64,000 bases of DNA from Fibrobacter sp. UBA4223 (GTDB lineage: Bacteria > Fibrobacterota > Fibrobacteria > Fibrobacterales > Fibrobacteraceae), in NCBI GenBank assembly GCA_002382975.1, contig DFTB01000006.1, positions 1 to 64,000 of the forward strand, read 5' to 3'. The translations under genes were made by a program, and so were the position numbers. Below the pieces are notes generated by a model. The model saw only the letters and a list, made by a program, of their open reading frames with translations. It was not told where the DNA came from and made no database searches. Positions 1-64,000 of this stretch are shown piece by piece (positions within the stretch are counted from its first letter, which is position 1; each line of letters starts with the position of its first letter).

Positions 1-967
1 CAGAAGTACCCGGGGCAACGCCGAAGAAGCCAGCTTCCGGGTTGATAGCATAGAGACGGCCATCCTTGCCAAACTTCATCCATGCAATGTCGTCACCGAT
101 GGTTTCGACCTTCCAGCCCGGGATAGTCGGGATGAGCATGGCGAGGTTCGTCTTACCGCAAGCAGACGGGAATGCGCCAGTCACGTACTTGACTTCGCCC
201 TTCGGGTTGGTGAGCTTGAGGATGAGCATGTGTTCAGCGAGCCAGCCTTCGTCGCGAGCGAGAACGGTAGCGATACGGAGAGCGAAGCACTTCTTACCGA
301 GAAGAGCGTTTCCACCGTAGCCCGAACCGTAGGACCAAATGAGGCGTTCTTCGGGGAACTGCGTGATGTACTTGTATTCAACGTCAGCGCAGGGCCAGAT
401 GCCGTTGTCGCTTTCGCATTCGCGGAGCGGCTTACCCACAGAGTGGAGGCACGGAACGAATTCAGCGTTCACGTCAGCGTTGAAGATATCGAGAACCTTC
501 TTGCCGGCGCGAGTCATGATGTCCATGTTGAGAACGACGTATTCGGAGTCCGTGACTTCGATACCGTTCTTGGAAATCGGAGAGCCGAGCGGGCCCATGC
601 AGAACGGAATCACGTACATGGTACGGCCGTGCATACAACCCTTGTAGAGCTTACGCATCGTCTGCTTGAGTTCAGACGGGTCGATCCAGTGGTTGGTCGG
701 ACCTGCATCTTCTTCCTTCACAGAGGAAATGAAGGTACGGGATTCGACGCGGGCCACGTCAGACGGGAGAGAACGGAACAGGTAGCAGTTTTCCTTCTTG
801 GCGAGCTTCGTGGCGAGGCCAGCCTTGACGCACTTCTGCATAAGGGCATCGTATTCTTCCTTGGAGCCGTCAACGACAACGACGTTGTCCGGTTCGCACA
901 TGGCAATCATTTCATTCACCCAAGTACTGATCTTCGGGTGCTTGATATCGTTAAGGGTAAGACTCAT
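1..967 (-). CDS. pckG: Phosphoenolpyruvate carboxykinase (GTP), C-terminus cut by window edge
   Basis: GTP-dependent PEP carboxykinase, cytosolic, interconverting oxaloacetate + GTP and PEP + CO2 + GDP. In a succinate-forming fermenter it probably runs in the carboxylating direction (inference). The frame is open from ATG 967 to the window edge, giving about 322 codons of a protein usually near 600. Seen: the N-terminal region with RVESRTFI and TNHWIDPSE, the [13 protein letters not shown] segment, [15 protein letters not shown], and the kinase-1a P-loop [12 protein letters not shown] near residues 263-275 with its catalytic Cys. These mark the GTP family rather than the ATP family. The start has an AGGAG ribosome site. 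It diverges from glgC across a 190-bp AT-rich gap. The protein continues beyond position 1. Confidence 0.96.
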
Positions 968-1157
968 TATGAGCTCCTGTTTGGTTTAACGTTAAGTTTC
1001 GATAATTTCGAACGGGCTATAATTTACAAAAATTCGGACCCCGGCTAAAGGTCCAACCTCCTAAAAAAAGGTGCTTTTTTCCTTTTTTTGTGTTTTTTAT
1101 AAAAAAATAAGGTAAATTAGTGGTGAACAAGCAAATAAGCATTTTTACCGAGGATAT

Positions 1158-2408
1158 ATGAACTGGTCCTACTCTAGAGAGCATCAAAAAAACATCCTTT
1201 GCATGATCATGGCCGGCGGTCAAGGTAGCCGTCTTCAACCCCTCACCCGGGACCGGGCAAAACCCGCAGTCCACTTCGGGGGAACCTACCGTATCATCGA
1301 CTTCGTGCTGAACAACTTTATCAATTCCGGCATCTTCAAGATCAAGGTGCTGACTCAGTTCAAGAGCGACTCCCTGAACAAGCACATCTCCGCCGCCTGG
1401 AACCTGAACGCGAGCCTGGACCAGTACGTGGACCTGGTGCCCGCCCAAATGCGTACCGGCGACGACTGGTACCGCGGTACCGCAGACGCCATTTTCCAGA
1501 ACATCAACCTGATTACCGACGAGCGCCCCGACCTGGTGGCCATCTTCGGAGGCGACCACATCTACAAGATGGACATCAACCAGATGATTGATTTCCACCT
1601 GAGTCGCGCCGCCCTCCTCACCATTGCGGCCATCCCGGTGCCCGTGTCCGAAGCTTCTGAATTCGGCATTATCGAGGTGGATGCGGACAACCGAATGATC
1701 GGTTTCGAGGAAAAGCCCAAGAACCCGAAAGAAATGCCCGGCAACCCCGGCTACTGCCTCGCCAGCATGGGCAACTACATCTTTACCAGCAAGTTCCTGG
1801 TCCGGGAACTCATGAAGGGTGCCGCGAGCGGCGCCACCGACTTCGGCAAGCACATTATCCCGAGCCTCTACAAGGACTACCCCGTCTACGTGTACGATTT
1901 CAACACCAACATCGTCCGTGGCGAGCAGGCAAGCACCAAGGGCTACTGGCGCGACGTGGGAACCCTTGACGCCTTCTTCGAGGCCAACATGGACCTGTGC
2001 TCCGAAAACCCGCCCTTCGACCTGTACAACAACTACTGGCCTATCCGCACCTACAACTGGAACCAGCCTCCTGCAAGGTTCTTTGCCGGCGAAGGTAACG
2101 CTCACCAGGGTGCAGCCATCGATTCCATCGTGTCTTCGGGCTGTATCATCGGCGGAGGCACCGTGGTCAAGAGCATCTTAAGCCCGGGCGTCACCATCCA
2201 GAAAGATGCCCTGGTGGAAGAAGCCATCCTATTCCCGAACGTGACCATCGGCCCAGGCGCCAAGGTGCGCCGTGCCATCATCGAGAAAGGACTGCATATT
2301 CCTGCAGGCTTCCAAATCGGCTACGACCTGGAACGTGACAAGAAGCTATTCCATGTGACCGATTCCGGCATCGTAGTTCTTGCCAAGGATACTGTAATTA
2401 AGGCTTGA
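1158..2408 (+). CDS. glgC: Glucose-1-phosphate adenylyltransferase (ADP-glucose pyrophosphorylase)
   Basis: Makes ADP-glucose from glucose-1-phosphate and ATP, the committed step of bacterial glycogen synthesis in the cytosol. The 416-residue length is normal. Seen: the nucleotidyltransferase motif GGQGSRLQPLTRDRAKPAV near residues 19-37, GTADAIFQN near 110, FGGDHIYKMD near 130, the FEEKP sugar-phosphate motif, and a C-terminal left-handed beta-helix of hexapeptide-like repeats (IIGGGTVVKS, LFPNVTIGPGAKV). ATG 1158 has a GAGGA ribosome site 3-4 nt upstream. It appears monocistronic, ending at a shared hairpin terminator, with no other glg gene alongside. Fibrobacter strains are known to store glycogen. 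Confidence 0.97.
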   Translation: MNWSYSREHQKNILCMIMAGGQGSRLQPLTRDRAKPAVHFGGTYRIIDFVLNNFINSGIFKIKVLTQFKSDSLNKHISAAWNLNASLDQYVDLVPAQMRTGDDWYRGTADAIFQNINLITDERPDLVAIFGGDHIYKMDINQMIDFHLSRAALLTIAAIPVPVSEASEFGIIEVDADNRMIGFEEKPKNPKEMPGNPGYCLASMGNYIFTSKFLVRELMKGAASGATDFGKHIIPSLYKDYPVYVYDFNTNIVRGEQASTKGYWRDVGTLDAFFEANMDLCSENPPFDLYNNYWPIRTYNWNQPPARFFAGEGNAHQGAAIDSIVSSGCIIGGGTVVKSILSPGVTIQKDALVEEAILFPNVTIGPGAKVRRAIIEKGLHIPAGFQIGYDLERDKKLFHVTDSGIVVLAKDTVIKA

Positions 2409-2409
2409 T

Positions 2410-2444
2410 AGTAACGAGTTGTGAGTAACGAGTTGCGAGTGGCT
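2410..2444. repeat. Heptad array (5 x 7 bp, AGTnnnG type)
   Basis: Five consecutive 7-bp units follow directly after the glgC stop: AGTAACG, AGTTGTG, AGTAACG, AGTTGCG, AGTGGCT. The unit is the same type as in the arrays at 46311 and 61464. No function is known to me. See the findings on heptad arrays. Confidence 0.8.
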
Positions 2445-2473
2445 AGGCCCTAATCGTAAACGTCTAAAACGAA

Positions 2474-2503
2474 AAAGCCCCGGTTGAACCGGGGCTAATT
2501 TTA
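2474..2503. terminator. Bidirectional hairpin terminator between glgC and the lipoprotein gene
   Basis: Stem AGCCCCGG / CCGGGGCT (2476-2483 and 2489-2496), extendable to 10 bp. It is followed on the plus strand by TAATTTTAT and on the minus strand by a run of five T. It can end both convergent transcripts. Confidence 0.85.
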
Positions 2504-2518
2504 TAATTCTAAAAATGC

Positions 2519-3223
2519 TTATTCTTCGTCGGCGCTAGCATCGTCGCCATCATCGCCAAAAGCGTCTTCAAGATCCTTGGCAAGGTCCTTGATAGCACCT
2601 TCGGGATCAAGCAGCATCTGGCACATCAGTTCATTGGTTCCTTCCAGTTCATCAACATTCTTGATATCTTCGTCTTTATAGGTCTGAGTGATGGTCTTGG
2701 CACTTTCATCACAATCCGTGCTCAGAACTTCATTGTCATCGTCGTCTTTTGCTTCCTTGCAGGCCTTGTCAAAATCATCCTTGGAAATCTTAGCTTCGAA
2801 CTTGGCAACTTCAGTGATAACACCTTCGGCGTCAATAGTCAAGGTAAGGTCTTCTGCTATACCGTCGGCCACCATCTTGACAAGGACCTTGTCTCCTTCC
2901 TTCTTGACTTCGCACTTTTCAACATTGGGAATGTCGTCATCATCGCCGTCTTCACCCTTGGGGCAAACGGCTGCATCAGCGATAGTATAGGCCTTCATTT
3001 CCTTACCGTCGCAGTAGAAGTAATCCTTGACAATGTCCTCTTCAACAAAGACCATCTGGCACTTGAGGTCGGCGTTACAATCCAGCTTCAGAGCCTCTTC
3101 AAGGGTCTTTACCTTTTCCGGCAGCTTGTTGTCGGATGCAGAGGAAGAACTGTCGTCGCCGCAAGCCATGAGACCGAAAGCAGCCGTGAGAGAAAGGGCA
3201 AGGCCCAGCATTTTGAACTTCAT
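2519..3223 (-). CDS. Putative acidic lipoprotein, Fibrobacter-type
   Basis: A 234-residue protein with a lipoprotein signal: basic MKFK, a hydrophobic stretch and lipobox LMAC at residues 18-21, followed by GDDSSSSASD, the Ser/Asp tether common in Fibrobacter lipoproteins (known from the genus). The mature part is very acidic, with clusters GEDGDDDD and FGDDGDDAS. It has paired Cys-containing segments (LDCNADLKCQMVF, FYCDGKEM, STDCDESA, ELMCQML) that suggest a duplicated, disulphide-stabilised beta fold. I do not recognise a domain. It is probably anchored to the outer membrane or exposed at the surface (inference). It is monocistronic between glgC and glyQS, and convergent with glgC through a shared terminator. 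Confidence 0.8.
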   Translation of the reverse strand: MKFKMLGLALSLTAAFGLMACGDDSSSSASDNKLPEKVKTLEEALKLDCNADLKCQMVFVEEDIVKDYFYCDGKEMKAYTIADAAVCPKGEDGDDDDIPNVEKCEVKKEGDKVLVKMVADGIAEDLTLTIDAEGVITEVAKFEAKISKDDFDKACKEAKDDDDNEVLSTDCDESAKTITQTYKDEDIKNVDELEGTNELMCQMLLDPEGAIKDLAKDLEDAFGDDGDDASADEE

Positions 3224-3341
3224 AAGGATACTCCTATAGTTTTTGTTAAAGTTTCCTTAAATATATATTTTTTTCAAAAAAAAGCCCGATTTAAGTGAAA
3301 AAAGCGCTTTTTTCAAGAAAATAAGTGACTAAAAACAAAAA

Positions 3342-3366
3342 AAAGAACCCGTTTCCGGGCCCTTTT
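3342..3366 (-). terminator. Rho-independent terminator downstream of glyQS
   Basis: On the minus strand the RNA folds as a CCCG-GAAA-CGGG hairpin extended by G-U, G-C and A-U pairs, then runs into eight U. A second perfect 10-bp stem (AAAGGGAACC / GGTTCCCTTT, loop ATGA) at 3389-3412 lies between it and the glyQS stop codon. Confidence 0.82.
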
Positions 3367-3421
3367 ACCTACTTCTAGGAAGGATTCCAAAGGGAACCAT
3401 GAGGTTCCCTTTGCATCTCAA

Positions 3422-4834
3422 CTAGCAGCCGAGCTTTGCGGACAGGTAAGCTTCGAGTTCGTCGATCTTCACCAGTTCCTGCTTCATGGAGTCGCGTTCG
3501 CGGACCGTCACGTAGCCGAGCTTTGCCGGATCGGATTCACCCTCGCCCACCGAGTCGAAGTCGACGGTCACGCAGAACGGCGTGCCGAGTTCGTCCTGAC
3601 GGCGGTAGCGCTTACCGATGGACTGCGTTTCGTCGTATTCCACGTTCCAGCGGTTCAGGAGCTTCTGGTAGAGCTCTTCGGCCTTGGCCTTCACCTGGCC
3701 CTTCTTCACCAGCGGGAGCACGGCAACCTTCACCGGAGCAATCTTCGGGTCGAAGTGGAGCACGGTACGTTCGTCATTTTCGAGCTTTTCAACGTCGTAG
3801 GCGTCGCAGAGGAGCACGAGGAGCAGGCGTTCCACACCGAGGGACGGTTCCACCACGTACGGGATGTAGCGCTTGTTCTGGACCGGGTCAATGTATTCCT
3901 GCTTGACCTTGGATTCGTTCTGGTGCTGCGTCAAGTCGTAGTTCGTGCGGCTTGCGATACCCCAGAGTTCGCCCCAGCCGAACGGGAATTCGTATTCGAT
4001 GTCGGTGGTACCGTTGGAGTAGTGAGAAAGTTCTTCCTTGGCATGTTCGCGGAGGCGGAGCTTTTCCTTGTTCACGCCCAGGTCGTTCACGAGCCAGTCG
4101 AAGCAGTACTTGCGCCAGAAGTTGTACCATTCCAGTTCGGTGCCCGGTTCGCAGAAGAATTCCAGTTCCATCTGTTCGAATTCGCGGGTACGGAAAATGA
4201 AGTTACCCGGAGTGATTTCGTTACGGAAGCTCTTACCGATCTGGCCCACACCGAACGGGATGCGCGGGCGAACGTTATCGACAATGTTCTTGAAGTCAAC
4301 GAAGATACCCTGGGCCGTTTCCGGACGCAGGTAAACCTTGTTGCCTTCGCCTTCGATCACGCCGATTTCGGTCTGGAACATGAGGTTGAATGCGCGGGGC
4401 TTGGTCCAGTCGGTCTTGCCGCAGGTCGGGCATTCAATCTTGTTGTCCATCATCATCTGGTGGACTTCGTCAAAGTTCTTGCCGGCGCAGCAGCCTTCGC
4501 CGAGCTTGTCTTCCAAAAGTTGGTCGGCACGGAAACGTTCGTGGCAAGCGAGGCAGTCCACCAGCGGGTCAGAGAAGTTGCCCACGTGGCCAGAGGCCTT
4601 CCAGACGCGGGGGTTCAAAAGAATAGAGCTGTCGAGACCGAGCACGTCCTGGCGGCTGGTCACGAACTTCTTCCACCAGAGGTTCTTGATGTTGCGCTTG
4701 AGTTCCACGCCATACGGACCGTAGTCCCAAGTGTTGGCGAGGCCATCGTAAATTTCGGAGCCGGGGAAAATGAAACCGCGGCGTTTGCAGAGGGAGATGA
4801 TGTCCTTGAGGGCATCCTGAACTTTCTTTGCCAT
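3422..4834 (-). CDS. glyQS: Glycine--tRNA ligase, single-chain alpha2 type
   Basis: Charges tRNA-Gly in the cytosol. It is a 470-residue class II synthetase of the homodimeric type, not the alpha2-beta2 type of most Gram-negative bacteria. Seen: the N-terminal GFIFPGSEIYDGLANTWDYG, cysteine pairs CLACHERF and CPTCG suggesting a zinc site in the insertion, motif 2 around SFRNEITPGNFIFRTREF, motif 3 around PSLGVERLLL, and a C-terminal anticodon-binding domain (KVAVLPLVKKGQVKAKAEEL). ATG 4834 has an AAAGGA ribosome site. It has its own terminator and a 7-bp repeat array upstream, so it is probably monocistronic. Confidence 0.97.
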   Translation of the reverse strand: MAKKVQDALKDIISLCKRRGFIFPGSEIYDGLANTWDYGPYGVELKRNIKNLWWKKFVTSRQDVLGLDSSILLNPRVWKASGHVGNFSDPLVDCLACHERFRADQLLEDKLGEGCCAGKNFDEVHQMMMDNKIECPTCGKTDWTKPRAFNLMFQTEIGVIEGEGNKVYLRPETAQGIFVDFKNIVDNVRPRIPFGVGQIGKSFRNEITPGNFIFRTREFEQMELEFFCEPGTELEWYNFWRKYCFDWLVNDLGVNKEKLRLREHAKEELSHYSNGTTDIEYEFPFGWGELWGIASRTNYDLTQHQNESKVKQEYIDPVQNKRYIPYVVEPSLGVERLLLVLLCDAYDVEKLENDERTVLHFDPKIAPVKVAVLPLVKKGQVKAKAEELYQKLLNRWNVEYDETQSIGKRYRRQDELGTPFCVTVDFDSVGEGESDPAKLGYVTVRERDSMKQELVKIDELEAYLSAKLGC

Positions 4835-4870
4835 TTTAGAGTCCTTTTGATTTTTATGCGAGCAAATTTA

Positions 4871-4905
4871 GAAAGACGAGAGACGAGAGACGAGAGACGA
4901 GAGAT
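4871..4905. repeat. Heptad array (5 x 7 bp, GAGAGAC type)
   Basis: Five units: GAAAGAC, three GAGAGAC, GAGAGAT. The array sits 37 bp upstream of the glyQS start in the divergent gap to the M23 gene. The same unit type recurs at 33937. A weaker C-rich 7-bp periodicity (CCTACCC, CCTCTAA, TCCCTAA) follows at about 4982-5002. Confidence 0.85.
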
Positions 4906-5029
4906 TTTCTTGTATAAAAAAATGCTTGTTTTTTGCTTTTTTTCGTCTGCAGCCGCACAGCGGAGTTCTTTCGTTTAAAATCCTACCCCCTCTAATCCCT
5001 AACAATTATTCTATATTAGCCACACATCT

Positions 5030-6088
5030 ATGAAACGCGTCGTTTCCATACTCCTGTTCTCCCTCCCCCTCTGCCTCTGGGCAAAGGAAGATGGCATGGC
5101 CGAAAATGCCGTGCCCCTGGTAGAGCAGCCTATAGAATCAGGCGCTGAATCCTTAAGCGAAGCTCCTGCCGAAACCGCCGAAAATCCGGCTGGCACGGTG
5201 GAACTCACCGAAACTGCAGAAAATCCAGCTGGTGCAGTCGAGCTCACCGAAGCCGAAAAGCTTATCCAGCAGGAGCTGGCCGAAATAGAGGCCGAAAACC
5301 TAGAAACAGATGATGTTGCCGAAGCCGACTCCCTAGCCATAGAAGGCGAAGATGGCGCCGAAAGCGAATCGGGAGCCGAAAGTGAAGAAGCCGACGCCGA
5401 ACTGGCCGCCGACATGGCCGCCGCCGATTCCGCCAGTGCGGACTCCGCCGTCAAGTCCCTGTTCCTGGATATGACCGCCTCGGCCATGCCCTCCGAAAGC
5501 AGACGCATCTCGGGGCCCTACGGCATACGAACCTACCGCATGCACCGTGGCGTAGATTTGGGACTCTGCCACGGCGAAGACCGCACCATCGTGGCCGCCT
5601 TTGCCGGCAAGGTGGTCAAGACCCGGAACCAGGGCCGCCGCAGGGGCTACGGCAAGTACGTGATTCTCGACCACGGGAACGGCCTCACCACGCTGTACGC
5701 CCACTTGTCCAAATGGAACGTAAAGGTCGGCGACACCCTGCAGGCAGGCGACACCATCGGTATAGGCGGCAATACCGGCCGCTCCTTCGGGGCGCACCTG
5801 CATTTCGAGATGCGCTACAACGGGCTCTACATAGACCCTTCCACCGTCTTTGATTTCGAAAATGGAAAGTTCCGGTGGGAACAAACAGAAATTGACCCGG
5901 TGGCCCTACAGGCAAACGAGGACTTTTACCAGAAAGAACTTTCCAAGCACCGCTACTACAAGGTGCGCCGTGGGGACTGCCTCGGCAAGATTGCCCGGAA
6001 ATACGGAATTTCTATACGCAGGCTCAAACAGCTGAACGGCCTCAAGAGCAACATGATCCGACCGGGCCAAGTGCTGCGCTGTTCGTAG
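5030..6088 (+). CDS. Secreted M23 metallopeptidase with C-terminal LysM
   Basis: A 352-residue murein-type endopeptidase, exported to the periplasm. Signal peptide MKRVVSILLFSLPLCLWA. Residues about 20-145 form an acidic Ala/Glu linker containing two copies of an ENPAG(T/A)VELTE repeat. The M23 domain (about 160-275) keeps the zinc and catalytic residues: H172 and D176 in HRGVDLG, H225 in LYAHLS, H256 and H258 in AHLHFE. A LysM module (about 308-351, YYKVRRGDCLGKIARKYGIS) should bind peptidoglycan. All catalytic positions are present, so it may be an active DD-endopeptidase, or an activator if the groove is blocked. There is no clear Shine-Dalgarno site; TATATT lies 13-18 nt before ATG. It converges on the minus-strand operon 1 bp away. 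Confidence 0.92.
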   Translation: MKRVVSILLFSLPLCLWAKEDGMAENAVPLVEQPIESGAESLSEAPAETAENPAGTVELTETAENPAGAVELTEAEKLIQQELAEIEAENLETDDVAEADSLAIEGEDGAESESGAESEEADAELAADMAAADSASADSAVKSLFLDMTASAMPSESRRISGPYGIRTYRMHRGVDLGLCHGEDRTIVAAFAGKVVKTRNQGRRRGYGKYVILDHGNGLTTLYAHLSKWNVKVGDTLQAGDTIGIGGNTGRSFGAHLHFEMRYNGLYIDPSTVFDFENGKFRWEQTEIDPVALQANEDFYQKELSKHRYYKVRRGDCLGKIARKYGISIRRLKQLNGLKSNMIRPGQVLRCS

Positions 6089-6089
6089 A

Positions 6090-6941
6090 CTACTTCTTCT
6101 TTTCTTTCAGCTTGACTTTGCGTTCCTTGGAACGGAGCCTTTCCCACGGTGCAAAAGAAACCACCGGGAACAGGAACACGTAGAACCACAGGTTGAAGGC
6201 AAGCCACGATCCGACGGCTTCTGCCACCTTCACGCCAGAAACGGCCGACTTGTCCATATCGAACAACAAAGCCGCCACCGCCAAAAAAGACGACACCGTC
6301 ACCGGAACCAACAGCTTTTTACCGCTACGGATCAGGGCTCCTGCCTGGGGAGTCCCTTCGGATAGATGTTTTGCAGAGGCAAGGGCCAAAGCCAAGACCG
6401 ATGCAAAGCCGACAGCGGAGAAAACCGCCCATAGCAAATAGGCTGGAGCAAAAGCCGGCAGCAATGCTACCATTGCAGTCAAAAACACCCAGCTAAAGGC
6501 AAAGGGGAAAAGCACATTGGCAACGCCCAGTTTTGCAAAGAGCAAAAGGAGCAGCGCCACGCCGGCAAACACGCCATAGAATATCAGGACCATGCTTTCG
6601 GCACCGCCCAAGGCGTACAAGGCAAAAACCATGGCACTGAGGCCAAACAAGCCGGCAATCCCGCCACGGATTCCCGCAAACACAAACAGCAGAACCACCA
6701 AAGCCACCGCAGAAACGGCGAGATACTGGCCCCCTTGCCACAGAGATGCAAAACCGCCATGTTCAGCCAGCCACATTCCCAAAGACTCCGAAGAGGCCAC
6801 CGGCATTGAGACCATGGCCTGCCAGCGGGTCGCCACAAAAGTCACGGACAAAACAACAAGAAGTACCACCGAAATCAGGCGGAATCTCAAAAACAGTTCC
6901 AGCAGTTTCTGAATCTTTCCAGGTTTTTCTCTTAAATCCAT
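6090..6941 (-). CDS. Polytopic membrane protein of unknown function, last gene of the PorU-like operon
   Basis: A 283-residue integral membrane protein with roughly seven or eight hydrophobic segments (for example LISVVLLVVLSVTFVA, YLAVSAVALVVLLFVFAG) and a very basic C-terminus (RLRSKERKVKLKEKKK). I do not recognise the family. ATG 6941 is chosen because GAGG lies 5 nt upstream and the C25 protease gene ends at 6944; an in-frame start at 6980 would overlap that gene. Tight spacing makes it the last gene of a four-gene operon running from 12124, which suggests a role linked to export or the envelope (inference). Confidence 0.75.
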   Translation of the reverse strand: MDLREKPGKIQKLLELFLRFRLISVVLLVVLSVTFVATRWQAMVSMPVASSESLGMWLAEHGGFASLWQGGQYLAVSAVALVVLLFVFAGIRGGIAGLFGLSAMVFALYALGGAESMVLIFYGVFAGVALLLLLFAKLGVANVLFPFAFSWVFLTAMVALLPAFAPAYLLWAVFSAVGFASVLALALASAKHLSEGTPQAGALIRSGKKLLVPVTVSSFLAVAALLFDMDKSAVSGVKVAEAVGSWLAFNLWFYVFLFPVVSFAPWERLRSKERKVKLKEKKK

Positions 6942-6943
6942 CT

Positions 6944-9900
6944 TTACCTCGATATAAGCAATTTTTGTTTCTTTGTCCAAGTTTTCTTTTTGAACCCGTC
7001 CGAAGCCTCCACTTCGCTACGGACTACATAATGGTACAGCCCGTTGGCCAAGAGCCTTCCGTGATTGTCACGACCATCCCAGCGGGTCATGCCCGAAACA
7101 GCATTTTTGATGACCTTCACCAGGCGGCCATTCTGGTTGTATATAAAGATGTTCACCGTAGAATTGCGGTTCACAGCCAGGTTCTTGAAATAGAAAGTCG
7201 TTCCCTTCTTGCCCATGGGATTCGGCACGTTGAATACATCTTGCAGACCGGACTTCATTTCTTCGGTCAGTTCCAGATTGAGCGTCTTGACGGCCACATT
7301 ACCCAAGACATCCTGGGCACGGACCTTGAAAACATATTTACCTTCGGGATAGTTTTCGGCATTGAACGTTTTACGGACCACCACCTTCTTGGAGCTCTGC
7401 TCCAAAAAAATCGAAGGATGATACGGACTTTCGACCCCCACCACTTCGAAGGATACGCCTTCGTCGGGCTGTTCCCTAAAATCTATGGCGGTAGAATCCT
7501 CGATAGTCACCTGAAGGCAAGCGGGGAACTGCATCTTGACCGTTTCTCCGTCGGCAAAATAGGTGGCAACGCCCCCACTGTAGCAAGTCTGTATCTTGAT
7601 CGATGGCGGAACCTGGTCATCAATGGAATCGGCATATGTGGAAACCCCTGAGACCAGGATATTCTGTTTCAGGAACCTTCCCACTGTCCTGTCGTTGGAA
7701 GAATAAGCCCAGGCGGCCATCTGGGCTGCAGTATCCCCGAAAGAGAGCTTTCGCGGAGAAACGAATTCCGTCTGGAACCTGCCTCCCTTTACCGGCACCT
7801 TTTGTGAATAAATCAAGGCCCCATCATAGAGAACATCTACAGAATCCGGTTGAGAAGTAAGCCCATTGAAAAGTTTCTTGTTGCGTTTGCCTTCACGCAA
7901 GGAAATGGCGATTTGCCCATCCTTCATGCCCGATACGCTTCCGGAAAGTTTCACCTTGTCTAGGGCCTTAAGCGTATCCACTTCGGAATCAAAGAAAATT
8001 TTCATGGAGGCCTTAGGCATCTGAATGACAGGCTCCCCAATGAGTACGTAGAGTTCGTTGTTGTACCGTTGGCGGCTAAAGCCCTCCCCTACAGAATTCT
8101 TGGCGGCACGGTAGGCATCACCGATAAGAGAGCCTTCCTTATTCAGCAAGTGGACCAAGAATTTGCGGCCAAAATCTTCGTTATATTCTGCAAAAGTTTC
8201 GCGGGTTGAGCCCACAGAGGCGATGGAGCCTACCTTGCCTGCCAAAACAAAAGTCTCGGAAAGGGACCTGGCGTTTCCCTTATCAAAACGACCTACCGTA
8301 CAGGAGAAGGAATTGAGAATCGTAAGCCTACTTTCGTTGGAGAGCTTTGAAACATAGTTCGGTTTCAACAAGCCTTCAGAGGCCCAGTCCGTCATGGAAC
8401 CATGACCAAAATAGGCTGTAATAAGGGCTCCCTGATTCATGATATTGATGAAATCATCCACCGCATCCTTCTTCTGCCCAGCCGCGTCTGCCGGATAGTC
8501 TAGCAGGTAAATTTTTTTCAAATTCCATTGATGGTTCTGTGCCGTAGCCATGCTGTCTAGAGACCGTGCAAGAGCCTCCTGCAGCTTGGTATGTTCTGTG
8601 TAGTCCACGTTATAACTGTTCAAAGCATCGTCAGCCGCCAAAAGCAAGGTGGAGCGCCATTCCGAATGGTCAAAAGAGCCCACCTTCTCGTATGCCTTCG
8701 CCTTTTCAATATAGTTGGACAGTTCCTGCACTGTCGATACGGGCAAGCGGCCTACAGCGACGTCCAAATCGTATTTTCCATAGAGAATCAACTCTCCCGG
8801 ATCCAGGGCTCCGAAGAAATCGTCGCTAGTCACCGATTCATGTTCATACGGAGGCATGAAATTTTTACCCAACTGGGTATTGATTCCACGATAATCATAG
8901 TGTCCTGCCCCGAGAAGCAGCACATACTTGAGCTTGCTACACTTGGTCTTTGCATAGGCGATATAGTTACGGATTGCCACAGGAGAAAGGGCTCCTCCGG
9001 TGTACTTGGAATAAATGTCTTCGACGGATACAACGGTCGTTGCAATAGTTGTCACCGCAGAACCTTCGGACCGGAATTTTCCAAGAGCGACAGCACCATC
9101 CAAGAATTCCGCCGGCGAAACAATTAGGTATTCCGTGCGAGAATCTATTCGGGATAGATCGGAAAGGACTCCCGACGGTTTCACGGGAAGGGACGAGACA
9201 CTAATAGCATTTCTATAAACGCTTTTCTTGTACGCCAGGTAACGCACGTCATCAGAAAGAGACACGCTATCCTTGGCAACACCACTTTTCACTTGCAAAA
9301 GGCCGACCGGTTTGTAATTCTTGAACTTCATGACCTGCAGGTCACCATTACCCCCCACAGGAATCTGTATAACTCCCGATACAGGTCCAGGCAAAAGCCA
9401 CTCTGCAGAATCCACAACAGGAGTCCACTGGTAAGCAACCGTATAACCGTCAAAGCGGTCAAACTGGTAATCGTTGGGAAGCATGGTCAGGCTAAATGTA
9501 TTGTCCGAATTCTTAAATCCGGGACTATCTAACCGGAATATGTTCCCAGGCAGCAATTTTGCAACACTTCGGGTGAGCTTTTTTCCGTTCACCGTCATGG
9601 AGAAATTAATACCGCCCATCCGCTCCTGGTAAGATTTGCCGGACATTTCCAAATCGTATTTCTGGTCGTCTTCCCGCTCAACTTCGTCTTTCCAGACAGA
9701 CCTGTATGGGAAATAAGATACTCCCAAATATTCCCTGCCTCCCGAAATACGCCCCGGCAAATTTTTGACCTGAGGCTGAACCATATCCGAATTGGAATAG
9801 GTATTGGAATCTAGGCGGCTGTGCCAAAGCCAGAACCATTCCCTACCCGAAGAGCTTTCCCAGTCCCCCTCGCGACCATAATAGGTATCCCGCAAGATGG

Positions 9901-10498
9901 CTTCTTTTTCTGCGCGGACATAGCGCATCCATTCTACAGACTTGCCCGTACCGGAAGGTTCCTTCAGATAATCGTTCAAACGAAGTCCCTTACCAGAAGA
10001 TTTCCAGCCCAGCTGAAAGTTCTGGTAAAAGGAATAGGGCGAATGTGAATGGAAATAGTCCATCTTGCCCATCTCAAAAGCCGGATTCTCAGAATCGACG
10101 CGTTTCCAGATAGAAGTGCCGTACCCCACAAAAAGGAGCGTATCACCAGCGTCGAAGATTCCGTTTCCGTTCTTGTCCCGAACCTCAATAGGAATTTCAA
10201 AGGTCTGGTCCGGTTCTAGCTTGGCCTTTTCGGGAACTTTGTCGCTCAAGGTATCAGGAGAAGCCGCATAAACGCAGAGCTTTTCGACTTGAATTCCATC
10301 CAGGTCACCCTGCCTCTTGTTTTGGGCCAATGCCTTTTTGATTGTAGCAAAATCCACCGCATAGAGGCCGTCTTCGCTGAAAGTGGCCACATTCTTGTCG
10401 CCTACCGCAAACTGAGCGATAAAGGTCACAGAAGCGTAGGCCTGTGAAACCGCAAGGCAACCCAGGACAAGCAACAATGTGAACCTTTTCAAACGCAT
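6944..10498 (-). CDS. Peptidase C25 (gingipain-fold) protein, PorU-like
   Basis: A 1184-residue exported protein with signal peptide MRLKRFTLLLVLGCLAVSQAYA. The central part is a caspase/gingipain-fold C25 peptidase: LLLGAGHYDYRGIN, a DLDVAVGRLPVST strand-loop, the catalytic His in AYFGHGSMTDW near residue 700, and the catalytic Cys in NSFSCTVGRFD near 733. Family knowledge: PorU of the type IX secretion system is a C25 enzyme that cleaves C-terminal sorting signals at the outer membrane. The C-terminal ~90 residues (NVPNPMG, IFIYNQNGRLV, WDGRDNHGRLLANGLY) match FlgD/CHU_C-type Ig domains. ATG 10498 is chosen over an in-frame TTG at 10513 because it starts the signal peptide cleanly. PorU itself or a secreted C25 protease are both possible. 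Confidence 0.85.
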   Translation of the reverse strand: MRLKRFTLLLVLGCLAVSQAYASVTFIAQFAVGDKNVATFSEDGLYAVDFATIKKALAQNKRQGDLDGIQVEKLCVYAASPDTLSDKVPEKAKLEPDQTFEIPIEVRDKNGNGIFDAGDTLLFVGYGTSIWKRVDSENPAFEMGKMDYFHSHSPYSFYQNFQLGWKSSGKGLRLNDYLKEPSGTGKSVEWMRYVRAEKEAILRDTYYGREGDWESSSGREWFWLWHSRLDSNTYSNSDMVQPQVKNLPGRISGGREYLGVSYFPYRSVWKDEVEREDDQKYDLEMSGKSYQERMGGINFSMTVNGKKLTRSVAKLLPGNIFRLDSPGFKNSDNTFSLTMLPNDYQFDRFDGYTVAYQWTPVVDSAEWLLPGPVSGVIQIPVGGNGDLQVMKFKNYKPVGLLQVKSGVAKDSVSLSDDVRYLAYKKSVYRNAISVSSLPVKPSGVLSDLSRIDSRTEYLIVSPAEFLDGAVALGKFRSEGSAVTTIATTVVSVEDIYSKYTGGALSPVAIRNYIAYAKTKCSKLKYVLLLGAGHYDYRGINTQLGKNFMPPYEHESVTSDDFFGALDPGELILYGKYDLDVAVGRLPVSTVQELSNYIEKAKAYEKVGSFDHSEWRSTLLLAADDALNSYNVDYTEHTKLQEALARSLDSMATAQNHQWNLKKIYLLDYPADAAGQKKDAVDDFINIMNQGALITAYFGHGSMTDWASEGLLKPNYVSKLSNESRLTILNSFSCTVGRFDKGNARSLSETFVLAGKVGSIASVGSTRETFAEYNEDFGRKFLVHLLNKEGSLIGDAYRAAKNSVGEGFSRQRYNNELYVLIGEPVIQMPKASMKIFFDSEVDTLKALDKVKLSGSVSGMKDGQIAISLREGKRNKKLFNGLTSQPDSVDVLYDGALIYSQKVPVKGGRFQTEFVSPRKLSFGDTAAQMAAWAYSSNDRTVGRFLKQNILVSGVSTYADSIDDQVPPSIKIQTCYSGGVATYFADGETVKMQFPACLQVTIEDSTAIDFREQPDEGVSFEVVGVESPYHPSIFLEQSSKKVVVRKTFNAENYPEGKYVFKVRAQDVLGNVAVKTLNLELTEEMKSGLQDVFNVPNPMGKKGTTFYFKNLAVNRNSTVNIFIYNQNGRLVKVIKNAVSGMTRWDGRDNHGRLLANGLYHYVVRSEVEASDGFKKKTWTKKQKLLISR

Positions 10499-10522
10499 AT
10501 CTCTAAAATACAAAATAGCAGG

Positions 10523-11374
10523 CTACGGGGCGAAAATATCCATTTCAAAGAAGCCGTTGCCGTTCACCCGAAATTCCACCGTCTCGCCAGTAGCGGCTCT
10601 GGTCTTGAAAATCGTGACATATTCCGGTGGAAATCCTTTCGAAAGAATGGCTTCCAGTTCATCGGTCCTGATAAAGGCAGAATGATTCCAGGAATCCATG
10701 TACCAATGCCAAGGCTGCCAGTTGAACAGCCCCCGAACAGACTGAACAAAAGCCCGAAGCATCAAGGCATATTCATAACGAAAATAGTCCATGTAACTGC
10801 GGACTTCGGAACGTTTTTCTACAAAGGTTTTCTTGGCAAAATCCCTGTCATAACGGAGTGGCGTCTTGTCCACCTTTTCGTAGGTAAAACGAATCAGTTT
10901 TTCGGATATGGAAATTTTCAGGTTGGGCTTGTCCAGGTGGACAAAGACCGTCGGGGATTCCTGCCGGTAGTCCCTAAGAAACACCCGCGGGTCCGGTTCC
11001 GAATTCAGCTTCAGAGGCTCCGGTTTGGCGTCTAGGGCGGAAAGTTCATAGAAAACAAGAACCTCCCCCGCTCCCTTCGAAAAAAGGATAGCCATCAAGG
11101 GCTTTTCCCGCTCAGAGATTACCCACACCATCTGGGGCTTCTGGGCGGTTTTCATAGAAGGTGCAACCACCGACATGATAGAAGGATCCTTTACGCCAGT
11201 GCTGTCCCATTCCATCCAGGTTCCTGTGCCACCTACAGAATCCAGAACAGCAAAAAGGCGGTCGCCACTAAAAGGAGTTTTGGACTCCACCGCGCCCGAA
11301 ATCTTGGCTGGAGCGGCAATGGCGCAGACGCCAAAACACAGAAGCAAAAACAAGCTCTTGTAAATACTACGCAT
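10523..11374 (-). CDS. Secreted hypothetical protein in the PorU-like operon
   Basis: A 283-residue protein with signal peptide MRSIYKSLFLLLCFGVCAIAAPA and no further membrane segment. It is mostly beta-strand-like, with aromatic-rich stretches (RSYMDYFRYEYALML, FNWQPWHWYMDSWNHSAF). I recognise no family. It starts 16 bp after the preceding lipoprotein gene and ends 25 bp before the C25 gene, so co-transcription is likely. By context it is a periplasmic or surface partner of the protease (inference only). Confidence 0.72.
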   Translation of the reverse strand: MRSIYKSLFLLLCFGVCAIAAPAKISGAVESKTPFSGDRLFAVLDSVGGTGTWMEWDSTGVKDPSIMSVVAPSMKTAQKPQMVWVISEREKPLMAILFSKGAGEVLVFYELSALDAKPEPLKLNSEPDPRVFLRDYRQESPTVFVHLDKPNLKISISEKLIRFTYEKVDKTPLRYDRDFAKKTFVEKRSEVRSYMDYFRYEYALMLRAFVQSVRGLFNWQPWHWYMDSWNHSAFIRTDELEAILSKGFPPEYVTIFKTRAATGETVEFRVNGNGFFEMDIFAP

Positions 11375-11389
11375 CGTGTATTCGTCTAA

Positions 11390-12124
11390 CTAAAATCCGA
11401 TAGGCTCCAACAGTGAATCGTCCAGCCTGGAGTAGGTCATGTGGTATTCCTTCTCTATCCAGTAAAGGGCCAGCTTGCGGTTGGTCCAGTTCTTCTTGAC
11501 CGCGATAGATTCGATTCCCTTGGTAATCAGAGGGAGCGTCGCCGGCAAGTCCAGTTTCCAGGTCTGGTCATCCCAGACAAAAAGCATGATTGGCACATCG
11601 GGGCTTTTCGCAAGACCAATGCTTCCCCGGTCGTTTTTTACCTTCATGGGTCCAAGCTGCAGCTGCAGGAACCGGTCCAGCATACCGCTCTTGCTAAGCA
11701 ACATAAAGAGCATGCGGTCATCTTCGGTTTCCCAGAGGTGTTCCCGTTCATAAAGGCGGTAAAGAATAATGGAGTAAGCCTCATAAAACTGGCATGTATC
11801 CAGAGCCTCAGCGTCGTAGCGGCGGGCGTGAGTTTCAAGGGTGTCCAGCCAGTATTCCGAAGTGTCTGTCAGGTAACCGTACAGGACTTCGGCAGAAGCC
11901 CCGTTCCGGATACCGTCCAGAAAATTCTGGAACATAGTTTCCAAAAGGGCCTGCTTGTCTTGAACGCGTTCCTGGTACTGAGCATTTTTCGCCTGGGCAT
12001 CCTGGGGGGCATTTTGAAGGACGCTTCCCTGGGATGCGTTGTCCGCAGAGCCCGCACAGGCGGTCAACAGCAAGGAAACGACCATAGCGAGGGGCACAAG
12101 AATTTTATCTTTCAAGATATGCAT
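11390..12124 (-). CDS. Putative lipoprotein, first gene of the PorU-like operon
   Basis: A 244-residue protein with a lipobox (LLLTACAG, Cys near residue 23), a Gln/Ala-rich tether, then a helical domain (YQERVQDKQALLETMFQNFLDGI) and a mixed C-terminal part. I do not recognise the family. Its ATG (12122-12124 on the minus strand) is adjacent to an ATG on the plus strand (12119-12121), the two forming the palindrome ATGCAT. There is no strong Shine-Dalgarno site. It heads the operon that runs through the secreted protein, the C25 protease and the membrane protein. Confidence 0.72.
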   Translation of the reverse strand: MHILKDKILVPLAMVVSLLLTACAGSADNASQGSVLQNAPQDAQAKNAQYQERVQDKQALLETMFQNFLDGIRNGASAEVLYGYLTDTSEYWLDTLETHARRYDAEALDTCQFYEAYSIILYRLYEREHLWETEDDRMLFMLLSKSGMLDRFLQLQLGPMKVKNDRGSIGLAKSPDVPIMLFVWDDQTWKLDLPATLPLITKGIESIAVKKNWTNRKLALYWIEKEYHMTYSRLDDSLLEPIGF

Positions 12125-12142
12125 CGCGATACCTACTTAAAA

Positions 12143-12607
12143 ATGAGTCTGGACCAACTGCTAGGCGCCTGTACCCTGAAAGGTTTCCAGGGGTCCGGTC
12201 CCGGCGGGCAACACAGGAACAAGACCAACACCGGAGTGCAGCTGACCTTACGGGAATACAATTTAGAAATCAAATCCTCCGAAGGGAGATCCGCCAAGGA
12301 AAATAAGGTCCATGCCCTGCACCGTCTGCAAATGGCTCTTGCCCTCAGGGTTCGGGAAACGCCAGAAAACCCAGAAATCCCCTTTCCCGGAAGCAACGGA
12401 CATATCCAGCCAAGCAACCCGCTCTTTCCATTGTTCGTGGCCCACGTCTTTGACCGTATGGCCCAAAAAAACGGAGACACCAAAGAGGCTGCAAAAGCTT
12501 TTGGACTCAGCCCCAGCGCCTTGGTTAAAATTTTAAGGCAAAGCAAGCCCTGTGCTGAAAAACTGCAGAACAGCCGAAAGCCTCAATCTCCTATTCCTAG
12601 CCCCTAA
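12143..12607 (+). CDS. Release-factor-like protein (GGQ domain, no codon-recognition domain)
   Basis: A 154-residue member of the class-I release factor GGQ family. The peptidyl-tRNA hydrolysis motif is intact in GSGPGGQHRNKTNTGVQL near residues 19-36. There is no domain 2/4 for stop-codon recognition and no ArfB-like basic tail. The C-terminal part instead has a helical segment resembling a helix-turn-helix (GDTKEAAKAFGLSPSALVKIL). It probably acts on stalled ribosomes, but substrate and partner are unknown. ATG 12143 fits the family N-terminus (MSLDQLL); an in-frame ATG at 12119 is possible. The last residues (PQSPIPSP) are encoded by a 7-bp repeat array. Confidence 0.82.
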   Translation: MSLDQLLGACTLKGFQGSGPGGQHRNKTNTGVQLTLREYNLEIKSSEGRSAKENKVHALHRLQMALALRVRETPENPEIPFPGSNGHIQPSNPLFPLFVAHVFDRMAQKNGDTKEAAKAFGLSPSALVKILRQSKPCAEKLQNSRKPQSPIPSP

Positions 12608-12623
12608 ATTCTAAAAACTATAT
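12589..12623. repeat. Heptad array (5 x 7 bp, CCTAnnn type) overlapping a gene end
   Basis: Units TCCTATT, CCTAGCC, CCTAAAT, TCTAAAA, ACTATAT, ending 2 bp before the next ATG (12626). The first 19 bp are inside the release-factor-like gene and encode its tail. CCTAGCC and CCTAAAT also occur in the array at 40501. Confidence 0.72.
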
Positions 12624-12625
12624 TT

Positions 12626-13138
12626 ATGTCCATGGAAAAAGCACCCAAGACTGTCAAAGAATCCGCCACCGTCACCCACGACATCGTCCACCCGGGCGAC
12701 TCCAATTCTTACGGAATCGCCTTCGGGGGCTACCTGATGGGACTTCTGGACAAGGCGGCCTGCATTGCCGCCCGCAGGCACTGCGAAGGCCGTGTGACTA
12801 CCGTAGGCATCGACGGTGTCCGCTTTTTTAGGCCAGCGGAAGTGGGCATGATTCTCGACATCAAGGCCTCCATCAACCGGGTGTTCAATTCTTCTATGGA
12901 AATCGGCGTCAAGGTGACGGGTACCCCCCTGGAGCAGACAGAGACCTACGATATCTGCCACGCCTACATGACCTTTGCCGCCCTGGACAGCAAGGGCAAG
13001 CCCACCAGTATTGCCCAGGTAATCCCCGAAACCGACGAAGAAAAGCGCCGTTTCGAGGAAGCCCTTGCCCGTAGGGAATCCCGCAAGCAGTTGAAGAGCC
13101 TGTTTACAAGAGCAAACACCTCTCCCGAAAAACCCTAG
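12626..13138 (+). CDS. Acyl-CoA thioesterase, hotdog fold
   Basis: A 170-residue cytosolic acyl-CoA hydrolase of the BACH/YciA type. Seen: HPGDSNSYGIAFGGYLMG near residues 22-39 (the N-x-x-x-x-x-GG motif of hotdog thioesterases) and TVGIDGVRFFRPAEVG, followed by the second strand set (CHAYMTFAALD). The charged C-terminal helix (EEKRRFEEALARRESRKQL) is typical. The chain-length preference cannot be told from sequence. There is no Shine-Dalgarno site; a 7-bp repeat array runs up to the start codon. A second ATG two codons in (12632) is possible. The upstream gene ends 18 bp before. Confidence 0.88.
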   Translation: MSMEKAPKTVKESATVTHDIVHPGDSNSYGIAFGGYLMGLLDKAACIAARRHCEGRVTTVGIDGVRFFRPAEVGMILDIKASINRVFNSSMEIGVKVTGTPLEQTETYDICHAYMTFAALDSKGKPTSIAQVIPETDEEKRRFEEALARRESRKQLKSLFTRANTSPEKP

Positions 13139-13171
13139 CGAAACGCCCTCCAAATTGCTAAAATTGGGCCC

Positions 13172-14506
13172 ATGACTGGAAAACAAGTCAAGGACCGTTC
13201 CCTTATCAGTCTTTCTTGGCCGCTTATCCTGACTTTTGCCGTCGGGATTTTCCAGCCCATGATGGACAGCTGGTTCCTTTCCCGCACATCGGAAACGGCA
13301 GCAGCCGGCGTAGGCGCATTAATGCCCATCATCGCCACCATCTTTACCGCCCTCCATGCCTTTTCCCAGGCGGGTGCAAGCATTACTTCCCAGTATATCG
13401 GTGCAAGGCAAGGCAGCCACGCCAGGACTACCCAGACCCTGGTACTTGTGGGAAGCTTTTTGCTCGGCATTTCTATCACGCTCTTGGTGTTTCCCCTTTC
13501 GGGCACAATCGTCTCCCTCATGGGCCTTACCGACGACCCGGCATTGTATGCGAACCAGTTCCTTTCCGTAGTGGCCTTCGGCTTTGCCTTCCGGGCCCTG
13601 CAGGCCACCCTCATCGCCTTAATCGCCACCCACGGCCTTACCATCTGGAACCTGATCAGCAACGTACTTACCATCGCAAGCAACGCTGTGCTGAACTACC
13701 TCTTCTTGGAAGGTCTTTTCGGGCTCCCCAAGATGGGCGTTTACGGCGTGGCCCTGGCCACCGCCATTTCCTGGGGGCTCGCTTCCCTGATGCTCTGGAT
13801 TGTACTGCGGTTCAAGGTCCACCACGTCACCCAGAAGCGGGACCTGGTCCGCTCCAGGGTGATTCTCCCCGACTGGATTCGCATCGGGCTCCCCGCCGCC
13901 GCAGAACCCATCAGTTTCCAGCTATTTCAGGTGTTCATTACCGCCATGGTGGTCTATGTAGGCACTACCGCCATGACCGCCCGCGTCTTTGCGGGGAACT
14001 TCTCCGCCGTCTCCTGCATCTTAGGCATCGGCTTGGGTAGCGGAAACCAGATTCTGGTGGCCCACCTGGTAGGCGCCCATGAATACGACCGGGCATCGAA
14101 CCAGATCAAGCGCACCTTTATCATCGGGAGCATCAGCGGACTGATTTTCTCTATACTGGTGGCCCTCAGCGGCGAACACCTCATCGGCATCTTTACGCAG
14201 AACCCCGAAGTGATACGCCTGGGCTGTATCTGCCTCTGGTGCGATGTGGCCCTGCAGCCCTTCAAGGCGGTAAATTTCATCATCACATCGGCCCTACGCG
14301 CCACAGGGGATTCCAAGTTCCCCGCCATCGTGGGTAGCGCCATGATGTGGACCCTGGGCGTGGGTACGGCCCTGTTCCTGGCCTTCGGTCTGAAACTTGG
14401 GCTGGCGGGGCTCTGGCTCGGCATGGCCAGCGACGAATTTTACCGTTCCATCGCCAACTTCTGGCGCTGGAAAAGCGGACGCTGGAAAACCAAGGCCGTG
14501 GTATAA
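13172..14506 (+). CDS. MATE family multidrug/metabolite exporter
   Basis: A 444-residue inner-membrane antiporter with about 12 transmembrane segments arranged as two homologous halves (for example LPLILTFAVGIFQPMMDSWF-like first helix, TQTLVLVGSFLLGISITLLV). The MatE pattern is visible in SQYIGARQGS in the N-half and HLVGAHEYDRA in the C-half. It extrudes compounds using a Na+ or H+ gradient (family knowledge); the substrate is unknown. ATG 13172 lacks a Shine-Dalgarno site, but TAAAAT sits exactly at -13 to -8, fitting a leaderless transcript. Its neighbours are a thioesterase and the Rel/Spo gene, with no obvious functional link. Confidence 0.92.
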   Translation: MTGKQVKDRSLISLSWPLILTFAVGIFQPMMDSWFLSRTSETAAAGVGALMPIIATIFTALHAFSQAGASITSQYIGARQGSHARTTQTLVLVGSFLLGISITLLVFPLSGTIVSLMGLTDDPALYANQFLSVVAFGFAFRALQATLIALIATHGLTIWNLISNVLTIASNAVLNYLFLEGLFGLPKMGVYGVALATAISWGLASLMLWIVLRFKVHHVTQKRDLVRSRVILPDWIRIGLPAAAEPISFQLFQVFITAMVVYVGTTAMTARVFAGNFSAVSCILGIGLGSGNQILVAHLVGAHEYDRASNQIKRTFIIGSISGLIFSILVALSGEHLIGIFTQNPEVIRLGCICLWCDVALQPFKAVNFIITSALRATGDSKFPAIVGSAMMWTLGVGTALFLAFGLKLGLAGLWLGMASDEFYRSIANFWRWKSGRWKTKAVV

Positions 14507-14582
14507 TACCAAATACCTTATTTTTGGCTTATATTCCCAAAATTGCCGTTTTTCTGCCAAATTTTATAATAAATTGTAGATA

Positions 14583-16727
14583 ATGGCAGTGCAAGAGTTG
14601 ACATCCAACCAGAAGCACATCGTGGACGTGCTTATCAAGAAGAATCCCGCCCTGAACCGCGAGATCCTGGAGAATGCCATTGTCTTTATTGCAGAGGCCC
14701 ACAGCGGCCAGTACCGCAAGAGCGGCATGCCCTATACCGAGCACCCCTACGAGGTGGCCAAGATCCTTGCGGACCTGAAACAGGACCAGGCCACGGTGCT
14801 TGCCGGGCTACTCCACGACGTGGTAGAGGACACGCCCCACACCCTAAGCGAAATTTCTGAAAAATTCGGCGACGATACCGCCTTCATGGTGGACGCCGTC
14901 ACAAAAATTACCGCCGCCCAGCAAGAGAGCAAGACCGCCCGCAAGGCGGAAACCTACCGCAAGCTCATCACCGCCATGGCGAAAGACCCCCGGGTCATCA
15001 TGATCAAGATAGCAGACCGCATCCACAACATGCGGACCATGCAGTACATGAAGCCCGAAAAGCGGAAAATCATCGCCCAGGAGACCCTGGACATCTACGT
15101 ACCCCTCACCCACCGGTTCGGCCTGTACAAGCTCAAGACGGAGCTTGAGGACCTGAGCTTCAAGTACGTGAACCCGGTAGAGTACCAGAAGCTGGTGGAC
15201 GCCCTTATCGAGAACAAGGAAGCCCGGGAAAAATACATCCAATCCGTCATCGGGCCCTTGCAGATCAAGCTCGCCCTAGAAGATTTCGACTGCACCATCC
15301 AGGGCCGCACCAAGAACATTTACAGCATCTACAACAAGATGATTGCACGGGGTTGCGAATTCGAGGACATCTTCGATATCTTCGCCATCCGCATTATCGT
15401 GGATACCATTCCCGAATGCTACCTGGCCCTGGGCTATGTCCACAACCTGTGGCCGCCCCTCCAGAGCCGCTTCAAGGACTACATCGCCACCCCGAAGCCG
15501 AACCTTTACCAGAGTATCCATACCACGGTCATCGGGCCCGAAAACAAGATGGTAGAAGTCCAGATCCGCACCAAGGACATGGACCTGACGGCAGAGAAGG
15601 GCTTTGCCGCCCACTGGGCCTACAAGCTGGAAACCCAGCACGAAGGCGAAGAACTGGCCTGGCTAGACCACATGGTCAAGCTCCAGTCCGAAATTTCAGA
15701 CAGCCGCGAATACCTGGACTTTTTGAAGGTGGACCTGAAACCCGAGGGAATCGTGGTGTTCACCCCCAAAGGAAACTCCATCGAACTGCCCGACGGGGCT
15801 ATCGTGCTGGACTTTGCCTTTGCCGTCCATACGGAGCTCGGACTCCACTGCATAGGGGCCCGCATCAACGACGAGGTGGTGAGCCTGGACAAGCCCGTGC
15901 CCCATGGGGCCACCATCCAGGTGCTGAAAAGCCCCACCCAGGAGCCCAGCCCGGAATGGCTGGAGATGGTGACCACCACCAAGGCCAAGCAGGAACTGCG
16001 CAAGTGGATGAAGACCAGCATGCAGCAGCAGGCCAGGGACCTGGGCCGTGAAATCTGGACCCGTGAACTGCGGGTCTCCAAGATGGAAAAGGACCAGTAT
16101 CCTTCGGACGAAAGTACCGCAAAGCATTTCGGCACGCCGAACATCGAGACCTTCTACGAACGGCTGGGCCAGGGAGAACTCCCCCTGCAGGACATCCACC
16201 GTTTCTTGAACGGCGGCGAGAACATTTCCAAGGAAGCTTCGGCCCTACGGTTTTTCCCAACCTTCAACAAGGACAAGAAGAGCCCCGTCCAAGACGACAT
16301 GCCCCTGGAAATCGGCCAGGAGACCAACCTGGTGGTGCATTTCGCCAGCTGCTGCGGGCCCGTGCCCGGCGACAAGATTGTGGGAATCATGCGGCCACAG
16401 GTGGGTATCGAGGTGCACTCCCTCAAGTGCCCCTGTCTCAAGGATTTCCCCGTAGAGCAGCAGATTCCGGTACAGTGGAGCCCGGACCTTTCGGAGCCCT
16501 TCACCACCCACCTGATCGTGGAGACGGACAACCGCAAGAACATTACCTTTGACGTGCTGAAGGTCATCAAGGACGAAAACCTGTTCCTGGACCAGATGAG
16601 CGTCGTAAGCAAGCAGTCCTCCGGCAGGATCCGTATGGAATTCAAGGCCTTCCGCAAGGAGCAGGTGGATTCCGTCACCTACAAGATCCAGCAGATTAGC
16701 GGCGTGCGGGAGGTTAAAAAATCATGA
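14583..16727 (+). CDS. rsh: Bifunctional (p)ppGpp synthetase/hydrolase, Rel/SpoT family
   Basis: The stringent-response enzyme that makes and degrades (p)ppGpp. 714 residues, full length. The HD hydrolase domain is intact (HDVVEDT at 78-84, KIADRIHNMRTM). The synthetase domain is present (RIIVDTIPECYLALGYVH, KPNLYQSIHTTV, VEVQIRTKDMD). A TGS domain (VVFTPKGNSIELPDGAIVLD), a conserved Cys/His zinc-type region (FASCCGPVPGD) and a C-terminal ACT domain (THLIVETDNRKNITFDVLKV) follow. It should therefore be bifunctional. There is no Shine-Dalgarno site; TAAATT lies at -13 to -8 of ATG. It overlaps the next gene by 4 nt. Confidence 0.96.
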   Translation: MAVQELTSNQKHIVDVLIKKNPALNREILENAIVFIAEAHSGQYRKSGMPYTEHPYEVAKILADLKQDQATVLAGLLHDVVEDTPHTLSEISEKFGDDTAFMVDAVTKITAAQQESKTARKAETYRKLITAMAKDPRVIMIKIADRIHNMRTMQYMKPEKRKIIAQETLDIYVPLTHRFGLYKLKTELEDLSFKYVNPVEYQKLVDALIENKEAREKYIQSVIGPLQIKLALEDFDCTIQGRTKNIYSIYNKMIARGCEFEDIFDIFAIRIIVDTIPECYLALGYVHNLWPPLQSRFKDYIATPKPNLYQSIHTTVIGPENKMVEVQIRTKDMDLTAEKGFAAHWAYKLETQHEGEELAWLDHMVKLQSEISDSREYLDFLKVDLKPEGIVVFTPKGNSIELPDGAIVLDFAFAVHTELGLHCIGARINDEVVSLDKPVPHGATIQVLKSPTQEPSPEWLEMVTTTKAKQELRKWMKTSMQQQARDLGREIWTRELRVSKMEKDQYPSDESTAKHFGTPNIETFYERLGQGELPLQDIHRFLNGGENISKEASALRFFPTFNKDKKSPVQDDMPLEIGQETNLVVHFASCCGPVPGDKIVGIMRPQVGIEVHSLKCPCLKDFPVEQQIPVQWSPDLSEPFTTHLIVETDNRKNITFDVLKVIKDENLFLDQMSVVSKQSSGRIRMEFKAFRKEQVDSVTYKIQQISGVREVKKS

Positions 16728-17311
16728 TGACGCCCCTGCACCATAGCGACTACACCCTGAAGAATAGGGCCTTCAACTGCCGCATGCGGAACCGCTATTA
16801 CGAAGAGGTCTATTACGCCTTCAGGGCGCTGTTGCCCAACGACTATAACGGCACCACCGGTGGCAAGTTCGACGAAGAATGGTTCGCCCACCTGCAGCAA
16901 GAAATCAAGCACTACGAGCGTCTGATTACCACCTGTCTGGAATACGCCCAAGCCGCCATCTTTTACGGCAAGGCCGAAGAGGCCACGCTGTATTCCAAGG
17001 ACAAGCGCTGGGGCATCCTGCAAGAAGAAATCTTCCTGGTGCACTTTCTGCGGGAACTGCTTTCTACCACCCACTATATCATCGCCCGAATCGACACCGA
17101 CAAGATGCTCCACGACTGGGGCATAAACATGCAGGGCATGAAAGCGCAACCGGTGGACAAGGGATTCGTCAGTTCTATCCAGGAAAAGCTTTCGGCCATG
17201 TCCCTTGCCACCATCAAGGAATTCCGGGAGCTGGTAAAGCATATCGTTGAACGGTTCCAGATAGGCAACACCCTCTTTGGAACGATACAGGAATTACAGA
17301 ATTTCTATTAG
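16724..17311 (+). CDS. Hypothetical protein translationally coupled to rsh
   Basis: A 195-residue soluble, largely helical protein (HLQQEIKHYERLITTCLEYAQ, IQEKLSAMSLATIKEFRELV) with no signal peptide, no membrane segment and no motif that I recognise. Its ATG overlaps the rsh stop (ATGA, 16724-16727), so the two are probably translated together. This suggests a cytosolic partner or regulator of the Rel/Spo enzyme, by context only. A heptad repeat unit begins right after its stop codon. Confidence 0.75.
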   Translation: MMTPLHHSDYTLKNRAFNCRMRNRYYEEVYYAFRALLPNDYNGTTGGKFDEEWFAHLQQEIKHYERLITTCLEYAQAAIFYGKAEEATLYSKDKRWGILQEEIFLVHFLRELLSTTHYIIARIDTDKMLHDWGINMQGMKAQPVDKGFVSSIQEKLSAMSLATIKEFRELVKHIVERFQIGNTLFGTIQELQNFY

Positions 17312-17313
17312 AA

Positions 17314-17433
17314 AGGTAATAGGTGTTAGGTATTAGGATTATAAACGTGGCTTCTCCACCTGATACAGACGCACAAAGTGCGTGTAATTTCACCTGCAAC
17401 CTACAACCTATAACCTAAAACCTACAACCTGAA
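17314..17433. repeat. Paired inverted heptad arrays before nuoA
   Basis: Left arm: four AGGTnnT-type units (17314-17341). Right arm: six ACCTnnA-type units (17392-17433), the complementary pattern. The centre contains two small hairpins, GTGG-cttct-CCAC and CGCAC-aaa-GTGCG. The right arm ends 1 bp before the nuoA ATG, so any nuo leader from an upstream promoter would carry this foldable element. Confidence 0.85.
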
Positions 17434-17434
17434 A

Positions 17435-17815
17435 ATGTCCGAATACATCATCTTATCCATATTCCTCTTCTTGGGTGCCTTCATCGCGGCGGCGGCTACC
17501 GTCACCGGGCTTCTGCTGGGCTACCGTACCAAGAACACCAAGAACAAGATGGCCCCCTACGAATGCGGCATGCAGACCATCGGAAACGCCCGTATCCAGT
17601 TCAAGGTGGGCTACTACCTGTTCGCGCTTTTGTTCCTGGTATTCGACATCGAAGCTTTGTTCCTGTATCCCGTGCTCATGAACTTCAAGGAAATCATGGC
17701 AGGGAACACGCCCCTCGCCCCTGCGGTCGTTATCATTGACCTTGTGATATTTATGGCCATTCTCGTTTCCGGCCTCGCCTACGCCTGGAAAAAAGGAATC
17801 CTGAAATGGGAATAA
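17435..17815 (+). CDS. nuoA: NADH-quinone oxidoreductase subunit A
   Basis: A 126-residue membrane-arm subunit of complex I with three transmembrane helices. Seen: the conserved loop MAPYECGMQTIGNARIQFKVGYY-type signature (PYECG near residue 47, RIQF) and the FDIEALFLYP helix. It is the first gene of the nuo operon; its 3' end overlaps nuoB by 10 nt. There is no Shine-Dalgarno site, because the 7-bp repeat array occupies the leader. Confidence 0.95.
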   Translation: MSEYIILSIFLFLGAFIAAAATVTGLLLGYRTKNTKNKMAPYECGMQTIGNARIQFKVGYYLFALLFLVFDIEALFLYPVLMNFKEIMAGNTPLAPAVVIIDLVIFMAILVSGLAYAWKKGILKWE

Positions 17816-19065
17816 TCAATTTAGCTCCAAAAATCCTGGACCCTATTCCGGGCGGTAAGTACGTGGTAAACGCCATCGACTACGTGGTGAACTGGGCCCG
17901 GGCAAACTCCATTTGGCCCTTGACCTACGGCACCAGCTGCTGCGCCATCGAGATGATGAGCAGTTCCATGGCCCGCTACGACATCGCCCGATTCGGAAGT
18001 GAAGTATTCCGCAGTTCACCTAGGCAGGCGGACCTGTTTATTTTGGCGGGAACCATCACCCGCCGTATGGCGCCAGCCATCCAGATGCTGTGGGAGCAGA
18101 TTCCTGGCCCCAAGTACGCCATCGCCATGGGCGCCTGCACCATCAGCGGCGGCCCCTTCATCTACGACAACTACTCCGTAGTCCGTGGCGCCCAGAACCT
18201 GATTCCCGTAGATGTATTCGTCCCCGGATGTCCGCCCAGACCAGAAGCCCTTTTCCACGGGCTTTTGACCCTTCGTGAAAAAATCCTGAAGGAGACCTGC
18301 CGTAACCCCTGGCAGGTCGGCGAACCCAAGGACGTGTCCACCATGGACCGCTACCGCGAAGCCGCCAAGACCTGGGCCGCCCTGGAAGAGATGAAAGACG
18401 AAGAAATGGCAGAAGCCAGGGCCAAGTTCAAGGAAGAAAATCCCGACTACAAGTCCAGTTTCAAGCCCATCCGCATCAAGAAAGAGGACTTTCCCGAAGT
18501 GGAGCGGGTCCCCTTCAAGCGCATGGGGCTCACCCAGTCCGACATCTACGCAAAGCTGAAGGAAAAGTTCCCGGCGGTAATGGTGCATACCCACAGCGAA
18601 GACCCTGTGGAAGACGTGGTGGCCGCCATGCCGGCGGACCGACCGCTAGAAGTGATGGTCACCCCCGAAGACTACCTGCCCATGGTGGAATTCATCAAGG
18701 ATGAGGCCAGCCTCAAGATGGACTACCTCATCGACATCGTAGGCATAGACTACGACGACCATTTTGACGTGGTGTCCCAGTTCCGCAGCATGGAACACGG
18801 ACACAAGCTGTTCCTCTGCCTGCAACTGAAAAAAGACTTTTCCATTCCCGAAGAGCAGCGGGCCACGGCGCTCCTTGCCCACGCCCCCAGCATCAGCCAC
18901 CTGTATCCGGCGGCGGAATTCAAGGAACGTGAAGTTTACGACATGTTCGGCATCGACTTCGTGGGCCACCCCGACCAGCGCCGAATCTTCTTGGACGACG
19001 ACTTCGTAGGCTACCCCCTGCGCAAGGACTTTACCCACCCGGAAATGATCAGGAGGCCCGTATGA
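17806..19065 (+). CDS. nuoBC: NuoB-NuoC fusion, complex I peripheral-arm subunit
   Basis: One 419-residue chain. Residues about 1-165 are NuoB, the subunit carrying cluster N2, with all four ligands present: C45 and C46 (TSCCAIEM), C111 (GACTISGG) and C142 (PGCPPRPE). Residues about 240-419 are NuoC (DYLIDIVGIDY, EREVYDMFGIDFVGHPDQRR, GYPLRKDF). About 75 charged residues link them (KDEEMAEARAKFKEENPD). The frame is continuous with no stop between domains. Separate B and C, or a C-D fusion as in E. coli, are the usual forms, so this B-C fusion is noteworthy. It overlaps nuoD by 4 nt. Confidence 0.95.
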   Translation: MGIINLAPKILDPIPGGKYVVNAIDYVVNWARANSIWPLTYGTSCCAIEMMSSSMARYDIARFGSEVFRSSPRQADLFILAGTITRRMAPAIQMLWEQIPGPKYAIAMGACTISGGPFIYDNYSVVRGAQNLIPVDVFVPGCPPRPEALFHGLLTLREKILKETCRNPWQVGEPKDVSTMDRYREAAKTWAALEEMKDEEMAEARAKFKEENPDYKSSFKPIRIKKEDFPEVERVPFKRMGLTQSDIYAKLKEKFPAVMVHTHSEDPVEDVVAAMPADRPLEVMVTPEDYLPMVEFIKDEASLKMDYLIDIVGIDYDDHFDVVSQFRSMEHGHKLFLCLQLKKDFSIPEEQRATALLAHAPSISHLYPAAEFKEREVYDMFGIDFVGHPDQRRIFLDDDFVGYPLRKDFTHPEMIRRPV

Positions 19066-20201
19066 CAGGAATGCTTCCTCCGGGATTCCGCATCCAGCGT
19101 GAAACCAACACCGAAGAATTTTTCATCAACATGGGTCCCCAGCACCCCAGTACCCACGGGGCCCTGCGCCTCGCCCTCCGCATGGACGGCGAGACCATCG
19201 TAGAGCTGGTTCCCCATTTCGGCTATATCCATCGCGGTATGGAAAAGCAGGCCGAATCCATGAGTTACCTGCAGTACATCGCCCTTTCCGACCGTCAGGA
19301 CTACCTTACCGCCATCCAGAACAACCTGGGAGTGGTCATCGCCCTCGAGAAGGGCATGAACATCGGCGTTCCCGAAAAGGCGGAATATATCCGCGTGATG
19401 CTGCAGGAACTGGGCCGTATTGCGAGCCACCTGGTGTTCTTCGCCTGCTTTGGCGGCGACCTGGGCGGACAGACCTGCCTGCTATACGGTTTCAAGGAAC
19501 GCGAGATGATCCACGACATCTTGGAAGAGGTGACAGGCTCCAGACTCACCACCAACTTCTTCAGACCGGGTGGAAGTCGTTACGACGTGCCCGACACGTT
19601 TATCCCGCGGGTCAAGGCGTTTTTGGACCACATGGACGACACCATGAAGGACTACGAGCGGTTCCTTTCCAAGAACATCATTGTTCTGGAACGCAGCAAG
19701 GGTATAGGGATTCTCTCCAAGGAAGACGCCATCGCCTACGGATGCTCCGGTCCTGTACTCAGGGCCAGCGGCGTAAACTTTGACGTGCGCCGGGCGAACC
19801 CCTACAGCATCTACGACTCCTTCGATTTCGAAGTTCCCGTGACCTACAACGGGGACTGCTACGACCGTTACACGGTGCGTATCGCCGAAATCCACGAGTC
19901 CATGAAAATCCTCCGGCAGTGCATTGATCGGTTCCCCACCGAAGGGCCTTGGCGCTCCAAAGAAAAGCCGGTGCGTTTGCCGGTGGGCCGCTACTACAGC
20001 GAAATCGAGACCGCCAAGGGGCTCTACGCCACCTACGTAGTAGCCGCCACTACCGGCGAGAAGCCCTACCGCATACACACACGCGGTCCAAGTTTCCCCC
20101 ACATTGCGGCCCTCAACAAGATGGTCCAGGGCCACAAGATTTCGGACCTGGTGACCATTCTTGCCACCTTGGACCCCGTGATTCCCGAAATTGACAGGTA
20201 G
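19062..20201 (+). CDS. nuoD: NADH-quinone oxidoreductase subunit D
   Basis: The 379-residue 49-kDa-type subunit that with NuoB forms the quinone site. Seen: NMGPQHPSTHGALRL near residues 23-37, HFGYIHRGMEK, FFRPGGSRYDVP, and the C-terminal DPVIPEIDR. It is stand-alone here rather than fused to NuoC. Its ATGA start overlaps the nuoBC stop, and nuoH follows 3 bp later. No [NiFe]-hydrogenase cysteine pairs are seen, so this is Nuo rather than an energy-converting hydrogenase. Confidence 0.96.
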   Translation: MTGMLPPGFRIQRETNTEEFFINMGPQHPSTHGALRLALRMDGETIVELVPHFGYIHRGMEKQAESMSYLQYIALSDRQDYLTAIQNNLGVVIALEKGMNIGVPEKAEYIRVMLQELGRIASHLVFFACFGGDLGGQTCLLYGFKEREMIHDILEEVTGSRLTTNFFRPGGSRYDVPDTFIPRVKAFLDHMDDTMKDYERFLSKNIIVLERSKGIGILSKEDAIAYGCSGPVLRASGVNFDVRRANPYSIYDSFDFEVPVTYNGDCYDRYTVRIAEIHESMKILRQCIDRFPTEGPWRSKEKPVRLPVGRYYSEIETAKGLYATYVVAATTGEKPYRIHTRGPSFPHIAALNKMVQGHKISDLVTILATLDPVIPEIDR

Positions 20202-20204
20202 TTT

Positions 20205-21326
20205 ATGTTTGTCCCTTCCGTTACCAATCCTATCGGCGATTTTGTAAGGAACCTGGTTCCCCAGGTGACTGCCTACCTGCCTGTAGCCTTCCAGTCCGAG
20301 ACTTTGGACAGCGTCGTCGCCTTCTTGATCAACGCCGTCATCTGCATCATCGCGGTCTGCGCCGTGAACATCGGTTCTGCCCCTATTCTCATCTACATGG
20401 AGCGCAAGGTCTGCGCCCACGTGCAGTGCCGTCTTGGCCCCATGCGCCTGGGATGGCACGGTACTATACAGACCATCGCCGACGTGCTCAAGATGCTCTT
20501 CAAGGAAGTCTATGCCCCCAGTGGTGCAGACAAGCTGATGTTCTACACGGCACCCATGATCGTGCTGATTGCCCCCTTCATGGTTTGTGCCCTGATTCCC
20601 TTCAGCAAGGACCTGGTGGTGGCCGACGTCTCCATGGGCATTCCCCTGATTATCGCGGTGAACGGTTTCGGCGTGCTGGGCATTTTGCTTGGCGGCTGGA
20701 GCAGCAACAACAAGTACTCCCTGCTTGGAGCCTTGCGTAGCGGCGCCCAGATTATCAGTTACGAAATCTCCTTTGCCATGATCCTTCTGTTCGTGGTGAT
20801 GATTTCCGGATCTACCAACCTGATGGACATTACCATGAGCCAGCAGGGAACGGTTTTTGACTGGTGGATTTTCAAGATTCCCGTGCTGGGCTTTATCGCC
20901 TTCATTCTGTTCTTCATTTCCAGTACCGCCGAAATGAACCGCGCCCCCTTCGACATCGCCGAAGCGGAGCAAGAACTCACCGGCGGCTACCACACGGAAT
21001 ACAACGGCACGCCATTCGCCATGTTCTACCTGGCCGAATACATCGCCCTGGTCACCAACTCGGCTCTGGCCACCACCTGTTTCTTGGGAGGATTCCACGC
21101 CCCCTGTATCGGCTTTGCTCCTGTGGATAACGTGCTGAACATGGTGCCTGGCCTGGTGTGGTTCTTTGGGAAGGTGTTCTTCATGATCTGGTGCTACATG
21201 ATGGTTCGCTGGACCTTTGTGCGGCCCCGCGTGGACCAGCTCATGGATTTCGAATGGAAGTTCCTGTTGCCGGTGAACCTGGTGCTGCTCACGGCAGGTG
21301 CGGCGTGGATAGCGATTAGTGGGTAG
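20205..21326 (+). CDS. nuoH: NADH-quinone oxidoreductase subunit H
   Basis: A 373-residue membrane subunit at the junction of the two arms; it shapes the quinone channel. Seen: about eight hydrophobic helices, IYMERKVCAHVQCRLGPMR after the first helix, ADVLKMLFKE, EMNRAPFDIAEAEQELTGGYHTEY, and the WTFVRPRVDQL C-terminal motif. These conserved acidic and aromatic motifs match the family. It lies 3 bp after nuoD and 9 bp before nuoI. Confidence 0.96.
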   Translation: MFVPSVTNPIGDFVRNLVPQVTAYLPVAFQSETLDSVVAFLINAVICIIAVCAVNIGSAPILIYMERKVCAHVQCRLGPMRLGWHGTIQTIADVLKMLFKEVYAPSGADKLMFYTAPMIVLIAPFMVCALIPFSKDLVVADVSMGIPLIIAVNGFGVLGILLGGWSSNNKYSLLGALRSGAQIISYEISFAMILLFVVMISGSTNLMDITMSQQGTVFDWWIFKIPVLGFIAFILFFISSTAEMNRAPFDIAEAEQELTGGYHTEYNGTPFAMFYLAEYIALVTNSALATTCFLGGFHAPCIGFAPVDNVLNMVPGLVWFFGKVFFMIWCYMMVRWTFVRPRVDQLMDFEWKFLLPVNLVLLTAGAAWIAISG

Positions 21327-21335
21327 GATTGTTTT

Positions 21336-21809
21336 ATGCAAGAGAGTAGTTCATTCATTCCGTATATCAAGCGTTACCTGAAGCGCTGCATCACGGGCCC
21401 CTGGAGCCTGCTGTGCGGGCTGTCCGTGACCTTCAAGTATTTTATAGACCCAAGACGCATCGTTACCGAGCAGTATCCTGAAAATCGGAAGACCCTCAAG
21501 ATGCACCCCCGCTACCGCGGTCGTCTGGAAATGATCGAAGACGCCGACGGCAACAACCACTGCACCGCTTGCGGCATGTGCGAGCGTGCCTGCCCCAACG
21601 CTTCCATCAACGTGCTTTCCACCAAGAACATCGCCGGCAAAAAGGTGCTGGGCCGTTATGTTTATCACTTTGCCAGCTGCACCCAGTGCGGGCTCTGCGT
21701 AGAGGCCTGCCCCTTCGGGGCTATCCGCATGAACCAGGATTTCGAGGTGGCCACAACCGACCCCAATACCCTTGAAATGATTCTCAACAAGAAGGAGGGA
21801 CAGGGATAA
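21336..21809 (+). CDS. nuoI: NADH-quinone oxidoreductase subunit I (2 x 4Fe-4S)
   Basis: A 157-residue ferredoxin-like subunit carrying clusters N6a and N6b. Ligands are complete: C76, C79, C82 and C86 (CTACGMCERACP) and C115, C118, C121 and C125 (CTQCGLCVEACP). The N-terminal amphipathic stretch fits membrane association. With nuoEFG absent from the operon, this subunit is the probable electron entry point from an external donor (inference). The stop codon shares 1 nt with the nuoJ start (TAATG). Confidence 0.96.
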   Translation: MQESSSFIPYIKRYLKRCITGPWSLLCGLSVTFKYFIDPRRIVTEQYPENRKTLKMHPRYRGRLEMIEDADGNNHCTACGMCERACPNASINVLSTKNIAGKKVLGRYVYHFASCTQCGLCVEACPFGAIRMNQDFEVATTDPNTLEMILNKKEGQG

Positions 21810-22402
21810 TGTTTCCAGGCCTTCAGCTTCCAGAACTAGCACTGTCGTTCCCCCACGGGGGAATGGACATTGCCTTTTACGCCGTAGCCATCGTCATGCT
21901 CGTGACGGCGGTCTTTACCGTTGCGGTCAAGAACATCTTGCAGAGCGCCGTGTTCCTGATATTCTCCTTCGTGACCACCGCCATCCTCTACCTGCTGTTG
22001 CATGCGGAATTTATCGCTCTCGCCCAGGTGATGGTCTATATCGGCGGCGTGGTGATTTTCGTGGTGTTTACCATACTTCTTACCAGTCACCTGGGCGAAG
22101 ACGCCTTTGCCACCAAGATTCCGAGAGTCTTTGCCGCCTTCGCCCTGTCTATCGCCTTCGTGTTCGTGATGGTCAAGTGCCTGCTGCCCATGCCGGAACT
22201 TTCCAGCGGGGTTGTGGCTTCGGCTCCGGACTATTCCAGCCTGCAGAACTTTGCCATGCGCCTTCTGGGTTACACCCAGGACAGCTTTATCATCCCCTTC
22301 GAGGTGGTTAGTGTCTTGCTCCTGATGACCCTTATCTGCGCCATCACCATCGCCCGCAAGACAAAGGACGAGGTAGAAAAAGAGAAGGAGGTGAAGCAAT
22401 GA
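21809..22402 (+). CDS. nuoJ: NADH-quinone oxidoreductase subunit J
   Basis: A 197-residue membrane subunit with five predicted helices (FYAVAIVMLVTAVFTVAV, SAVFLIFSFVTTAILYLLL). The VMVYIGGVVIFVVFTILLT helix is characteristic of NuoJ. The C-terminus is highly charged (KTKDEVEKEKEVKQ). It starts in a TAATG overlap with nuoI and ends in an ATGA overlap with nuoK, so these genes are translationally coupled. Confidence 0.94.
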   Translation: MFPGLQLPELALSFPHGGMDIAFYAVAIVMLVTAVFTVAVKNILQSAVFLIFSFVTTAILYLLLHAEFIALAQVMVYIGGVVIFVVFTILLTSHLGEDAFATKIPRVFAAFALSIAFVFVMVKCLLPMPELSSGVVASAPDYSSLQNFAMRLLGYTQDSFIIPFEVVSVLLLMTLICAITIARKTKDEVEKEKEVKQ

Positions 22403-22704
22403 ACCTGATGAACTGCCTAATTCTCGCCTTCTTGCTCTTTGGCATTGGCGTTTGGGGCCTGATGCGCCGCCGCCACTTAATTGGCATGCTCATTTCCATT
22501 GAGCTCATGCTGAACGCCGCCAACATCAACTTTATTTCTTTTGCCTACTTTACCGCCCAGGACTCTACCGCGGGCGCCCTGTTCAGTATTTTCGTCATCG
22601 CCGTTACCGCCTGCGAAATGGCAATCGCCCTTGCCATTATCGTCACCATGTACCGCAGGCACCACAGCCTTGACGCCGACCAGTTGAGGGACTTGCATGA
22701 TTAA
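22399..22704 (+). CDS. nuoK: NADH-quinone oxidoreductase subunit K
   Basis: A 101-residue antiporter-like small subunit with three helices. The conserved IGMLISIELMLNAANINF helix carries the membrane Glu needed for proton pumping, and TACEMAIALAIIVTMYRR the second. The length is typical. It overlaps nuoJ by 4 nt and nuoL by 8 nt. Confidence 0.95.
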   Translation: MNLMNCLILAFLLFGIGVWGLMRRRHLIGMLISIELMLNAANINFISFAYFTAQDSTAGALFSIFVIAVTACEMAIALAIIVTMYRRHHSLDADQLRDLHD

Positions 22705-24652
22705 CGATATGACCCTCGGTTATTTGATTCTGGCATTGCCCCTGCTCACCTTCGTGGTGAACGGGCTTTTCCTGGGCAACAAGTGCCACAAGGCGGCAGC
22801 GGCCCTGGCCATCGCCTGTAACGGCCTTGCTTTCGTGTGTGCTGCCACCTTGGCGGTGCATTACTTCACCTCGGACTTTGCCCCGAACAAGACCGTCCTT
22901 TTCCAGCACGACTTCCTCACCTTTGCAGGAAACCTCGCCGCCACCATCGGCATGCTCATCGACCCGCTTTCGCTGATGATGCTCGTGGTGGTGACCTTCA
23001 TCAGTTTCATGGTGAACATCTACAGCGTGGGCTACATGCGGGAAGACCCTTCCGCAGGGCGGTTCTTCAGCCTGCTTTCCCTGTTCAGCTTCAGCATGCT
23101 TGGCCTGGTGGCCGCCACCAACCTTTTCCAGATGTTCATCTTCTGGGAACTGGTGGGCGTTTCCAGCTACCTGCTCATCGGATTTTGGTACCACAAGCCC
23201 TCGGCGGTAAGCGCCTCCAAGCAGGCCTTTATCCTCACCCGCTTTGCCGACAGCTTCTTCTTGTTCGGTATCGTGCTGGTAAGCTACGTTGTGGGCAGTT
23301 TCGACTTTTCTACCCTGAACGACTTGAGCCTCCACGCCTTCAAGGGCGAGACCATCAATCTCGGGATTTGCACCGTTACCAAGGCAGAGGCCCTGGTGCT
23401 GGGCTCCGTGATGATTTTCACCGGCGGCTGGGGAAAATCCGCCATGTTCCCCATGCATATCTGGCTTCCTAACGCCATGGAAGGCCCGACCCCGGTCAGT
23501 TCCATCATCCACAGCGCCACCATGGTGGTGGCGGGCGTGTATCTGGTGGCAAGGCTTTTCCCCTTCTTTGCCATCTGCGACAACACCTTGAAGCTGATTA
23601 TGGTGGTAGGAGCCTTCACTATGGTCTTTGCGGCGGTCATCGCCTGCACCCAGAAAGACATCAAGCGGATTCTAGCCTACTCCACTCTTTCGCAGCTGGG
23701 CTACATGATGTTTGCCCTGGGCGTCTGCAAGATCGGCCAGGTGGTGGTAGCAACGGGCTGGACAGCCTCCACCTTCCACATCTTTACCCACGCCTTCTTC
23801 AAGTGCAGCCTGTTCCTGATTGCGGGCTCCCTAATCCACCAGGTCCATACCAACGATTTGGACGCCATGGGCGGCCTCCGCAAGAAGATGCCCTGGACCT
23901 ACTGGTGCTGCCTTATTTCCGTTCTCGCCATTTCCGGCATTCCGCCCTTCTCCGGATTCTTCTCCAAGGATGAAATCATTCTGGCGGCATTCCAGAGTCA
24001 CCATTACGTGGTGTTCGGCCTTGCCCTCCTGACCAGCGGGCTTACCACCTTCTACATGTTCAGGCTCTTCTTCTTGGCCTTCCACGGGGCGCCCCGTCAC
24101 GAAGGCGTCAAGGCGGGACATGTCCACGAAGACTTTGCCATGACGCTTCCCATCGTGGTCCTTGCCGTGCCTGCACTCTTGAGCGGTCTCTTGGGCAAGG
24201 GCGTTTTCGAGAAGTTCTTCGTGGTCGGAAAACTCCACGTTCCCACCTTGGTAAAGCTTTCCCACGCAAGCTGGATTCCCGTGGTAGCCGTGGCCGTTGC
24301 GGTGGTGGCCCTTGCCCTCGCCTGGTTTATGTACGGGCGGTCTAAATCCAACATCGCCCGGGCCCTGGACGACATCAACCGCGGTCCAATCTACAAGGTC
24401 ATCTACCACAAGTTCTACTTCGACGAAATCTACTACGCCGTGGTTCGGCAGTTCATTTTCGGAGGTGTGGCCGCCACGGCCCGCTTTATCCAGGACTACA
24501 TTATCGAAGGAATCCTCGCCTTTATGGTCTGGTTCACCCACAAACTGGGCGACCTGGTACGCACCGCCCAGGCGGGCTACCTTCCCTTTTACCTCGGAAC
24601 CCTTATCGTCGGGCTTCTGCTCTGGCGCTTTATCGGAGGGTTACCCCTGTAG
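22697..24652 (+). CDS. nuoL: NADH-quinone oxidoreductase subunit L
   Basis: The 651-residue antiporter-like proton channel with the lateral helix. Seen: VSSYLLIGFWYHKPSAVSA, GKSAMFPMHIWLPNAMEGPT with the conserved Lys/His, SATMVVAGVYLVAR, THAFFKCSLFLIAGSLIH, and the long amphipathic and final helices. ATG 22697 overlaps nuoK by 8 nt; a second in-frame ATG lies four codons downstream. Confidence 0.95.
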   Translation: MINDMTLGYLILALPLLTFVVNGLFLGNKCHKAAAALAIACNGLAFVCAATLAVHYFTSDFAPNKTVLFQHDFLTFAGNLAATIGMLIDPLSLMMLVVVTFISFMVNIYSVGYMREDPSAGRFFSLLSLFSFSMLGLVAATNLFQMFIFWELVGVSSYLLIGFWYHKPSAVSASKQAFILTRFADSFFLFGIVLVSYVVGSFDFSTLNDLSLHAFKGETINLGICTVTKAEALVLGSVMIFTGGWGKSAMFPMHIWLPNAMEGPTPVSSIIHSATMVVAGVYLVARLFPFFAICDNTLKLIMVVGAFTMVFAAVIACTQKDIKRILAYSTLSQLGYMMFALGVCKIGQVVVATGWTASTFHIFTHAFFKCSLFLIAGSLIHQVHTNDLDAMGGLRKKMPWTYWCCLISVLAISGIPPFSGFFSKDEIILAAFQSHHYVVFGLALLTSGLTTFYMFRLFFLAFHGAPRHEGVKAGHVHEDFAMTLPIVVLAVPALLSGLLGKGVFEKFFVVGKLHVPTLVKLSHASWIPVVAVAVAVVALALAWFMYGRSKSNIARALDDINRGPIYKVIYHKFYFDEIYYAVVRQFIFGGVAATARFIQDYIIEGILAFMVWFTHKLGDLVRTAQAGYLPFYLGTLIVGLLLWRFIGGLPL

Positions 24653-24658
24653 GTGCTT

Positions 24659-26158
24659 ATGGAAACTGTACTCTTTAATCTGATTTGGGTCATTCCCCTT
24701 TTGACGGTGCTCGCCTGCATCCCGATTCCTGCCACCTGCGAGCGTGCGCTCCGGGCGGTCCATACGGCTTCCGTCAGTTTTGTGCTCCTTATTGTCTGCG
24801 TGCTTACCTACCGCGTTTTCGCCCTGGGTGCAGCCCCCGCCGACCCAGCCTCCGCACCCTTTGCGCTACGGTTCTTTACCGACATTCCCTGGCTCAGCGC
24901 CTTCAACGCCCACTATATCGTAGGGGCCGACGGCCTCAACATGCTGCTTCTGGCCCTTACCGCCTTTATCGTATGGGCGGGCGTGCTGGTGAGCTACAAG
25001 ATCAAAGGGAACCAGAAGGTGTTCTTCGCCCTGATCCAGCTTTTGGCCACAAGCGTCTATGGCGTGTACATGAGTTTCGATTTGGTGCTGTTCTTCGTGT
25101 TCTACGAGATGGAAGCCCTGTGCATGTACCTGATGATTGCCTGCTACGGAAGCGGTCGCAGGGATTACGGCGGCAAAAAACTGACCTTGACCCTCGCCTT
25201 CGGTTCTTCCATGATTCTTGCCACCCTGTTCGGGCTCTACTTCGAAAGCGGCACGGGCAGCTGGAGCCTCATGGAAATTTCAAAGGTGACTCTCCCCATG
25301 GATTTCCAGATGTGGGCATTCCCACTGATGTTCATGGGCTTTGCGGTCAGTTCTTCCCTGTTCCCCTTCCACTTCTGGAGCCCCGACGGCCACTCCGCAG
25401 CCCCTACTGCCGTTTCTATGCTGGCGGCGGGCGTCATGATGAAGATGGGCGCCTACGGATGCCTTCGCTTTGCCATGTTCTTGATGCCTGAGGCCGCCAA
25501 GATTTGGCTCCCCTACGTGGTGGCCCTGCTCATCTTCAACGTGGTGCTTGGGCCCTTTATCGCCATACGCCACAAAGACCTCAAATACATTACCGCCTAC
25601 AGTTCCATCAGCCACCTGGGCCTTATCTTCTTGGGCCTTGCGGCCCTCACACCGGTGGGACTCCGGGGCGCTAGCCTCCAGATGATTTCCCACGGGTTCT
25701 TGACGGGGCTCTTCTTCGCCACCATCGGCATGATTTATGAGCGCACCCATACCCGCGACATCACGGAGATGGGCGGCATCATGAAAAAGATGCCTTTCCT
25801 GGGTGTCGGCTTTGTGATTGCGGGCTTTGCGGGCCTTGGCCTGCCTGGCTTCAGCGGGTTCATTGCCGAAAGCACCATCTTTATCGGGGCTTTCCAGCAG
25901 GATTCCACCCTCACCCGCATCGTCACCGTCCTTGCCATTCTTTCCATCACCACCACGGCGGTGTATATCCTGCAGACGGCCAACCGTATGCTCCACGGCC
26001 CCATGCCCGCCAAGTTCCAGACGCTTACCGACGGTTGCTTCCGCGAAAAGCTGGTCATCGTGGTGCTGGTTTTCTGCCTGCTGTTGATCGGTATTTTCCC
26101 CGGACCTTTTGCCGACATGCTTGACCTGAGCATTGCGCCTATATTTAATAGGTTTTAG
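24659..26158 (+). CDS. nuoM: NADH-quinone oxidoreductase subunit M
   Basis: A 499-residue antiporter-like proton-pumping subunit. Seen: FYEMEALCMYLMIACYGSG with the conserved Glu, FPFHFWSPDGHSAAPTAVS, HKDLKYITAYSSISHLGL, and SHGFLTGLFFATIGMIYER. ATG 24659 is preferred over GTG 24653 because AGGTG lies just before it. The nuoL stop ends 6 bp upstream. It is followed by a 60-bp gap with a 7-bp repeat array before nuoN. Confidence 0.94.
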   Translation: METVLFNLIWVIPLLTVLACIPIPATCERALRAVHTASVSFVLLIVCVLTYRVFALGAAPADPASAPFALRFFTDIPWLSAFNAHYIVGADGLNMLLLALTAFIVWAGVLVSYKIKGNQKVFFALIQLLATSVYGVYMSFDLVLFFVFYEMEALCMYLMIACYGSGRRDYGGKKLTLTLAFGSSMILATLFGLYFESGTGSWSLMEISKVTLPMDFQMWAFPLMFMGFAVSSSLFPFHFWSPDGHSAAPTAVSMLAAGVMMKMGAYGCLRFAMFLMPEAAKIWLPYVVALLIFNVVLGPFIAIRHKDLKYITAYSSISHLGLIFLGLAALTPVGLRGASLQMISHGFLTGLFFATIGMIYERTHTRDITEMGGIMKKMPFLGVGFVIAGFAGLGLPGFSGFIAESTIFIGAFQQDSTLTRIVTVLAILSITTTAVYILQTANRMLHGPMPAKFQTLTDGCFREKLVIVVLVFCLLLIGIFPGPFADMLDLSIAPIFNRF

Positions 26159-26183
26159 ATATGAGGTTTAAAAATTCATCATT

Positions 26184-26218
26184 AATTCCGAAATCCGAAT
26201 TCTGAACTCCGAATTATT
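26184..26218. repeat. Heptad array (5 x 7 bp, AAnTCCG type) inside the nuo operon
   Basis: Units AATTCCG, AAATCCG, AATTCTG, AACTCCG, AATTATT fill the gap between nuoM and nuoN and end exactly at the nuoN ATG (26219). There is no Shine-Dalgarno sequence in the array, so nuoN translation must start within or next to it. Confidence 0.83.
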
Positions 26219-27655
26219 ATGTCCATACCTAACTTTATCATCCCCGACTTGCTATTGCTGCTGTTCCCCTTCATTGTCATCGGGAGCAGGCTTTTCTGCG
26301 ATGCCAAATCCAACGTTCCCTGGCGTATCGCCAACATCGGGTTCCTGCTCATCTTCCTGCTGCTGAACTTTATCCCGCTGGCTGGAGGCGAGGGCCGGTT
26401 CTTTATCTGCAACTGGCGAGTGGACGACTTTGGCGTGTTCATGCGCGAAGTACTAGTAGTCTCCGCCATTCTCGGCATGTGGTTTTCCAAGGACTACTTT
26501 ATGCATGCCGCCGCCGGCAAGCCCCAGATGCACCAGATTGCGGAATTCATCGGGGCTATCGCCTTTGCCACCTTCGGCGGCGTGACGGTGGTGAGCGCCT
26601 GCGACACCATCACCTTCTTCTTGGGTCTTGAAATCGCCACTATTCCCATGTACGCCCTGACCGCCTGGAACAAGCAGGACCAGCTAGGTTCCGAAGCCGC
26701 CACCAAGTACATCTTGATGGGGTCCGTGGCCACCGCCTTCGAGCTGTTCGGCTTCAGCTACCTCTACGGTTTTGCCGGGAGCCTGCATTTCGACGCCATC
26801 CAGAGAGCCGTGGCCGCCGGGGCTTCCCCGCTCTTGTGGATTGCGGTGCTGTTCCTGTTCTGCGGAATCGGTTTCAAGCTCACCCTGTTCCCCTTCTACA
26901 CCTGGGCTCCCGACGTTTACGAAGGCGCTCCCACGCCGGTGACGGCGGTGCTTTCCGTGACCTCCAAGGCTACTGCCATCGCATTCCTGGTGGTGCTGGT
27001 CTATGGGCCTCTTGCCCCTGTGCAGGAGCAGATTGCCCCCCTCATCGCCCTGCTTGCTGGCGTCACCCTCTTTGTAGGTAACCTGGGTGCGCTAAAGCAG
27101 TACAGGCTCCGCCGGTTCATGGCCTACAGCTCTATCGCACAGGCGGGCTATATCATGGTGGCCCTCCTCGGTACTGCCGCCATGGCGAAAACCGCCATCA
27201 TCTACTACCTGTTCGTGTATGCGGTGTCCAACTACCTGGCCTTTTTCGTGTTCGGCATTATCGGTCACCACCGGGAAGAGATATTCGACTCCCTGCGGGG
27301 ACTTTCCAAGCAGAACCCGAGCCTTGCCATTGCACTTGCCATTTCCATGTTCAGCCTGGCGGGAATCCCTCCCCTTGCTGGTTTCTTCGGCAAGTTCCAC
27401 CTGTTCTTCAGCGGGGCGACCACGGGCCACTACATGCTTATCGCCTTTGCGGTGCTGAACAACGTGCTCGCCCTGTTCTACTACCTGCAGCTGGTCAAGA
27501 GTGCCTGGGTCGATGAACCCGACGGACACCTGAACCCCCTGCGCCTTACCCGCAGGCAACGTGGCGTCATCATTTTGCTGTCTTGCGCAGTGGTGATTCT
27601 CGGGTTCCTTCCCTTCCTCAGCGACAACATCTTTATGGGATTCAGCGGACTATAA
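26219..27655 (+). CDS. nuoN: NADH-quinone oxidoreductase subunit N
   Basis: The 478-residue third antiporter-like subunit and last gene of the operon. Seen: FFLGLEIATIPMYALTAWNK with the conserved Glu, GIGFKLTLFPFYTWAPDVYEGAPTPV-type channel motif (FKLTLFPFYTWAPDVY), RRFMAYSSIAQAGYIM, and SLAGIPPLAGFFGKF. It starts directly after a heptad array with no clear ribosome site and ends at a strong terminator. The operon therefore encodes 11 of the 14 standard complex I subunits, as ten genes because B and C are fused. Confidence 0.95.
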   Translation: MSIPNFIIPDLLLLLFPFIVIGSRLFCDAKSNVPWRIANIGFLLIFLLLNFIPLAGGEGRFFICNWRVDDFGVFMREVLVVSAILGMWFSKDYFMHAAAGKPQMHQIAEFIGAIAFATFGGVTVVSACDTITFFLGLEIATIPMYALTAWNKQDQLGSEAATKYILMGSVATAFELFGFSYLYGFAGSLHFDAIQRAVAAGASPLLWIAVLFLFCGIGFKLTLFPFYTWAPDVYEGAPTPVTAVLSVTSKATAIAFLVVLVYGPLAPVQEQIAPLIALLAGVTLFVGNLGALKQYRLRRFMAYSSIAQAGYIMVALLGTAAMAKTAIIYYLFVYAVSNYLAFFVFGIIGHHREEIFDSLRGLSKQNPSLAIALAISMFSLAGIPPLAGFFGKFHLFFSGATTGHYMLIAFAVLNNVLALFYYLQLVKSAWVDEPDGHLNPLRLTRRQRGVIILLSCAVVILGFLPFLSDNIFMGFSGL

Positions 27656-27656
27656 G

Positions 27657-27688
27657 CAAAAGGCCCCGAGTTTCCTCGGAGCCTTTTC
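27657..27688. terminator. Terminator of the nuo operon, also facing tRNA-Arg
   Basis: Stem AGGCcCCGAG / CTCGGaGCCT with one mismatch and a TTTC loop at 27661-27684. It is followed by TTTTCT on the plus strand and TTTTG on the minus strand, so it can serve nuoN and the convergent tRNA gene. Confidence 0.85.
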
Positions 27689-27690
27689 TA

Positions 27691-27763
27691 TACCCGGATC
27701 GCGATTCGAACGCGAGTTTGATCCTTAGGAGGGACCCGTTCTATCCAGCTGAACTATCCAGGC
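27691..27763 (-). tRNA. tRNA-Arg (anticodon CCT)
   Basis: A 73-nt cloverleaf on the minus strand. Acceptor GCCTGGA pairs with TCCGGGT (with G-U wobbles), followed by discriminator A. D-arm GTTC-AGCTGGATA-GAAC. Anticodon arm GGTCC-CTCCTAA-GGATC, with CCT reading codon AGG. Variable loop AAAC. T-arm TCGCG-TTCGAAT-CGCGA. CCA is not encoded. Confidence 0.93.
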
Positions 27764-27793
27764 AATAGCGGGACAAATATATAAAAATTTCCG

Positions 27794-28642
27794 CTACTTT
27801 TCGATGCTGGTCACATTTCCGCCGTCAATTCCCTGAATATGGCAAGTCCTCTGCGGGAAAGGAATGGTTATCCCCTCTTCGTCGAAGCGGCGTTTAATTT
27901 CGTCGGTGTATTTCCAAAGCAGGTTGAAATAGTCCGCATTCTTGACCCAGGCCCGGAAAGCCACCTCCACGGAACTGTCCGCCAGGGCTGACACAAAGAA
28001 CTGCGGTACGGGATTTTTCAGGAACAGAGGTTCGTTTTCCACCAGTTCCCGCATAATTCCAAGAGCCTTGTCCGTAGAGTCTCCGTAGCCGATGCCCACT
28101 TTCAGTTCCAGACGGCGGCTCACGTTCTTGCTATAGTTCACGATGGGCTGCCCCCAGAGGGAGCTGTTGGGAGCAGAGACATACAGACCGTCCACCGTTT
28201 CAAGAGTAGTATTGAACAGTCCGATACCCTTGATTTTCCCCTTGATGGAGCCGCACTCGATGTAATGGCCCGCCTTGAAGGGCCGAATGAACATGAGCAA
28301 AAGCCCTGCCGCAATGTTTGAAAGGGTGTCCTTCAAGGCAAGACCGATAGCAAGGCTTGCCGCACCCACCATAGCCACAAGACCCGCCGTATTGACTCCT
28401 GCAATATGGAGCACCAGCAAAAGAGTCACCACGTAAATCGTGTAAGACACCAAGGAATAGACCAGGGGGCGTGCCGCAGGGTCCATGCCCCGAATTTCGG
28501 CATGGGTAATAATACGCTTGAAAATAAACAGAAGCAACTTGGCAAGGCCCAGAATCAACAGGGCCAAAATCAGCCTTTGCAACAGGGAATGCTGCATCAA
28601 GGCGTACATCCAGTTTTCAAAAACTTCTTTACCGTTTCCCAT
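27794..28642 (-). CDS. mscS: Small-conductance mechanosensitive channel, MscS family
   Basis: A 282-residue inner-membrane channel that opens on hypo-osmotic stress. Seen: N-terminal hydrophobic helices (RLILALLILGLAKLLLFIF, LVYSLVSYTIYVVTLLLVL), the pore helix TM3 (GLVAMVGAASLAIGLALKDTLSNIAAG near residues 86-112), the beta domain (GHYIECGSIKGKIKGIGLFNTTLET) and the C-terminal alpha/beta domain. ATG 28642 has no Shine-Dalgarno site; TAAATT lies exactly at -12 to -7, fitting a leaderless mRNA. It is divergent from slyD. Confidence 0.93.
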   Translation of the reverse strand: MGNGKEVFENWMYALMQHSLLQRLILALLILGLAKLLLFIFKRIITHAEIRGMDPAARPLVYSLVSYTIYVVTLLLVLHIAGVNTAGLVAMVGAASLAIGLALKDTLSNIAAGLLLMFIRPFKAGHYIECGSIKGKIKGIGLFNTTLETVDGLYVSAPNSSLWGQPIVNYSKNVSRRLELKVGIGYGDSTDKALGIMRELVENEPLFLKNPVPQFFVSALADSSVEVAFRAWVKNADYFNLLWKYTDEIKRRFDEEGITIPFPQRTCHIQGIDGGNVTSIEK

Positions 28643-28719
28643 ATCCCAAATTTAGAAAAATATCGACTTCTTTTTTCTATATTTGTTCCACTTTCAATTC
28701 CCTCCAACAAGGAACACTT

Positions 28720-29334
28720 ATGAAAATCGCCGACAAGACCGTGGTCCAGATGCACTACACCCTCACCTCCGACGAAGGAGCAGTCATTGACTCTTCCGAA
28801 GGTCGCGAACCGCTCCAGTACATCCAGGGCGCCCACATGATCGTGGTAGGTCTTGAAAAGGCCATGGTAGGCCACGACGTTGGCGACAAGTTCGACGTGA
28901 AGGTCATTCCCGCCGAAGGCTACGGCGAATACGACGAAACCCTCGCCCAAGAGGTGCCGCTGAACGTGTTCCAGGGAGTGGAAAAGGTAGAACCCGGCAT
29001 GTTGTTCTACGCCCAGACGCCTATGGGTCCCATGCCTATTCGGGTCAAGTCCGTTTCAGCAGACAAGGCGGTCATCGACGCCAACCACGAACTGGCGGGC
29101 AAGAACCTGAATTTCGCCATCGAAGTCGTGAGCGTGCGCGAGGCCACCGAAGAGGAACTGAACCCGCAAGGCCACCACTGCTGCTGCGGTAAGCACGAAG
29201 GTGAAGGCGAGCACGAATGCCACTGTGGCGAAGAAGGCCACGAATGCGAATGTGGCGGCGAAGGTCACAAGGAAAATTGCGATGGCAAGGGTGGCTGCGG
29301 CTGCCCCAACCACGACAAGCACCATAGCAAATAA
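28720..29334 (+). CDS. slyD: SlyD-type FKBP peptidyl-prolyl isomerase with metal-binding tail
   Basis: A 204-residue cytosolic prolyl isomerase/chaperone. The FKBP domain with inserted flap occupies residues about 1-140 (VVQMHYTLTSDEGAVIDSS, GLEKAMVGHDVGDKF, PAEGYGEYDE, NHELAGKNLNFAIEVV). The last ~55 residues are Cys/His-rich (HHCCCGKHEGEGEHECHCGE), as in E. coli SlyD, which binds nickel and other metals and helps hydrogenase maturation. The ribosome site is AAGGAA. No hydrogenase gene is in the window. A heptad array begins within the stop codon. Confidence 0.94.
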   Translation: MKIADKTVVQMHYTLTSDEGAVIDSSEGREPLQYIQGAHMIVVGLEKAMVGHDVGDKFDVKVIPAEGYGEYDETLAQEVPLNVFQGVEKVEPGMLFYAQTPMGPMPIRVKSVSADKAVIDANHELAGKNLNFAIEVVSVREATEEELNPQGHHCCCGKHEGEGEHECHCGEEGHECECGGEGHKENCDGKGGCGCPNHDKHHSK

Positions 29335-29439
29335 GAGTTACGAGTTTTGAGTCGACGCTTCGCGTCTCTGAGTTTTGAGTTTTTAAGATCGCGTCTTTGG
29401 CGCCAAATCAGAACTGAAAACTCATAACTGAGAACTCAA
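29335..29439. repeat. Paired inverted heptad arrays between slyD and nadE
   Basis: Left arm: GAGTTAC, GAGTTTT, GAGTCGA, then further TGAGTTT units. Right arm: AACTGAA, AACTCAT, AACTGAG, AACTCAA (29412-29439). The centre contains the hairpins GACG-cttc-CGTC-like and TTTGGCGCCAAA. The element sits between two convergent genes. Confidence 0.83.
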
Positions 29440-29450
29440 TACTACACAAT

Positions 29451-30995
29451 CTACACCTGTGATTCCGGGTATTCCGCGCCGAAGGCGTGACCCGAAACAG
29501 AAAGTATTGGCGGGAACTGGATGCGCTTGGCCAGGGCAATCCCACGGAAACGCCTGTGCCAGGCCCGCATGTCTTGCAGAGCCTCTTCGGGAGTCTTGAA
29601 CAGGGACTTGAAATACTCCAGGTCCACGCCCAAGTCCTTGCAATAGCTTTCAAAGCCTGCCGCCAGGCGGGCTTCCGTACTTTCCAGGCTACTCCCCCAT
29701 TCCACCCATTCGGCAAAAAGCTTGTCGTGATACGGATACTTGATGGGGTCGCCCTTTCCCTCGTCCACGTTCATGGCGTCGCTGAGTTCCGCGCTGGCAG
29801 GCACGTCTATAGAAGCCTGGGGGATAATTTCCTTGTCGCGGTTGATGTAGCGGGCCAGGGCATACACGTCTGTTTTCCACAGGTCGCCCAAGGCGCACAT
29901 GACACCGCAACTGTCCCCGTACAGGGTGCAGTAACCGGCGGTAGCCTCGCTCTTGTTGCCGTTGCAGGTAATGCCCGCTCCAAGCACAGAGGCCACCGTC
30001 AACAGCACCGATGCCGAGCGGGTTCTGGCCTGCAGGTTCTCGTGGTTGATGCCTTCCACCTTTATGGGGGTATCGTCCCCTTCGAACTTGCACTGTCCCA
30101 AGCTGTTGCAAACGGACTCTACGATAGCAGAAATAGGCGCCACCATGTAGGGGCTGCCCAGATTCTTCGCCAGGTCTGCCGCCGCATTCCGGGTAGTGGC
30201 CGAATTGAAACGGGTGGGCATGTTGATCAGGTAAACGTTCTTTGCACCGATGGCCTCCGCATAGAGGGCCGCCGATACGGCGCTGTCGATACCGCCGCTA
30301 GCCCCGATGACCATGCGGGGAATATGGAACTTTTTCAGATTCTCCCGAATCATGAACACCAAGGCATCGTGAATAAGGGCGATGCGGTCAGGCTCCACAA
30401 CGGTATTCTGTGGGAATCCGGAAACAGAACCGTCCTCACCCACCTCTACCAGGCATTCCGACGATTCAAACCGGGGCATGGCAAACACCTGGTTTCCGCT
30501 TTTGTCCCAAATGCCGCTACCGCCGTCCATGGCATAAATGTTCTTGCCGCTGTTTTCGGTACCTACCGCATCTACATAAAATACCGGCTGGCACAGTTTT
30601 TTTGCATGGCCCGCACAGGCCCCCTGCACCGTCCTACCTTTGTCCAGCACAAAGGTGGCGTAGCCCGAAAGGACCTCAAAGTCGTAACCCCATTTTGCAG
30701 GTTTCCCGTTACTAAAAAACATTCCACCTTCGGAAAGCGTGTCGCTTCCGCCCAGCAGGATTTCGATTCCCTGGGAAAGTTCGGCCACCTTGTCCCTGAA
30801 ACCCGCGCATTTCTGGAGGAACTCTACTTCGTCCCCCAGGGAACCCAGCAAGGCAGAACCTTCGATAGCGTTCTGTGGCAACAACACCACATCGGCACCA
30901 GCCGCCTTGCCTCGTTCCACGGCGGCCATCACCATTTCAAGATTCACTTCAGGTTTGCCCGCTTCCACAAACAGCTGGGCCATATAAACTTTCAT
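29451..30995 (-). CDS. nadE: NAD+ synthase with an apparently degenerate glutaminase domain
   Basis: Converts nicotinic acid adenine dinucleotide to NAD+. 514 residues; start ATG 30995 has an AGAGG ribosome site 6 nt upstream. The C-terminal synthetase half is intact: the P-loop GASGGIDSAVSAALYA (SGGIDS at 233-238), STHR-like region NMPTRFNSATTRN, and TYTLYGDSCG-like segment. The N-terminal nitrilase-type half (1-185) is short. Its Glu position reads PQNAIEGS, and the stretch that should carry the catalytic Lys (K-x-x-LPNY) and nucleophile Cys (ICEDxW) is about 50 residues shorter, with neither motif visible. It may use free ammonia (inference). Confidence 0.92.
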   Translation of the reverse strand: MKVYMAQLFVEAGKPEVNLEMVMAAVERGKAAGADVVLLPQNAIEGSALLGSLGDEVEFLQKCAGFRDKVAELSQGIEILLGGSDTLSEGGMFFSNGKPAKWGYDFEVLSGYATFVLDKGRTVQGACAGHAKKLCQPVFYVDAVGTENSGKNIYAMDGGSGIWDKSGNQVFAMPRFESSECLVEVGEDGSVSGFPQNTVVEPDRIALIHDALVFMIRENLKKFHIPRMVIGASGGIDSAVSAALYAEAIGAKNVYLINMPTRFNSATTRNAAADLAKNLGSPYMVAPISAIVESVCNSLGQCKFEGDDTPIKVEGINHENLQARTRSASVLLTVASVLGAGITCNGNKSEATAGYCTLYGDSCGVMCALGDLWKTDVYALARYINRDKEIIPQASIDVPASAELSDAMNVDEGKGDPIKYPYHDKLFAEWVEWGSSLESTEARLAAGFESYCKDLGVDLEYFKSLFKTPEEALQDMRAWHRRFRGIALAKRIQFPPILSVSGHAFGAEYPESQV

Positions 30996-31085
30996 AAAGA
31001 CCTCTTTTTCCAACGGAAAATATAGAATTATCGCAACTGGGGCGTCATTACGGAGTGAGCACCGCAGTTGACGGGGATGCAGTGC

Positions 31086-31121
31086 AAAAAATATGCCAAT
31101 GGCAACGGGCATTTTTTTTTG
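31086..31121. terminator. Hairpin with T runs on both strands between nadE and pnp
   Basis: Stem around ATGCC / GGCAT flanked by A and T runs, so the arms extend through A-T pairs. It is terminator-like in both directions. On the minus strand it lies after the pnp terminator, and no plus-strand gene is directly upstream. Confidence 0.5.
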
Positions 31122-31192
31122 CAAAAGGCTTATTCCCGATTCAGTCTATTTACAGAATCACGAAAGTGTCAGGTTATGCCTTACATTTACTG

Positions 31193-31229
31193 TAAAAAAA
31201 AAAAGAATGCCGGGTTTTACCCGACATTC
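31193..31229 (-). terminator. Rho-independent terminator of rpsO-pnp
   Basis: Minus-strand stem GAATGTCGGGT / ACCCGGCATTC with one mismatch and a short loop, followed by about 12 U. It lies 24 bp after the pnp stop codon. Confidence 0.88.
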
Positions 31230-31252
31230 CTAATAAATTAACTAGAGTTCGA

Positions 31253-33508
31253 CTAGCCTTCAGCCGGAGCTTCGGGAGCAGCAGGTGCTTCAGGAGCGGC
31301 TTCAGCGGCCGGAGCTTCAGCCGGGGCAGCCTTCGGAGGGAGCAAAGCCTTCATAGAAAGCTTCACCTTGCCCTTCGGGTCCACACCGAGGCAGAGCACT
31401 TCGACTTCGTCACCCACGTGAACAACGTCTTCGACCTTATCGACGCGATGGTCGGCAAGTTCAGAGATGTGCACGAGGCCGTCGCGACCAGGCAAGATTT
31501 CGACGAATGCGCCAAACGGCTGAATCGTCTTGACCTTGCCCTTGTACTTGCGGCCCGGTTCGGGTTCGGCAGTGAGTTCTTCAATCATGCGACGGCAAAC
31601 TGCAGCGGCCTTGCCACTGGGAGCAGCAATGTCGATGTTGCCATCGTCGTCGATGTTGATGGTGCAACCCGTCTGAGACTGCATGCCCTTGATCACGGAG
31701 CCACCGGAACCGATGACGTCGCGAATCTTGTTGGTGGGGATGCGCATCTTGATCATGGTCGGAGCCTTCTCGGAGACGTGCGGGCGCGGAGCGGCGAGGC
31801 CGAGTTCAGCCATCTTGCCCAAGATGTGCAGGCGGCCTTGGCGTGCCTGTTCCAGAGCTTCGCGCATGAGTTCCGGCGTAATGCCGCGGATCTTGATGTC
31901 CATCTGGAAGGCAGTGATGCCTTCGGCAGTACCCGTCACCTTGAAGTCCATATCGCCGAGGTGGTCTTCCGTACCGGTGATGTCGGTCAAGATCTTGATC
32001 TTGCCGCCTTCCTTCACAGAACCCTTTTCGGAGATGAGGCCCATGGCGACACCTGCGACCGGAGCCTTGATAGGAACGCCAGCGTCCATCAAGCTGAGGC
32101 AGCCACCGCAAACAGAGGCCATGGAAGAAGAACCGTTGGATTCCTGAATTTCGGAAACCACGCGGATGGTGTACGGGAAGTCTTCCGGCAGCGGAAGAAC
32201 GGCAGCGAGAGAGCGTTCGGCGAGGTGGCCGTGACCGATTTCGCGGCGGCTCATGCCGAGGCGCTTGCATTCACCCACGCAGTACGGCGGGAAGTTGTAA
32301 TGCAGCATGTAGCTCTTGGAGCCTTCGCCCTGCAGGCTTTCGTAACGCTGTTCGTCGGCCTTGGAGCCGAGCGTGCAGACCACGAGACCCTGGGTTTCAC
32401 CACGCTGGAAGATCGCAGAACCGTGAGCGCTGGGGAGAACGCCCAGTTCGATTTCGATGGGGCGGACTTCGGTCGTCGTACGGCCGTCGAGGCGCACGTC
32501 TTCGTTCAGGATCATTTCGCGCATGGCAGTGCGTTCGTAGTCGCTGAAGATTGCCTTGGCGTCTGCAACGAGAGCAGGATCCTGTTCTTCGTCCTTGCCG
32601 ATGATGGCGAGAATGCGTTCGTCTTCCAGCATCTTCGCGCAGAGGTCTGCCATAGCCGGATAGAAGTCGGTCTTCACCATGTTGGAGTGGACGTCCTTGT
32701 TCAGTTCGTCCCACACCACTTCCTTCACCGTAGCGAGAAGCTTTTCGTGGGCTTCGCCAACGTGCTGGGGCTTCAGTTCCATCTTGGGCTTGGCGCAACG
32801 GTCCACCAGTTCCTGTTGGGCCTTGCACATGAGCTTGATGGCTTCGTGACCGGCGAGAATTGCGTTGATCATCGTGTCTTCGGACACTTCGTAGGCACCG
32901 CCTTCCACCATGCACACAGAATCTTCGGTACCGGCGACCACCAGGTCCAGATCGGCACAGGCCATCTGTTCGTAGGTGGGCATCACGATGTTCTGACCAT
33001 CGACCACGGCCACGCGCACGGCGGCAACCTGCTGTTCGAAGGGCAGTTCCGAAAGACCGATGGAAAGGGATGCTGCAGACACGCCCAGCACATCCGGTGC
33101 AAACTTGCGGTCAGCAGACAGAACCTGCACAATCACCTGGACTTCGCGGGTGAAGTTCTCGGGGAACATCGGGCGAATGGGGCGGTCAATGATACGGGCA
33201 GAAAGAGTTTCTTCGTCAGAGGGGCGTCCGGCTTCGCGCTTGTTGTAGCCGCCCGGCAGGCGACCAGCAGCGTAGGCCTTTTCGCGATATTCCACAGTGA
33301 GGGGGAAGAAATCGCCTTCCTTCTCTTCGCCGTAGCAAACGGTAGAAAGCACGAAGGCGTCACCCATCTTGGCGACAGCAGCACCACGTGCCTGCTTTGC
33401 AATACGGCCCGTTTCAAACGAAATGACGCGGCCGTCGGGGAGTGTCACGGACACTTCCTTGGGGTCCAGCATCTTGCCGTACTTTTGATGATATGCATCA
33501 ATAGACAT
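31253..33508 (-). CDS. pnp: Polynucleotide phosphorylase
   Basis: A 751-residue 3'-5' phosphorolytic exoribonuclease of the RNA degradation machinery, a homotrimer. Seen: two RNase PH domains (GRLPGGYNKREAGRPSDEE, ARIIDRPIRPMFP; then LDGRTTTEVRPIEIE, GHGHLAERSLAAVLP, DITGTEDHLGDMDFKV with the active-site Asp), a KH domain (IRDVIGSGGSVIKGMQ near 590), an S1 domain (KVKTIQPFGAFVEILPGRDG near 655), and an Ala/Pro/Glu-rich tail of about 30 residues. It follows rpsO by 21 bp, the classic order. Confidence 0.98.
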   Translation of the reverse strand: MSIDAYHQKYGKMLDPKEVSVTLPDGRVISFETGRIAKQARGAAVAKMGDAFVLSTVCYGEEKEGDFFPLTVEYREKAYAAGRLPGGYNKREAGRPSDEETLSARIIDRPIRPMFPENFTREVQVIVQVLSADRKFAPDVLGVSAASLSIGLSELPFEQQVAAVRVAVVDGQNIVMPTYEQMACADLDLVVAGTEDSVCMVEGGAYEVSEDTMINAILAGHEAIKLMCKAQQELVDRCAKPKMELKPQHVGEAHEKLLATVKEVVWDELNKDVHSNMVKTDFYPAMADLCAKMLEDERILAIIGKDEEQDPALVADAKAIFSDYERTAMREMILNEDVRLDGRTTTEVRPIEIELGVLPSAHGSAIFQRGETQGLVVCTLGSKADEQRYESLQGEGSKSYMLHYNFPPYCVGECKRLGMSRREIGHGHLAERSLAAVLPLPEDFPYTIRVVSEIQESNGSSSMASVCGGCLSLMDAGVPIKAPVAGVAMGLISEKGSVKEGGKIKILTDITGTEDHLGDMDFKVTGTAEGITAFQMDIKIRGITPELMREALEQARQGRLHILGKMAELGLAAPRPHVSEKAPTMIKMRIPTNKIRDVIGSGGSVIKGMQSQTGCTINIDDDGNIDIAAPSGKAAAVCRRMIEELTAEPEPGRKYKGKVKTIQPFGAFVEILPGRDGLVHISELADHRVDKVEDVVHVGDEVEVLCLGVDPKGKVKLSMKALLPPKAAPAEAPAAEAAPEAPAAPEAPAEG

Positions 33509-33529
33509 AGATTATCTCCAGTCCGCAGA

Positions 33530-33802
33530 TTAGCCGCGGAGACCGAGTTCCTTGATGAGAGCACGAGCGGCGACAATGTCCTTTTCGCCGTAGTACTTGA
33601 GGAGGTTCTTGCGCTTTGCGACCATCATGGAGAGCCCGCGCAGGGAGTGGAAGTCCTTCTTGTGGGTCTTGATGTGCTCAGTCAGGTTCTTGATCTTTTC
33701 GGTGAGGATAGCGACCTGCACGCGGACGTTTCCGGTATCCTTTTCGTTGGCGCCGAACTTGGCGGTGAGCTCTGCAGCTTTTTCCTTAGTGATAGTAGCC
33801 AT
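33530..33802 (-). CDS. rpsO: Ribosomal protein S15
   Basis: A 90-residue 30S protein that binds 16S rRNA helices 20-22. Signature TEHIKTHKKDFHSLRGL and RKNLLKYY are present. ATG 33802 is chosen because AAGGA lies 9 nt upstream; an in-frame ATG at 33811 would leave no room for that site. It is upstream of pnp on the same strand, as in many bacteria, where S15 autoregulates its own mRNA (known in other species, not shown here). Confidence 0.97.
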   Translation of the reverse strand: MATITKEKAAELTAKFGANEKDTGNVRVQVAILTEKIKNLTEHIKTHKKDFHSLRGLSMMVAKRKNLLKYYGEKDIVAARALIKELGLRG

Positions 33803-33936
33803 TATAGCCATTCCTTTTTTTGATTGTTTAACTAATTACATGTTTATGCCCGAGTTTCCCTGCTTTAGGCCCAGTGGAATTGGCGAATCTGGACGCAGGA
33901 CCAAGGCAAAAATGCAACTTGGGGGGAAATATAGGT

Positions 33937-33971
33937 AAAAGACAAGCGGCAAAAGGCGAAAGACGAGAGAA
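33937..33971. repeat. Heptad array (5 x 7 bp, GAAAGAC type)
   Basis: Units AAAAGAC, AAGCGGC, AAAAGGC, GAAAGAC, GAGAGAA; degenerate but in 7-bp phase, and sharing GAAAGAC-GAGAGA with the array at 4871. Confidence 0.65.
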
Positions 33972-33995
33972 AATGGGCCGAAAACAGCCTGATTT

Positions 33996-34031
33996 GTCAT
34001 TGCGAGGCCCGATCAGGGCCGAAGCAATCTC
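33996..34031. repeat. REP-like palindrome (CATTGCGAG...AAGCAATCT type)
   Basis: Nested inverted repeat: inner stem GGCCC-gatca-GGGCC, outer stem ATTGC / GCAAT. It resembles the dispersed intergenic palindromes beginning GTCATTGCGAGG seen in many bacterial genomes (known as a general type). It is the first member of a repeat cluster extending to about 34170. Confidence 0.7.
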
Positions 34032-34079
34032 AATCCCTCGTTAAGGGGGGAAGCCTCCCCCTCGGCGAAGCCTTGCCCC

Positions 34080-34119
34080 GTGTCATCCTGAGCGGAACGA
34101 AGTGGAGTCGAAGGATCTA
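34080..34119. repeat. Solo copy of the GIY-YIG unit's terminal repeat
   Basis: Begins GTGTCATCCTGAGCG and ends GTCGAAGGATCTA, the same ends as the two inverted repeats at 44066 and 44400, with a different 12-nt middle. No nuclease ORF is attached. It lies between two GC-rich hairpins. Confidence 0.85.
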
Positions 34120-34135
34120 GGGCAAGTCTTCCCCT

Positions 34136-34169
34136 ACCCCCTCTGCGGGGAGTACCCCGCAACACCCCC
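34136..34169. repeat. GC-rich hairpin repeat (CCCCTCTGCGGGG...CCCCGCAACACCCC)
   Basis: Central stem GCGGGG-agta-CCCCGC at 34145-34160 with the flank AACACCCCC. A related copy lies inverted at 40383-40424, and a diverged copy lies inside a gene at 42193-42229. Confidence 0.7.
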
Positions 34170-34356
34170 GTAAATAATCCGAGTCTCAAGGGCACAGTCG
34201 CCTGCAAAAAAGGCCGTCGGTCGCGCCTTCACTTCGTTCGCCGCTACCCTCCGGATTTTTTGCCTAGCAACTATGCCCTCTCGCCTCGAAAAATGGGTTC
34301 GCTACGCAGGAGGTCGCTCGGTCACGGCGTTCCCTCGCAACCACCGTCTCAAACGT

Positions 34357-34385
34357 TTGCGATTTCACATAAATAAAAGTATATT
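34357..34385 (+). promoter_or_regulatory. Sigma-70-like promoter for the 66-aa membrane protein
   Basis: TTGCGA (34357-34362), a 17-nt spacer, then TATATT (34380-34385), at the point where the sequence turns AT-rich. The start codon is 50 nt further on with GAGG upstream. Confidence 0.55.
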
Positions 34386-34435
34386 CTGAAAGTATAGCTT
34401 ATAGTTAATCTCTACAAGCCGAGGTTATACAAAAT

Positions 34436-34636
34436 ATGATTAAAGAGATTATTGACGCATGGAAAAACTTCTTCGTTGGTTGTTACGAAATGTTCTTCGT
34501 TCCTCCGCAGGAATGGAAGATTAAGCCAATAACGTTTCGCCAATTTATGTTGATTACTCTTTCCCTTCTCTTAATCGGCGGCATCTTGGTCTCCGCTGCA
34601 TGGGGATTAGTATTCTTACTACTCAGCCGCCTTTAA
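34436..34636 (+). CDS. Small membrane protein, AT-rich islet
   Basis: A 66-residue protein with an amphipathic N-terminal half (IIDAWKNFFVGCYEMFFVPPQEW) and one strong transmembrane helix (FMLITLSLLLIGGILVSAAWGLVFLLL). I do not recognise a family. It has its own promoter-like sequence and a GAGG ribosome site. It is followed after 41 bp by a nuclease-like gene with an AAGGAG site, so the two may form a pair. Base composition is more AT-rich than the surrounding conserved genes, suggesting acquisition. Confidence 0.65.
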   Translation: MIKEIIDAWKNFFVGCYEMFFVPPQEWKIKPITFRQFMLITLSLLLIGGILVSAAWGLVFLLLSRL

Positions 34637-34677
34637 AGTATTGCAATAAACCGAGGTAAAACAATAAAGGAGTAATC

Positions 34678-35283
34678 ATGGATGCTTGCTTTACACTGCC
34701 CTATTCTGAAGCCTGTGTTATAGATGAATTCCAGCATTCTTTTGTAAAAAAAGATGGCTTCTCTATATATGTTCCAGTCAGCAGACAAGAAAAAGCTGTA
34801 GATTTTATCCTAATCAACCACAATTCAACAAAATTTGCAAAATTCCAAGTAAAATCGTCAAGAAATTACGATGGAAATAAAAAGAAGAAAAAGCCCGACT
34901 ACACGTACAATATGTGGTTTAACAATTTCATCAACAAGTACGATAAAGGTGCCGCAGATTTTTACATCCTTTTTGGATTGTATCCTGTGTACAACACCAA
35001 TAGTAAAATAAACTCCAAATCACAAGCTTGGGAAAGAATGGTTTTGTGCATACCCGACAAAGACATGGGCGACATACTAAAAAAGGTTTTAACAAAAAAG
35101 GAAGAAAAGCCAGACTCTTTCTTTGGTATAAGTTTTAATGATATTGAAGAGATTTGGGGAACACGAGGCTTTAAAGACCTGATGAAATTTGAAAAATACC
35201 GTCTAAGCAACCAAATCGACATTGTAAAGCAATTTTTCAAAAAAAATTATGTTGTCCGTCCAGAACGGAAGCATTCAATTTAG
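34678..35283 (+). CDS. Putative PD-(D/E)XK-like protein of unknown role
   Basis: A 201-residue soluble, lysine-rich protein. The segment VDFILINHNSTKFAKFQVKSS (about residues 41-61) has the spacing of a PD-(D/E)XK nuclease core in its Q-x-K variant: Asp, a beta hairpin, then QVK. The rest (WFNNFINKYDKGAADFYILFGLYPVY) looks alpha/beta. I infer a nuclease-like fold from this motif only; no family is recognised. It has a good ribosome site (AAGGAG) and AT-rich codons unlike the neighbouring housekeeping genes. It converges with the toxin-antitoxin pair. A restriction-like or defence role is possible but untested. Confidence 0.6.
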   Translation: MDACFTLPYSEACVIDEFQHSFVKKDGFSIYVPVSRQEKAVDFILINHNSTKFAKFQVKSSRNYDGNKKKKKPDYTYNMWFNNFINKYDKGAADFYILFGLYPVYNTNSKINSKSQAWERMVLCIPDKDMGDILKKVLTKKEEKPDSFFGISFNDIEEIWGTRGFKDLMKFEKYRLSNQIDIVKQFFKKNYVVRPERKHSI

Positions 35284-35295
35284 TCGGCTCATCCC

Positions 35296-35610
35296 CTACA
35301 CCATCTCAGCCTTGAGTTTTGTAGCCAGTTCAATCACGGCGTCGTCTACAAGCGTTTGGTAATGCCCTCCGAAACGGTCCGTAAAGGCCTTGATTACATC
35401 GACTGCACCGGAATGCAACCGAATAGTGTACGGCTTCTTCGCAGAGGCCCTTAATTTGTAAGAGGCATTAGCCAACGATGCGAGTTCTTTTCTACGCTCT
35501 TCGGTAATCTGCGGCTTGCCAGCATGATTCGCTTCGAAATCGGCAAGGATTTCTTGCTCCTCTTCATCGAGATTGAATTTTTCCGCATGTTCCTTAAAAG
35601 ACAACATCAT
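35296..35610 (-). CDS. BrnA/CopG-like antitoxin
   Basis: A 104-residue protein. The C-terminal ~45 residues (KPYTIRLHSGAVDVIKAF, HYQTLVDDAVIELATK) fit a ribbon-helix-helix DNA-binding fold; the acidic N-terminal half (LDEEEQEILADFEANHAG) would neutralise the toxin. Its ATG overlaps the toxin stop by 4 nt, and the ribosome site GGAGG lies inside the toxin gene, so the order is toxin then antitoxin, as in brnT-brnA. By family analogy it should repress its own promoter. Confidence 0.78.
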   Translation of the reverse strand: MMLSFKEHAEKFNLDEEEQEILADFEANHAGKPQITEERRKELASLANASYKLRASAKKPYTIRLHSGAVDVIKAFTDRFGGHYQTLVDDAVIELATKLKAEMV

Positions 35611-35876
35611 ATTCCTCCATATTTTTTCTGCGAGACTCTACTCGGTATAATAGTCTTAAGCCAAATATCTCCATCAGGTTCAGGCTTATACGGAACATTA
35701 CAACAGTAACCGTCAATCCTGACAACCAAAACCCTCTGCCCTGGATACTTCTCTTGATTCGGGTGTTTGTAATCATCCAGAACTTCTTTCTTCCGCATAA
35801 TTTCTTCAACTTGTTCAAAAGAAACATGCCTCGTCACCTTTAACCATTCATTCTTCCGTGGATCCCATCTAGCCAC
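35607..35876 (-). CDS. BrnT-like toxin
   Basis: An 89-residue protein beginning ARWDPRKNEWLKVTRHVSFEQVEEI, the BrnT-style WDP...N...H-VSFE pattern. It ends with WLKTIIPSRVSQKKYGG, matching the (R)IISAR-K-x-Y end of that fold. The family acts as an RNase or translation inhibitor (known for BrnT; inferred here). GTG 35876 is the likely start, 8 nt after AAGGAG. A promoter with TTGACA and a direct repeat lies directly upstream. Confidence 0.74.
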   Translation of the reverse strand: MARWDPRKNEWLKVTRHVSFEQVEEIMRKKEVLDDYKHPNQEKYPGQRVLVVRIDGYCCNVPYKPEPDGDIWLKTIIPSRVSQKKYGGI

Positions 35877-35890
35877 TAGCTCTACTCCTT

Positions 35891-35928
35891 AATTTAACTA
35901 AAGTACACACATTTGTCAATACATTTGT
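35891..35928 (-). promoter_or_regulatory. Promoter and candidate operator of the toxin-antitoxin pair
   Basis: Minus strand: TTGACA (35919-35914), a 17-nt spacer, TAAATT (35896-35891), 14 nt from the GTG start. Two direct ACAAATGT copies spaced 12 bp apart (35909-35916 and 35921-35928) overlap the -35 box. This is a plausible binding site for the ribbon-helix-helix antitoxin. Confidence 0.65.
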
Positions 35929-35972
35929 AACAACAAACGTAAAGAAATCACAATAATCTACGCAGTTTATCC

Positions 35973-36197
35973 TTATTTTCTAATCCCCTTCGGATCAGTA
36001 AGAGGCAATTTAACCCCTTCAGACGGCCATCCCCAACAATCACCCTCCTTACGGTTTACCTCCGGCATGTGGCGTTCAGGGTCAGCAGAACCGCGCAATA
36101 CATTTTTCGCCTTACGGCGAAACTCTCGATTCGCCATTTTCTGAAATTCTACATCCTTGGCCATTTTCACGAATGGTTTCTTGTAACTACGACTCAT
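35973..36197 (-). CDS. Small basic conserved-looking protein
   Basis: A 74-residue basic protein (SRSYKKPFVKMAKDVEFQKMANREFRRKAKNVLRG), then a Pro/Gly-rich C-terminus. I recognise no family; the N-terminus only superficially resembles ribosomal protein S19. ATG 36197 is chosen for the excellent GGAGGAGG site 7 nt upstream. Its long leader carries two stem-loops downstream of a good promoter. It could bind nucleic acid, judging from charge only. Confidence 0.65.
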   Translation of the reverse strand: MSRSYKKPFVKMAKDVEFQKMANREFRRKAKNVLRGSADPERHMPEVNRKEGDCWGWPSEGVKLPLTDPKGIRK

Positions 36198-36219
36198 ATT
36201 AAAGCCTCCTCCGTTGTGT

Positions 36220-36364
36220 AGCCGCATTTGCGGCTGGTTGATTGTCAGAGGCGTTCTGCGTGTCGGTGATTAAGAAAAACCCTTAAACGCAAAACGCACC
36301 TCGCCTTAAAACAGCGAGATGCGTCGTCGGGCTTTAATGTATCTAAAAAACGGATTCTTGGCAA
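36220..36364 (-). promoter_or_regulatory. Promoter and structured leader of the 74-aa gene
   Basis: Minus strand: TTGCCA (36364-36359), a 17-nt spacer, TACATT (36341-36336). The predicted RNA starts near 36329, directly before a stem-loop of 11 bp with one mismatch (36294-36324, ACGCAcCTCGC / GCGAGaTGCGT). A second hairpin AGCCGC-attt-GCGGCT (36220-36235) lies 7-8 nt before the ribosome site. The leader is about 130 nt long. Confidence 0.6.
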
Positions 36365-36483
36365 GAGCAGTACAAAAATTTTTACAAATTCTTTTCAATA
36401 GCCGAGGCAAGCCCTAAAATTCAAAAGACCGAAAACCCATCGCACTCAATCCTTTTTTCTCAAAAAAAGAATATATTAGTCCT

Positions 36484-37002
36484 ATGACATACAAAAAAAT
36501 CTTCCTCATCGTATTTGCCATTGTCGCCGCCTTTTATGTTTTCAAGGTAAGGGGGTTCAATCCCTTTGCCGAAGAAGTCGTAAGTGGCAACGTCCTTCCG
36601 TTAGTCAATGGGAAATCGATAACCCTAGAGGAATGTGTCAAAGAAAATGGAGCCTTTATCTTCATCATGGGCACCTGGTGTCGTTATTGTTCCGAAGAAG
36701 TCGACAACTTAAAAACTCTGAACGATTTTTTCCAATCGCACAAGATAAACATTCTCATCGGCATGGAGAGCAACTCTAAACGAGATATCCGTAAGTGGGT
36801 GTCCAAGCACGATTTTCCCCAGAATTGGAAAGCTTTCTATTGGCACGACACTCATGAGAGTGAGCTCAACATCAACACGGAGGGCGTCCCTTACCTGCTT
36901 GTAAAGAACAAAAGAGGATGGGTGACATACAGTAAAGCGGGTGCTTTAGGGAACAAACGTTTAACCAAGCTCGCCCAAGATATGCTCAAAAGCAATCAAT
37001 GA
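36484..37002 (+). CDS. Membrane-anchored thioredoxin-like protein
   Basis: A 172-residue protein with an N-terminal signal anchor (KIFLIVFAIVAAFYVF) and a thioredoxin fold facing the periplasm. The redox motif is WCRYC in MGTWCRYCSEEV near residues 62-66, and the cis-Pro loop is GVPYLLV. This fits TlpA/DsbE-type thiol-disulphide exchange in envelope proteins; the partner is unknown. There is no Shine-Dalgarno site; TATATT lies exactly at -12 to -7, suggesting a leaderless transcript. It converges on the pectate-lyase-like gene 4 bp away. Confidence 0.85.
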   Translation: MTYKKIFLIVFAIVAAFYVFKVRGFNPFAEEVVSGNVLPLVNGKSITLEECVKENGAFIFIMGTWCRYCSEEVDNLKTLNDFFQSHKINILIGMESNSKRDIRKWVSKHDFPQNWKAFYWHDTHESELNINTEGVPYLLVKNKRGWVTYSKAGALGNKRLTKLAQDMLKSNQ

Positions 37003-37006
37003 CGAC

Positions 37007-38920
37007 TTAGTAGGCTTTCACAGTCCGCACACTTGCCCCAACCTTGATCAGGTAAACTCCAGCACGGGCCACGCTGACAGAAACGCCCGTCGCAACAGGA
37101 ATCCGGCCAGAGTGCAGCACCCGACCCTGCATGTCCAGGACTTCGAAAGTCTGGCCTTGCCGCACTCCTTCAAGACGAATGGACTTGCCTGCGGCATAGG
37201 CCCTGAACGAGGAGCCGTTTACCGTAATGGCGGGTATTGCTGACGTGGACGATGTCACCGACGCCGAAGACGACGGACCGCTCTGATTAGGAACAGCCAC
37301 CTCGATGTAGTCGATGTCCACATGCCCCCAGTTCTTGATGATAGCGAAGGTATTGGCCCCCGCCTTCAGCGATACCTGAACCGGCATATCCTCAAAGGCC
37401 GCGGCAGCCCCGCCCAAGTTTCCTTCAAGGGTCACCGGGAATTCCTGGGATTTCACCTTGGTTCCGTTTACGTAGATATCCTGAGTCTTGGCGTTTGAAG
37501 CAGTGTTGCTGAAACGGATTGTGACCGTGTATGTCCCAGCAGTAGGTACATTGACGTTGAAGGTGATGTTACCCGTCGTTTCGGTGCGCATATATTTACC
37601 GCCCGATGCAGCCTGATTTGTCTTTTCAGTACACCCGGTGCAAGTCGCATCTTCCGCTTCGTAACGCACGGTCTCATAGGACTCTTTCCCCGCCGAAGAA
37701 CTGGACGGGTTGACCGACGCACTGGACGGCGGCGTAAAGCTTGACGAATACCCGATGCCGGACTCCGGTATCTTGAAAAGTTCCGCACAGTCATTGCGGA
37801 CATCCCTGATTTCCTCTACCACGTGGTTCTTGCTCTCTACGCAATCGTTCTTGTCAGTGTCGCTGTTGTCGCACCAGCCTTTCTGGGCATACTTATCGGC
37901 GGTGACCGGATATTTGACAAAAGATTCATACTTGCCTACATTGGATCCCGATTTATTTCCATCTGCAGGCATCACCACTTCCTCTACATAGTAGCGGAAA
38001 TGGGAATTGTAGTAGGGCAATCCCTGCTTGAGCGAATTGTAGAAGTAGTTTCCGGTAACGGTCCAGGAAGCACCCTTCATGTCGATGTTCGCATCATCAT
38101 GGTCCACCTGGCCATCATAATTGGTACTATCCCCAATAAACATGTTACCCTGGACAACGCCCCTGACAGTTCCCTCCTTCACGTCAATGTTCTCGGCCGT
38201 TGTCGCCTTCACAATATTGCATGTAATCTTCGTATCATTCACGCGCCAGTCATAACCACTATAACGGTGTTGCGATGCACTTTCGCCCCAAAAACCGGCA
38301 TTCTTATCGGACTGCTGCGACGACGCCCAACCCTTATAGTAAGTGCCAACATAAATACCTTCACCGTACTGGGCAACATCGAACCCAGAACCATGAATAA
38401 AGTTACGGTTCAGGGTCACCTGCTGGCTGGAATCCCGAACATGGACCAGTTCCGTTCCGGTGTGGTACACCTCGCAGTCTTCCATCAGGGCACCAACAGA
38501 ATTGTCGAATACCACACCCTTGCTGAAGGTATGGATTTTCAGGTTTTTAAGGATAACGTAATTTCCCGTTACGTGGATGCCGTAGTTGCTACCGACCGAA
38601 GTACCGTAAATCTCAGGAGGATTTGCAGGGTCTGAACCAGCGAGAACTATGGGATTGTCCTTTGTGCCGTCGGCACCAAGCCAGATGCGGCCACAATCGC
38701 GGCCAGTCTCGTTCACGAACTTGTCGTTTTGGCAGTTGGATGAGGGCAGTTCATACTTGCCCGAAGCTACCCAGATGGTATCCCCCGCCTTGGCATTCAA
38801 AGTAGCCGAAGTCAATTCGGTGGTAGTAGAAACATTCACCTGTTTGGCGAAGGCAACCGACATGGAACTGGCGGCCACCATGCACAACACCACAAAACTT
38901 TTTCCTTGAAGAATACTCAT
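37007..38920 (-). CDS. Secreted pectate-lyase-like beta-helix protein with CBM and C-terminal sorting tail
   Basis: A 637-residue exported protein with signal peptide MSILQGKSFVVLCMVAASSMSVAFA. Residues about 30-400 form a right-handed parallel beta-helix (AGDTIWVASGKYELP, NYVILKNLKIHTFSKGVVFDNS, NRNFIHGSGFD), typical of polysaccharide lyases. A Ser-rich linker leads to a CBM6/35-like module (about 430-560, YEAEDATCTGCTEK, VDIDYIEVAV). A second Ser-rich linker precedes a ~50-residue tail (FEVLDMQGRVLHSG, AGVYLIKVG) resembling type IX sorting domains. It is predicted to attack pectin or a related plant polymer. ATG 38920 has an AAGG site. Confidence 0.85.
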   Translation of the reverse strand: MSILQGKSFVVLCMVAASSMSVAFAKQVNVSTTTELTSATLNAKAGDTIWVASGKYELPSSNCQNDKFVNETGRDCGRIWLGADGTKDNPIVLAGSDPANPPEIYGTSVGSNYGIHVTGNYVILKNLKIHTFSKGVVFDNSVGALMEDCEVYHTGTELVHVRDSSQQVTLNRNFIHGSGFDVAQYGEGIYVGTYYKGWASSQQSDKNAGFWGESASQHRYSGYDWRVNDTKITCNIVKATTAENIDVKEGTVRGVVQGNMFIGDSTNYDGQVDHDDANIDMKGASWTVTGNYFYNSLKQGLPYYNSHFRYYVEEVVMPADGNKSGSNVGKYESFVKYPVTADKYAQKGWCDNSDTDKNDCVESKNHVVEEIRDVRNDCAELFKIPESGIGYSSSFTPPSSASVNPSSSSAGKESYETVRYEAEDATCTGCTEKTNQAASGGKYMRTETTGNITFNVNVPTAGTYTVTIRFSNTASNAKTQDIYVNGTKVKSQEFPVTLEGNLGGAAAAFEDMPVQVSLKAGANTFAIIKNWGHVDIDYIEVAVPNQSGPSSSASVTSSTSAIPAITVNGSSFRAYAAGKSIRLEGVRQGQTFEVLDMQGRVLHSGRIPVATGVSVSVARAGVYLIKVGASVRTVKAY

Positions 38921-39076
38921 AGACACCTTCCAAATGCTCCCCTTCAGTAATATATTCTTTTTATAACGGGAAAGCACACTTAATTAGAAAAAAAATGTAA
39001 AACGACCCTTTTTCAACGGACTTTCACAACCCATTTCAGCCCGCAAAACCCCCAATTTTCTAAATTTTCGCCCACT

Positions 39077-40378
39077 ATGAGCATTTCTATCCCTCAGTTG
39101 CCCAAGGGCACCCGCGATTTTTACCCGGAAGCGCAGCGCATCCAGAACTATATCTTTGACACTTGGCGCAGCACCGCCGAAAGTTTCGCCTACGAAGAAT
39201 ACGAAGGCCCCATGTTCGAGCACCTGGAGCTTTATACGGGCAAGTCCGGCGAAGAAATCGTGAGCCAGCTCTACAACTTCAAGGACAAGGGCGACCGCGA
39301 AATCGCGCTCCGCCCCGAAATGACCCCGACCCTTGCCCGCCTGGTCATCCAAAAGGCCAGGGAACTGAAGAAGCCCTTCAAGTGGTTCTCTATGCCGCGG
39401 CTTTTCCGCTACGAAAAGGCACAGAAGGGCCGCCTCCGCGAGTTTTTCCAGCTGAACATGGACATTATCGGCACCGAAAGCATCTACGCCGAAGCCGACC
39501 TGATGGCTGCCATCGCCACCATGCTCCGTAAGTTCGGCCTGAAGGACAACGAATTTGCCATCGGCGTCTCCAGCCGGAAGCTCTTGGCCACCTACCTGGA
39601 AGAAATCGGTGCGCCGAACCCGGCCCTTGTTTACCCGGTGCTGGACCGCCGTCTGAAAATCGGGCCCGAGGCGTTTGCCAAGGCTCTCACCGAAGCAGGC
39701 CTCTCCGAAACGCAAATCAAGCAGCTGGACGACTTCATGAGCTGCAAGAGCCTCGAAGAAGTCCGCAACGCCGTTAAAAGCGAAAACGCGGCCGCCGCAC
39801 TCAAAGAAATCGAAGATTTGTTTGAGACGCTCGCTGCCGCGGGCTACGGCGATTGCGTGAACCTGGACCTGAGTATTGTCCGCGGTCTCGCCTACTACAC
39901 CGGCATCGTGTTCGAAGTCTTCGACAAGGGCAAATCCATGCGCGCAATCGCCGGCGGCGGCCGCTACGACAGCCTGACCGAAAAGCTGGGCGGCGAACGG
40001 ATTCCTGGCGTGGGCTTTGGCATGGGCGACGTGGTGCTGGCAGACCTTTTGGCCGAGCACAAGCTGCTCCCCAGCCCCAAGCAGAGCGTGGACTTTTACA
40101 TCGCAAGCTTTACAAACGACATGAAGAAGGTCTTTGAGACCGCCCAGATGTTCCGCGCAGGCGGAAACGTCGTGTCCCACCCTCTCGCACCCATGAAGAT
40201 GGGCAAGCAGCTGGACCAGGCCAACTACCAGGGCGCCACAATCGTCGTCTATGTAGATGGATCCAAGGCAGGGGCCGGCGAGTTCGAATACAAGGACATG
40301 CGCACCGGCGAAATGTTCGTAGGTAACGCAGACGCCATCGTTGAACGCTTAAAAGCCGAGGTGAAAAAAGCAGAATAA
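39077..40378 (+). CDS. hisS: Histidine--tRNA ligase
   Basis: A 433-residue class II synthetase charging tRNA-His in the cytosol. Seen: KGTRDFYPE at the N-terminus, motif 2 around FRYEKAQKGRLREFFQLNMD, the HisA motif LDLSIVRGLAYYTGIVFEV, motif 3 GGGRYDSL, and a C-terminal anticodon-binding domain (VDFYIASFTNDMKKVFETAQ). The usual GRxREF signature reads GRLREF. ATG 39077 has no Shine-Dalgarno site; TAAATT lies at -16 to -11. A repeat cluster follows the stop. Confidence 0.97.
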   Translation: MSISIPQLPKGTRDFYPEAQRIQNYIFDTWRSTAESFAYEEYEGPMFEHLELYTGKSGEEIVSQLYNFKDKGDREIALRPEMTPTLARLVIQKARELKKPFKWFSMPRLFRYEKAQKGRLREFFQLNMDIIGTESIYAEADLMAAIATMLRKFGLKDNEFAIGVSSRKLLATYLEEIGAPNPALVYPVLDRRLKIGPEAFAKALTEAGLSETQIKQLDDFMSCKSLEEVRNAVKSENAAAALKEIEDLFETLAAAGYGDCVNLDLSIVRGLAYYTGIVFEVFDKGKSMRAIAGGGRYDSLTEKLGGERIPGVGFGMGDVVLADLLAEHKLLPSPKQSVDFYIASFTNDMKKVFETAQMFRAGGNVVSHPLAPMKMGKQLDQANYQGATIVVYVDGSKAGAGEFEYKDMRTGEMFVGNADAIVERLKAEVKKAE

Positions 40379-40382
40379 GCCA

Positions 40383-40497
40383 GGGCGTTGCGGGGCTGGC
40401 GTCTGAAGCCCCGCTAGAGGGGGTCGCGGATGACTCATGGAGATTCCCGGTCAAGCCGGGAATGACATGGGGCAGAAGCGAGGGGGAGCCCTCCCCC
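40383..40497. repeat. REP-like repeat cluster downstream of hisS
   Basis: Three palindromes: an inverted copy of the GC-rich repeat (40383-40424, arms GCGGGGCT / AGCCCCGC); a GAGATTCCCGG-TCAAG-CCGGGAATGACA element (40440-40467, 8-bp perfect stem ATTCCCGG / CCGGGAAT), of a type widespread in bacteria; and GGGGGAG-CC-CTCCCCC (40482-40497). A long heptad array follows directly. Confidence 0.75.
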
Positions 40498-40500
40498 ACC

Positions 40501-40563
40501 CCTAGATCCTATCCCCTAGATCCTAGATCCTAGCCCCTATCCCCTAAATCCTATCCACTAACC
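40501..40563. repeat. Heptad array (9 x 7 bp, CCTAnnn type)
   Basis: Nine units: CCTAGAT, CCTATCC, CCTAGAT twice, CCTAGCC, CCTATCC, CCTAAAT, CCTATCC, ACTAACC. The array ends 1 bp before the ATG at 40565 and replaces any Shine-Dalgarno site. It is the longest single-direction array in the window. Confidence 0.88.
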
Positions 40564-40564
40564 C

Positions 40565-42271
40565 ATGATGTCCCCCCTCAAAGTCCTTCTTTCCATCATC
40601 AGCCTGTTCGTCGTCCTCGGCGTTATCGCCGTGGTCTATCCTGACGGTGGCATCAAGGTGGGCGAATACACCCTGCGCTACCCGAAGCTCACCGACATCT
40701 TCGAAAAGCAGGCGCCCAAGGACTCCACCGCCGACTCTACGGCAGTGGACCCCGAAGAGGCCATCCGGGAAATGATGGAAGCCACCAAGAGGAAGGAATT
40801 TGCGGCCTACAGCGACTCCCTCAAGTACTACGAGGACTTTTTCAAGAGCGGCAAGACCCGCTTCGACCTGCCGGGGGATGACCCCGCCTGGTTCGACCGT
40901 TTCTTCTTGCACCTTCAGCTCGCGGAACTGGACAGCAACGTGGTCCACATCGTCCACTACGGCGACTCCCAGCTGGAAGAAGACCGCATTTCCGCCACCA
41001 TCCGCGAAGACCTGCAGGCTGAATTCGGCGGCGCGGGCCCGGGCATGATGCCGCCTATCCTCACCATCCCTTCCCAGACCACCAGCCATTGGAACGAAGG
41101 GGAACTCAAGCGCTACATATTGTTCGGTCCCAAGGAAGAAGAGGCGGACCACAACCGCTACGGCCCCCTGGCCCAGTTCGCCGACCTGGAAGGATCCGCC
41201 GTCATCGGCATCAAGAAACGGGAAGACCGCAAGAACGCCTTCCCCCACGTAGGCGGCTACTCTACGGTAAAGGTCCTCGCCGGCAAGCGTGGGTCGCTAC
41301 GGCTCAAGCTGGTTTACCAGCGCACCTACGCAGACACCGTGGGCCTGAACGAAGACAGCACCTTCAAGGTGAAAAAGCGCACCGCCTTCGAGACGGCGGC
41401 CGCCCCCGAAGTGGAACGGATGACCAAGCTCAACGTCTATACTTGGAAACTCCCGGACACCACCTCCAACGCCAAAATCTACCTGGACGGAAGCGCCGAA
41501 ATCTACGCCATCTCCGCCGACGGCGCCTATGGCGTGGCCGTCGATAACGTGGCCATGCGAGGCTCTTCGGGCACGGTGTTCCACCGCATCGATTCACAAC
41601 TGCTGGCGGAATCTTACAAGGCCATGAACGCCCGGCTCATCATCATGGAATACGGCGGCAACCTGGTGCCGGGCACCAACAGCGGCAACGTGGACTGGAC
41701 CAAGAAGCTCATCACCAAGCAAATCCAGGCTATCCAGAAGGCGAACCCCGATGCCGACATCCTGTTCATCGGCCCCGCCGACATGGCAAAACAGGTAGAC
41801 GGCGAATGGAAAACCTACCCGGGCCTCCCCCTCACCATCAAGACCCTTCGCGAAGTGGCTCTCGAAAACGGTGCCGCCTACTGGGACATGCACCGGGTCA
41901 TGGGCGGAAACGGCTCCATGATCAAGTGGGCAAACCGCGAACCCGCTCTCGGCTTCACCGACCACATCCACTTCACCCGCCGGGGTGCCGCCTACATGGG
42001 AGACCTGTTCTGCGCGGCACTGCGCATGCACTACGACTACTTCAAGTTCCGCGACCGCCACGGCCTCAACGACGAAAAGATGAAGGAATTGCAGCAGTGG
42101 AAGGAGAATTCGGAATTAGGGCAAGACAGTTCTGCCAGCGAAACAAAGGGGGAAAGCCTTCCCCCCGCTCCTGGCGCTGACGCGTCATCCGCTACCCCTT
42201 CGCCTAGGGGGACACCCCCTAACACCCCCGCACAGGATTCTAGCGTAACGAAGGAGGATGCCACCCCATGA
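40565..42271 (+). CDS. SGNH/GDSL-type hydrolase, membrane-anchored, in the O-acetylation operon
   Basis: A 568-residue protein with an N-terminal signal anchor (VLLSIISLFVVLGVIAVVY). The SGNH fold is indicated by block I VHYGDSQLEED (Ser near 135) and block V DHIHFTRRG with Asp and His; the GNxxPGTNSGN and FIGPADMA segments would be blocks II-III. It likely transfers or removes acetyl groups on an extracellular glycan together with the downstream MBOAT protein (as in AlgI/AlgJ/AlgX-type systems; inference). The last ~45 residues (SASETKGESLPPAPGADASS...) are encoded by a GC-rich intergenic-type repeat cluster. It overlaps the next gene by 4 nt. Confidence 0.84.
   Translation: MMSPLKVLLSIISLFVVLGVIAVVYPDGGIKVGEYTLRYPKLTDIFEKQAPKDSTADSTAVDPEEAIREMMEATKRKEFAAYSDSLKYYEDFFKSGKTRFDLPGDDPAWFDRFFLHLQLAELDSNVVHIVHYGDSQLEEDRISATIREDLQAEFGGAGPGMMPPILTIPSQTTSHWNEGELKRYILFGPKEEEADHNRYGPLAQFADLEGSAVIGIKKREDRKNAFPHVGGYSTVKVLAGKRGSLRLKLVYQRTYADTVGLNEDSTFKVKKRTAFETAAAPEVERMTKLNVYTWKLPDTTSNAKIYLDGSAEIYAISADGAYGVAVDNVAMRGSSGTVFHRIDSQLLAESYKAMNARLIIMEYGGNLVPGTNSGNVDWTKKLITKQIQAIQKANPDADILFIGPADMAKQVDGEWKTYPGLPLTIKTLREVALENGAAYWDMHRVMGGNGSMIKWANREPALGFTDHIHFTRRGAAYMGDLFCAALRMHYDYFKFRDRHGLNDEKMKELQQWKENSELGQDSSASETKGESLPPAPGADASSATPSPRGTPPNTPAQDSSVTKEDATP
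42148..42229. repeat. GC-rich repeat cluster read as coding sequence
   Basis: GGGGGAAAGCCTTCCCCCC (42148-42166) and TACCCC...CTAGGGGGACACCCCCTAAC (42193-42229) parallel the hairpins at 34045-34061 and 34136-34169 in the same order. Here they lie inside the 3' end of the SGNH gene. Confidence 0.65.
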
Positions 42272-44061
42272 TCCGCTTCCTCCTTGCCGTCACCCTCGCG
42301 GCCCTTTCGGCCTTCGCCAAGGACCTGACCATCGCCCCCGGCAGTTACAGTCTTGACCTCGCCAAGTACGACTTTATCGACACCACCGTAAACGTCATCC
42401 AGTTCCCCAAGGGGAACGAGGCCTTCACCAAGTTCTTCGAGAAGATGGACACTCTGGTGTTCGAGAACAAGGGGCAAGTGCGAATCATGCACATCGGCGG
42501 ATCCCACCTGCAAGCCGACGTGATTTCGGGCCGTATCCGCGAGCACATGATCAAGGAATACCCGGGAGCCTCTGCGGGCCGCGGCTTCGTGTTCCCCTAC
42601 TCCGCCGCCCGCACCAACACGCCCTCCAGCTACGCCAGCTACTACAAGGGCATCTGGGACAAGAACAAGAACGTCCAGCGGGAAATTTCAAAGCCCCTGG
42701 GCCTGCTGGGCATTGCGGTCAGCACCAGCGACCCACGTGCCGAAATCACCCTGATGCTGGACAAGTACAACTCCGCCCCCATCTGGGGAGAGACCCGTTT
42801 CCGCCTGTTCGGCTACAGCGACAACAATGACGTGGTTCCCGTGCTGCGGGTGGATTCCACCGACATCTACGGCGTACACGACACCGTAAGCCAGAGTTAC
42901 GTTTTCGAAAGCCCACGGCCCATCGACACCATCCAGATTCAGTTCCGCTGGATGGACTCCCTGAAACAGGCTTCCATAGCGCAGTTCATCAACGACTCCC
43001 TGCTGCAAGATTCCCTCGCCAGGCAGGCGGATTCCCTGAAGACGGATTCGCTGAAGTCAGACGAGAAAGGCTCGGGGTCCGAGGCTCGAGGTGCGGTTTT
43101 GGACGGCAAAGATTCCAGCAAGACAGAAAAGGCAAAAGTTCCGGCCAACGTTTTGAACCTGCAGAACGCACAAGTGCAAAACGCAGCGCCAGAGGTGGCG
43201 CGTGACTCCATGTTCCAGGGGGAATGCGACGTGCTGGACACCGCCTGTCTCGCCCGCGAAGAAGCCAAGACCAAGGATTCTACGGCCCGCGACCGGTGCG
43301 CCGAACTGGCAGCCAAGAAGGCGAACATCAACTACGAAGAAGGGGAACAGGACCCCACCAACAATCCTGACGACCACTGCTTCACGGAACCTGCAGCAGT
43401 CCCAGACTCTGTCAAGAAAAATGCACGACCCAGGTTCACCCTCACGGGAATCCTTTCCGAAAACGACTCTCCGGGTATCATCTACACCAACGTAGGCATC
43501 AACGGTGCGAAGGTCCACGACTACTTCGAAGAGGTCTGCCCCCAGTTCGAAAAAGAGATGGCGTTTTTCAAGCCGGACCTGGTAATTTTCGCCATCGGCA
43601 TCAACGACGCCAACGTGCAGCGCTTTAACGACAAGCAGTTCCGTGAAGATTACGACAAACTGATTGAACGGTTCAGGAAGGTGAACCCCGACGCGGCGTT
43701 CATCTTCGAGACCAACAATGACATGTTCCGCAAGGTCAAGCGGAAAAAGTTCGTGCAGCACGGCAATGGCGAAGTGGCCCGCAAGTCCTTCTTTATGCTG
43801 GCCGACAAGCACAAGGCTGGCGTCTGGGACAAGTTCAGCATCATGGGCGGCCTAGGTTCCATGGCCAAGTGGGAACACGCAAGCCTCGCCAAAAAAGACA
43901 AGGTCCACTTCAACCTGTCCGGCTACAACCTTTTGGGCGACCTGTTCTACAAGGCCCTTATCCAGGCCTACCAGGACCACATCGCCAATTTACCCGCACA
44001 GAAGAAGCAAGAGAACAAGCCTACGGCTCCACAGACGAAAGACGAAAGAGGCAACAGGTAA
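42268..44061 (+). CDS. SGNH-like periplasmic protein with GGSH block I
   Basis: A 597-residue exported protein (signal MIRFLLAVTLAALSAFA). Block I reads MHIGGSHLQADV (Ser near 79), with Gly in place of the usual Asp before Ser. Block III is FAIGINDANVQ, and block V KDKVHFNLSGY carries Asp and His. A ~130-residue charged, low-complexity insertion (about 235-375; SLARQADSLKTDSLKSDEK) splits the fold. The family is common beside MBOAT proteins in glycan O-acetylation loci (known), so it is a probable acetyltransferase or esterase. The start overlaps the upstream stop (ATGA), with AAGGAGG upstream. Its 3' end carries 7-bp units. Confidence 0.82.
   Translation: MIRFLLAVTLAALSAFAKDLTIAPGSYSLDLAKYDFIDTTVNVIQFPKGNEAFTKFFEKMDTLVFENKGQVRIMHIGGSHLQADVISGRIREHMIKEYPGASAGRGFVFPYSAARTNTPSSYASYYKGIWDKNKNVQREISKPLGLLGIAVSTSDPRAEITLMLDKYNSAPIWGETRFRLFGYSDNNDVVPVLRVDSTDIYGVHDTVSQSYVFESPRPIDTIQIQFRWMDSLKQASIAQFINDSLLQDSLARQADSLKTDSLKSDEKGSGSEARGAVLDGKDSSKTEKAKVPANVLNLQNAQVQNAAPEVARDSMFQGECDVLDTACLAREEAKTKDSTARDRCAELAAKKANINYEEGEQDPTNNPDDHCFTEPAAVPDSVKKNARPRFTLTGILSENDSPGIIYTNVGINGAKVHDYFEEVCPQFEKEMAFFKPDLVIFAIGINDANVQRFNDKQFREDYDKLIERFRKVNPDAAFIFETNNDMFRKVKRKKFVQHGNGEVARKSFFMLADKHKAGVWDKFSIMGGLGSMAKWEHASLAKKDKVHFNLSGYNLLGDLFYKALIQAYQDHIANLPAQKKQENKPTAPQTKDERGNR
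44034..44061. repeat. Short heptad array at the 3' end of the second SGNH gene
   Basis: Units GACGAAA twice, GAGGCAA, CAGGTAA. They encode the final residues TKDERGNR and the stop. They are similar to the GAAAGAC arrays at 4871 and 33937 and directly precede the GIY-YIG unit. Confidence 0.55.
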
Positions 44062-44065
44062 GCAC

Positions 44066-44112
44066 AGTGTCATCCTGAGCGAAGAACCGAAGGTTCGTAG
44101 CCGAAGGATCTA
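44066..44112 (+). repeat. Left inverted repeat of the GIY-YIG unit
   Basis: 47 bp from AGTGTCATCC to AAGGATCTA. It contains the inner hairpin GAACC-gaa-GGTTC. It pairs with 44400-44444 and matches the solo copy at 34080-34119. Confidence 0.88.
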
Positions 44113-44117
44113 ATAAG

Positions 44118-44402
44118 ATGTCAAATAGCTACTACACATATATGATGACAAATCAAAGTAACTCCACTCTATATATTGGGGTCACTAACGATATTGAACG
44201 TCGTGTACTTGAACATATAAGCGGAAGTGGTGCAAAATTCACATCAAAGTATAAAATCAAAAAAATTGTTTATTTTGAACGCTATACCGAAATAACAGAT
44301 GCTATCGCAAGAGAGAAACAATTAAAAGGTTGGAAAAGAGAAAAGAAAAATAATCTGATAAATCAAATGAACCCAGAATGGAGGAACCTAATGAAGGACT
44401 AG
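44118..44402 (+). CDS. GIY-YIG family nuclease, small single-domain type
   Basis: A 94-residue stand-alone GIY-YIG domain. The first motif is YTY (residues 6-8) and the second is YIG (19-21, LYIGVTND). Probable catalytic residues are Arg29 in IERRVLEH and Glu66 in AREKQLKGW; the C-terminal NPEWRNL is typical of the subfamily. The family cleaves DNA with a metal ion (known); the substrate here is unknown. It lacks the extra DNA-binding domain of intron homing enzymes. It is far more AT-rich than the two SGNH genes and the MBOAT gene around it. AGGA lies 9 nt before ATG within the flanking repeat. Confidence 0.9.
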   Translation: MSNSYYTYMMTNQSNSTLYIGVTNDIERRVLEHISGSGAKFTSKYKIKKIVYFERYTEITDAIAREKQLKGWKREKKNNLINQMNPEWRNLMKD

Positions 44403-44444
44403 ATCCTTCGACTACGGGCGATGCCCTCCGCTCAGGATGACACT
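44400..44444 (-). repeat. Right inverted repeat of the GIY-YIG unit
   Basis: 45 bp, the reverse complement of the left repeat except for 12 inner nucleotides (GAGGGCATCGCC on the minus strand, itself a small hairpin GGGC-at-cGCCC). It overlaps the nuclease stop codon and ends 2 bp before the MBOAT ATG. Confidence 0.88.
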
Positions 44445-44446
44445 TT

Positions 44447-46297
44447 ATGTTGGATTACTTGATACCATATCTTACTAGAACGTTTTCGTTTGACCCGAAC
44501 AGCCCCCTGCTGTTTACGCAGTTCTACTTCTGGGGTTTCTTCGCCGTGGTGTTTGCCATCCTCACCCTGATCAAGAACCGCATTCTGCTCCGTAACGCCT
44601 TCTTGTTTGCCACCAGCATGTTCTTCTATTACAAGACCAGCGGAAGCTACGTGTGCATTCTCGTGTTCTGCGTGGTGGCGAACTTCTTTATTGGCAAGTG
44701 GATCGAAAAGGCCGAACAGCACTGGAAAAAGAAACTCTGGATGATCATCGTGGTCATTATCGACCTGTTGGTGCTGTGCTACTACAAGTATTCCTATTTC
44801 TTCCTGGACGCCCTGCGGGACTTTACCGGCATCGAGCTGCACGTCTATAACTTCTTTGCGGCGGCCAGCAACAAGATGTTCGGTACCCACTCCCTAGTAG
44901 ATACCATCATCTTGCCGGTGGGCATTTCCTTCTTTACCTTCCAGGCCATCAGTTACTGCATCGACATCTACCGCGGAAAAATCAAAGCTGTTGACAACAT
45001 CTTGAATTTCGGGTTCTACCTCACCTTTTTCCCACAGTTGGTGGCAGGCCCCATCGTCCGTGCCGACAAGTTCGTGCCCCAGCTTTACAAGAAGTATTTC
45101 CTCCCCCGCCGCACCTTCGGTATTGCCGTGTTCTGGGTGCTGAACGGACTTGCCAAGAAGGTCATCTTGAGCGACTACCTGGCCACCAACTTTGTGGACC
45201 GGGTATTCGACACGCCCCTGCTGTTCACCGGACTTGAAAACCTGATTGCCCTGTTCGCCTATTCGCTGCAGGTGTATGCCGACTTCTCGGGCTACACCGA
45301 CATCGCCATCGGCGTAGCTCTCCTGATGGGATTCCGCCTGCCCCAGAACTTCAACAGTCCCTACAAGGCGCTCTCCCCCACAGAATTCTGGCGGCGCTGG
45401 CACATCTCCCTTTCCAGTTGGTGGCGCGACTACCTGTACATCCCCCTGGGCGGTAACCGCGGTGCCTCTGTGGGTACCTTCTTCTGGATGGGATTCTTGA
45501 GCCTGGTGGCCGTTTTACTTTCGGGCAGTGTCTGGGTAGGTGTCGCCCTGGGCGTATTCTTCCTCTACATCGCCATTTATGCCTACGTCAAGCCCGACTC
45601 CCGCAAGTTTATCACCACCAACATGAACGCCATGGCGACACAGGTCGTAGGCGGCTGGTGGCACGGCGCCAGCTGGAACTTTATCATCTGGGGTGGCCTC
45701 AATGGTTTCGGCCAGGTGTTCAACAAGATCTGGGTCAAGCGGAGCATCAACTTCCGTGCCGTCGCCGCATTCTTGCTGTTTGCCGCCAGCGCCATCACCT
45801 TCAAGCAGACCCACATCGCCATTTTCGCCATTACCACCGTGTGGTTCGGCGTGCTGTTCCTGGGCATTTACGCCGTGCTGGTTTTCCGCCTGTTCAGTGA
45901 CAAGACCTTCCACTGGCTCTACGTGGCCTGGAACGTATCCCTCACCTTCGTGTTCATCACCTTTACCCGTCTCTTCTTCCGCGCAGGCTCCAACCTGGAC
46001 CCGGCAGAGGCCAACGAAGTGGCCTGGAACACCGCCAAGAACATGGTCCAGCAGATGGGTACCGCTTGGAAGTGGGATACTCTCGGCACCATCGCCTGGG
46101 AACACATCAACATCATTTTGGTGTTTGTAGCCGGCATGCTCATCCACTGGATTCCCAAAAAATTCAAGAGCCGCTACCGCATCATGTTCGCCTCGCAGCC
46201 CATCCCCCTGATGGTTGCAAGCACGGCGTTCATCATCTTCGTGATGTACCAGTTCATGAGCGCGGACAGCTGCCCGTTTATCTACTTCCAGTTCTAG
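44447..46297 (+). CDS. MBOAT O-acyltransferase, AlgI type
   Basis: A 616-residue polytopic inner-membrane protein of the membrane-bound O-acyltransferase family. Seen: the AlgI-type motif WRRWHISLSSWWRDYLYIPLGGN (about 310-335) and the catalytic His in GGWWHGASWNFIIWG near residue 405, with many hydrophobic helices. It should pass acetyl groups across the membrane to the SGNH partners encoded just upstream, which would modify an exported polysaccharide (inference). ATG 44447 relies on AGGA inside the right repeat of the GIY-YIG unit, 9 nt upstream. A heptad pair follows the stop. Confidence 0.92.
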   Translation: MLDYLIPYLTRTFSFDPNSPLLFTQFYFWGFFAVVFAILTLIKNRILLRNAFLFATSMFFYYKTSGSYVCILVFCVVANFFIGKWIEKAEQHWKKKLWMIIVVIIDLLVLCYYKYSYFFLDALRDFTGIELHVYNFFAAASNKMFGTHSLVDTIILPVGISFFTFQAISYCIDIYRGKIKAVDNILNFGFYLTFFPQLVAGPIVRADKFVPQLYKKYFLPRRTFGIAVFWVLNGLAKKVILSDYLATNFVDRVFDTPLLFTGLENLIALFAYSLQVYADFSGYTDIAIGVALLMGFRLPQNFNSPYKALSPTEFWRRWHISLSSWWRDYLYIPLGGNRGASVGTFFWMGFLSLVAVLLSGSVWVGVALGVFFLYIAIYAYVKPDSRKFITTNMNAMATQVVGGWWHGASWNFIIWGGLNGFGQVFNKIWVKRSINFRAVAAFLLFAASAITFKQTHIAIFAITTVWFGVLFLGIYAVLVFRLFSDKTFHWLYVAWNVSLTFVFITFTRLFFRAGSNLDPAEANEVAWNTAKNMVQQMGTAWKWDTLGTIAWEHINIILVFVAGMLIHWIPKKFKSRYRIMFASQPIPLMVASTAFIIFVMYQFMSADSCPFIYFQF

Positions 46298-46310
46298 CGG
46301 CTTCGCCGCA

Positions 46311-46407
46311 ATGAGTTGCGAGTTGTGGGTTATGAGTTGTGAGTAACGTCATACCCAAGATTATCAAAGCGTCTTATTTCCGCTATAGCTCAAAACTCAT
46401 AACTGAA
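46311..46407. repeat. Paired inverted heptad arrays after the MBOAT gene
   Basis: Left arm: ATGAGTT, GCGAGTT, GTGGGTT, ATGAGTT, GTGAGTA (46311-46345). Right arm: AACTCAT and AACTGAA (46394-46407), the inverse pattern. The element lies between convergent genes. Confidence 0.8.
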
Positions 46408-46420
46408 GGCTGATGACGGT

Positions 46421-48547
46421 CTAAGTCTCTTGCGGAACTTCTAGTCTAGTCCGTTCGTCGTACAGGTCTGCCGCAATGTGGCTGAAGGCTTCCACCACCT
46501 TGGGGTCAAAATGCTTGCCAGCCCCTTCGGTAATGATAGCCATGGCCTTTTCGAAAGTGAAGGGTTTCTTGTACACACGTTCCGCCACCAGGGCGTCAAA
46601 CACGTCAGCCACGGCCATAATGCGGGCAGAAAGCGGAATTTCGTCACCCTTTATGTGGTTCGGGTAACCTGTTCCGTCCCACTTCTCGTGATGGTAATGG
46701 GCCATCTCGATAGCCTCTCTCAGATATTCTGCTTCCATGGAGTCACCCGTATTGGCCACAATCTTCTGCAGGATTTTCCAACCTTCGGTGGTGTGGGACT
46801 TCATGATTTCGAATTCTTCGTCGGTCAGTTTGCCGGGTTTGTTCAGAATCAGGTCCGAAATGGCAATCTTGCCGATATCGTGGAGAGGCGCAGAGCGCTT
46901 GAACCTGGCGATGCTTTCATCAGTGAGCTCGTCCGCATAAGAGCCCTCTTTCTTCAACTGGCGGGCAATGGCTTCCACGTATGCGGCCGTCTTCTTGATG
47001 TGGTTTCCGGTACCTTCGTCACGGGCTTCCACCAGTTCCGCAAAGCTCACGACGATTTCATCCTGCATGCGGGTAATACGTTCATTCTGTGCCTTTATCT
47101 GAATGATATAGGCAAGAAAATCTTCGGCCATGGTAGAGAACGCATTGTAGAGGTTCTGGATTTCGTCATCGGAACGTATATCTATGGCCTTCACACGTCG
47201 CAAACTAATCTGGCGGCCTACATCGGAATTATGGGCAAAGGAAATAGCTTCCTTGGACATCCGATTGATGGGAATCACTATGCCTCGTTTCATGGCTTCG
47301 GCGATCAGGCACATGATAACGAGAGAAACTCCAAAGAACAAGGACAATTCCTTGATAAGGAACGAAATTTCGTCCATCAAAATGGACTCCATGGTGATGT
47401 CCGCAGCCACATAGGCTACAGTCGTGCCACTAGAATCCTTCAGGGGTTTATAAACCGTCAGCAACCATCCATAAGAATCATCAGATACCACCGGTCCAAT
47501 GGAATCGCCTTTAAGAAGCGCTGGTAAATACTCCTCAAAGCCCGGGTCAAAAGGTACCACATCCCCCACCTGACTAGGTTCTTCGCCATCGGTCGACATC
47601 AGGTCAAAGATGACATGGCAGCCATCTTGAGCAATGTGATAAACATACAGGTATTTTGCCGTAGGGAACCCCTCCCTGATGGCGTACAGTTCCTTTTCTG
47701 TTTCCTCGTAGCCTTCCGCTTCGCGGCCTTCTTGCAGATACGTCATCAGACGGTTGCCGTCCAACACAATGGCTGCAGCGTCTGTAAGGCCGTAGGCAAT
47801 GGAGGTGTACTTGGCAACAGCCTTTTCTTGGTAAAGGAAATAACCGATGTTTGCAACGAAGACAGCCAGAAGCAGTTCCGAAACAATTACGACCAGCATC
47901 ACCTTCCCGAGCAGGGAATACCGGACCGCCATTCCGGCATTCTTGTCATTCACATTCCGTTGAAAAACATGATTCAGGTAATTCTTGACTCTGCGAGAAA
48001 TGAAGTGGAATGCAACAATGGCAACGACAACGGTTACGGACTTGTCAAAAAGGTCCACCACCACATCGGCCATCAACTGCGAATTGAAAACACTGGTACC
48101 TAAAACTTCGTGAAGGTACTGGGCGAATGGAGCCGACACGCCAGTTCCAAAGCTCTGACGATGAAGGTAATAAGTGAATACAGAACCAAGGCCTCCCCCC
48201 AGAAGAGCGTAGCAGAATATGACCACAAACAACTTGGGAATACTGGAGAAGAACTTCTTGTTGTAAAAGAATACTGTTGCAAGACCTATGAAAATGCTTA
48301 TGACTCCATAGAACATGGAGAACGAACCCGACAAGCTCTTCACCAAATTCGTGGTAAAGCCAACTAGCACTGCAGGGAAAACACCCCCCAGCATAGCGAC
48401 AAGTATGGTGCCGATACAATCAAGGAAAAGAGGCAAGCCAAAGACGCCCACAAGCTTGTTGGGCACGATATTCAGGAGGATTCCAAGAACGATGAGAAGG
48501 ACTCCGCTCCCCACACCGATCCATTTCTTTTTTCGTTTGTCCTGCAT
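46421..48547 (-). CDS. Membrane sensor with HD-GYP phosphodiesterase domain
   Basis: A 708-residue protein predicted to hydrolyse cyclic di-GMP. The N-terminal part has several helices resembling ECF S-component-like sensor regions (FGLPLFLDCIGTILVAMLGG). It is followed by a periplasmic loop domain between two helices, a HAMP-like segment (RGIVIPINRMSKEAISFAH) and a helical linker. The C-terminal HD-GYP is intact: HIKKTAAYVEAIARQL, HDIGKIAI, HYHHEKWDGTGYP. ATG 48547 is chosen for basic QDKRKKKW before the first helix; an in-frame ATG at 48586 exists. There is no Shine-Dalgarno site; TAAATT lies at -14 to -9. The sensed signal is unknown. Confidence 0.88.
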   Translation of the reverse strand: MQDKRKKKWIGVGSGVLLIVLGILLNIVPNKLVGVFGLPLFLDCIGTILVAMLGGVFPAVLVGFTTNLVKSLSGSFSMFYGVISIFIGLATVFFYNKKFFSSIPKLFVVIFCYALLGGGLGSVFTYYLHRQSFGTGVSAPFAQYLHEVLGTSVFNSQLMADVVVDLFDKSVTVVVAIVAFHFISRRVKNYLNHVFQRNVNDKNAGMAVRYSLLGKVMLVVIVSELLLAVFVANIGYFLYQEKAVAKYTSIAYGLTDAAAIVLDGNRLMTYLQEGREAEGYEETEKELYAIREGFPTAKYLYVYHIAQDGCHVIFDLMSTDGEEPSQVGDVVPFDPGFEEYLPALLKGDSIGPVVSDDSYGWLLTVYKPLKDSSGTTVAYVAADITMESILMDEISFLIKELSLFFGVSLVIMCLIAEAMKRGIVIPINRMSKEAISFAHNSDVGRQISLRRVKAIDIRSDDEIQNLYNAFSTMAEDFLAYIIQIKAQNERITRMQDEIVVSFAELVEARDEGTGNHIKKTAAYVEAIARQLKKEGSYADELTDESIARFKRSAPLHDIGKIAISDLILNKPGKLTDEEFEIMKSHTTEGWKILQKIVANTGDSMEAEYLREAIEMAHYHHEKWDGTGYPNHIKGDEIPLSARIMAVADVFDALVAERVYKKPFTFEKAMAIITEGAGKHFDPKVVEAFSHIAADLYDERTRLEVPQET

Positions 48548-48759
48548 CGTGATAAAATTTAAAATAAATACCGAATTATTGAACATTTCGCCCAAAAGTT
48601 CACGGATTTTACTAGCTTTCCTTGTTGTTTGTTTACAAAAGTTTACAAAATGAAAGCAGAAGCCTCTTCAGCCGGAAATCTTTCGCATAACTCATTGATA
48701 CTCAACGACTTACGCGTGCTTTTTGAGAAAAAGAATCCAACAAAAAGCACCCCCTTTTC

Positions 48760-48765
48760 TATAAT
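48760..48765 (+). promoter_or_regulatory. -10 box of the tamB-tamA operon
   Basis: A perfect TATAAT ends 9 nt before the TTG start codon at 48775, so the mRNA would begin within 2-4 nt of the coding region. No clear -35 box is visible. Confidence 0.55.
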
Positions 48766-48774
48766 TCTAGCTAG

Positions 48775-51700
48775 TTGAAGAATCGAACTTCGACATTCCT
48801 TAGGCCCGCCGTAATCACGACGGCGATTGTGGGTGCATTGGCTCTTTGCACCTGGTTGTCGGACTATTTGCTGGATGTAATCCTTTCAAGCCCCCACAGT
48901 TTCGGATCTCTTGAAATTTCACCCCACGGGCACCGCCAAGACGGCTACCTGACACACCACTGGGACTCCATCGCCATCAAAAACGGCGAGAACACCTTTA
49001 TCCTGAGGAACACGGACCTGGACATCACCCTGTTCCAGGAGAACCGAAACATCCAGCTGCAGGCCGGCGAAGTCAACGTCAGCATTTCTTCTGCAGGACC
49101 GCCCAAGGAAAAGAATGTCGAAACAGACAGCTCGCCGCCATCCCTACCGGAACAGGTAAAATTCTACGTGCCGGTGAATGTCGGCGTCGGAAAACTTACT
49201 GTAGATATGGACTCCAGCAAACACTGGGAGGCCAAGGACATTTCCCTAAAGAGCGAGGGCTCCACCAAGGCCCGGTTTAGCGCTGATAGTATCAAGGGTG
49301 ATTTCGTGAAACACCCGGCCAAGGTCGGCGTGTCCCTGGATTTCCAGTCCGACCAAATCAAGATGAAGGGCAAGGTGGTTGCCGGCCCCGATTCCATCGC
49401 CGTTGACGCCACCACCTCCAAGAAGAACTTGGCTGCCGTATCCACTACGACCTCTTTAGACGTCAAGAAGGTAGAAGACTGGCTACCTGTCAAGATTCCC
49501 AAGGGAGCACCCACCATCGGCAAGCTCCATGTGCAGACCAAGGCGAGCCTACATCCGAAAACCGGCAAGCCCAACTACGACGTTACCATCAAGACCCGCA
49601 TCGGTGAATTCTGGCCACTGATGCCGCTAAACGCCACTATACGCGTCAAGGGCGATCAGAACCGATTCCATTCCGACGTTTTACTAAAAAATGACGAGGG
49701 CGGAACCATACATCTTACTGCCGATATGGACACGAAACTCAACGGAACCGCTTCAGGAAAAGTGGAGAAGATGAGTGCCTTGTTCGGTCCACAGATGATG
49801 CCTCTGGACATGACCATCCATTCCGCCGAAAAGAAGGGCAACAAGATAACGGCAAAAGTGGAGACCCGACAAGGCTCCGTGGTCGAAGCAAACATCGATC
49901 TAGATAGCGATATTCCCGTCACATACACAGGGGACATGTCACCGCTTGAACCATGGGCTCTGGACTGGACCAAGGGCGAACTGGTTCTCAAGGAACGGTT
50001 CAAGGTATATGGGACTGTCTTTGACGGGAAAAACCGAATATTTGTCAAGATTCCGAACGTGGAATACGCCTACCAGATGAAGGCGGATTCCTTACAGACG
50101 GTGCTGCTCATCGACAAGCACGGTATCGATTTTTCGAAAGGAATCATCTATACGCCCAAAGAAACTTTTGACTTTACTGGCGATGTGGTCTGGGACGAAC
50201 CTGCTCCCCACACCTCCTGGAACGTGACCCAACGGCATGGCGGGAGCGCCAGGGCATACGTGACTATCATGGATTCCATCACTATTGACGTCACTGCAGA
50301 CCAGGTAGAGATATCCACCATACCTTTTGCCAAGACAAAACTGAACGAAAAATTGAACGGCAAGGTGACCGGCAGGTGGACACAGAACTTTGATACCAAT
50401 GTAGGCAAGGCAGATGTCAGCATGGACGGGTACTTTGACCCCTACAACCTGAAGGGGAGCATTTCTGCAAGACAGAACGGCGACACCATCTTTATTGACA
50501 AGGCAGAGGCCATACAAAGCCAGAACAAAGTTCAGGGCGAAGCCATATTCATCTTGCCCAACGATTCCAACCCAGATTTCAAGCCTACGGGAGTCCTACC
50601 CATACAGGTTGTCCACGCCTGGGCTGCATCTGAAAAATTCAACATTCCGCTACTGCTGGACCCAATCAACGACACCACATTCACCTCGGGCTTTATCAAC
50701 GGTGACATCGCCTACGAAGAAAAAGTTGGATTGCAGGGAAATATCGAATTCACCGACATCGAGTTCAGTAAAATTCCGCCATATCTTTTCAACATCAAAA
50801 AGATGAACCTTTTTGCCGAAGGTAGTAAGGTTGAACTGAACGCCTACCTGGGAATTGGTGGAGGTGGTTGGACCGGAACAACACAAGTCACCTTGGACAA
50901 CGTTTTTGATGACAAACGACATATAAGTCTTTCACACAACACCGACAACGGAGGAAACCTATGGGCCGAAGGATTCATCGACACCGCCTTGGTATTCACG
51001 GGAAACGTAAACATGAACGGTTCGTGGTTTATTCCAGGCACCGTCAGCGAAATCAAGAAAACTGATCTGCAGATTGCCCTCACCGCAAATATCCGGGAAG
51101 GCTTAAACGGCATCACCGCCGACCTTCAAACAGATTCCACTTATTATCAGCCACCCAAGCTGAACTATATGTTCCCGCTACGTGCAAGAGGACACCTAGA
51201 AAAGGGAATTCTTGACATCACTGAAGCTTCTACTCAAAACGACAGCGCCGAAACCATTTCGGGAACATTGCAATTTGACCTAAACAAGATGCAGCTGCAA
51301 GGTATCGACTTGCAGTCAGAAAAATACACCATCCACACAAAGCACCATACGCTACTTCTTGAAAACATTTCTAGCCACATGGAAGACAACAATGACGCCC
51401 TAATCCTCTCTACAGAATTGTCATCCATTCAATATCTGTTCAACCACGAATCCTTTGGAGATGCCGAAGTACTGGGACAGGGTGACATAAAGTTTGTGAT
51501 ACCCCATTCCATTGACGGATTTATCCGAAATAAGAGTATCGAAGGAAACATCACCATTGACAAAGCCGTATACAAAAAGGATTTGGAAATCGAAGTCACG
51601 CCAAATTCAATGGACAAGATTCTCGCCATGCTTAACAATGCAATTGCAAGATTAAGAAAAACAGAAAGTAAAGAAGCAAAAATATCTGCAGCAAGTCCCA

Positions 51701-52683
51701 TCAACTTGTCTGTCCATGTAATGGATACGCAAAAAGATTCCATTGAAATTCTTTCACCCTTCGCCGCATTCCCATTTACCTTTGATATTTGGGTGTTGGG
51801 CAACACCAACAGGCCCCTGCTGCGGGGCGATGTAACCAACGCCAACGCCGGATTCATTGGTATCAAGGACGTCTACAACTTTGACCTGAACTACTTCCGA
51901 ATCAGTTGGTCCGATGTACCCTGGCAAAAGGGCGTTCTTGACGTTTCCAGTTCACAAGAACTCCCCTACTGCACAGAAACTGACGATAACCAAGATGAGA
52001 CATGTCCAGTCAATCTAGATATTCAGGGAACCCTTACCAACCCGCAAGCTACTCCCAATTCCAACTGCGGAAGAGAATCTAGTTCCGCCGCAATTTACTA
52101 CAATATATTCTTGGGTTGTATCGCAGACAATACCGATGAAAATACGGACTGGAACAAACTTGCAGGAAAGGCTATCGGGAAATTCCTTTCTACTACCGCC
52201 AATAAAACTCTAGGTGGCGAATACATCGGTGATATTGACATGAAGGTTATGCTTTTCAACAGCAACACATCCAACGACAGGGATTCAAGCTACTTCAAAG
52301 TTCCTGTGTCGTTGGATCGTTGGGTCAAAGATTTGAGTCTTATCTTTGGGTATACCCAAGACCAAAGTGAAAACCCGACATACGACCAGGCTCTGCAATT
52401 CGGCGTAAACTACACACTTCCGGTATTCCGCGAAAAAGAATACTCCCACAAGAATCATATCAATCCCACCTTATCATTGAACGGGCTCCTCATATCAAAG
52501 CAATACTTAACCAATACTGGCACCGAAGGTAACGAAAACCGCATTGAAAAGAACATCGGCGTAAACTACACCTATCGATTCTGGAATCCTTGCCTTCTAG
52601 GCATTGGACACTGTGAATCTATAACGCCCACGAGCGATTCTACATTAGCAAAACAACCCACAAAGACCGGAGCAAAGCAATGA
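48775..52683 (+). CDS. tamB: TamB-like translocation/assembly protein (TTG start)
   Basis: A 1302-residue protein with one N-terminal membrane helix (VITTAIVGALALCTWLSDYLL), then long repetitive beta-strand sequence through the periplasm and a C-terminal TamB/DUF490-type end (RPLLRGDVTNANAGFIG, LDIQGTLTNPQATP). Family knowledge: TamB bridges the inner membrane to an Omp85 protein and helps insert outer-membrane proteins or move lipids. The start must be TTG 48775: the codon just before it is TAG, and the next in-frame Met is about 145 residues in, after the membrane helix. It overlaps the Omp85 gene by 4 nt. Confidence 0.88.
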   Translation: MKNRTSTFLRPAVITTAIVGALALCTWLSDYLLDVILSSPHSFGSLEISPHGHRQDGYLTHHWDSIAIKNGENTFILRNTDLDITLFQENRNIQLQAGEVNVSISSAGPPKEKNVETDSSPPSLPEQVKFYVPVNVGVGKLTVDMDSSKHWEAKDISLKSEGSTKARFSADSIKGDFVKHPAKVGVSLDFQSDQIKMKGKVVAGPDSIAVDATTSKKNLAAVSTTTSLDVKKVEDWLPVKIPKGAPTIGKLHVQTKASLHPKTGKPNYDVTIKTRIGEFWPLMPLNATIRVKGDQNRFHSDVLLKNDEGGTIHLTADMDTKLNGTASGKVEKMSALFGPQMMPLDMTIHSAEKKGNKITAKVETRQGSVVEANIDLDSDIPVTYTGDMSPLEPWALDWTKGELVLKERFKVYGTVFDGKNRIFVKIPNVEYAYQMKADSLQTVLLIDKHGIDFSKGIIYTPKETFDFTGDVVWDEPAPHTSWNVTQRHGGSARAYVTIMDSITIDVTADQVEISTIPFAKTKLNEKLNGKVTGRWTQNFDTNVGKADVSMDGYFDPYNLKGSISARQNGDTIFIDKAEAIQSQNKVQGEAIFILPNDSNPDFKPTGVLPIQVVHAWAASEKFNIPLLLDPINDTTFTSGFINGDIAYEEKVGLQGNIEFTDIEFSKIPPYLFNIKKMNLFAEGSKVELNAYLGIGGGGWTGTTQVTLDNVFDDKRHISLSHNTDNGGNLWAEGFIDTALVFTGNVNMNGSWFIPGTVSEIKKTDLQIALTANIREGLNGITADLQTDSTYYQPPKLNYMFPLRARGHLEKGILDITEASTQNDSAETISGTLQFDLNKMQLQGIDLQSEKYTIHTKHHTLLLENISSHMEDNNDALILSTELSSIQYLFNHESFGDAEVLGQGDIKFVIPHSIDGFIRNKSIEGNITIDKAVYKKDLEIEVTPNSMDKILAMLNNAIARLRKTESKEAKISAASPINLSVHVMDTQKDSIEILSPFAAFPFTFDIWVLGNTNRPLLRGDVTNANAGFIGIKDVYNFDLNYFRISWSDVPWQKGVLDVSSSQELPYCTETDDNQDETCPVNLDIQGTLTNPQATPNSNCGRESSSAAIYYNIFLGCIADNTDENTDWNKLAGKAIGKFLSTTANKTLGGEYIGDIDMKVMLFNSNTSNDRDSSYFKVPVSLDRWVKDLSLIFGYTQDQSENPTYDQALQFGVNYTLPVFREKEYSHKNHINPTLSLNGLLISKQYLTNTGTEGNENRIEKNIGVNYTYRFWNPCLLGIGHCESITPTSDSTLAKQPTKTGAKQ

Positions 52684-54587
52684 AAAAGATTCTGACAATC
52701 CTGCTTGCTCTTGTAATTACGGCATGGGCCGAAGAAGGGGATAAGCACCCCTGGTATATGAACTTTGACGGGAACAAGGTCTTTTCCAGCTACCAGTTGG
52801 AAGAGCAAATGGACATTCCCGAAGAATTTGGAAAACTGGATACTACCAAACAAGATTTCATGATGAGGCTTTCTCTTGAAAATGTTCGCTCTTTGTACTA
52901 TTCCAAGGGATACTTCAGTCTTGACGTTCAAATGGACATTAAGCGTGAATACCTGGCACAGGACAGCGTGATGAGCGGATATCTGTTCACCTTATCCGAA
53001 GGCGAACGATACCGTTTTGCGGGAACAATCCTAAAAATGCATCAAACAGACAGTGTAGAGGTAGACACCTCTTCCTTGAATACGTCCCATGACCGCGTCT
53101 TTGACGACAACGACATTTCCGAAGATCTTCAGTATATCCAGACAACATTCCGCAAAGCCGGTTACCTGCATGTCTACCTAGACCATCTTGAAAAAATAGA
53201 CACCCTTAACAAGAAAATATATGTCGAAATCACCGTACAGCCCGGTGCAAAAGTCATCATGGGCAACATCACCAGTTCAGCCAAGAGAACCGCTGACCGT
53301 AGAGAGAAAAACGCACCACAAGAAGCAGGCCTCACAGACACGGCATGGCTGTCCTCCCTATGGAAAATTCCGCAAGGTGAAACCATTGACGGTAAGCAGT
53401 ACAATTCTTTCAAGAATAAATTGTTTTCAACACAGTTGTTCACCCAAATCAAGATGAGCGATTCCCTGCGTGAAGATGGACTGTCAGACGTTCACCTTGA
53501 TGTAACAGAACGCGTCCCCGGAGAAACTCGTTATGGTTTCTTCTATGAAGAAATATATGGTTTCGGAGCCCAGGCGTATGCAAAACACAAGAACTTCATC
53601 GGACACTTCCACGAATTCTCTACCGGGGCGCAAATTGCCCAGCACAAGCAAGAAGTCTCTGTCGGATATGCCAACCCGCTCCTGTTCGGAACATCTTTCT
53701 CGTTCATCCCAACAGCCATCCGTTTTGACGACCGTCTCAGTTTCAACCATGAAAAAATCAACCCGCCCGCCTACCCCGACAGCATAGAAGAACGCTACGA
53801 AGTCATCAACCGTGCGGACCTAACCTTCGGCATTACCAGCCACATCCGTTTCCGTGGAACTATCGATTCACGTTACGTGAATAAGAACGAAGACAAGTTA
53901 TTCAAGCAAAAACAGGAAATCGCACTTACTTTTGACTTTACCGACGACTACTTCAACCCAACCAAGGGTATCCGCTTCGCGCCTACGGTCGGTATGGGCC
54001 TCAACCTCACCGCCTCTCTTGACAATCCCACTATGATCGGAAACCCCTACACCTATTCCGAAGGCACCGTCAACCTGTATTATCCCCTATTCTGGACATT
54101 CTACGGAGCTGTTAGCGGAAGCGTAGGTAAGTTTTTCAATTCTGCTCTAGAAGACGACGCCCGCGTATTCTATCAGGGAGGCTCTCGTTCTGTCCGCGGA
54201 TATCGATTCAGGAGCATTTATGCAAGCTATACATCCCAAGAAACTGTTACAAACGCCGACGGAACCACAGAAGAAAAAGAAGTCATCAATACGGGTCTCA
54301 CTCCCTTCTACTATCGATTCAATCAAGAATTACGTTGGAAAATTCCAATCAAAAGCTGGAGTCGCTGGCAAATTGTACAGTTCTTTGACTGGGCGAAAGT
54401 TATGGACGAGGAAAGCAAGCTCTATATTGAAGAATCCGACGCCAGCTTCGGTCTTGGAATCCGCTACCACTGGCAGTTCCTGACATTCCGTCTGGACTAC
54501 GCTATCAACAAGAAGATGAAGAACCTAGGGCAGTGGGAAAACTTCGCCTGGAGCAGGTTTGCCTTTGACCTTTCACAGGCGTTCTAA
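52680..54587 (+). CDS. tamA: Omp85/TamA-like outer-membrane protein
   Basis: A 635-residue protein with signal peptide MKKILTILLALVITAWA. It has N-terminal POTRA-like repeats (QLEEQMDIPEEFG, NVRSLYYSKGYFSLDVQMD, YIQTTFRKAGYLHVYLD), then a 16-strand-type Omp85 barrel (DDYFNPTKGIRFAPTVGMGL, FYQGGSRSVRGYRFRSI with the VRGYR/VRGF motif). It ends in Phe (LSQAF), as expected for barrel recognition. The ATGA overlap with tamB shows coupling. It should work with TamB in envelope assembly. Confidence 0.9.
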   Translation: MKKILTILLALVITAWAEEGDKHPWYMNFDGNKVFSSYQLEEQMDIPEEFGKLDTTKQDFMMRLSLENVRSLYYSKGYFSLDVQMDIKREYLAQDSVMSGYLFTLSEGERYRFAGTILKMHQTDSVEVDTSSLNTSHDRVFDDNDISEDLQYIQTTFRKAGYLHVYLDHLEKIDTLNKKIYVEITVQPGAKVIMGNITSSAKRTADRREKNAPQEAGLTDTAWLSSLWKIPQGETIDGKQYNSFKNKLFSTQLFTQIKMSDSLREDGLSDVHLDVTERVPGETRYGFFYEEIYGFGAQAYAKHKNFIGHFHEFSTGAQIAQHKQEVSVGYANPLLFGTSFSFIPTAIRFDDRLSFNHEKINPPAYPDSIEERYEVINRADLTFGITSHIRFRGTIDSRYVNKNEDKLFKQKQEIALTFDFTDDYFNPTKGIRFAPTVGMGLNLTASLDNPTMIGNPYTYSEGTVNLYYPLFWTFYGAVSGSVGKFFNSALEDDARVFYQGGSRSVRGYRFRSIYASYTSQETVTNADGTTEEKEVINTGLTPFYYRFNQELRWKIPIKSWSRWQIVQFFDWAKVMDEESKLYIEESDASFGLGIRYHWQFLTFRLDYAINKKMKNLGQWENFAWSRFAFDLSQAF

Positions 54588-54595
54588 GCGAAGGC

Positions 54596-55435
54596 CTAAT
54601 GAGACACAGCCTCGCGATATATGTCAGCCAATGAAACGCCACGGGCTTTTAGGCTGCTTACGGGAATCCCCGCCATAGATAAGGCGTTGCAAAGTTTTTC
54701 GATGCAAACTGGCTGGGGCAAGTCTAGTTCAAACCGCTTGGCCCCGTCTGCACTTGAAGTATTGCAATCTTCTAAACATCCAGAACGTAACACTACACCC
54801 TTGTCTATAACGGCATAATGCGTTGCTTCCGCTTCCATTTCTGCCAAGATATGAGAACAGACAATAGCCGTACCTCCCAGTTCGCGGCGCCAGGTACCGA
54901 TATAGTTCCACACCCGCTCGCGAGATTCCGGGTCCAGGTTCGCCACAGGTTCATCGAGAATCAAGACCTTTGGCCGATGCACAAGGGCACGGGCAAGTTG
55001 CAGCTTCTGCTTGTTTCCAAGGGACAACTGAGAAAGTTTCATGTCCAGAGCGGGCCCGTCAATTTTTTCTAAGACTTCCCTACTACGAAGCAAGGCTTCT
55101 TCGCGCACCACTCCATAAAATCCAGCAAAATAACACAGGTACTCCGCCACATTCAATCGAGGATAAACACCAGGATTTTCCAGAAGCACTCCATATGCAC
55201 GGGAATCCAGAAACCCTCTTGCATTTCTATATGCAGAAGCCACCGTTAAAGAACCGCTATAATCTGGAAGCCTTCCACACAGAAGGCGCATCAGCGTTGT
55301 CTTGCCTGCACCATTAGGCCCAAGAAGAGCAAAGAAAGATCCTTCCTCTATTTCTAGGGAAGCCTCTTTCAAAGCGAAGTCCCCAGATTTCGGATACCTG
55401 AAAGAAAGGTCCTTTATGGAAACCAAATTCGCCAT
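54596..55435 (-). CDS. ABC transporter ATP-binding protein
   Basis: A 279-residue ATPase subunit. Walker A GPNGAGKTTLM (near 39-49), Q-loop YGVLLENPG, signature LSLGNKQKLQL, Walker B VLILDEPVANLD, and H-loop CSHIL are all present. The C-terminal ~70 residues form an extension typical of CcmA-type exporters of drugs or lipids. The permease is not next to it, so the substrate is unknown. The start overlaps the stop of the 74-aa gene (TGATG). It converges with tamA, whose stop is 9 bp away. Confidence 0.9.
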   Translation of the reverse strand: MANLVSIKDLSFRYPKSGDFALKEASLEIEEGSFFALLGPNGAGKTTLMRLLCGRLPDYSGSLTVASAYRNARGFLDSRAYGVLLENPGVYPRLNVAEYLCYFAGFYGVVREEALLRSREVLEKIDGPALDMKLSQLSLGNKQKLQLARALVHRPKVLILDEPVANLDPESRERVWNYIGTWRRELGGTAIVCSHILAEMEAEATHYAVIDKGVVLRSGCLEDCNTSSADGAKRFELDLPQPVCIEKLCNALSMAGIPVSSLKARGVSLADIYREAVSH

Positions 55436-55659
55436 CAGCTTTCCCCAGCAGGAAACAGATCTTCGCGACGAAACACCTTTTCCGGATTAATCAAACGGTT
55501 GAGCGCCTCGGTAAGCAAGTCCTGAGTATGACGCGGAACGGGCTTTTTGCCGAGCCTGGCTTTTTGCACCATCTTGTGGTTCAGATTTTCGGGCAACTGT
55601 TCCACCACATCGTGATTGGTCCAGTTTCCGGCCGAAAGAATCTCATCAACCTTCGTCAT
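55435..55659 (-). CDS. Small protein translationally coupled to the ABC ATPase
   Basis: A 74-residue soluble helical protein (VDEILSAGNWTNHDVVEQLPENL, TQDLLTEALNRLINPEKVF) with no recognised family. It overlaps the ABC ATPase start by 1 nt (TGATG), so it is co-translated with it. ATG 55659 has no Shine-Dalgarno site; TAATTT at -12 to -7 follows directly on the T run of the ompA terminator. A regulatory role is possible but only by context. Confidence 0.68.
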   Translation of the reverse strand: MTKVDEILSAGNWTNHDVVEQLPENLNHKMVQKARLGKKPVPRHTQDLLTEALNRLINPEKVFRREDLFPAGES

Positions 55660-55672
55660 GCCTATAAATTAG

Positions 55673-55702
55673 AAAAAGCCCTGGGATAAACCCAGGGCTT
55701 TT
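55673..55702 (-). terminator. Terminator of the OmpA/TSP3 gene, abutting the next promoter
   Basis: Stem AAAGCCCTGGG / CCCAGGGCTTT with a 5-nt loop, followed on the minus strand by TTTTTC and immediately by the -10-like TAATTT of the next gene. Confidence 0.88.
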
Positions 55703-55722
55703 CAAAGATTCAGTAGAAGACC

Positions 55723-58305
55723 TTATTCCGTAAAGGTGGCTACGCACTTGGTGCCATCGTCATCCGGCGTCACGTAGTGCATTTCGATACGGCGGTTCTC
55801 TTCACGACCGTCTGCCGTCTTGTTGTCAGCCACAGGAGCGGTATCACCGCAACCCACAGCCTTGATACGGTTCTTGGCCACACCTGACTTGATAAGCAGG
55901 TTCATCACCGCCTTGGCACGGTCAAGAGACAGCTTCTGGTTCTTGGCAGACTTACCCACGTTATCGGTATGACCCTGGATAACGATGTTCAGGTCTTTAT
56001 AGCGTTCTTCTGTGGTGAGCTTCTTAGCCACGCCCTTCAGCACCGTCTTGGCATTGGATTCAAGAGCAGCCTTACCACTCTTGAAGGTCACGCCCGTGAG
56101 CTTTTCAGGAGCCTGGACAGGGCAGCCATGGCCATCGGCACCCGGTTCATCCGGGCAACGGTCAATACCCTTACAGACATTTTCAAACTGCTTCTGGAGT
56201 TTCTTCGTAGCAACCCATTCAGAGCAGGCTCCATCACCATCCGGGTCAGGATCGTCATCGAACGGGCAACCCTTGTTCCAAGCAGGACCATTTTCGGTCG
56301 GGCAACGGTCCGGTGTCTTGGTGGGGCAGATATCCTTGAACTGATCGTGCATAGACTTCTCGAAGACCCAGGAGGCGCAGAGAGAGTCACCATCGGCATC
56401 CGGGTTATCCATGGGGCAACCCTTCGCCCATTCAGGACCTGCTTCTGTCGGGCACTGGTCGACGCCCTTACAGATATCGTCGAACTGTTCCAGCATCTTC
56501 TTCTCGGTCACCCAAGCGTCGCAAATGCCGTCACCATCAGTATCGGGTTCACCCAGCGGGCAACCTTCATTGTTTGCCGGACCAGATTCGGTCGGGCACT
56601 TGTCGATACCCTTACAAGACTTTTCGATAAACCACTTCTTGGCGATTTCCTGGTCTTCGGCAGCCTTTTCGAAGTAGTAACCCATCTTCTTTTCGGTCAC
56701 CCAAGCATCGCAAAGACCGTCACCGTCCACGTCGGGATCATCCCACGGACATCCCTTGTTGGCCTTAGTACCAGCTTCACCCGGGCACATGTCATAGCCC
56801 GCGCAAACATTGCTAAAGCTGCTTGCAACACCTTCATCGATCACCCACGGAGAGCACATACCGTCACCATCCGGGTCGGGCTGCTTGGTCTTACAACCAT
56901 TAAACTCAATCGGACCAGGCTGTGCCGGGCATTCATCGATACCATCACAGATGTCCTTGAACTTCTTGGTCATCTTCTTCTGGGAAACCCACGGATCGCA
57001 AACGCCGTCCTTATCCGGGTCGGGGTCATCCAGTTCGCAACCATCTTCGCCTTCACCCGGTTCGTTGGGGCACTCATCGACACCTTCGCAAATATCGGAG
57101 AATTCATCTTCAAAACCCTTCTCAGCCACCCAAGAATCGCAAACGCCGTCTTCGTCGGAGTCCGGATTACCCAACGGGCACCCCTGGTTCAAGCGATGGC
57201 CCTTATCGTCGGGGCACTTGTCTTCGTTGTCAGTCACACCGTCGCCGTCGCGATCCTGCGGAAGCAGGAATCCGCTCCAGGTAAGACCACCATAGACGGT
57301 ATATTCAGGATTGACACGAGCGGCGGTAAGCTGAACTCCATTAGGGCGATCCTCAGACTTCCAAGTTTTCAGACCCGTCAACTTCTTGTCGCCACCCAAA
57401 TAGTAGGAAGCACCGGCATGAATATCCAGACCCACCGGAGTATGGAACACCAAAGCACCAGTCAACTGTTGCAATTCGAGATTTTCTTCTGTACCCGTAT
57501 AGGCGAACTTATCCAGTTCAATATCCATGTAGTATTCTGCAAAGATAGAGAGGAAGTCCACGAAATAATATTCTGCAGCAGCGCTAACAAAGGGAACGTT
57601 CATGAAAACATCACCTTCGCTGCTAGTATAGCGGTAACCACCGTTCACGTGGATCAGGAAGGGAAGACCTTCTCCGCCATCCAACTTGGAGAAGTCCGCC
57701 GTAGCAGCAAGACCAAATTTCAGAGTCGTGGAGTTGGAACCAAAGGCCTGACCTTCACCAGTCTCCTTATTGATGTATTCCAGTTCACGAACCCAAAGGC
57801 CCTGTTTGTTCTGATCGGCTGTGGGGAAAGCTGCACTGAAGAACACGGCTACATCCATGGGCTGGTCTTCGGGCAAGGGGAAACGAGCCTTCAAGTCGCC
57901 CTTTACATTACCGAGGCCACCAGTTGTACGGCCGTCATCATTTATCAGGTTCCCATTACTCGGATCAACTGTCGGGAGGTTAAAGGAATCGTAGTAGACC
58001 GGCACAGCCACGCCTACATCAAAATAGTGCCAAATACCAAGAGCAAAACCCACATTGGCGCTCAATGCGGTAAATTTGGAAACTTCGCCCCAACCGGAGC
58101 CGGCAGGACCTCTCGCCCCGTTCAGGTTATTGTAGCCATCGGCATAGTCCATAAGGGCAAAAAACGCCAGCTTGGAGTGTCCAAGGGACTGACCGGACTG
58201 GGTCTTGTTTACACCGACAAAGCCTTCCTTGTTCAATGTCTGTGGATGGGCCGCATAGGCGCCAACAGCCAGCGCCAAGGCCAATCCCGCAATTACTCGT
58301 TTCAT
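55723..58305 (-). CDS. OmpA-family outer-membrane protein with thrombospondin-3-like repeats
   Basis: An 860-residue protein with signal peptide MKRVIAGLALALAVGAYA. Residues about 20-350 look like a beta-barrel (aromatic/glycine alternating strands). Residues about 350-725 hold seven or eight calcium-binding TSP3-like repeats, each ~45-60 residues with DxDxDGxCDxWVxEKxM and CPxExGP...GCP, and paired cysteines. The C-terminal OmpA domain (IVIQGHTDNVGKSAKNQKLS, RIKAVGCGDTAPVADN, ENRRIEM) should bind peptidoglycan. It is probably an abundant structural porin/anchor of the Fibrobacter envelope. It has a strong AAGGAG ribosome site and its own terminator. Confidence 0.93.
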   Translation of the reverse strand: MKRVIAGLALALAVGAYAAHPQTLNKEGFVGVNKTQSGQSLGHSKLAFFALMDYADGYNNLNGARGPAGSGWGEVSKFTALSANVGFALGIWHYFDVGVAVPVYYDSFNLPTVDPSNGNLINDDGRTTGGLGNVKGDLKARFPLPEDQPMDVAVFFSAAFPTADQNKQGLWVRELEYINKETGEGQAFGSNSTTLKFGLAATADFSKLDGGEGLPFLIHVNGGYRYTSSEGDVFMNVPFVSAAAEYYFVDFLSIFAEYYMDIELDKFAYTGTEENLELQQLTGALVFHTPVGLDIHAGASYYLGGDKKLTGLKTWKSEDRPNGVQLTAARVNPEYTVYGGLTWSGFLLPQDRDGDGVTDNEDKCPDDKGHRLNQGCPLGNPDSDEDGVCDSWVAEKGFEDEFSDICEGVDECPNEPGEGEDGCELDDPDPDKDGVCDPWVSQKKMTKKFKDICDGIDECPAQPGPIEFNGCKTKQPDPDGDGMCSPWVIDEGVASSFSNVCAGYDMCPGEAGTKANKGCPWDDPDVDGDGLCDAWVTEKKMGYYFEKAAEDQEIAKKWFIEKSCKGIDKCPTESGPANNEGCPLGEPDTDGDGICDAWVTEKKMLEQFDDICKGVDQCPTEAGPEWAKGCPMDNPDADGDSLCASWVFEKSMHDQFKDICPTKTPDRCPTENGPAWNKGCPFDDDPDPDGDGACSEWVATKKLQKQFENVCKGIDRCPDEPGADGHGCPVQAPEKLTGVTFKSGKAALESNAKTVLKGVAKKLTTEERYKDLNIVIQGHTDNVGKSAKNQKLSLDRAKAVMNLLIKSGVAKNRIKAVGCGDTAPVADNKTADGREENRRIEMHYVTPDDDGTKCVATFTE

Positions 58306-58366
58306 AGAGTCTCCTTAATGAGGGTATTTCCCAATACTTTCGCCAAAATATAGCTTTTACAGCCCT

Positions 58367-58385
58367 ATATTCCATATTGGAATAT
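58367..58385. promoter_or_regulatory. Perfect 8-bp inverted repeat upstream of the OmpA/TSP3 gene
   Basis: ATATTCCA-tat-TGGAATAT, 62-80 bp before the start codon. On the minus strand it precedes a TATATT -10-like box (58352-58347) by about 15-17 bp, so it would overlap the -35 region. It is a candidate operator. Confidence 0.4.
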
Positions 58386-58465
58386 GTAAAATGAGATAAA
58401 TAGCACACATTTCATCCGCTTTTTTCGCTTTGTTTACGAAAAATTACAGTATTTCCCCGTTTTTT

Positions 58466-59131
58466 TTACAGGAATTTCTCGAAGATATCCGGATACATTC
58501 GGCACAAGCTGGTTAGTCCGCACCTGCTGATAATAAGGTGGTCTATAACGGGTATTTGAACAATCTTTCCGGCAGAACATATCATCCTTGTCAATTGCAA
58601 ATCCTCTTCACTCGGTTCTGAACTTCCTGAAGGGTGGTTATGGACCAAAATCACCGATACGGCCCTGTCCTCTATGGCATGGACAAATGTTTCACGCGGG
58701 TGCACCAGAGTCTGGTTTACAAGACCGGTAGTCAGTTCATGGATGTTGATGACCACATTGGATGAATTCAAGGTCACCAGAACCATGTGCTCCTGGTTTT
58801 CGTACTTGAGGTAAGAAAGCCTCGGTTCCAGATCTTCGGGGGTAATGACATTGATAGCGCGGGCCCCCAACATATAGCGGGATGAAAGTTCCAGGCATGC
58901 GAGGACTTTCGAAGCTTTCGCTCGACCAAGACCACGAACCTTCATAAGTTCGTTCATCGTGGGGAACTCGTTTACCGTCGACAGGTAGTCCGAAAGGTTT
59001 CGGGACAGTTGGAACACATCGCAATTGGAGCATCCACTGCCAAGTACCAGGGCCAAAAGTTCCTCATTGTTCAGGGCCCCCACGCCCTTTTGTTGCATTT
59101 TTTCTCTGGGTAAAAGATTTTGTTCGCTCAT
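58466..59131 (-). CDS. radC: RadC family JAMM-domain protein
   Basis: A 221-residue protein. The N-terminal helix-hairpin-helix part (LREKMQQKGVGALNNEELLALVLGSG-like; TMNELMKVRGLGRAKASKVLA) is followed by the MPN+/JAMM metalloprotease-like domain, with zinc ligands in ILVHNHPSGSSEPSEEDLQLT near residues 162-182 and an upstream Glu in NSSNVVINIHELTTG. Despite the name, a role in DNA repair is not established; some homologues ride on mobile elements. Ribosome site GGAGGA. A terminator separates it from the upstream peptidase gene. Confidence 0.92.
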   Translation of the reverse strand: MSEQNLLPREKMQQKGVGALNNEELLALVLGSGCSNCDVFQLSRNLSDYLSTVNEFPTMNELMKVRGLGRAKASKVLACLELSSRYMLGARAINVITPEDLEPRLSYLKYENQEHMVLVTLNSSNVVINIHELTTGLVNQTLVHPRETFVHAIEDRAVSVILVHNHPSGSSEPSEEDLQLTRMICSAGKIVQIPVIDHLIISRCGLTSLCRMYPDIFEKFL

Positions 59132-59142
59132 GATTCCTCCTT

Positions 59143-59179
59143 GAAAAAAAAAGAGCGCCTACGTAATAGACGCTTTTTT
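59143..59179 (-). terminator. Terminator between the peptidase-MA gene and radC
   Basis: Stem AGCGTCTA / TAGGCGCT (one G-U pair, 5-nt loop) flanked by A and T runs on both sides. Nine T follow on the minus strand. Confidence 0.78.
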
Positions 59180-59241
59180 CAGGAGAAATGAGCCTGGTAA
59201 ATAAAATTTTTACATCAAAGACAATAAAAACGATCTATAGT

Positions 59242-60270
59242 TTATCGAGAAACCGCTTCCCAAAGCTCCCTCGACGTCACGCCGTAATGCTCCTTGAGGG
59301 ACTTGTCCACATCACCGTGATAAAAATCCCGGATGCAAGTCTTGAACTTGAGAAACTGCTCTCTGGATGCCAACCCAGACTCAGCACGGAACATCTTCTT
59401 GACCATTTCCAAAGAATACCAATAAAGTTTCAACGCTTCGTCGGTCCTGGACTCCCCTACAAAAGGCGCTACAAGGGCATCCAAGGAAGGTGGCGAACCC
59501 GAAGGGCGACCCCTGTCGTTTCGACTTCCGTCTACAAGCTGTGCAATTCCCTCGTTCAGCCACAGAGGGACCTTGGCCCTAGTCATGGCACGGACAAAGG
59601 CATGCGTCAGTTCATGAAAAATCACGGGGCGGTAAAGTTCGCGGTACTGCATCATTCCCACGGGAATACGGAGCTTACCGTCGAAAATGGCCCCAACCCA
59701 CTCTGGCCTTGGCCCTATTCCCTGATATTCAGAAGATTGGTACAAGACCACGTGCATCTTGTTTTCGGGGCGGAAATCAAAGAGATGACACAGGGAATCG
59801 TAGGCCACTTCTAGTACAGACAAAGCCTCCAACACATCGTTCCTATTCGGGCGCCCCTCGAATTCTACACGGAAATGCATGGACCGGGCAATACCCAATT
59901 CTTCCATCTCCTTGAGAAGTGATTTCGATTTCTTTTCCAGGAATTCCAGGTCTTCGTTTCTGTAATTCAAGGTGCCGATATAGGAAATACAATCTTCGTA
60001 CCGTTCCTGCTCATAGAGAGCGCCCGCTAAATGAAGTTGCAGGTTTTTATCGTCAGGAGTTTTTTCTAAAAGTGCGCGGACAGCCTTTTCCGAACACTTC
60101 CAGTCTGCCGCCTCCTGGCATTCGTTGAATTCATCAACTAGCCGATTCGCCTCTTCTATGGCACGATTCTTTTTTGACACATCCATGTAGGTGTGTACAC
60201 CATAACCCAGGGCAACAATAGCGGCGACGATAGCGAAAAGCGTTCGAAAAGGAGGCGGACTTTGAGTCAT
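59242..60270 (-). CDS. Membrane-anchored peptidase-MA-like metalloprotease with TPR-like N-terminus
   Basis: A 342-residue protein with an N-terminal signal anchor (LFAIVAAIVALGYGVHTYM) and a helical TPR-like part (WKCSEKAVRALLEKTPDDKNL, GALYEQERYEDCISYI). The gluzincin-type peptidase core carries HELTH in FHELTHAFVRAM near residue 218, and the second Glu in WLNEGIAQLVDG. The catalytic residues are present, so it may be active in the periplasm; the substrate is unknown. ATG 60270 is chosen over an in-frame TTG at 60276. There is no Shine-Dalgarno site; TATCTT lies at -12 to -7. Confidence 0.85.
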   Translation of the reverse strand: MTQSPPPFRTLFAIVAAIVALGYGVHTYMDVSKKNRAIEEANRLVDEFNECQEAADWKCSEKAVRALLEKTPDDKNLQLHLAGALYEQERYEDCISYIGTLNYRNEDLEFLEKKSKSLLKEMEELGIARSMHFRVEFEGRPNRNDVLEALSVLEVAYDSLCHLFDFRPENKMHVVLYQSSEYQGIGPRPEWVGAIFDGKLRIPVGMMQYRELYRPVIFHELTHAFVRAMTRAKVPLWLNEGIAQLVDGSRNDRGRPSGSPPSLDALVAPFVGESRTDEALKLYWYSLEMVKKMFRAESGLASREQFLKFKTCIRDFYHGDVDKSLKEHYGVTSRELWEAVSR

Positions 60271-60354
60271 AGCCAAAAGATAGCAAGTGGATTATTCTAG
60301 ATTTAGCCCCGAAAACAGAAGAACGGTGCATTTTTTGCGCCATAGGAGATTATC

Positions 60355-61452
60355 ATGGGTTTCAAGTGCGGTATCGTAGGCCTCCCCAACGTAGGCAAGT
60401 CCACCATCTTTAACGCAATCACCAACGCCGGCGCCGAAGCCGCGAACTACCCCTTCTGCACCATCGAGCCGAACGTGGGCATGGTGAGTGTGCCGGACAG
60501 CCGCCTCGACGAACTGGTCAAGGTTTACAACCCGAAATCCATTGTCCCCGCCGTTACAGAATTCGTGGACATCGCTGGTCTCGTGAAGGGGGCTGCCCAA
60601 GGCGAAGGCCTCGGCAACCAGTTCCTGACCCACATCCGCGAATGCGAAGCTATTATGGAAGTCATCCGCTGCTTCGATGACGAAAACATCGTGCACGTGA
60701 ACGGTTCCGTGGACCCGGTCCGGGATGTAGAAATCATCGAAACCGAACTGATTTTGAAAGACCTGGATTCCGTAGAAAAGCGTCTCGCTACCGAAGCCAA
60801 GGGAGCCCGCACAGGCAACGCCGAAGCCAAGGCCCGTCTCGCCGCCTGCGAAAAACTCCGGGACACCTTCCAAGAAGGCAAGGCCGCCCGCACCGTGATG
60901 CACGATAGCGAAGAGATGGAAGGCATCGTGAAAGACCTGGCTCTTCTCACCGCTAAGCCCCTCTTCTACTGCGCCAACGTAAAAGAAGACGACATTCTCA
61001 CCGGCAACGCCTACGTGGAAAAGCTGAAAGAATACGCCGCAGCAAACGGTCACGAAGTCATCATGATCAGCGGAAAGATTGAAGAAGAACTTTCCGCCAT
61101 GGAACCTGCGGACAAGGCGGAGTTCTTAAAGGAACTGGGCATGAAGGAATCGGGCCTGGACGCCGTGGTGCGCAAGGGCTACGAAATCCTTGGGCTCCGC
61201 ACCTTCTTTACTGCCGGCGAAAAGGAATGCCGTGCCTGGACATTCCATGCAGGCTACAAGGCCCCGCAGTGCGCCGGAGTGATCCACACCGACTTTGAAC
61301 GCGGGTTCATCCGCGCCGAAACCCTGAGCTACGCCGACTTCTTGAAGCACGGCAGCTGGAACGCCGCCAAGGAAGCGGGCCTTGTCCGCACCGAAGGTAA
61401 GGACTACCTGGTGCAAGACGGCGACATCATGTACTTCTTGTTCAATGTGTAG
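60355..61452 (+). CDS. ychF: Ribosome-associated ATPase YchF
   Basis: A 365-residue Obg-family P-loop protein that binds ribosomes and prefers ATP. Seen: G1 GLPNVGKST at 9-17, YPFCTIEPNVG switch I, VDIAGLVKGAAQGEGLGNQFL switch II, a non-canonical G4 consistent with ATP use, the coiled-coil insertion (VEKRLATEAKG, KLRDTFQEGK), and a C-terminal TGS domain (TFFTAGEKECRAWTF, DYLVQDGDIMYFLFNV). TAGGAG lies 8-9 nt before ATG. A paired heptad element follows the stop. Confidence 0.97.
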   Translation: MGFKCGIVGLPNVGKSTIFNAITNAGAEAANYPFCTIEPNVGMVSVPDSRLDELVKVYNPKSIVPAVTEFVDIAGLVKGAAQGEGLGNQFLTHIRECEAIMEVIRCFDDENIVHVNGSVDPVRDVEIIETELILKDLDSVEKRLATEAKGARTGNAEAKARLAACEKLRDTFQEGKAARTVMHDSEEMEGIVKDLALLTAKPLFYCANVKEDDILTGNAYVEKLKEYAAANGHEVIMISGKIEEELSAMEPADKAEFLKELGMKESGLDAVVRKGYEILGLRTFFTAGEKECRAWTFHAGYKAPQCAGVIHTDFERGFIRAETLSYADFLKHGSWNAAKEAGLVRTEGKDYLVQDGDIMYFLFNV

Positions 61453-61463
61453 CACCTGCGGTG

Positions 61464-61576
61464 CAGTTATGAGTTATGAGTTGTGAGTTGTGAGTTATGA
61501 GTCGTCAGTTGTGAGTAACGTAGTGTCCCAAAACACACAACTGATTACTCACAACTCATTACTGATAACTCACTAC
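61464..61576. repeat. Paired inverted heptad arrays after ychF (largest pair)
   Basis: Left arm: eight units of (C/G)AGTnnn (61464-61519: CAGTTAT, GAGTTAT, GAGTTGT twice, GAGTTAT, GAGTCGT, CAGTTGT, GAGTAAC). Right arm: six units of inverse type (61535-61576: ACACAAC, TGATTAC, TCACAAC, TCATTAC, TGATAAC, TCACTAC). The loop is only 15 nt, so a long imperfect hairpin is possible. It lies between convergent genes. Confidence 0.9.
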
Positions 61577-61578
61577 TA

Positions 61579-62181
61579 TTAATTCTTACCCTGTTCTGCC
61601 ACATTTTTCGCAGAACGTTTCGCCCGCAGGTCGTCTACAATCGGGCGGGCAATGCAGGCCAGGTTCATGGCGGTGCCAATAAGAATCAAAACACTTGCAC
61701 AGTAAATTCCCACCCCCGGATCCACGCGGAGCACATTCATGCCGATAGCATTGCAGAGAGCGCCAATCTGGGATAGTACCGCCCATAGCGAAAACATAGA
61801 AAGCATGCCCAATGCAAGAGAGCCCAGGGAAGCATAATAGCCCAAAGGGGCAAGCAGGGCAAAGACCGCAGCCAAAAACAGCGCCGCCGCAATTCCGAAC
61901 AAATGAAGCATAGGCTCTATCTTCGGGAAGTTAGGGATAAAGTCCTTGAACCGTTCAATAGACCTAGGATTACCCTCTTCCATCTTCTTGAGCAAGCTCG
62001 TTGCCGGTTCCTTGAGTTCGGTACCCAAGTCAAGACCAAGAGCGATTTCGTACATGGAGGGTTCCGCAATGACCTGCTCGGTGCAAGACACACTTGCTAA
62101 AGGCATCAGCAAGCCCAAAATGGCCAAAAGGTAAGGCAGGCCAACCAGCCTCTGGAAAAGCCGAAAGAACTTGTTGGGCAT
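61579..62181 (-). CDS. Hypothetical inner-membrane protein coupled to the FGE-domain gene
   Basis: A 200-residue protein with about four hydrophobic helices (LVGLPYLLAILGLLMPLASVSC, LFGIAAALFLAAVFALLAP, SLGSLALGMLSMFSLWAVL, VGIYCASVLILIGTAMNLA) and a soluble loop with the sequence SCTEQVIAEPSMYEIALGLD after helix 1. I recognise no family. Its start shares 1 nt with the upstream stop (TAATG), so it is co-translated with the FGE-domain protein. Confidence 0.75.
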   Translation of the reverse strand: MPNKFFRLFQRLVGLPYLLAILGLLMPLASVSCTEQVIAEPSMYEIALGLDLGTELKEPATSLLKKMEEGNPRSIERFKDFIPNFPKIEPMLHLFGIAAALFLAAVFALLAPLGYYASLGSLALGMLSMFSLWAVLSQIGALCNAIGMNVLRVDPGVGIYCASVLILIGTAMNLACIARPIVDDLRAKRSAKNVAEQGKN

Positions 62182-64000
62182 TACTTACCTATGACATCCA
62201 GCGGATACACGCAACGGAACCCGAGGGCTTCGGACCAATACCTGGGATCTTCGTCATCCCGAACAGACATATTCAGCAGCTTTTCCTTGTCTTTCCAGGA
62301 ACCGCCCTTGTAAACCCTAGAGGAGCCGAACAGTGCGCCTGTCGGGTTAGAAGATTCCACCCAGAAAGACAGCATAAAGTACTTGTCACGAGTCCATTCG
62401 GCAACGTTTCCGGACATGTCGTAAATGCCCCAGGCATTGGGCTTCTTGGTAGCCACCTGCTGTGGTCCGTAGGCTTCATCTTCTTTACGCTTGTTGTAGG
62501 AATTTTCCCTGTAAATGGCGTAAACAGATGGATCCGGAACAGAATCCAGCACCCAGGGTGATCCTTCGATACTCCCTGCACGGCCAGCAAATTCCCACTG
62601 GGCTTCAGTCGGCAAGTCGCCACCGTTCACCTGGCACACCTTGCGGGCATTTTCCCAGTTGATGTTGTGGACCGGCTTTTGCGGGTGGAAGAAAGTAGAT
62701 TTGTCCTTGACCCTCTGGACGGAATCTACACGGAGCATAATCTTTTCCATGAGTTCCTGAGTCATTTCAGTCACCATGATAGCGAAGGGCGACATTTCCA
62801 CCACATTGCCGTAGTAGCGGAACGATCCAGAATCCAAAAGCACCAGCTTGCCACGGAGGGGGTCATTCACGATCTTTTTCAGCGAAGGTTCCGCTACGCT
62901 CGAAGAAGACACAACCACTTCTGAAGAAGACGAGCTCACCTGGGGCAAAGACGACGATGAACTTTCTACTGGTGCCGGCGGAGGCGGATTCAACCAATCC
63001 TGAACTTCCTGCTGTTCAAAAATGTACTGGGGCAGCATAAAGCTACCCTGAGCTTCAATAATCTGGTCGCCAACTTGGACTTCCAGTTTCACATAGCGGT
63101 AATGATGCCTCGTGATGCCGTTGGCACCATAGATCCACACGGGCTTGTTATTCTGCAGGGATACGATGATTCTGGCGCCACCTTCTGGGGAGGCAAGCAT
63201 TGCCGCCAAGGAATCGGAAGCATAGCCCGGAACATGTCCTTTCCAGATCACGTCATAACGGTTCACCGGCTGACTAAACTTGAGAATCAGGAAATCTGCC
63301 TGAGCCTTAGCCACAACGGGTGTTGCAGAAGCACTAGAAGCAGGAACGCCTGCAACTGGAGCTGTCGCAGAATCAGCTTTAACCGTAGAGTCCGCAGCTG
63401 CCACAGAAGCAGTGGGAGCCGTAGAGGCTGCGGGAGAGGCAGGAGGTGCCGGATAAACAAGAACCGCACCAGCAGGCTCTGGCAAAGTGGTAACCGTATC
63501 ATAGAAGATGGAATCGGGAACCAGGTAGAACCGAGCCGGCAAGGCATGAAGGCTATCGAATTTTTGTTTAAATGCCAGGTCTACGGCAGAAACGCCAGAC
63601 ATCTTCGACTTACGCCACAAGTCCAGGGCCTCCGCATGCACGACATCGTAGCGGGTCGAGTAAGCCTGATATGTCGGGTCGTTCATCTCCAAACCAACAG
63701 AAACAGCCTGTTTCTTGGCCGGGTAAACCTTGGCAAAATCATTTGTGTCCACGGAATTGAGCACGGTGATGAGTTCCCCCACATATTTGTCGTAGAGAAC
63801 TTCCGTATATTCGAGATTCGGGGTGGCGGCAACCTGTTCCACCGTCACGGACACCGGGCTTGCCGCAGGAGCCGTTGTCCGAAGCTGAACAAGATTGGGC
63901 TTGAAAAGCAGTGTCTTTCCACTCTGGACCATACCGATATCGGTAAAAGGCATATAGCCGTCAGCCGAGAACACAAAGGCGTAAGGGCCCGGGACTACCG
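62181..64000 (-). CDS. FGE-sulfatase-domain protein, N-terminus beyond the window
   Basis: Open to the right edge (at least 605 codons). The first visible residues (GPYAFVFSADGYMPF) resemble a PEGA-type surface repeat. A mixed domain follows, then Ala/Pro/Ser low-complexity linkers (TASVAAADSTVKADSATAP, VESSSSSLPQVSSSSSEVV). The C-terminal ~190 residues are a formylglycine-generating-enzyme-like domain (FGE/SUMF1): FAIMVTEMTQELM, VHNINWENARKVCQ, GGDLPTEAQWEFAGRAG, NAWGIYDMSGNVAEWTRD, YKGGSWKDKE, and ALGFRCV. Such domains also occur in non-catalytic surface proteins. The Cys pair needed for formylglycine formation is not evident, so an enzymatic role is doubtful. Confidence 0.85.
   Translation of the reverse strand, partial: VVPGPYAFVFSADGYMPFTDIGMVQSGKTLLFKPNLVQLRTTAPAASPVSVTVEQVAATPNLEYTEVLYDKYVGELITVLNSVDTNDFAKVYPAKKQAVSVGLEMNDPTYQAYSTRYDVVHAEALDLWRKSKMSGVSAVDLAFKQKFDSLHALPARFYLVPDSIFYDTVTTLPEPAGAVLVYPAPPASPAASTAPTASVAAADSTVKADSATAPVAGVPASSASATPVVAKAQADFLILKFSQPVNRYDVIWKGHVPGYASDSLAAMLASPEGGARIIVSLQNNKPVWIYGANGITRHHYRYVKLEVQVGDQIIEAQGSFMLPQYIFEQQEVQDWLNPPPPAPVESSSSSLPQVSSSSSEVVVSSSSVAEPSLKKIVNDPLRGKLVLLDSGSFRYYGNVVEMSPFAIMVTEMTQELMEKIMLRVDSVQRVKDKSTFFHPQKPVHNINWENARKVCQVNGGDLPTEAQWEFAGRAGSIEGSPWVLDSVPDPSVYAIYRENSYNKRKEDEAYGPQQVATKKPNAWGIYDMSGNVAEWTRDKYFMLSFWVESSNPTGALFGSSRVYKGGSWKDKEKLLNMSVRDDEDPRYWSEALGFRCVYPLDVIGK

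Follow-up and report, generated by a model that had tools for sequence, protein, structure and literature searches.

The closest described counterpart of the unit analysed here is the RAYT (TnpA-REP) transposase with its REPs and REPINs. In both, a small nuclease gene lies between inverted REPs, many lone copies and pairs of the repeat occur elsewhere, and each of several REP families has its own enzyme. A gene framed by a dispersed palindromic repeat, a feature of the RAYT/REPtron, is found in the window (the 64,000-nucleotide stretch of Fibrobacter sp. UBA4223 DNA studied here) and at the level of the family. The window enzyme, however, is a GIY-YIG protein in which Pfam finds no Y1_Tnp (HUH tyrosine) domain, and its REPs start with GTGTCAT (head GTC followed by AT), whereas RAYT REPs are tagged with GTAG. 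We know of no transposase chemistry for GIY-YIG enzymes.

A second counterpart is formed by GIY-YIG 'Ssn' site-specific single-strand nucleases, which, in a 2025 Nature Communications paper, reportedly act on a Neisseria repeat and affect transformation; many homologues are said to exist, each with its own sequences. The gonococcal homologue of the window protein (Neisseria gonorrhoeae, 42% identity over 88 residues) is presumably an Ssn. Both are small GIY-YIG proteins tied to a dispersed repeat, the window protein through association and a weak covariation of core and protein, with cleavage of single-stranded DNA by the window protein a prediction; a proposed REP-framed mobile cassette, insertion polymorphism and a link to CGTC REPs would be the additions here. 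The preliminary description had held a GIY-YIG nuclease in such a role to be undescribed, and this needs qualification: on the reported properties of Ssn, both the class of enzyme and the fact that it pairs with repeats would be known already, and the mobile cassette and the CGTC link would be what is added. In the titles and abstract openings searched, which lie outside preprints and most subscription papers, a link between GIY-YIG and REPs was not met, and we do not claim its absence from print.

REPs have been divided into a GTAG and a CGTC superfamily, the latter including Neisseria dRS3 (Di Nocera et al. 2013, PMC3733652). According to that article, CGTC REPs occur in five phyla, with S. 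meliloti, A. lipoferum, N. aromaticivorans and Neisseria (dRS3) among the taxa named, 'apparently lack a dedicated transposase', and consist of a head CGTC or TGTC, a stem beginning with AT and a short tail, often CCA; families 1–4 have an 8–9 bp stem and a 4–5 nt loop (PMC3733652). The term GIY-YIG has a count of 0 in the article, and we found GIY-YIG homologues in the taxa that it names. The window REPs have this head and AT-first stem (GTGTC followed by AT). Unlike families 1–4, their stems are imperfect, their inner parts longer and variable, and their loop is not short; by eye, the relatives in A. lipoferum, S. meliloti and Rhizobium fit the 8–9 bp stem and 4–5 nt loop. Since GTCA[TC] was a search requirement at the family level, only the T that follows GTCA in 156 of 175 flanking REPs is informative there. 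The tails, which were not selected for, begin with C in at least 156 of the 175 and read CCA in 29; the window tail is CTA.

Architecture of the unit at 44066–44444

The unit at 44066–44444 consists of two head-out palindromes, GTGTCATCCTGAGCG...CGAAGGATCTA, around one 94-aa GIY-YIG gene. It is located between two plus-strand operon genes, an SGNH/GDSL-type gene upstream (42268–44061; Pfam Lipase_GDSL_2) and an MBOAT O-acyltransferase family gene downstream (44447–46297; Pfam MBOAT), which are neighbours at all 29 junctions read, own genome included. Both repeats are about 45 nt long and inverted, with heads GTGTCATCC... facing outward. Specifically, the left REP (44066–44113, plus strand) has the head GTGTC, an outer stem ATCCT/AGGAT and the tail CTAA, while the right REP occupies 44400–44444 on the minus strand. 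The outer ends (44066–44081 and 44429–44444) are exact reverse complements over 16 nt, as seen by direct reading and by a repeat search, which also returned outer arms of 19 nt at 95% (44066–44084/44426–44444) and inner arms of 17 nt at 94% (44096–44112/44400–44416). The GIY-YIG ORF (44118–44402, plus strand) ends within the right REP, its stop codon TAG (44400–44402) being the first plus-strand triplet of that repeat. Each repeat carries an AGGA (44105–44108 and 44434–44437) 9 nt 5′ of an ATG, that of the GIY-YIG gene (44118) and that of the MBOAT gene (44447), respectively. The ribosome site that the unit would thereby lend to the MBOAT gene is a putative one, read from this arrangement; in relatives that lack the unit, MBOAT still follows SGNH at a short distance (about 0–41 nt, or 115 nt in G022). 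The G + C content is 0.377 for the unit and 0.326 for its ORF, against 0.569 for the SGNH gene and 0.544 for the MBOAT gene. Re-reading therefore bears out the preliminary description of inverted repeats around a sole 94-aa GIY-YIG ORF with its stop in the right repeat, of an AGGA 9 nt before each following ATG, and of a unit more AT-rich than both neighbours. Its account of the repeats as palindromes stands in part: the inverted pair is real, and each member is an imperfect palindrome with a 5-bp outer stem and a longer inner part. As single-stranded DNA, the left one folds somewhat better than shuffled sequences (z −1.98; 8 of 200 shuffles equally good) and the right one no better (z 0.16).

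The protein is a single domain of 94 residues (mean pLDDT of the structure model 91.9). Pfam assigns it to GIY-YIG (PF01541, 60.7 bits), with a borderline T5orf172 match, and NCBIfam has no named family for it, its best match there falling under the cut-off. The best solved match, by both sequence and Foldseek, is 1zg2 of UPF0213 (solved also as 1ywl), a family of single-domain GIY-YIG proteins of similar size; Slx1, a branched-DNA nuclease, is among the nearest solved folds. Unlike Slx1 and GIY-YIG homing endonucleases such as I-TevI, the window protein has neither a partner, nor an extra DNA-binding domain, nor an intron: its one domain leaves no place for the separate catalytic and DNA-binding domains of I-TevI, and its putative target is the end repeat of its own element. 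Residues Y8, Y19, R29, E66 and N85 are conserved at 99–100% among 134 proteins, and dN/dS is 0.04–0.09 in four pairs; to judge from these comparisons, the catalytic residues are kept under purifying selection. The closest named relative among the best 80 of 563 loci is from a Fibrobacter succinogenes MAG (L056, 81% protein identity).

Five GIY-YIG genes of the window subfamily lie in the own genome, and between them they use three types of palindrome (TCCTGAG, TTGCGAG and CCCCG), of which CCCCG is common to three near-copies inside larger repeats. In three Fibrobacter GIY-YIG proteins (L136, L142 and L139), the C-terminus resembles, by eye, the right REP read as codons (SPTKSGKT, PSRGRQ), and the gene would there extend into the repeat. 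Five Fibrobacter genomes carry yet another small GIY-YIG gene, of a third type (MSSYMYILKCSDGSYYTGSTR...; L200–L204), with similar downstream DNA and without paired REPs.

Palindromes beside GIY-YIG genes in other genomes

The end repeat is dispersed. With up to one mismatch, GTCATCCTGAGCG is found at 4 places in the window, where chance would give 0.11. The own genome has 17 exact copies, 2 of which frame the window GIY-YIG gene, and 18 exact copies of TCATCCTGAGCG; the reversed controls gave 0 and none. The 18 copies have a common head, a mostly common tail, and a variable, often self-complementary middle. Within the genus, GTCATCCTGAGCG is present in 36 of 37 genomes counted, with up to 84 copies (G004), and outside it, 21 of 23 genomes have 0 and two have one copy each. 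These counts, set against the reversed control, confirm the dispersed REP-like repeats that had been proposed. A motif search of the window finds a lone REP of the same type as those of the unit at 34082–34119 (plus strand; GTCATCCTGAGCG...CGAAGGATCT), which shares one intergenic space with a lone REP of a different family at 33996–34030 (GTCATTGCGAGG...CGAAGCAATCT). Elsewhere, at G000:C17:54256-54604 (L014), two REPs that point the same way and lie 336 nt from each other surround a small ORF, non-GIY-YIG by eye, that adjoins a gene resembling a restriction specificity subunit.

For the wider family, an alignment of three GIY-YIG proteins of the own genome served as query, and the loci were the best 80 of 563, which span about 20 phylum-level groups as counted from record titles. 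Heads were defined independently of the window core, as GTC followed by AT plus 3 nt whose complement follows, at most 150 nt from the gene; 74 of the 80 loci were used, those with a flank below 150 nt being dropped. In these 74 of the best 80 of 563, GTCAT hairpins stand on both sides of 46 small GIY-YIG genes, compared with 3 of 1273 shifted positions, and on at least one side of 61, compared with 116 of 1273. Other ORFs of at least 150 aa in the same loci have them on both sides in 2 of 199 cases and on at least one side in 32 of 199, and five other heads are near background. The enrichment of palindromes beside other small GIY-YIG genes that the preliminary description had raised is thus found (46/74 versus 3/1273, with 0/30 among paralogs).

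A profile search of 41 Fibrobacter genomes returned 115 places, comprising 74 of the subfamily at 63 bits or more, 30 paralogs at about 39 bits or less, and 11 fragment matches, which were excluded; six of the 74, at 74 bits or less, were later separated, and the remaining 68 score 96–172 bits. The hairpin test used 70 of the 74 subfamily places and all 30 paralogs. Two-sided GTCAT hairpins were found at 34/70 subfamily places, 0/30 paralogs and 0/411 shifted positions, and hairpins on at least one side at 50/70, 9/30 and 48/411, respectively. Under a looser hairpin definition, one of the 30 paralogs is two-sided, with unlike cores. The exceptions to the one-side test, with no hairpin at all by the strict definition, number 13/74 among the best 80 of 563 and 20/70 in Fibrobacter; for 18 Fibrobacter misses, we see 11 variant heads (by eye, a post hoc judgement), 5 genes of another GIY-YIG type and 2 truncated genes. 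Identity with the second Fibrobacter GIY-YIG type, UPF0213-like by eye only, was considered and is disfavoured: it scores about 39 bits or less on the window-subfamily profile, versus 96–172 bits for the 68 members, and 0 of its 30 genes are framed by REPs on both sides.

A motif-free test gives the same picture. Here the left flank of each locus was compared with its right flank for the best match in inverted orientation, with a score threshold of 12, using 72/80 of the best loci, 64/68 Fibrobacter places, 5/6 of the third GIY-YIG type and 30/30 paralogs. The threshold is reached at 42/72 (best 80 of 563) and 38/64 loci, compared with 2/270 and 0/242 shifted positions, 16/288 and 17/256 cross-locus pairings, 0/30 paralogs and 0/5 of the third type. 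Fisher p values of the association tables range from 3e-7 to 5e-62, the loci being partly dependent. Chance is likewise disfavoured: 0.11 copies were expected against 4 in the window, and the shifted, cross-locus and other-ORF controls are far lower.

Plasmids carry the gene too. A tblastn search of plasmid records found a GIY-YIG homologue in 33, including Sinorhizobium, Rhizobium, Azospirillum, Novosphingobium, Sphingobium and Neisseria. By eye, 9 of 12 regions from the 33 have clear palindromes on both sides; in the others they are less regular (L241), present on the right only (L245) or ambiguous (L243). On plasmid AZO_p3 of Azospirillum lipoferum 4B (L236), a GIY-YIG gene with two-sided CGTC REPs sits between sufB and sufC, a further example, next to the window unit, of entry into an operon. 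In Omnitrophota and WOR-3 (L110 and L124), GIY-YIG frames of 54 and 52 aa that keep the upstream GTCAT REP are apparently decayed copies.

The two REPs of a locus resemble each other. In the 34 and 37 loci having both, left and right cores match at 6.5/8 and 6.1/8 positions within a locus and at 4.6/8 and 4.5/8 between loci. The outer stems covary: among 372 heads picked without a hairpin requirement, 297 have their own complement downstream, compared with a mean of 94 and a maximum of 115 when stems are swapped. In five loci (L063, L065, L100, L102 and L108), left and right REPs keep much of the inner core and swap compensated outer pairs, a pattern suggesting that the end is recognised by its structure. 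REP cores and protein identity are correlated when pairs above 75% identity are excluded (Mantel r 0.19, 4/1000, and 0.20, 0/1000); r is 0.13 with both sets pooled, and core similarity rises only above about 55% identity. The cores appear to track the protein weakly, and host relatedness, which the correlation includes, can contribute. REP pairs are oriented outward in 58 of 94 cases, a majority and no rule. Genomes with and without a GIY-YIG gene adjacent to a GTCATCCTGAGC REP (8 versus 29) have a median of 25 versus 14 copies, a difference short of significance (p 0.10).

Occupied, empty and decayed sites

The SGNH-MBOAT junction was compared at 30 MBOAT orthologues, that of the own genome and those of others in the genus, of which 29 were readable (two by eye) and one (G011) was excluded; G032, G009 and fragments in G015, G006 and G031 lie outside the count. 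The full unit is present at 4 of the 29 (G000, G016, G012 and G033), a lone REP of the window kind at 2 (G020 and G005) and a different palindrome at 2 (G034 and G026). The remaining 21 have no REP and a gap of about 0–41 nt; the one exception is G022, where the gap is 115 nt and which the MBOAT tree places as sister to G000 and G016. The F. succinogenes MAG (L056) also carries the unit at this junction. The insertion into an operon put forward earlier is therefore borne out by filled, lone-REP and empty states of one junction. Of the two outcomes that were to refute the earlier interpretation, presence of the unit at this site in all relatives is contradicted by the 21 of 29 without a REP, and a lack of enrichment beside other GIY-YIG genes by the counts above.

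The middle of the window left REP occurs 9 times in the 41 genomes, 4 times at this junction, the lone REP of G005 included, from which we take it that the left REP has probably long been at the site. The GIY-YIG genes of the junction do not simply track the MBOAT genes, several tree nodes being weak. Third-position identities are concordant for G000 and G016 (MBOAT 0.91, GIY-YIG 0.96) and for G000 and L056 (0.63 and 0.68), and discordant for G012 and G033 (MBOAT 0.76, GIY-YIG 0.51, the latter over 94 sites near saturation). We read this discordance as arrival of the gene more than once at a resident REP. A single old insertion, inherited vertically with many losses, would accommodate the pattern insofar as the discordance depends on 94 near-saturated sites and weak nodes; we disfavour it, as GIY-YIG genes at 0.51 are hard to fit to MBOAT genes at 0.76.

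Related units also occupy different sites. Homology between the units G004:C1 and G014:C2 covers the ORF plus 54 and 49 nt and then ends, and the unit G012:C81 matches the former over 54 and 41 nt and the latter over 55 and 49 nt around the ORF. These limits come from 70 of 149 unit pairs compared, many of which, at shared sites, have long flank homology. Twelve other genomes were searched per site, of which 7 were inspected for the G004 unit and 4 for the G014 unit. By eye, the G004 site is empty in G014 and G027, also lacks the unit in G006 and G007, holds a truncated remnant with the right REP in G001, and has a lone REP of another subtype in G061 and G019. The G014 site is empty in G027 and G008 and, by eye, carries an outward REP pair without the gene in G061 and G019; in G004 and G001, about 2.1–2.2 kb separate the flanks. 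Across three sites, the states observed are empty, lone-REP, REP-pair and decayed, as would be expected of an autonomous unit with non-coding derivatives. A target-site duplication could not be read at the sites compared, where the intergenic flanks are too poorly conserved.

The place of a TTGCGAG-type unit (L024, G000:C4:85491) is taken in G028 by a different open stretch, about 490 nt long (L279, C26), of which the own genome, by eye, keeps only the 3′ end, after the unit. With the interval thus filled, G028 was rejected as a clean empty site for this unit.

Proposed mechanism and alternatives

We consider it fairly probable that the unit, some 380 bp long, is a mobile cassette and acts as the coding member of a CGTC/GTCAT-tagged dispersed REP family, with a gene framed by outward cognate palindromes, and that its own nuclease cleaves the REP hairpin and leaves host repair to copy REPs or the cassette. 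The nuclease would recognise a hairpin with a GTC head, most probably in a REP that is single-stranded or extruded, and cleave it. Host repair would then fill the break with copies of REPs or of the entire cassette. In this way a resident REP would become REP-GIY-REP, and gene loss would leave a lone REP, a REP pair or nothing. GIY-YIG enzymes are not known to do more than hydrolyse DNA, without strand transfer, so the remaining steps would need host repair. Cleavage of the REP, and cleavage as the cause of spread, are what we infer; the comparisons suggest that GIY-YIG enzymes may help to spread a palindrome class that apparently has no dedicated transposase. Weighing against the cassette are this chemistry, the target-site duplication that could not be read, the copy-number comparison (p 0.10), the 13/74 (best 80 of 563) and 20/70 loci with no hairpin by the strict definition, the one two-sided paralog under the looser definition, the fold of the right REP, the weak link between core and protein, and the 58 of 94 outward pairs.

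Of the alternatives, the one that survives best is an Ssn-like site-specific single-strand nuclease with a host role, for instance control of DNA uptake or recombination at repeats, that travels passively. Purifying selection on the gene agrees with it, as does the position of the gonococcal homologue (42% identity) among dRS3/CGTC-type repeats, and Ssn reportedly acts on Neisseria repeats and affects transformation. A host function fits less well with patchy presence and empty sister genomes, with the truncated remnant in G001, with homology confined to ORF and REPs for some units at different sites, and with several unlike units per genome; we hold it to be rather unlikely, with perhaps one chance in a handful.

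It is improbable, in our estimate, that RAYT/IS200-type transposases or another host system move the REPs and carry the GIY-YIG gene along as a passenger because two REPs happen to enclose it. Lone REPs do far outnumber cassettes, as a passenger would have it (17 exact GTCATCCTGAGCG copies in the own genome, 2 of them framing the window gene). Y1_Tnp, however, is found in 13 of 41 genus genomes, some of which are incomplete, versus GTCATCCTGAGCG in 36 of 37; a GTCAT hairpin lies within 450 nt at 1 of 6 Y1_Tnp loci examined; and a random passenger would not be expected to belong to a single gene family that has cognate REPs in each of about 20 groups. RAYT as the mover is disfavoured by the 28 of 41 genomes in which Y1_Tnp was not found, and by REP counts that are indifferent to it (11 genomes with versus 26 without, median 20 versus 14, p 0.51).

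Mere coincidence, a small gene acquired horizontally that came to lie in intergenic space rich in REPs, is very improbable. A nearby REP is indeed seen also at 9/30 GIY-YIG paralogs and 32/199 other ORFs, but two-sided framing falls to 0/30, 2/199 and 3/1273 in controls against 46/74 (best 80 of 563) and 34/70, and cores match at 6.5/8 and 6.1/8 within loci against 4.6/8 and 4.5/8 between them. We therefore favour the nuclease-driven cassette, followed by the Ssn-like host nuclease, the RAYT passenger and coincidence, in this order.

In our reading, the life cycle of the cassette would parallel that of RAYT and REP, with an unrelated enzyme. More tentatively, at somewhat below even odds, small GIY-YIG nucleases may be the missing mobilisers of the whole CGTC/GTCAT REP superfamily across bacteria, homing into resident REPs by cutting their hairpins, in which case HUH RAYTs (GTAG) and GIY-YIG enzymes (CGTC) would have independently built the same life cycle. 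A partner gene that is statistically firm across many phyla opens the question of the CGTC mover to experiment, with an enzyme of 94 aa and a DNA of 45 nt. Should the proposal be true, the evolution of REP populations around a nuclease would have happened at least twice, with unrelated enzymes, and many small nucleases in genomes would carry their own likely target site alongside them.
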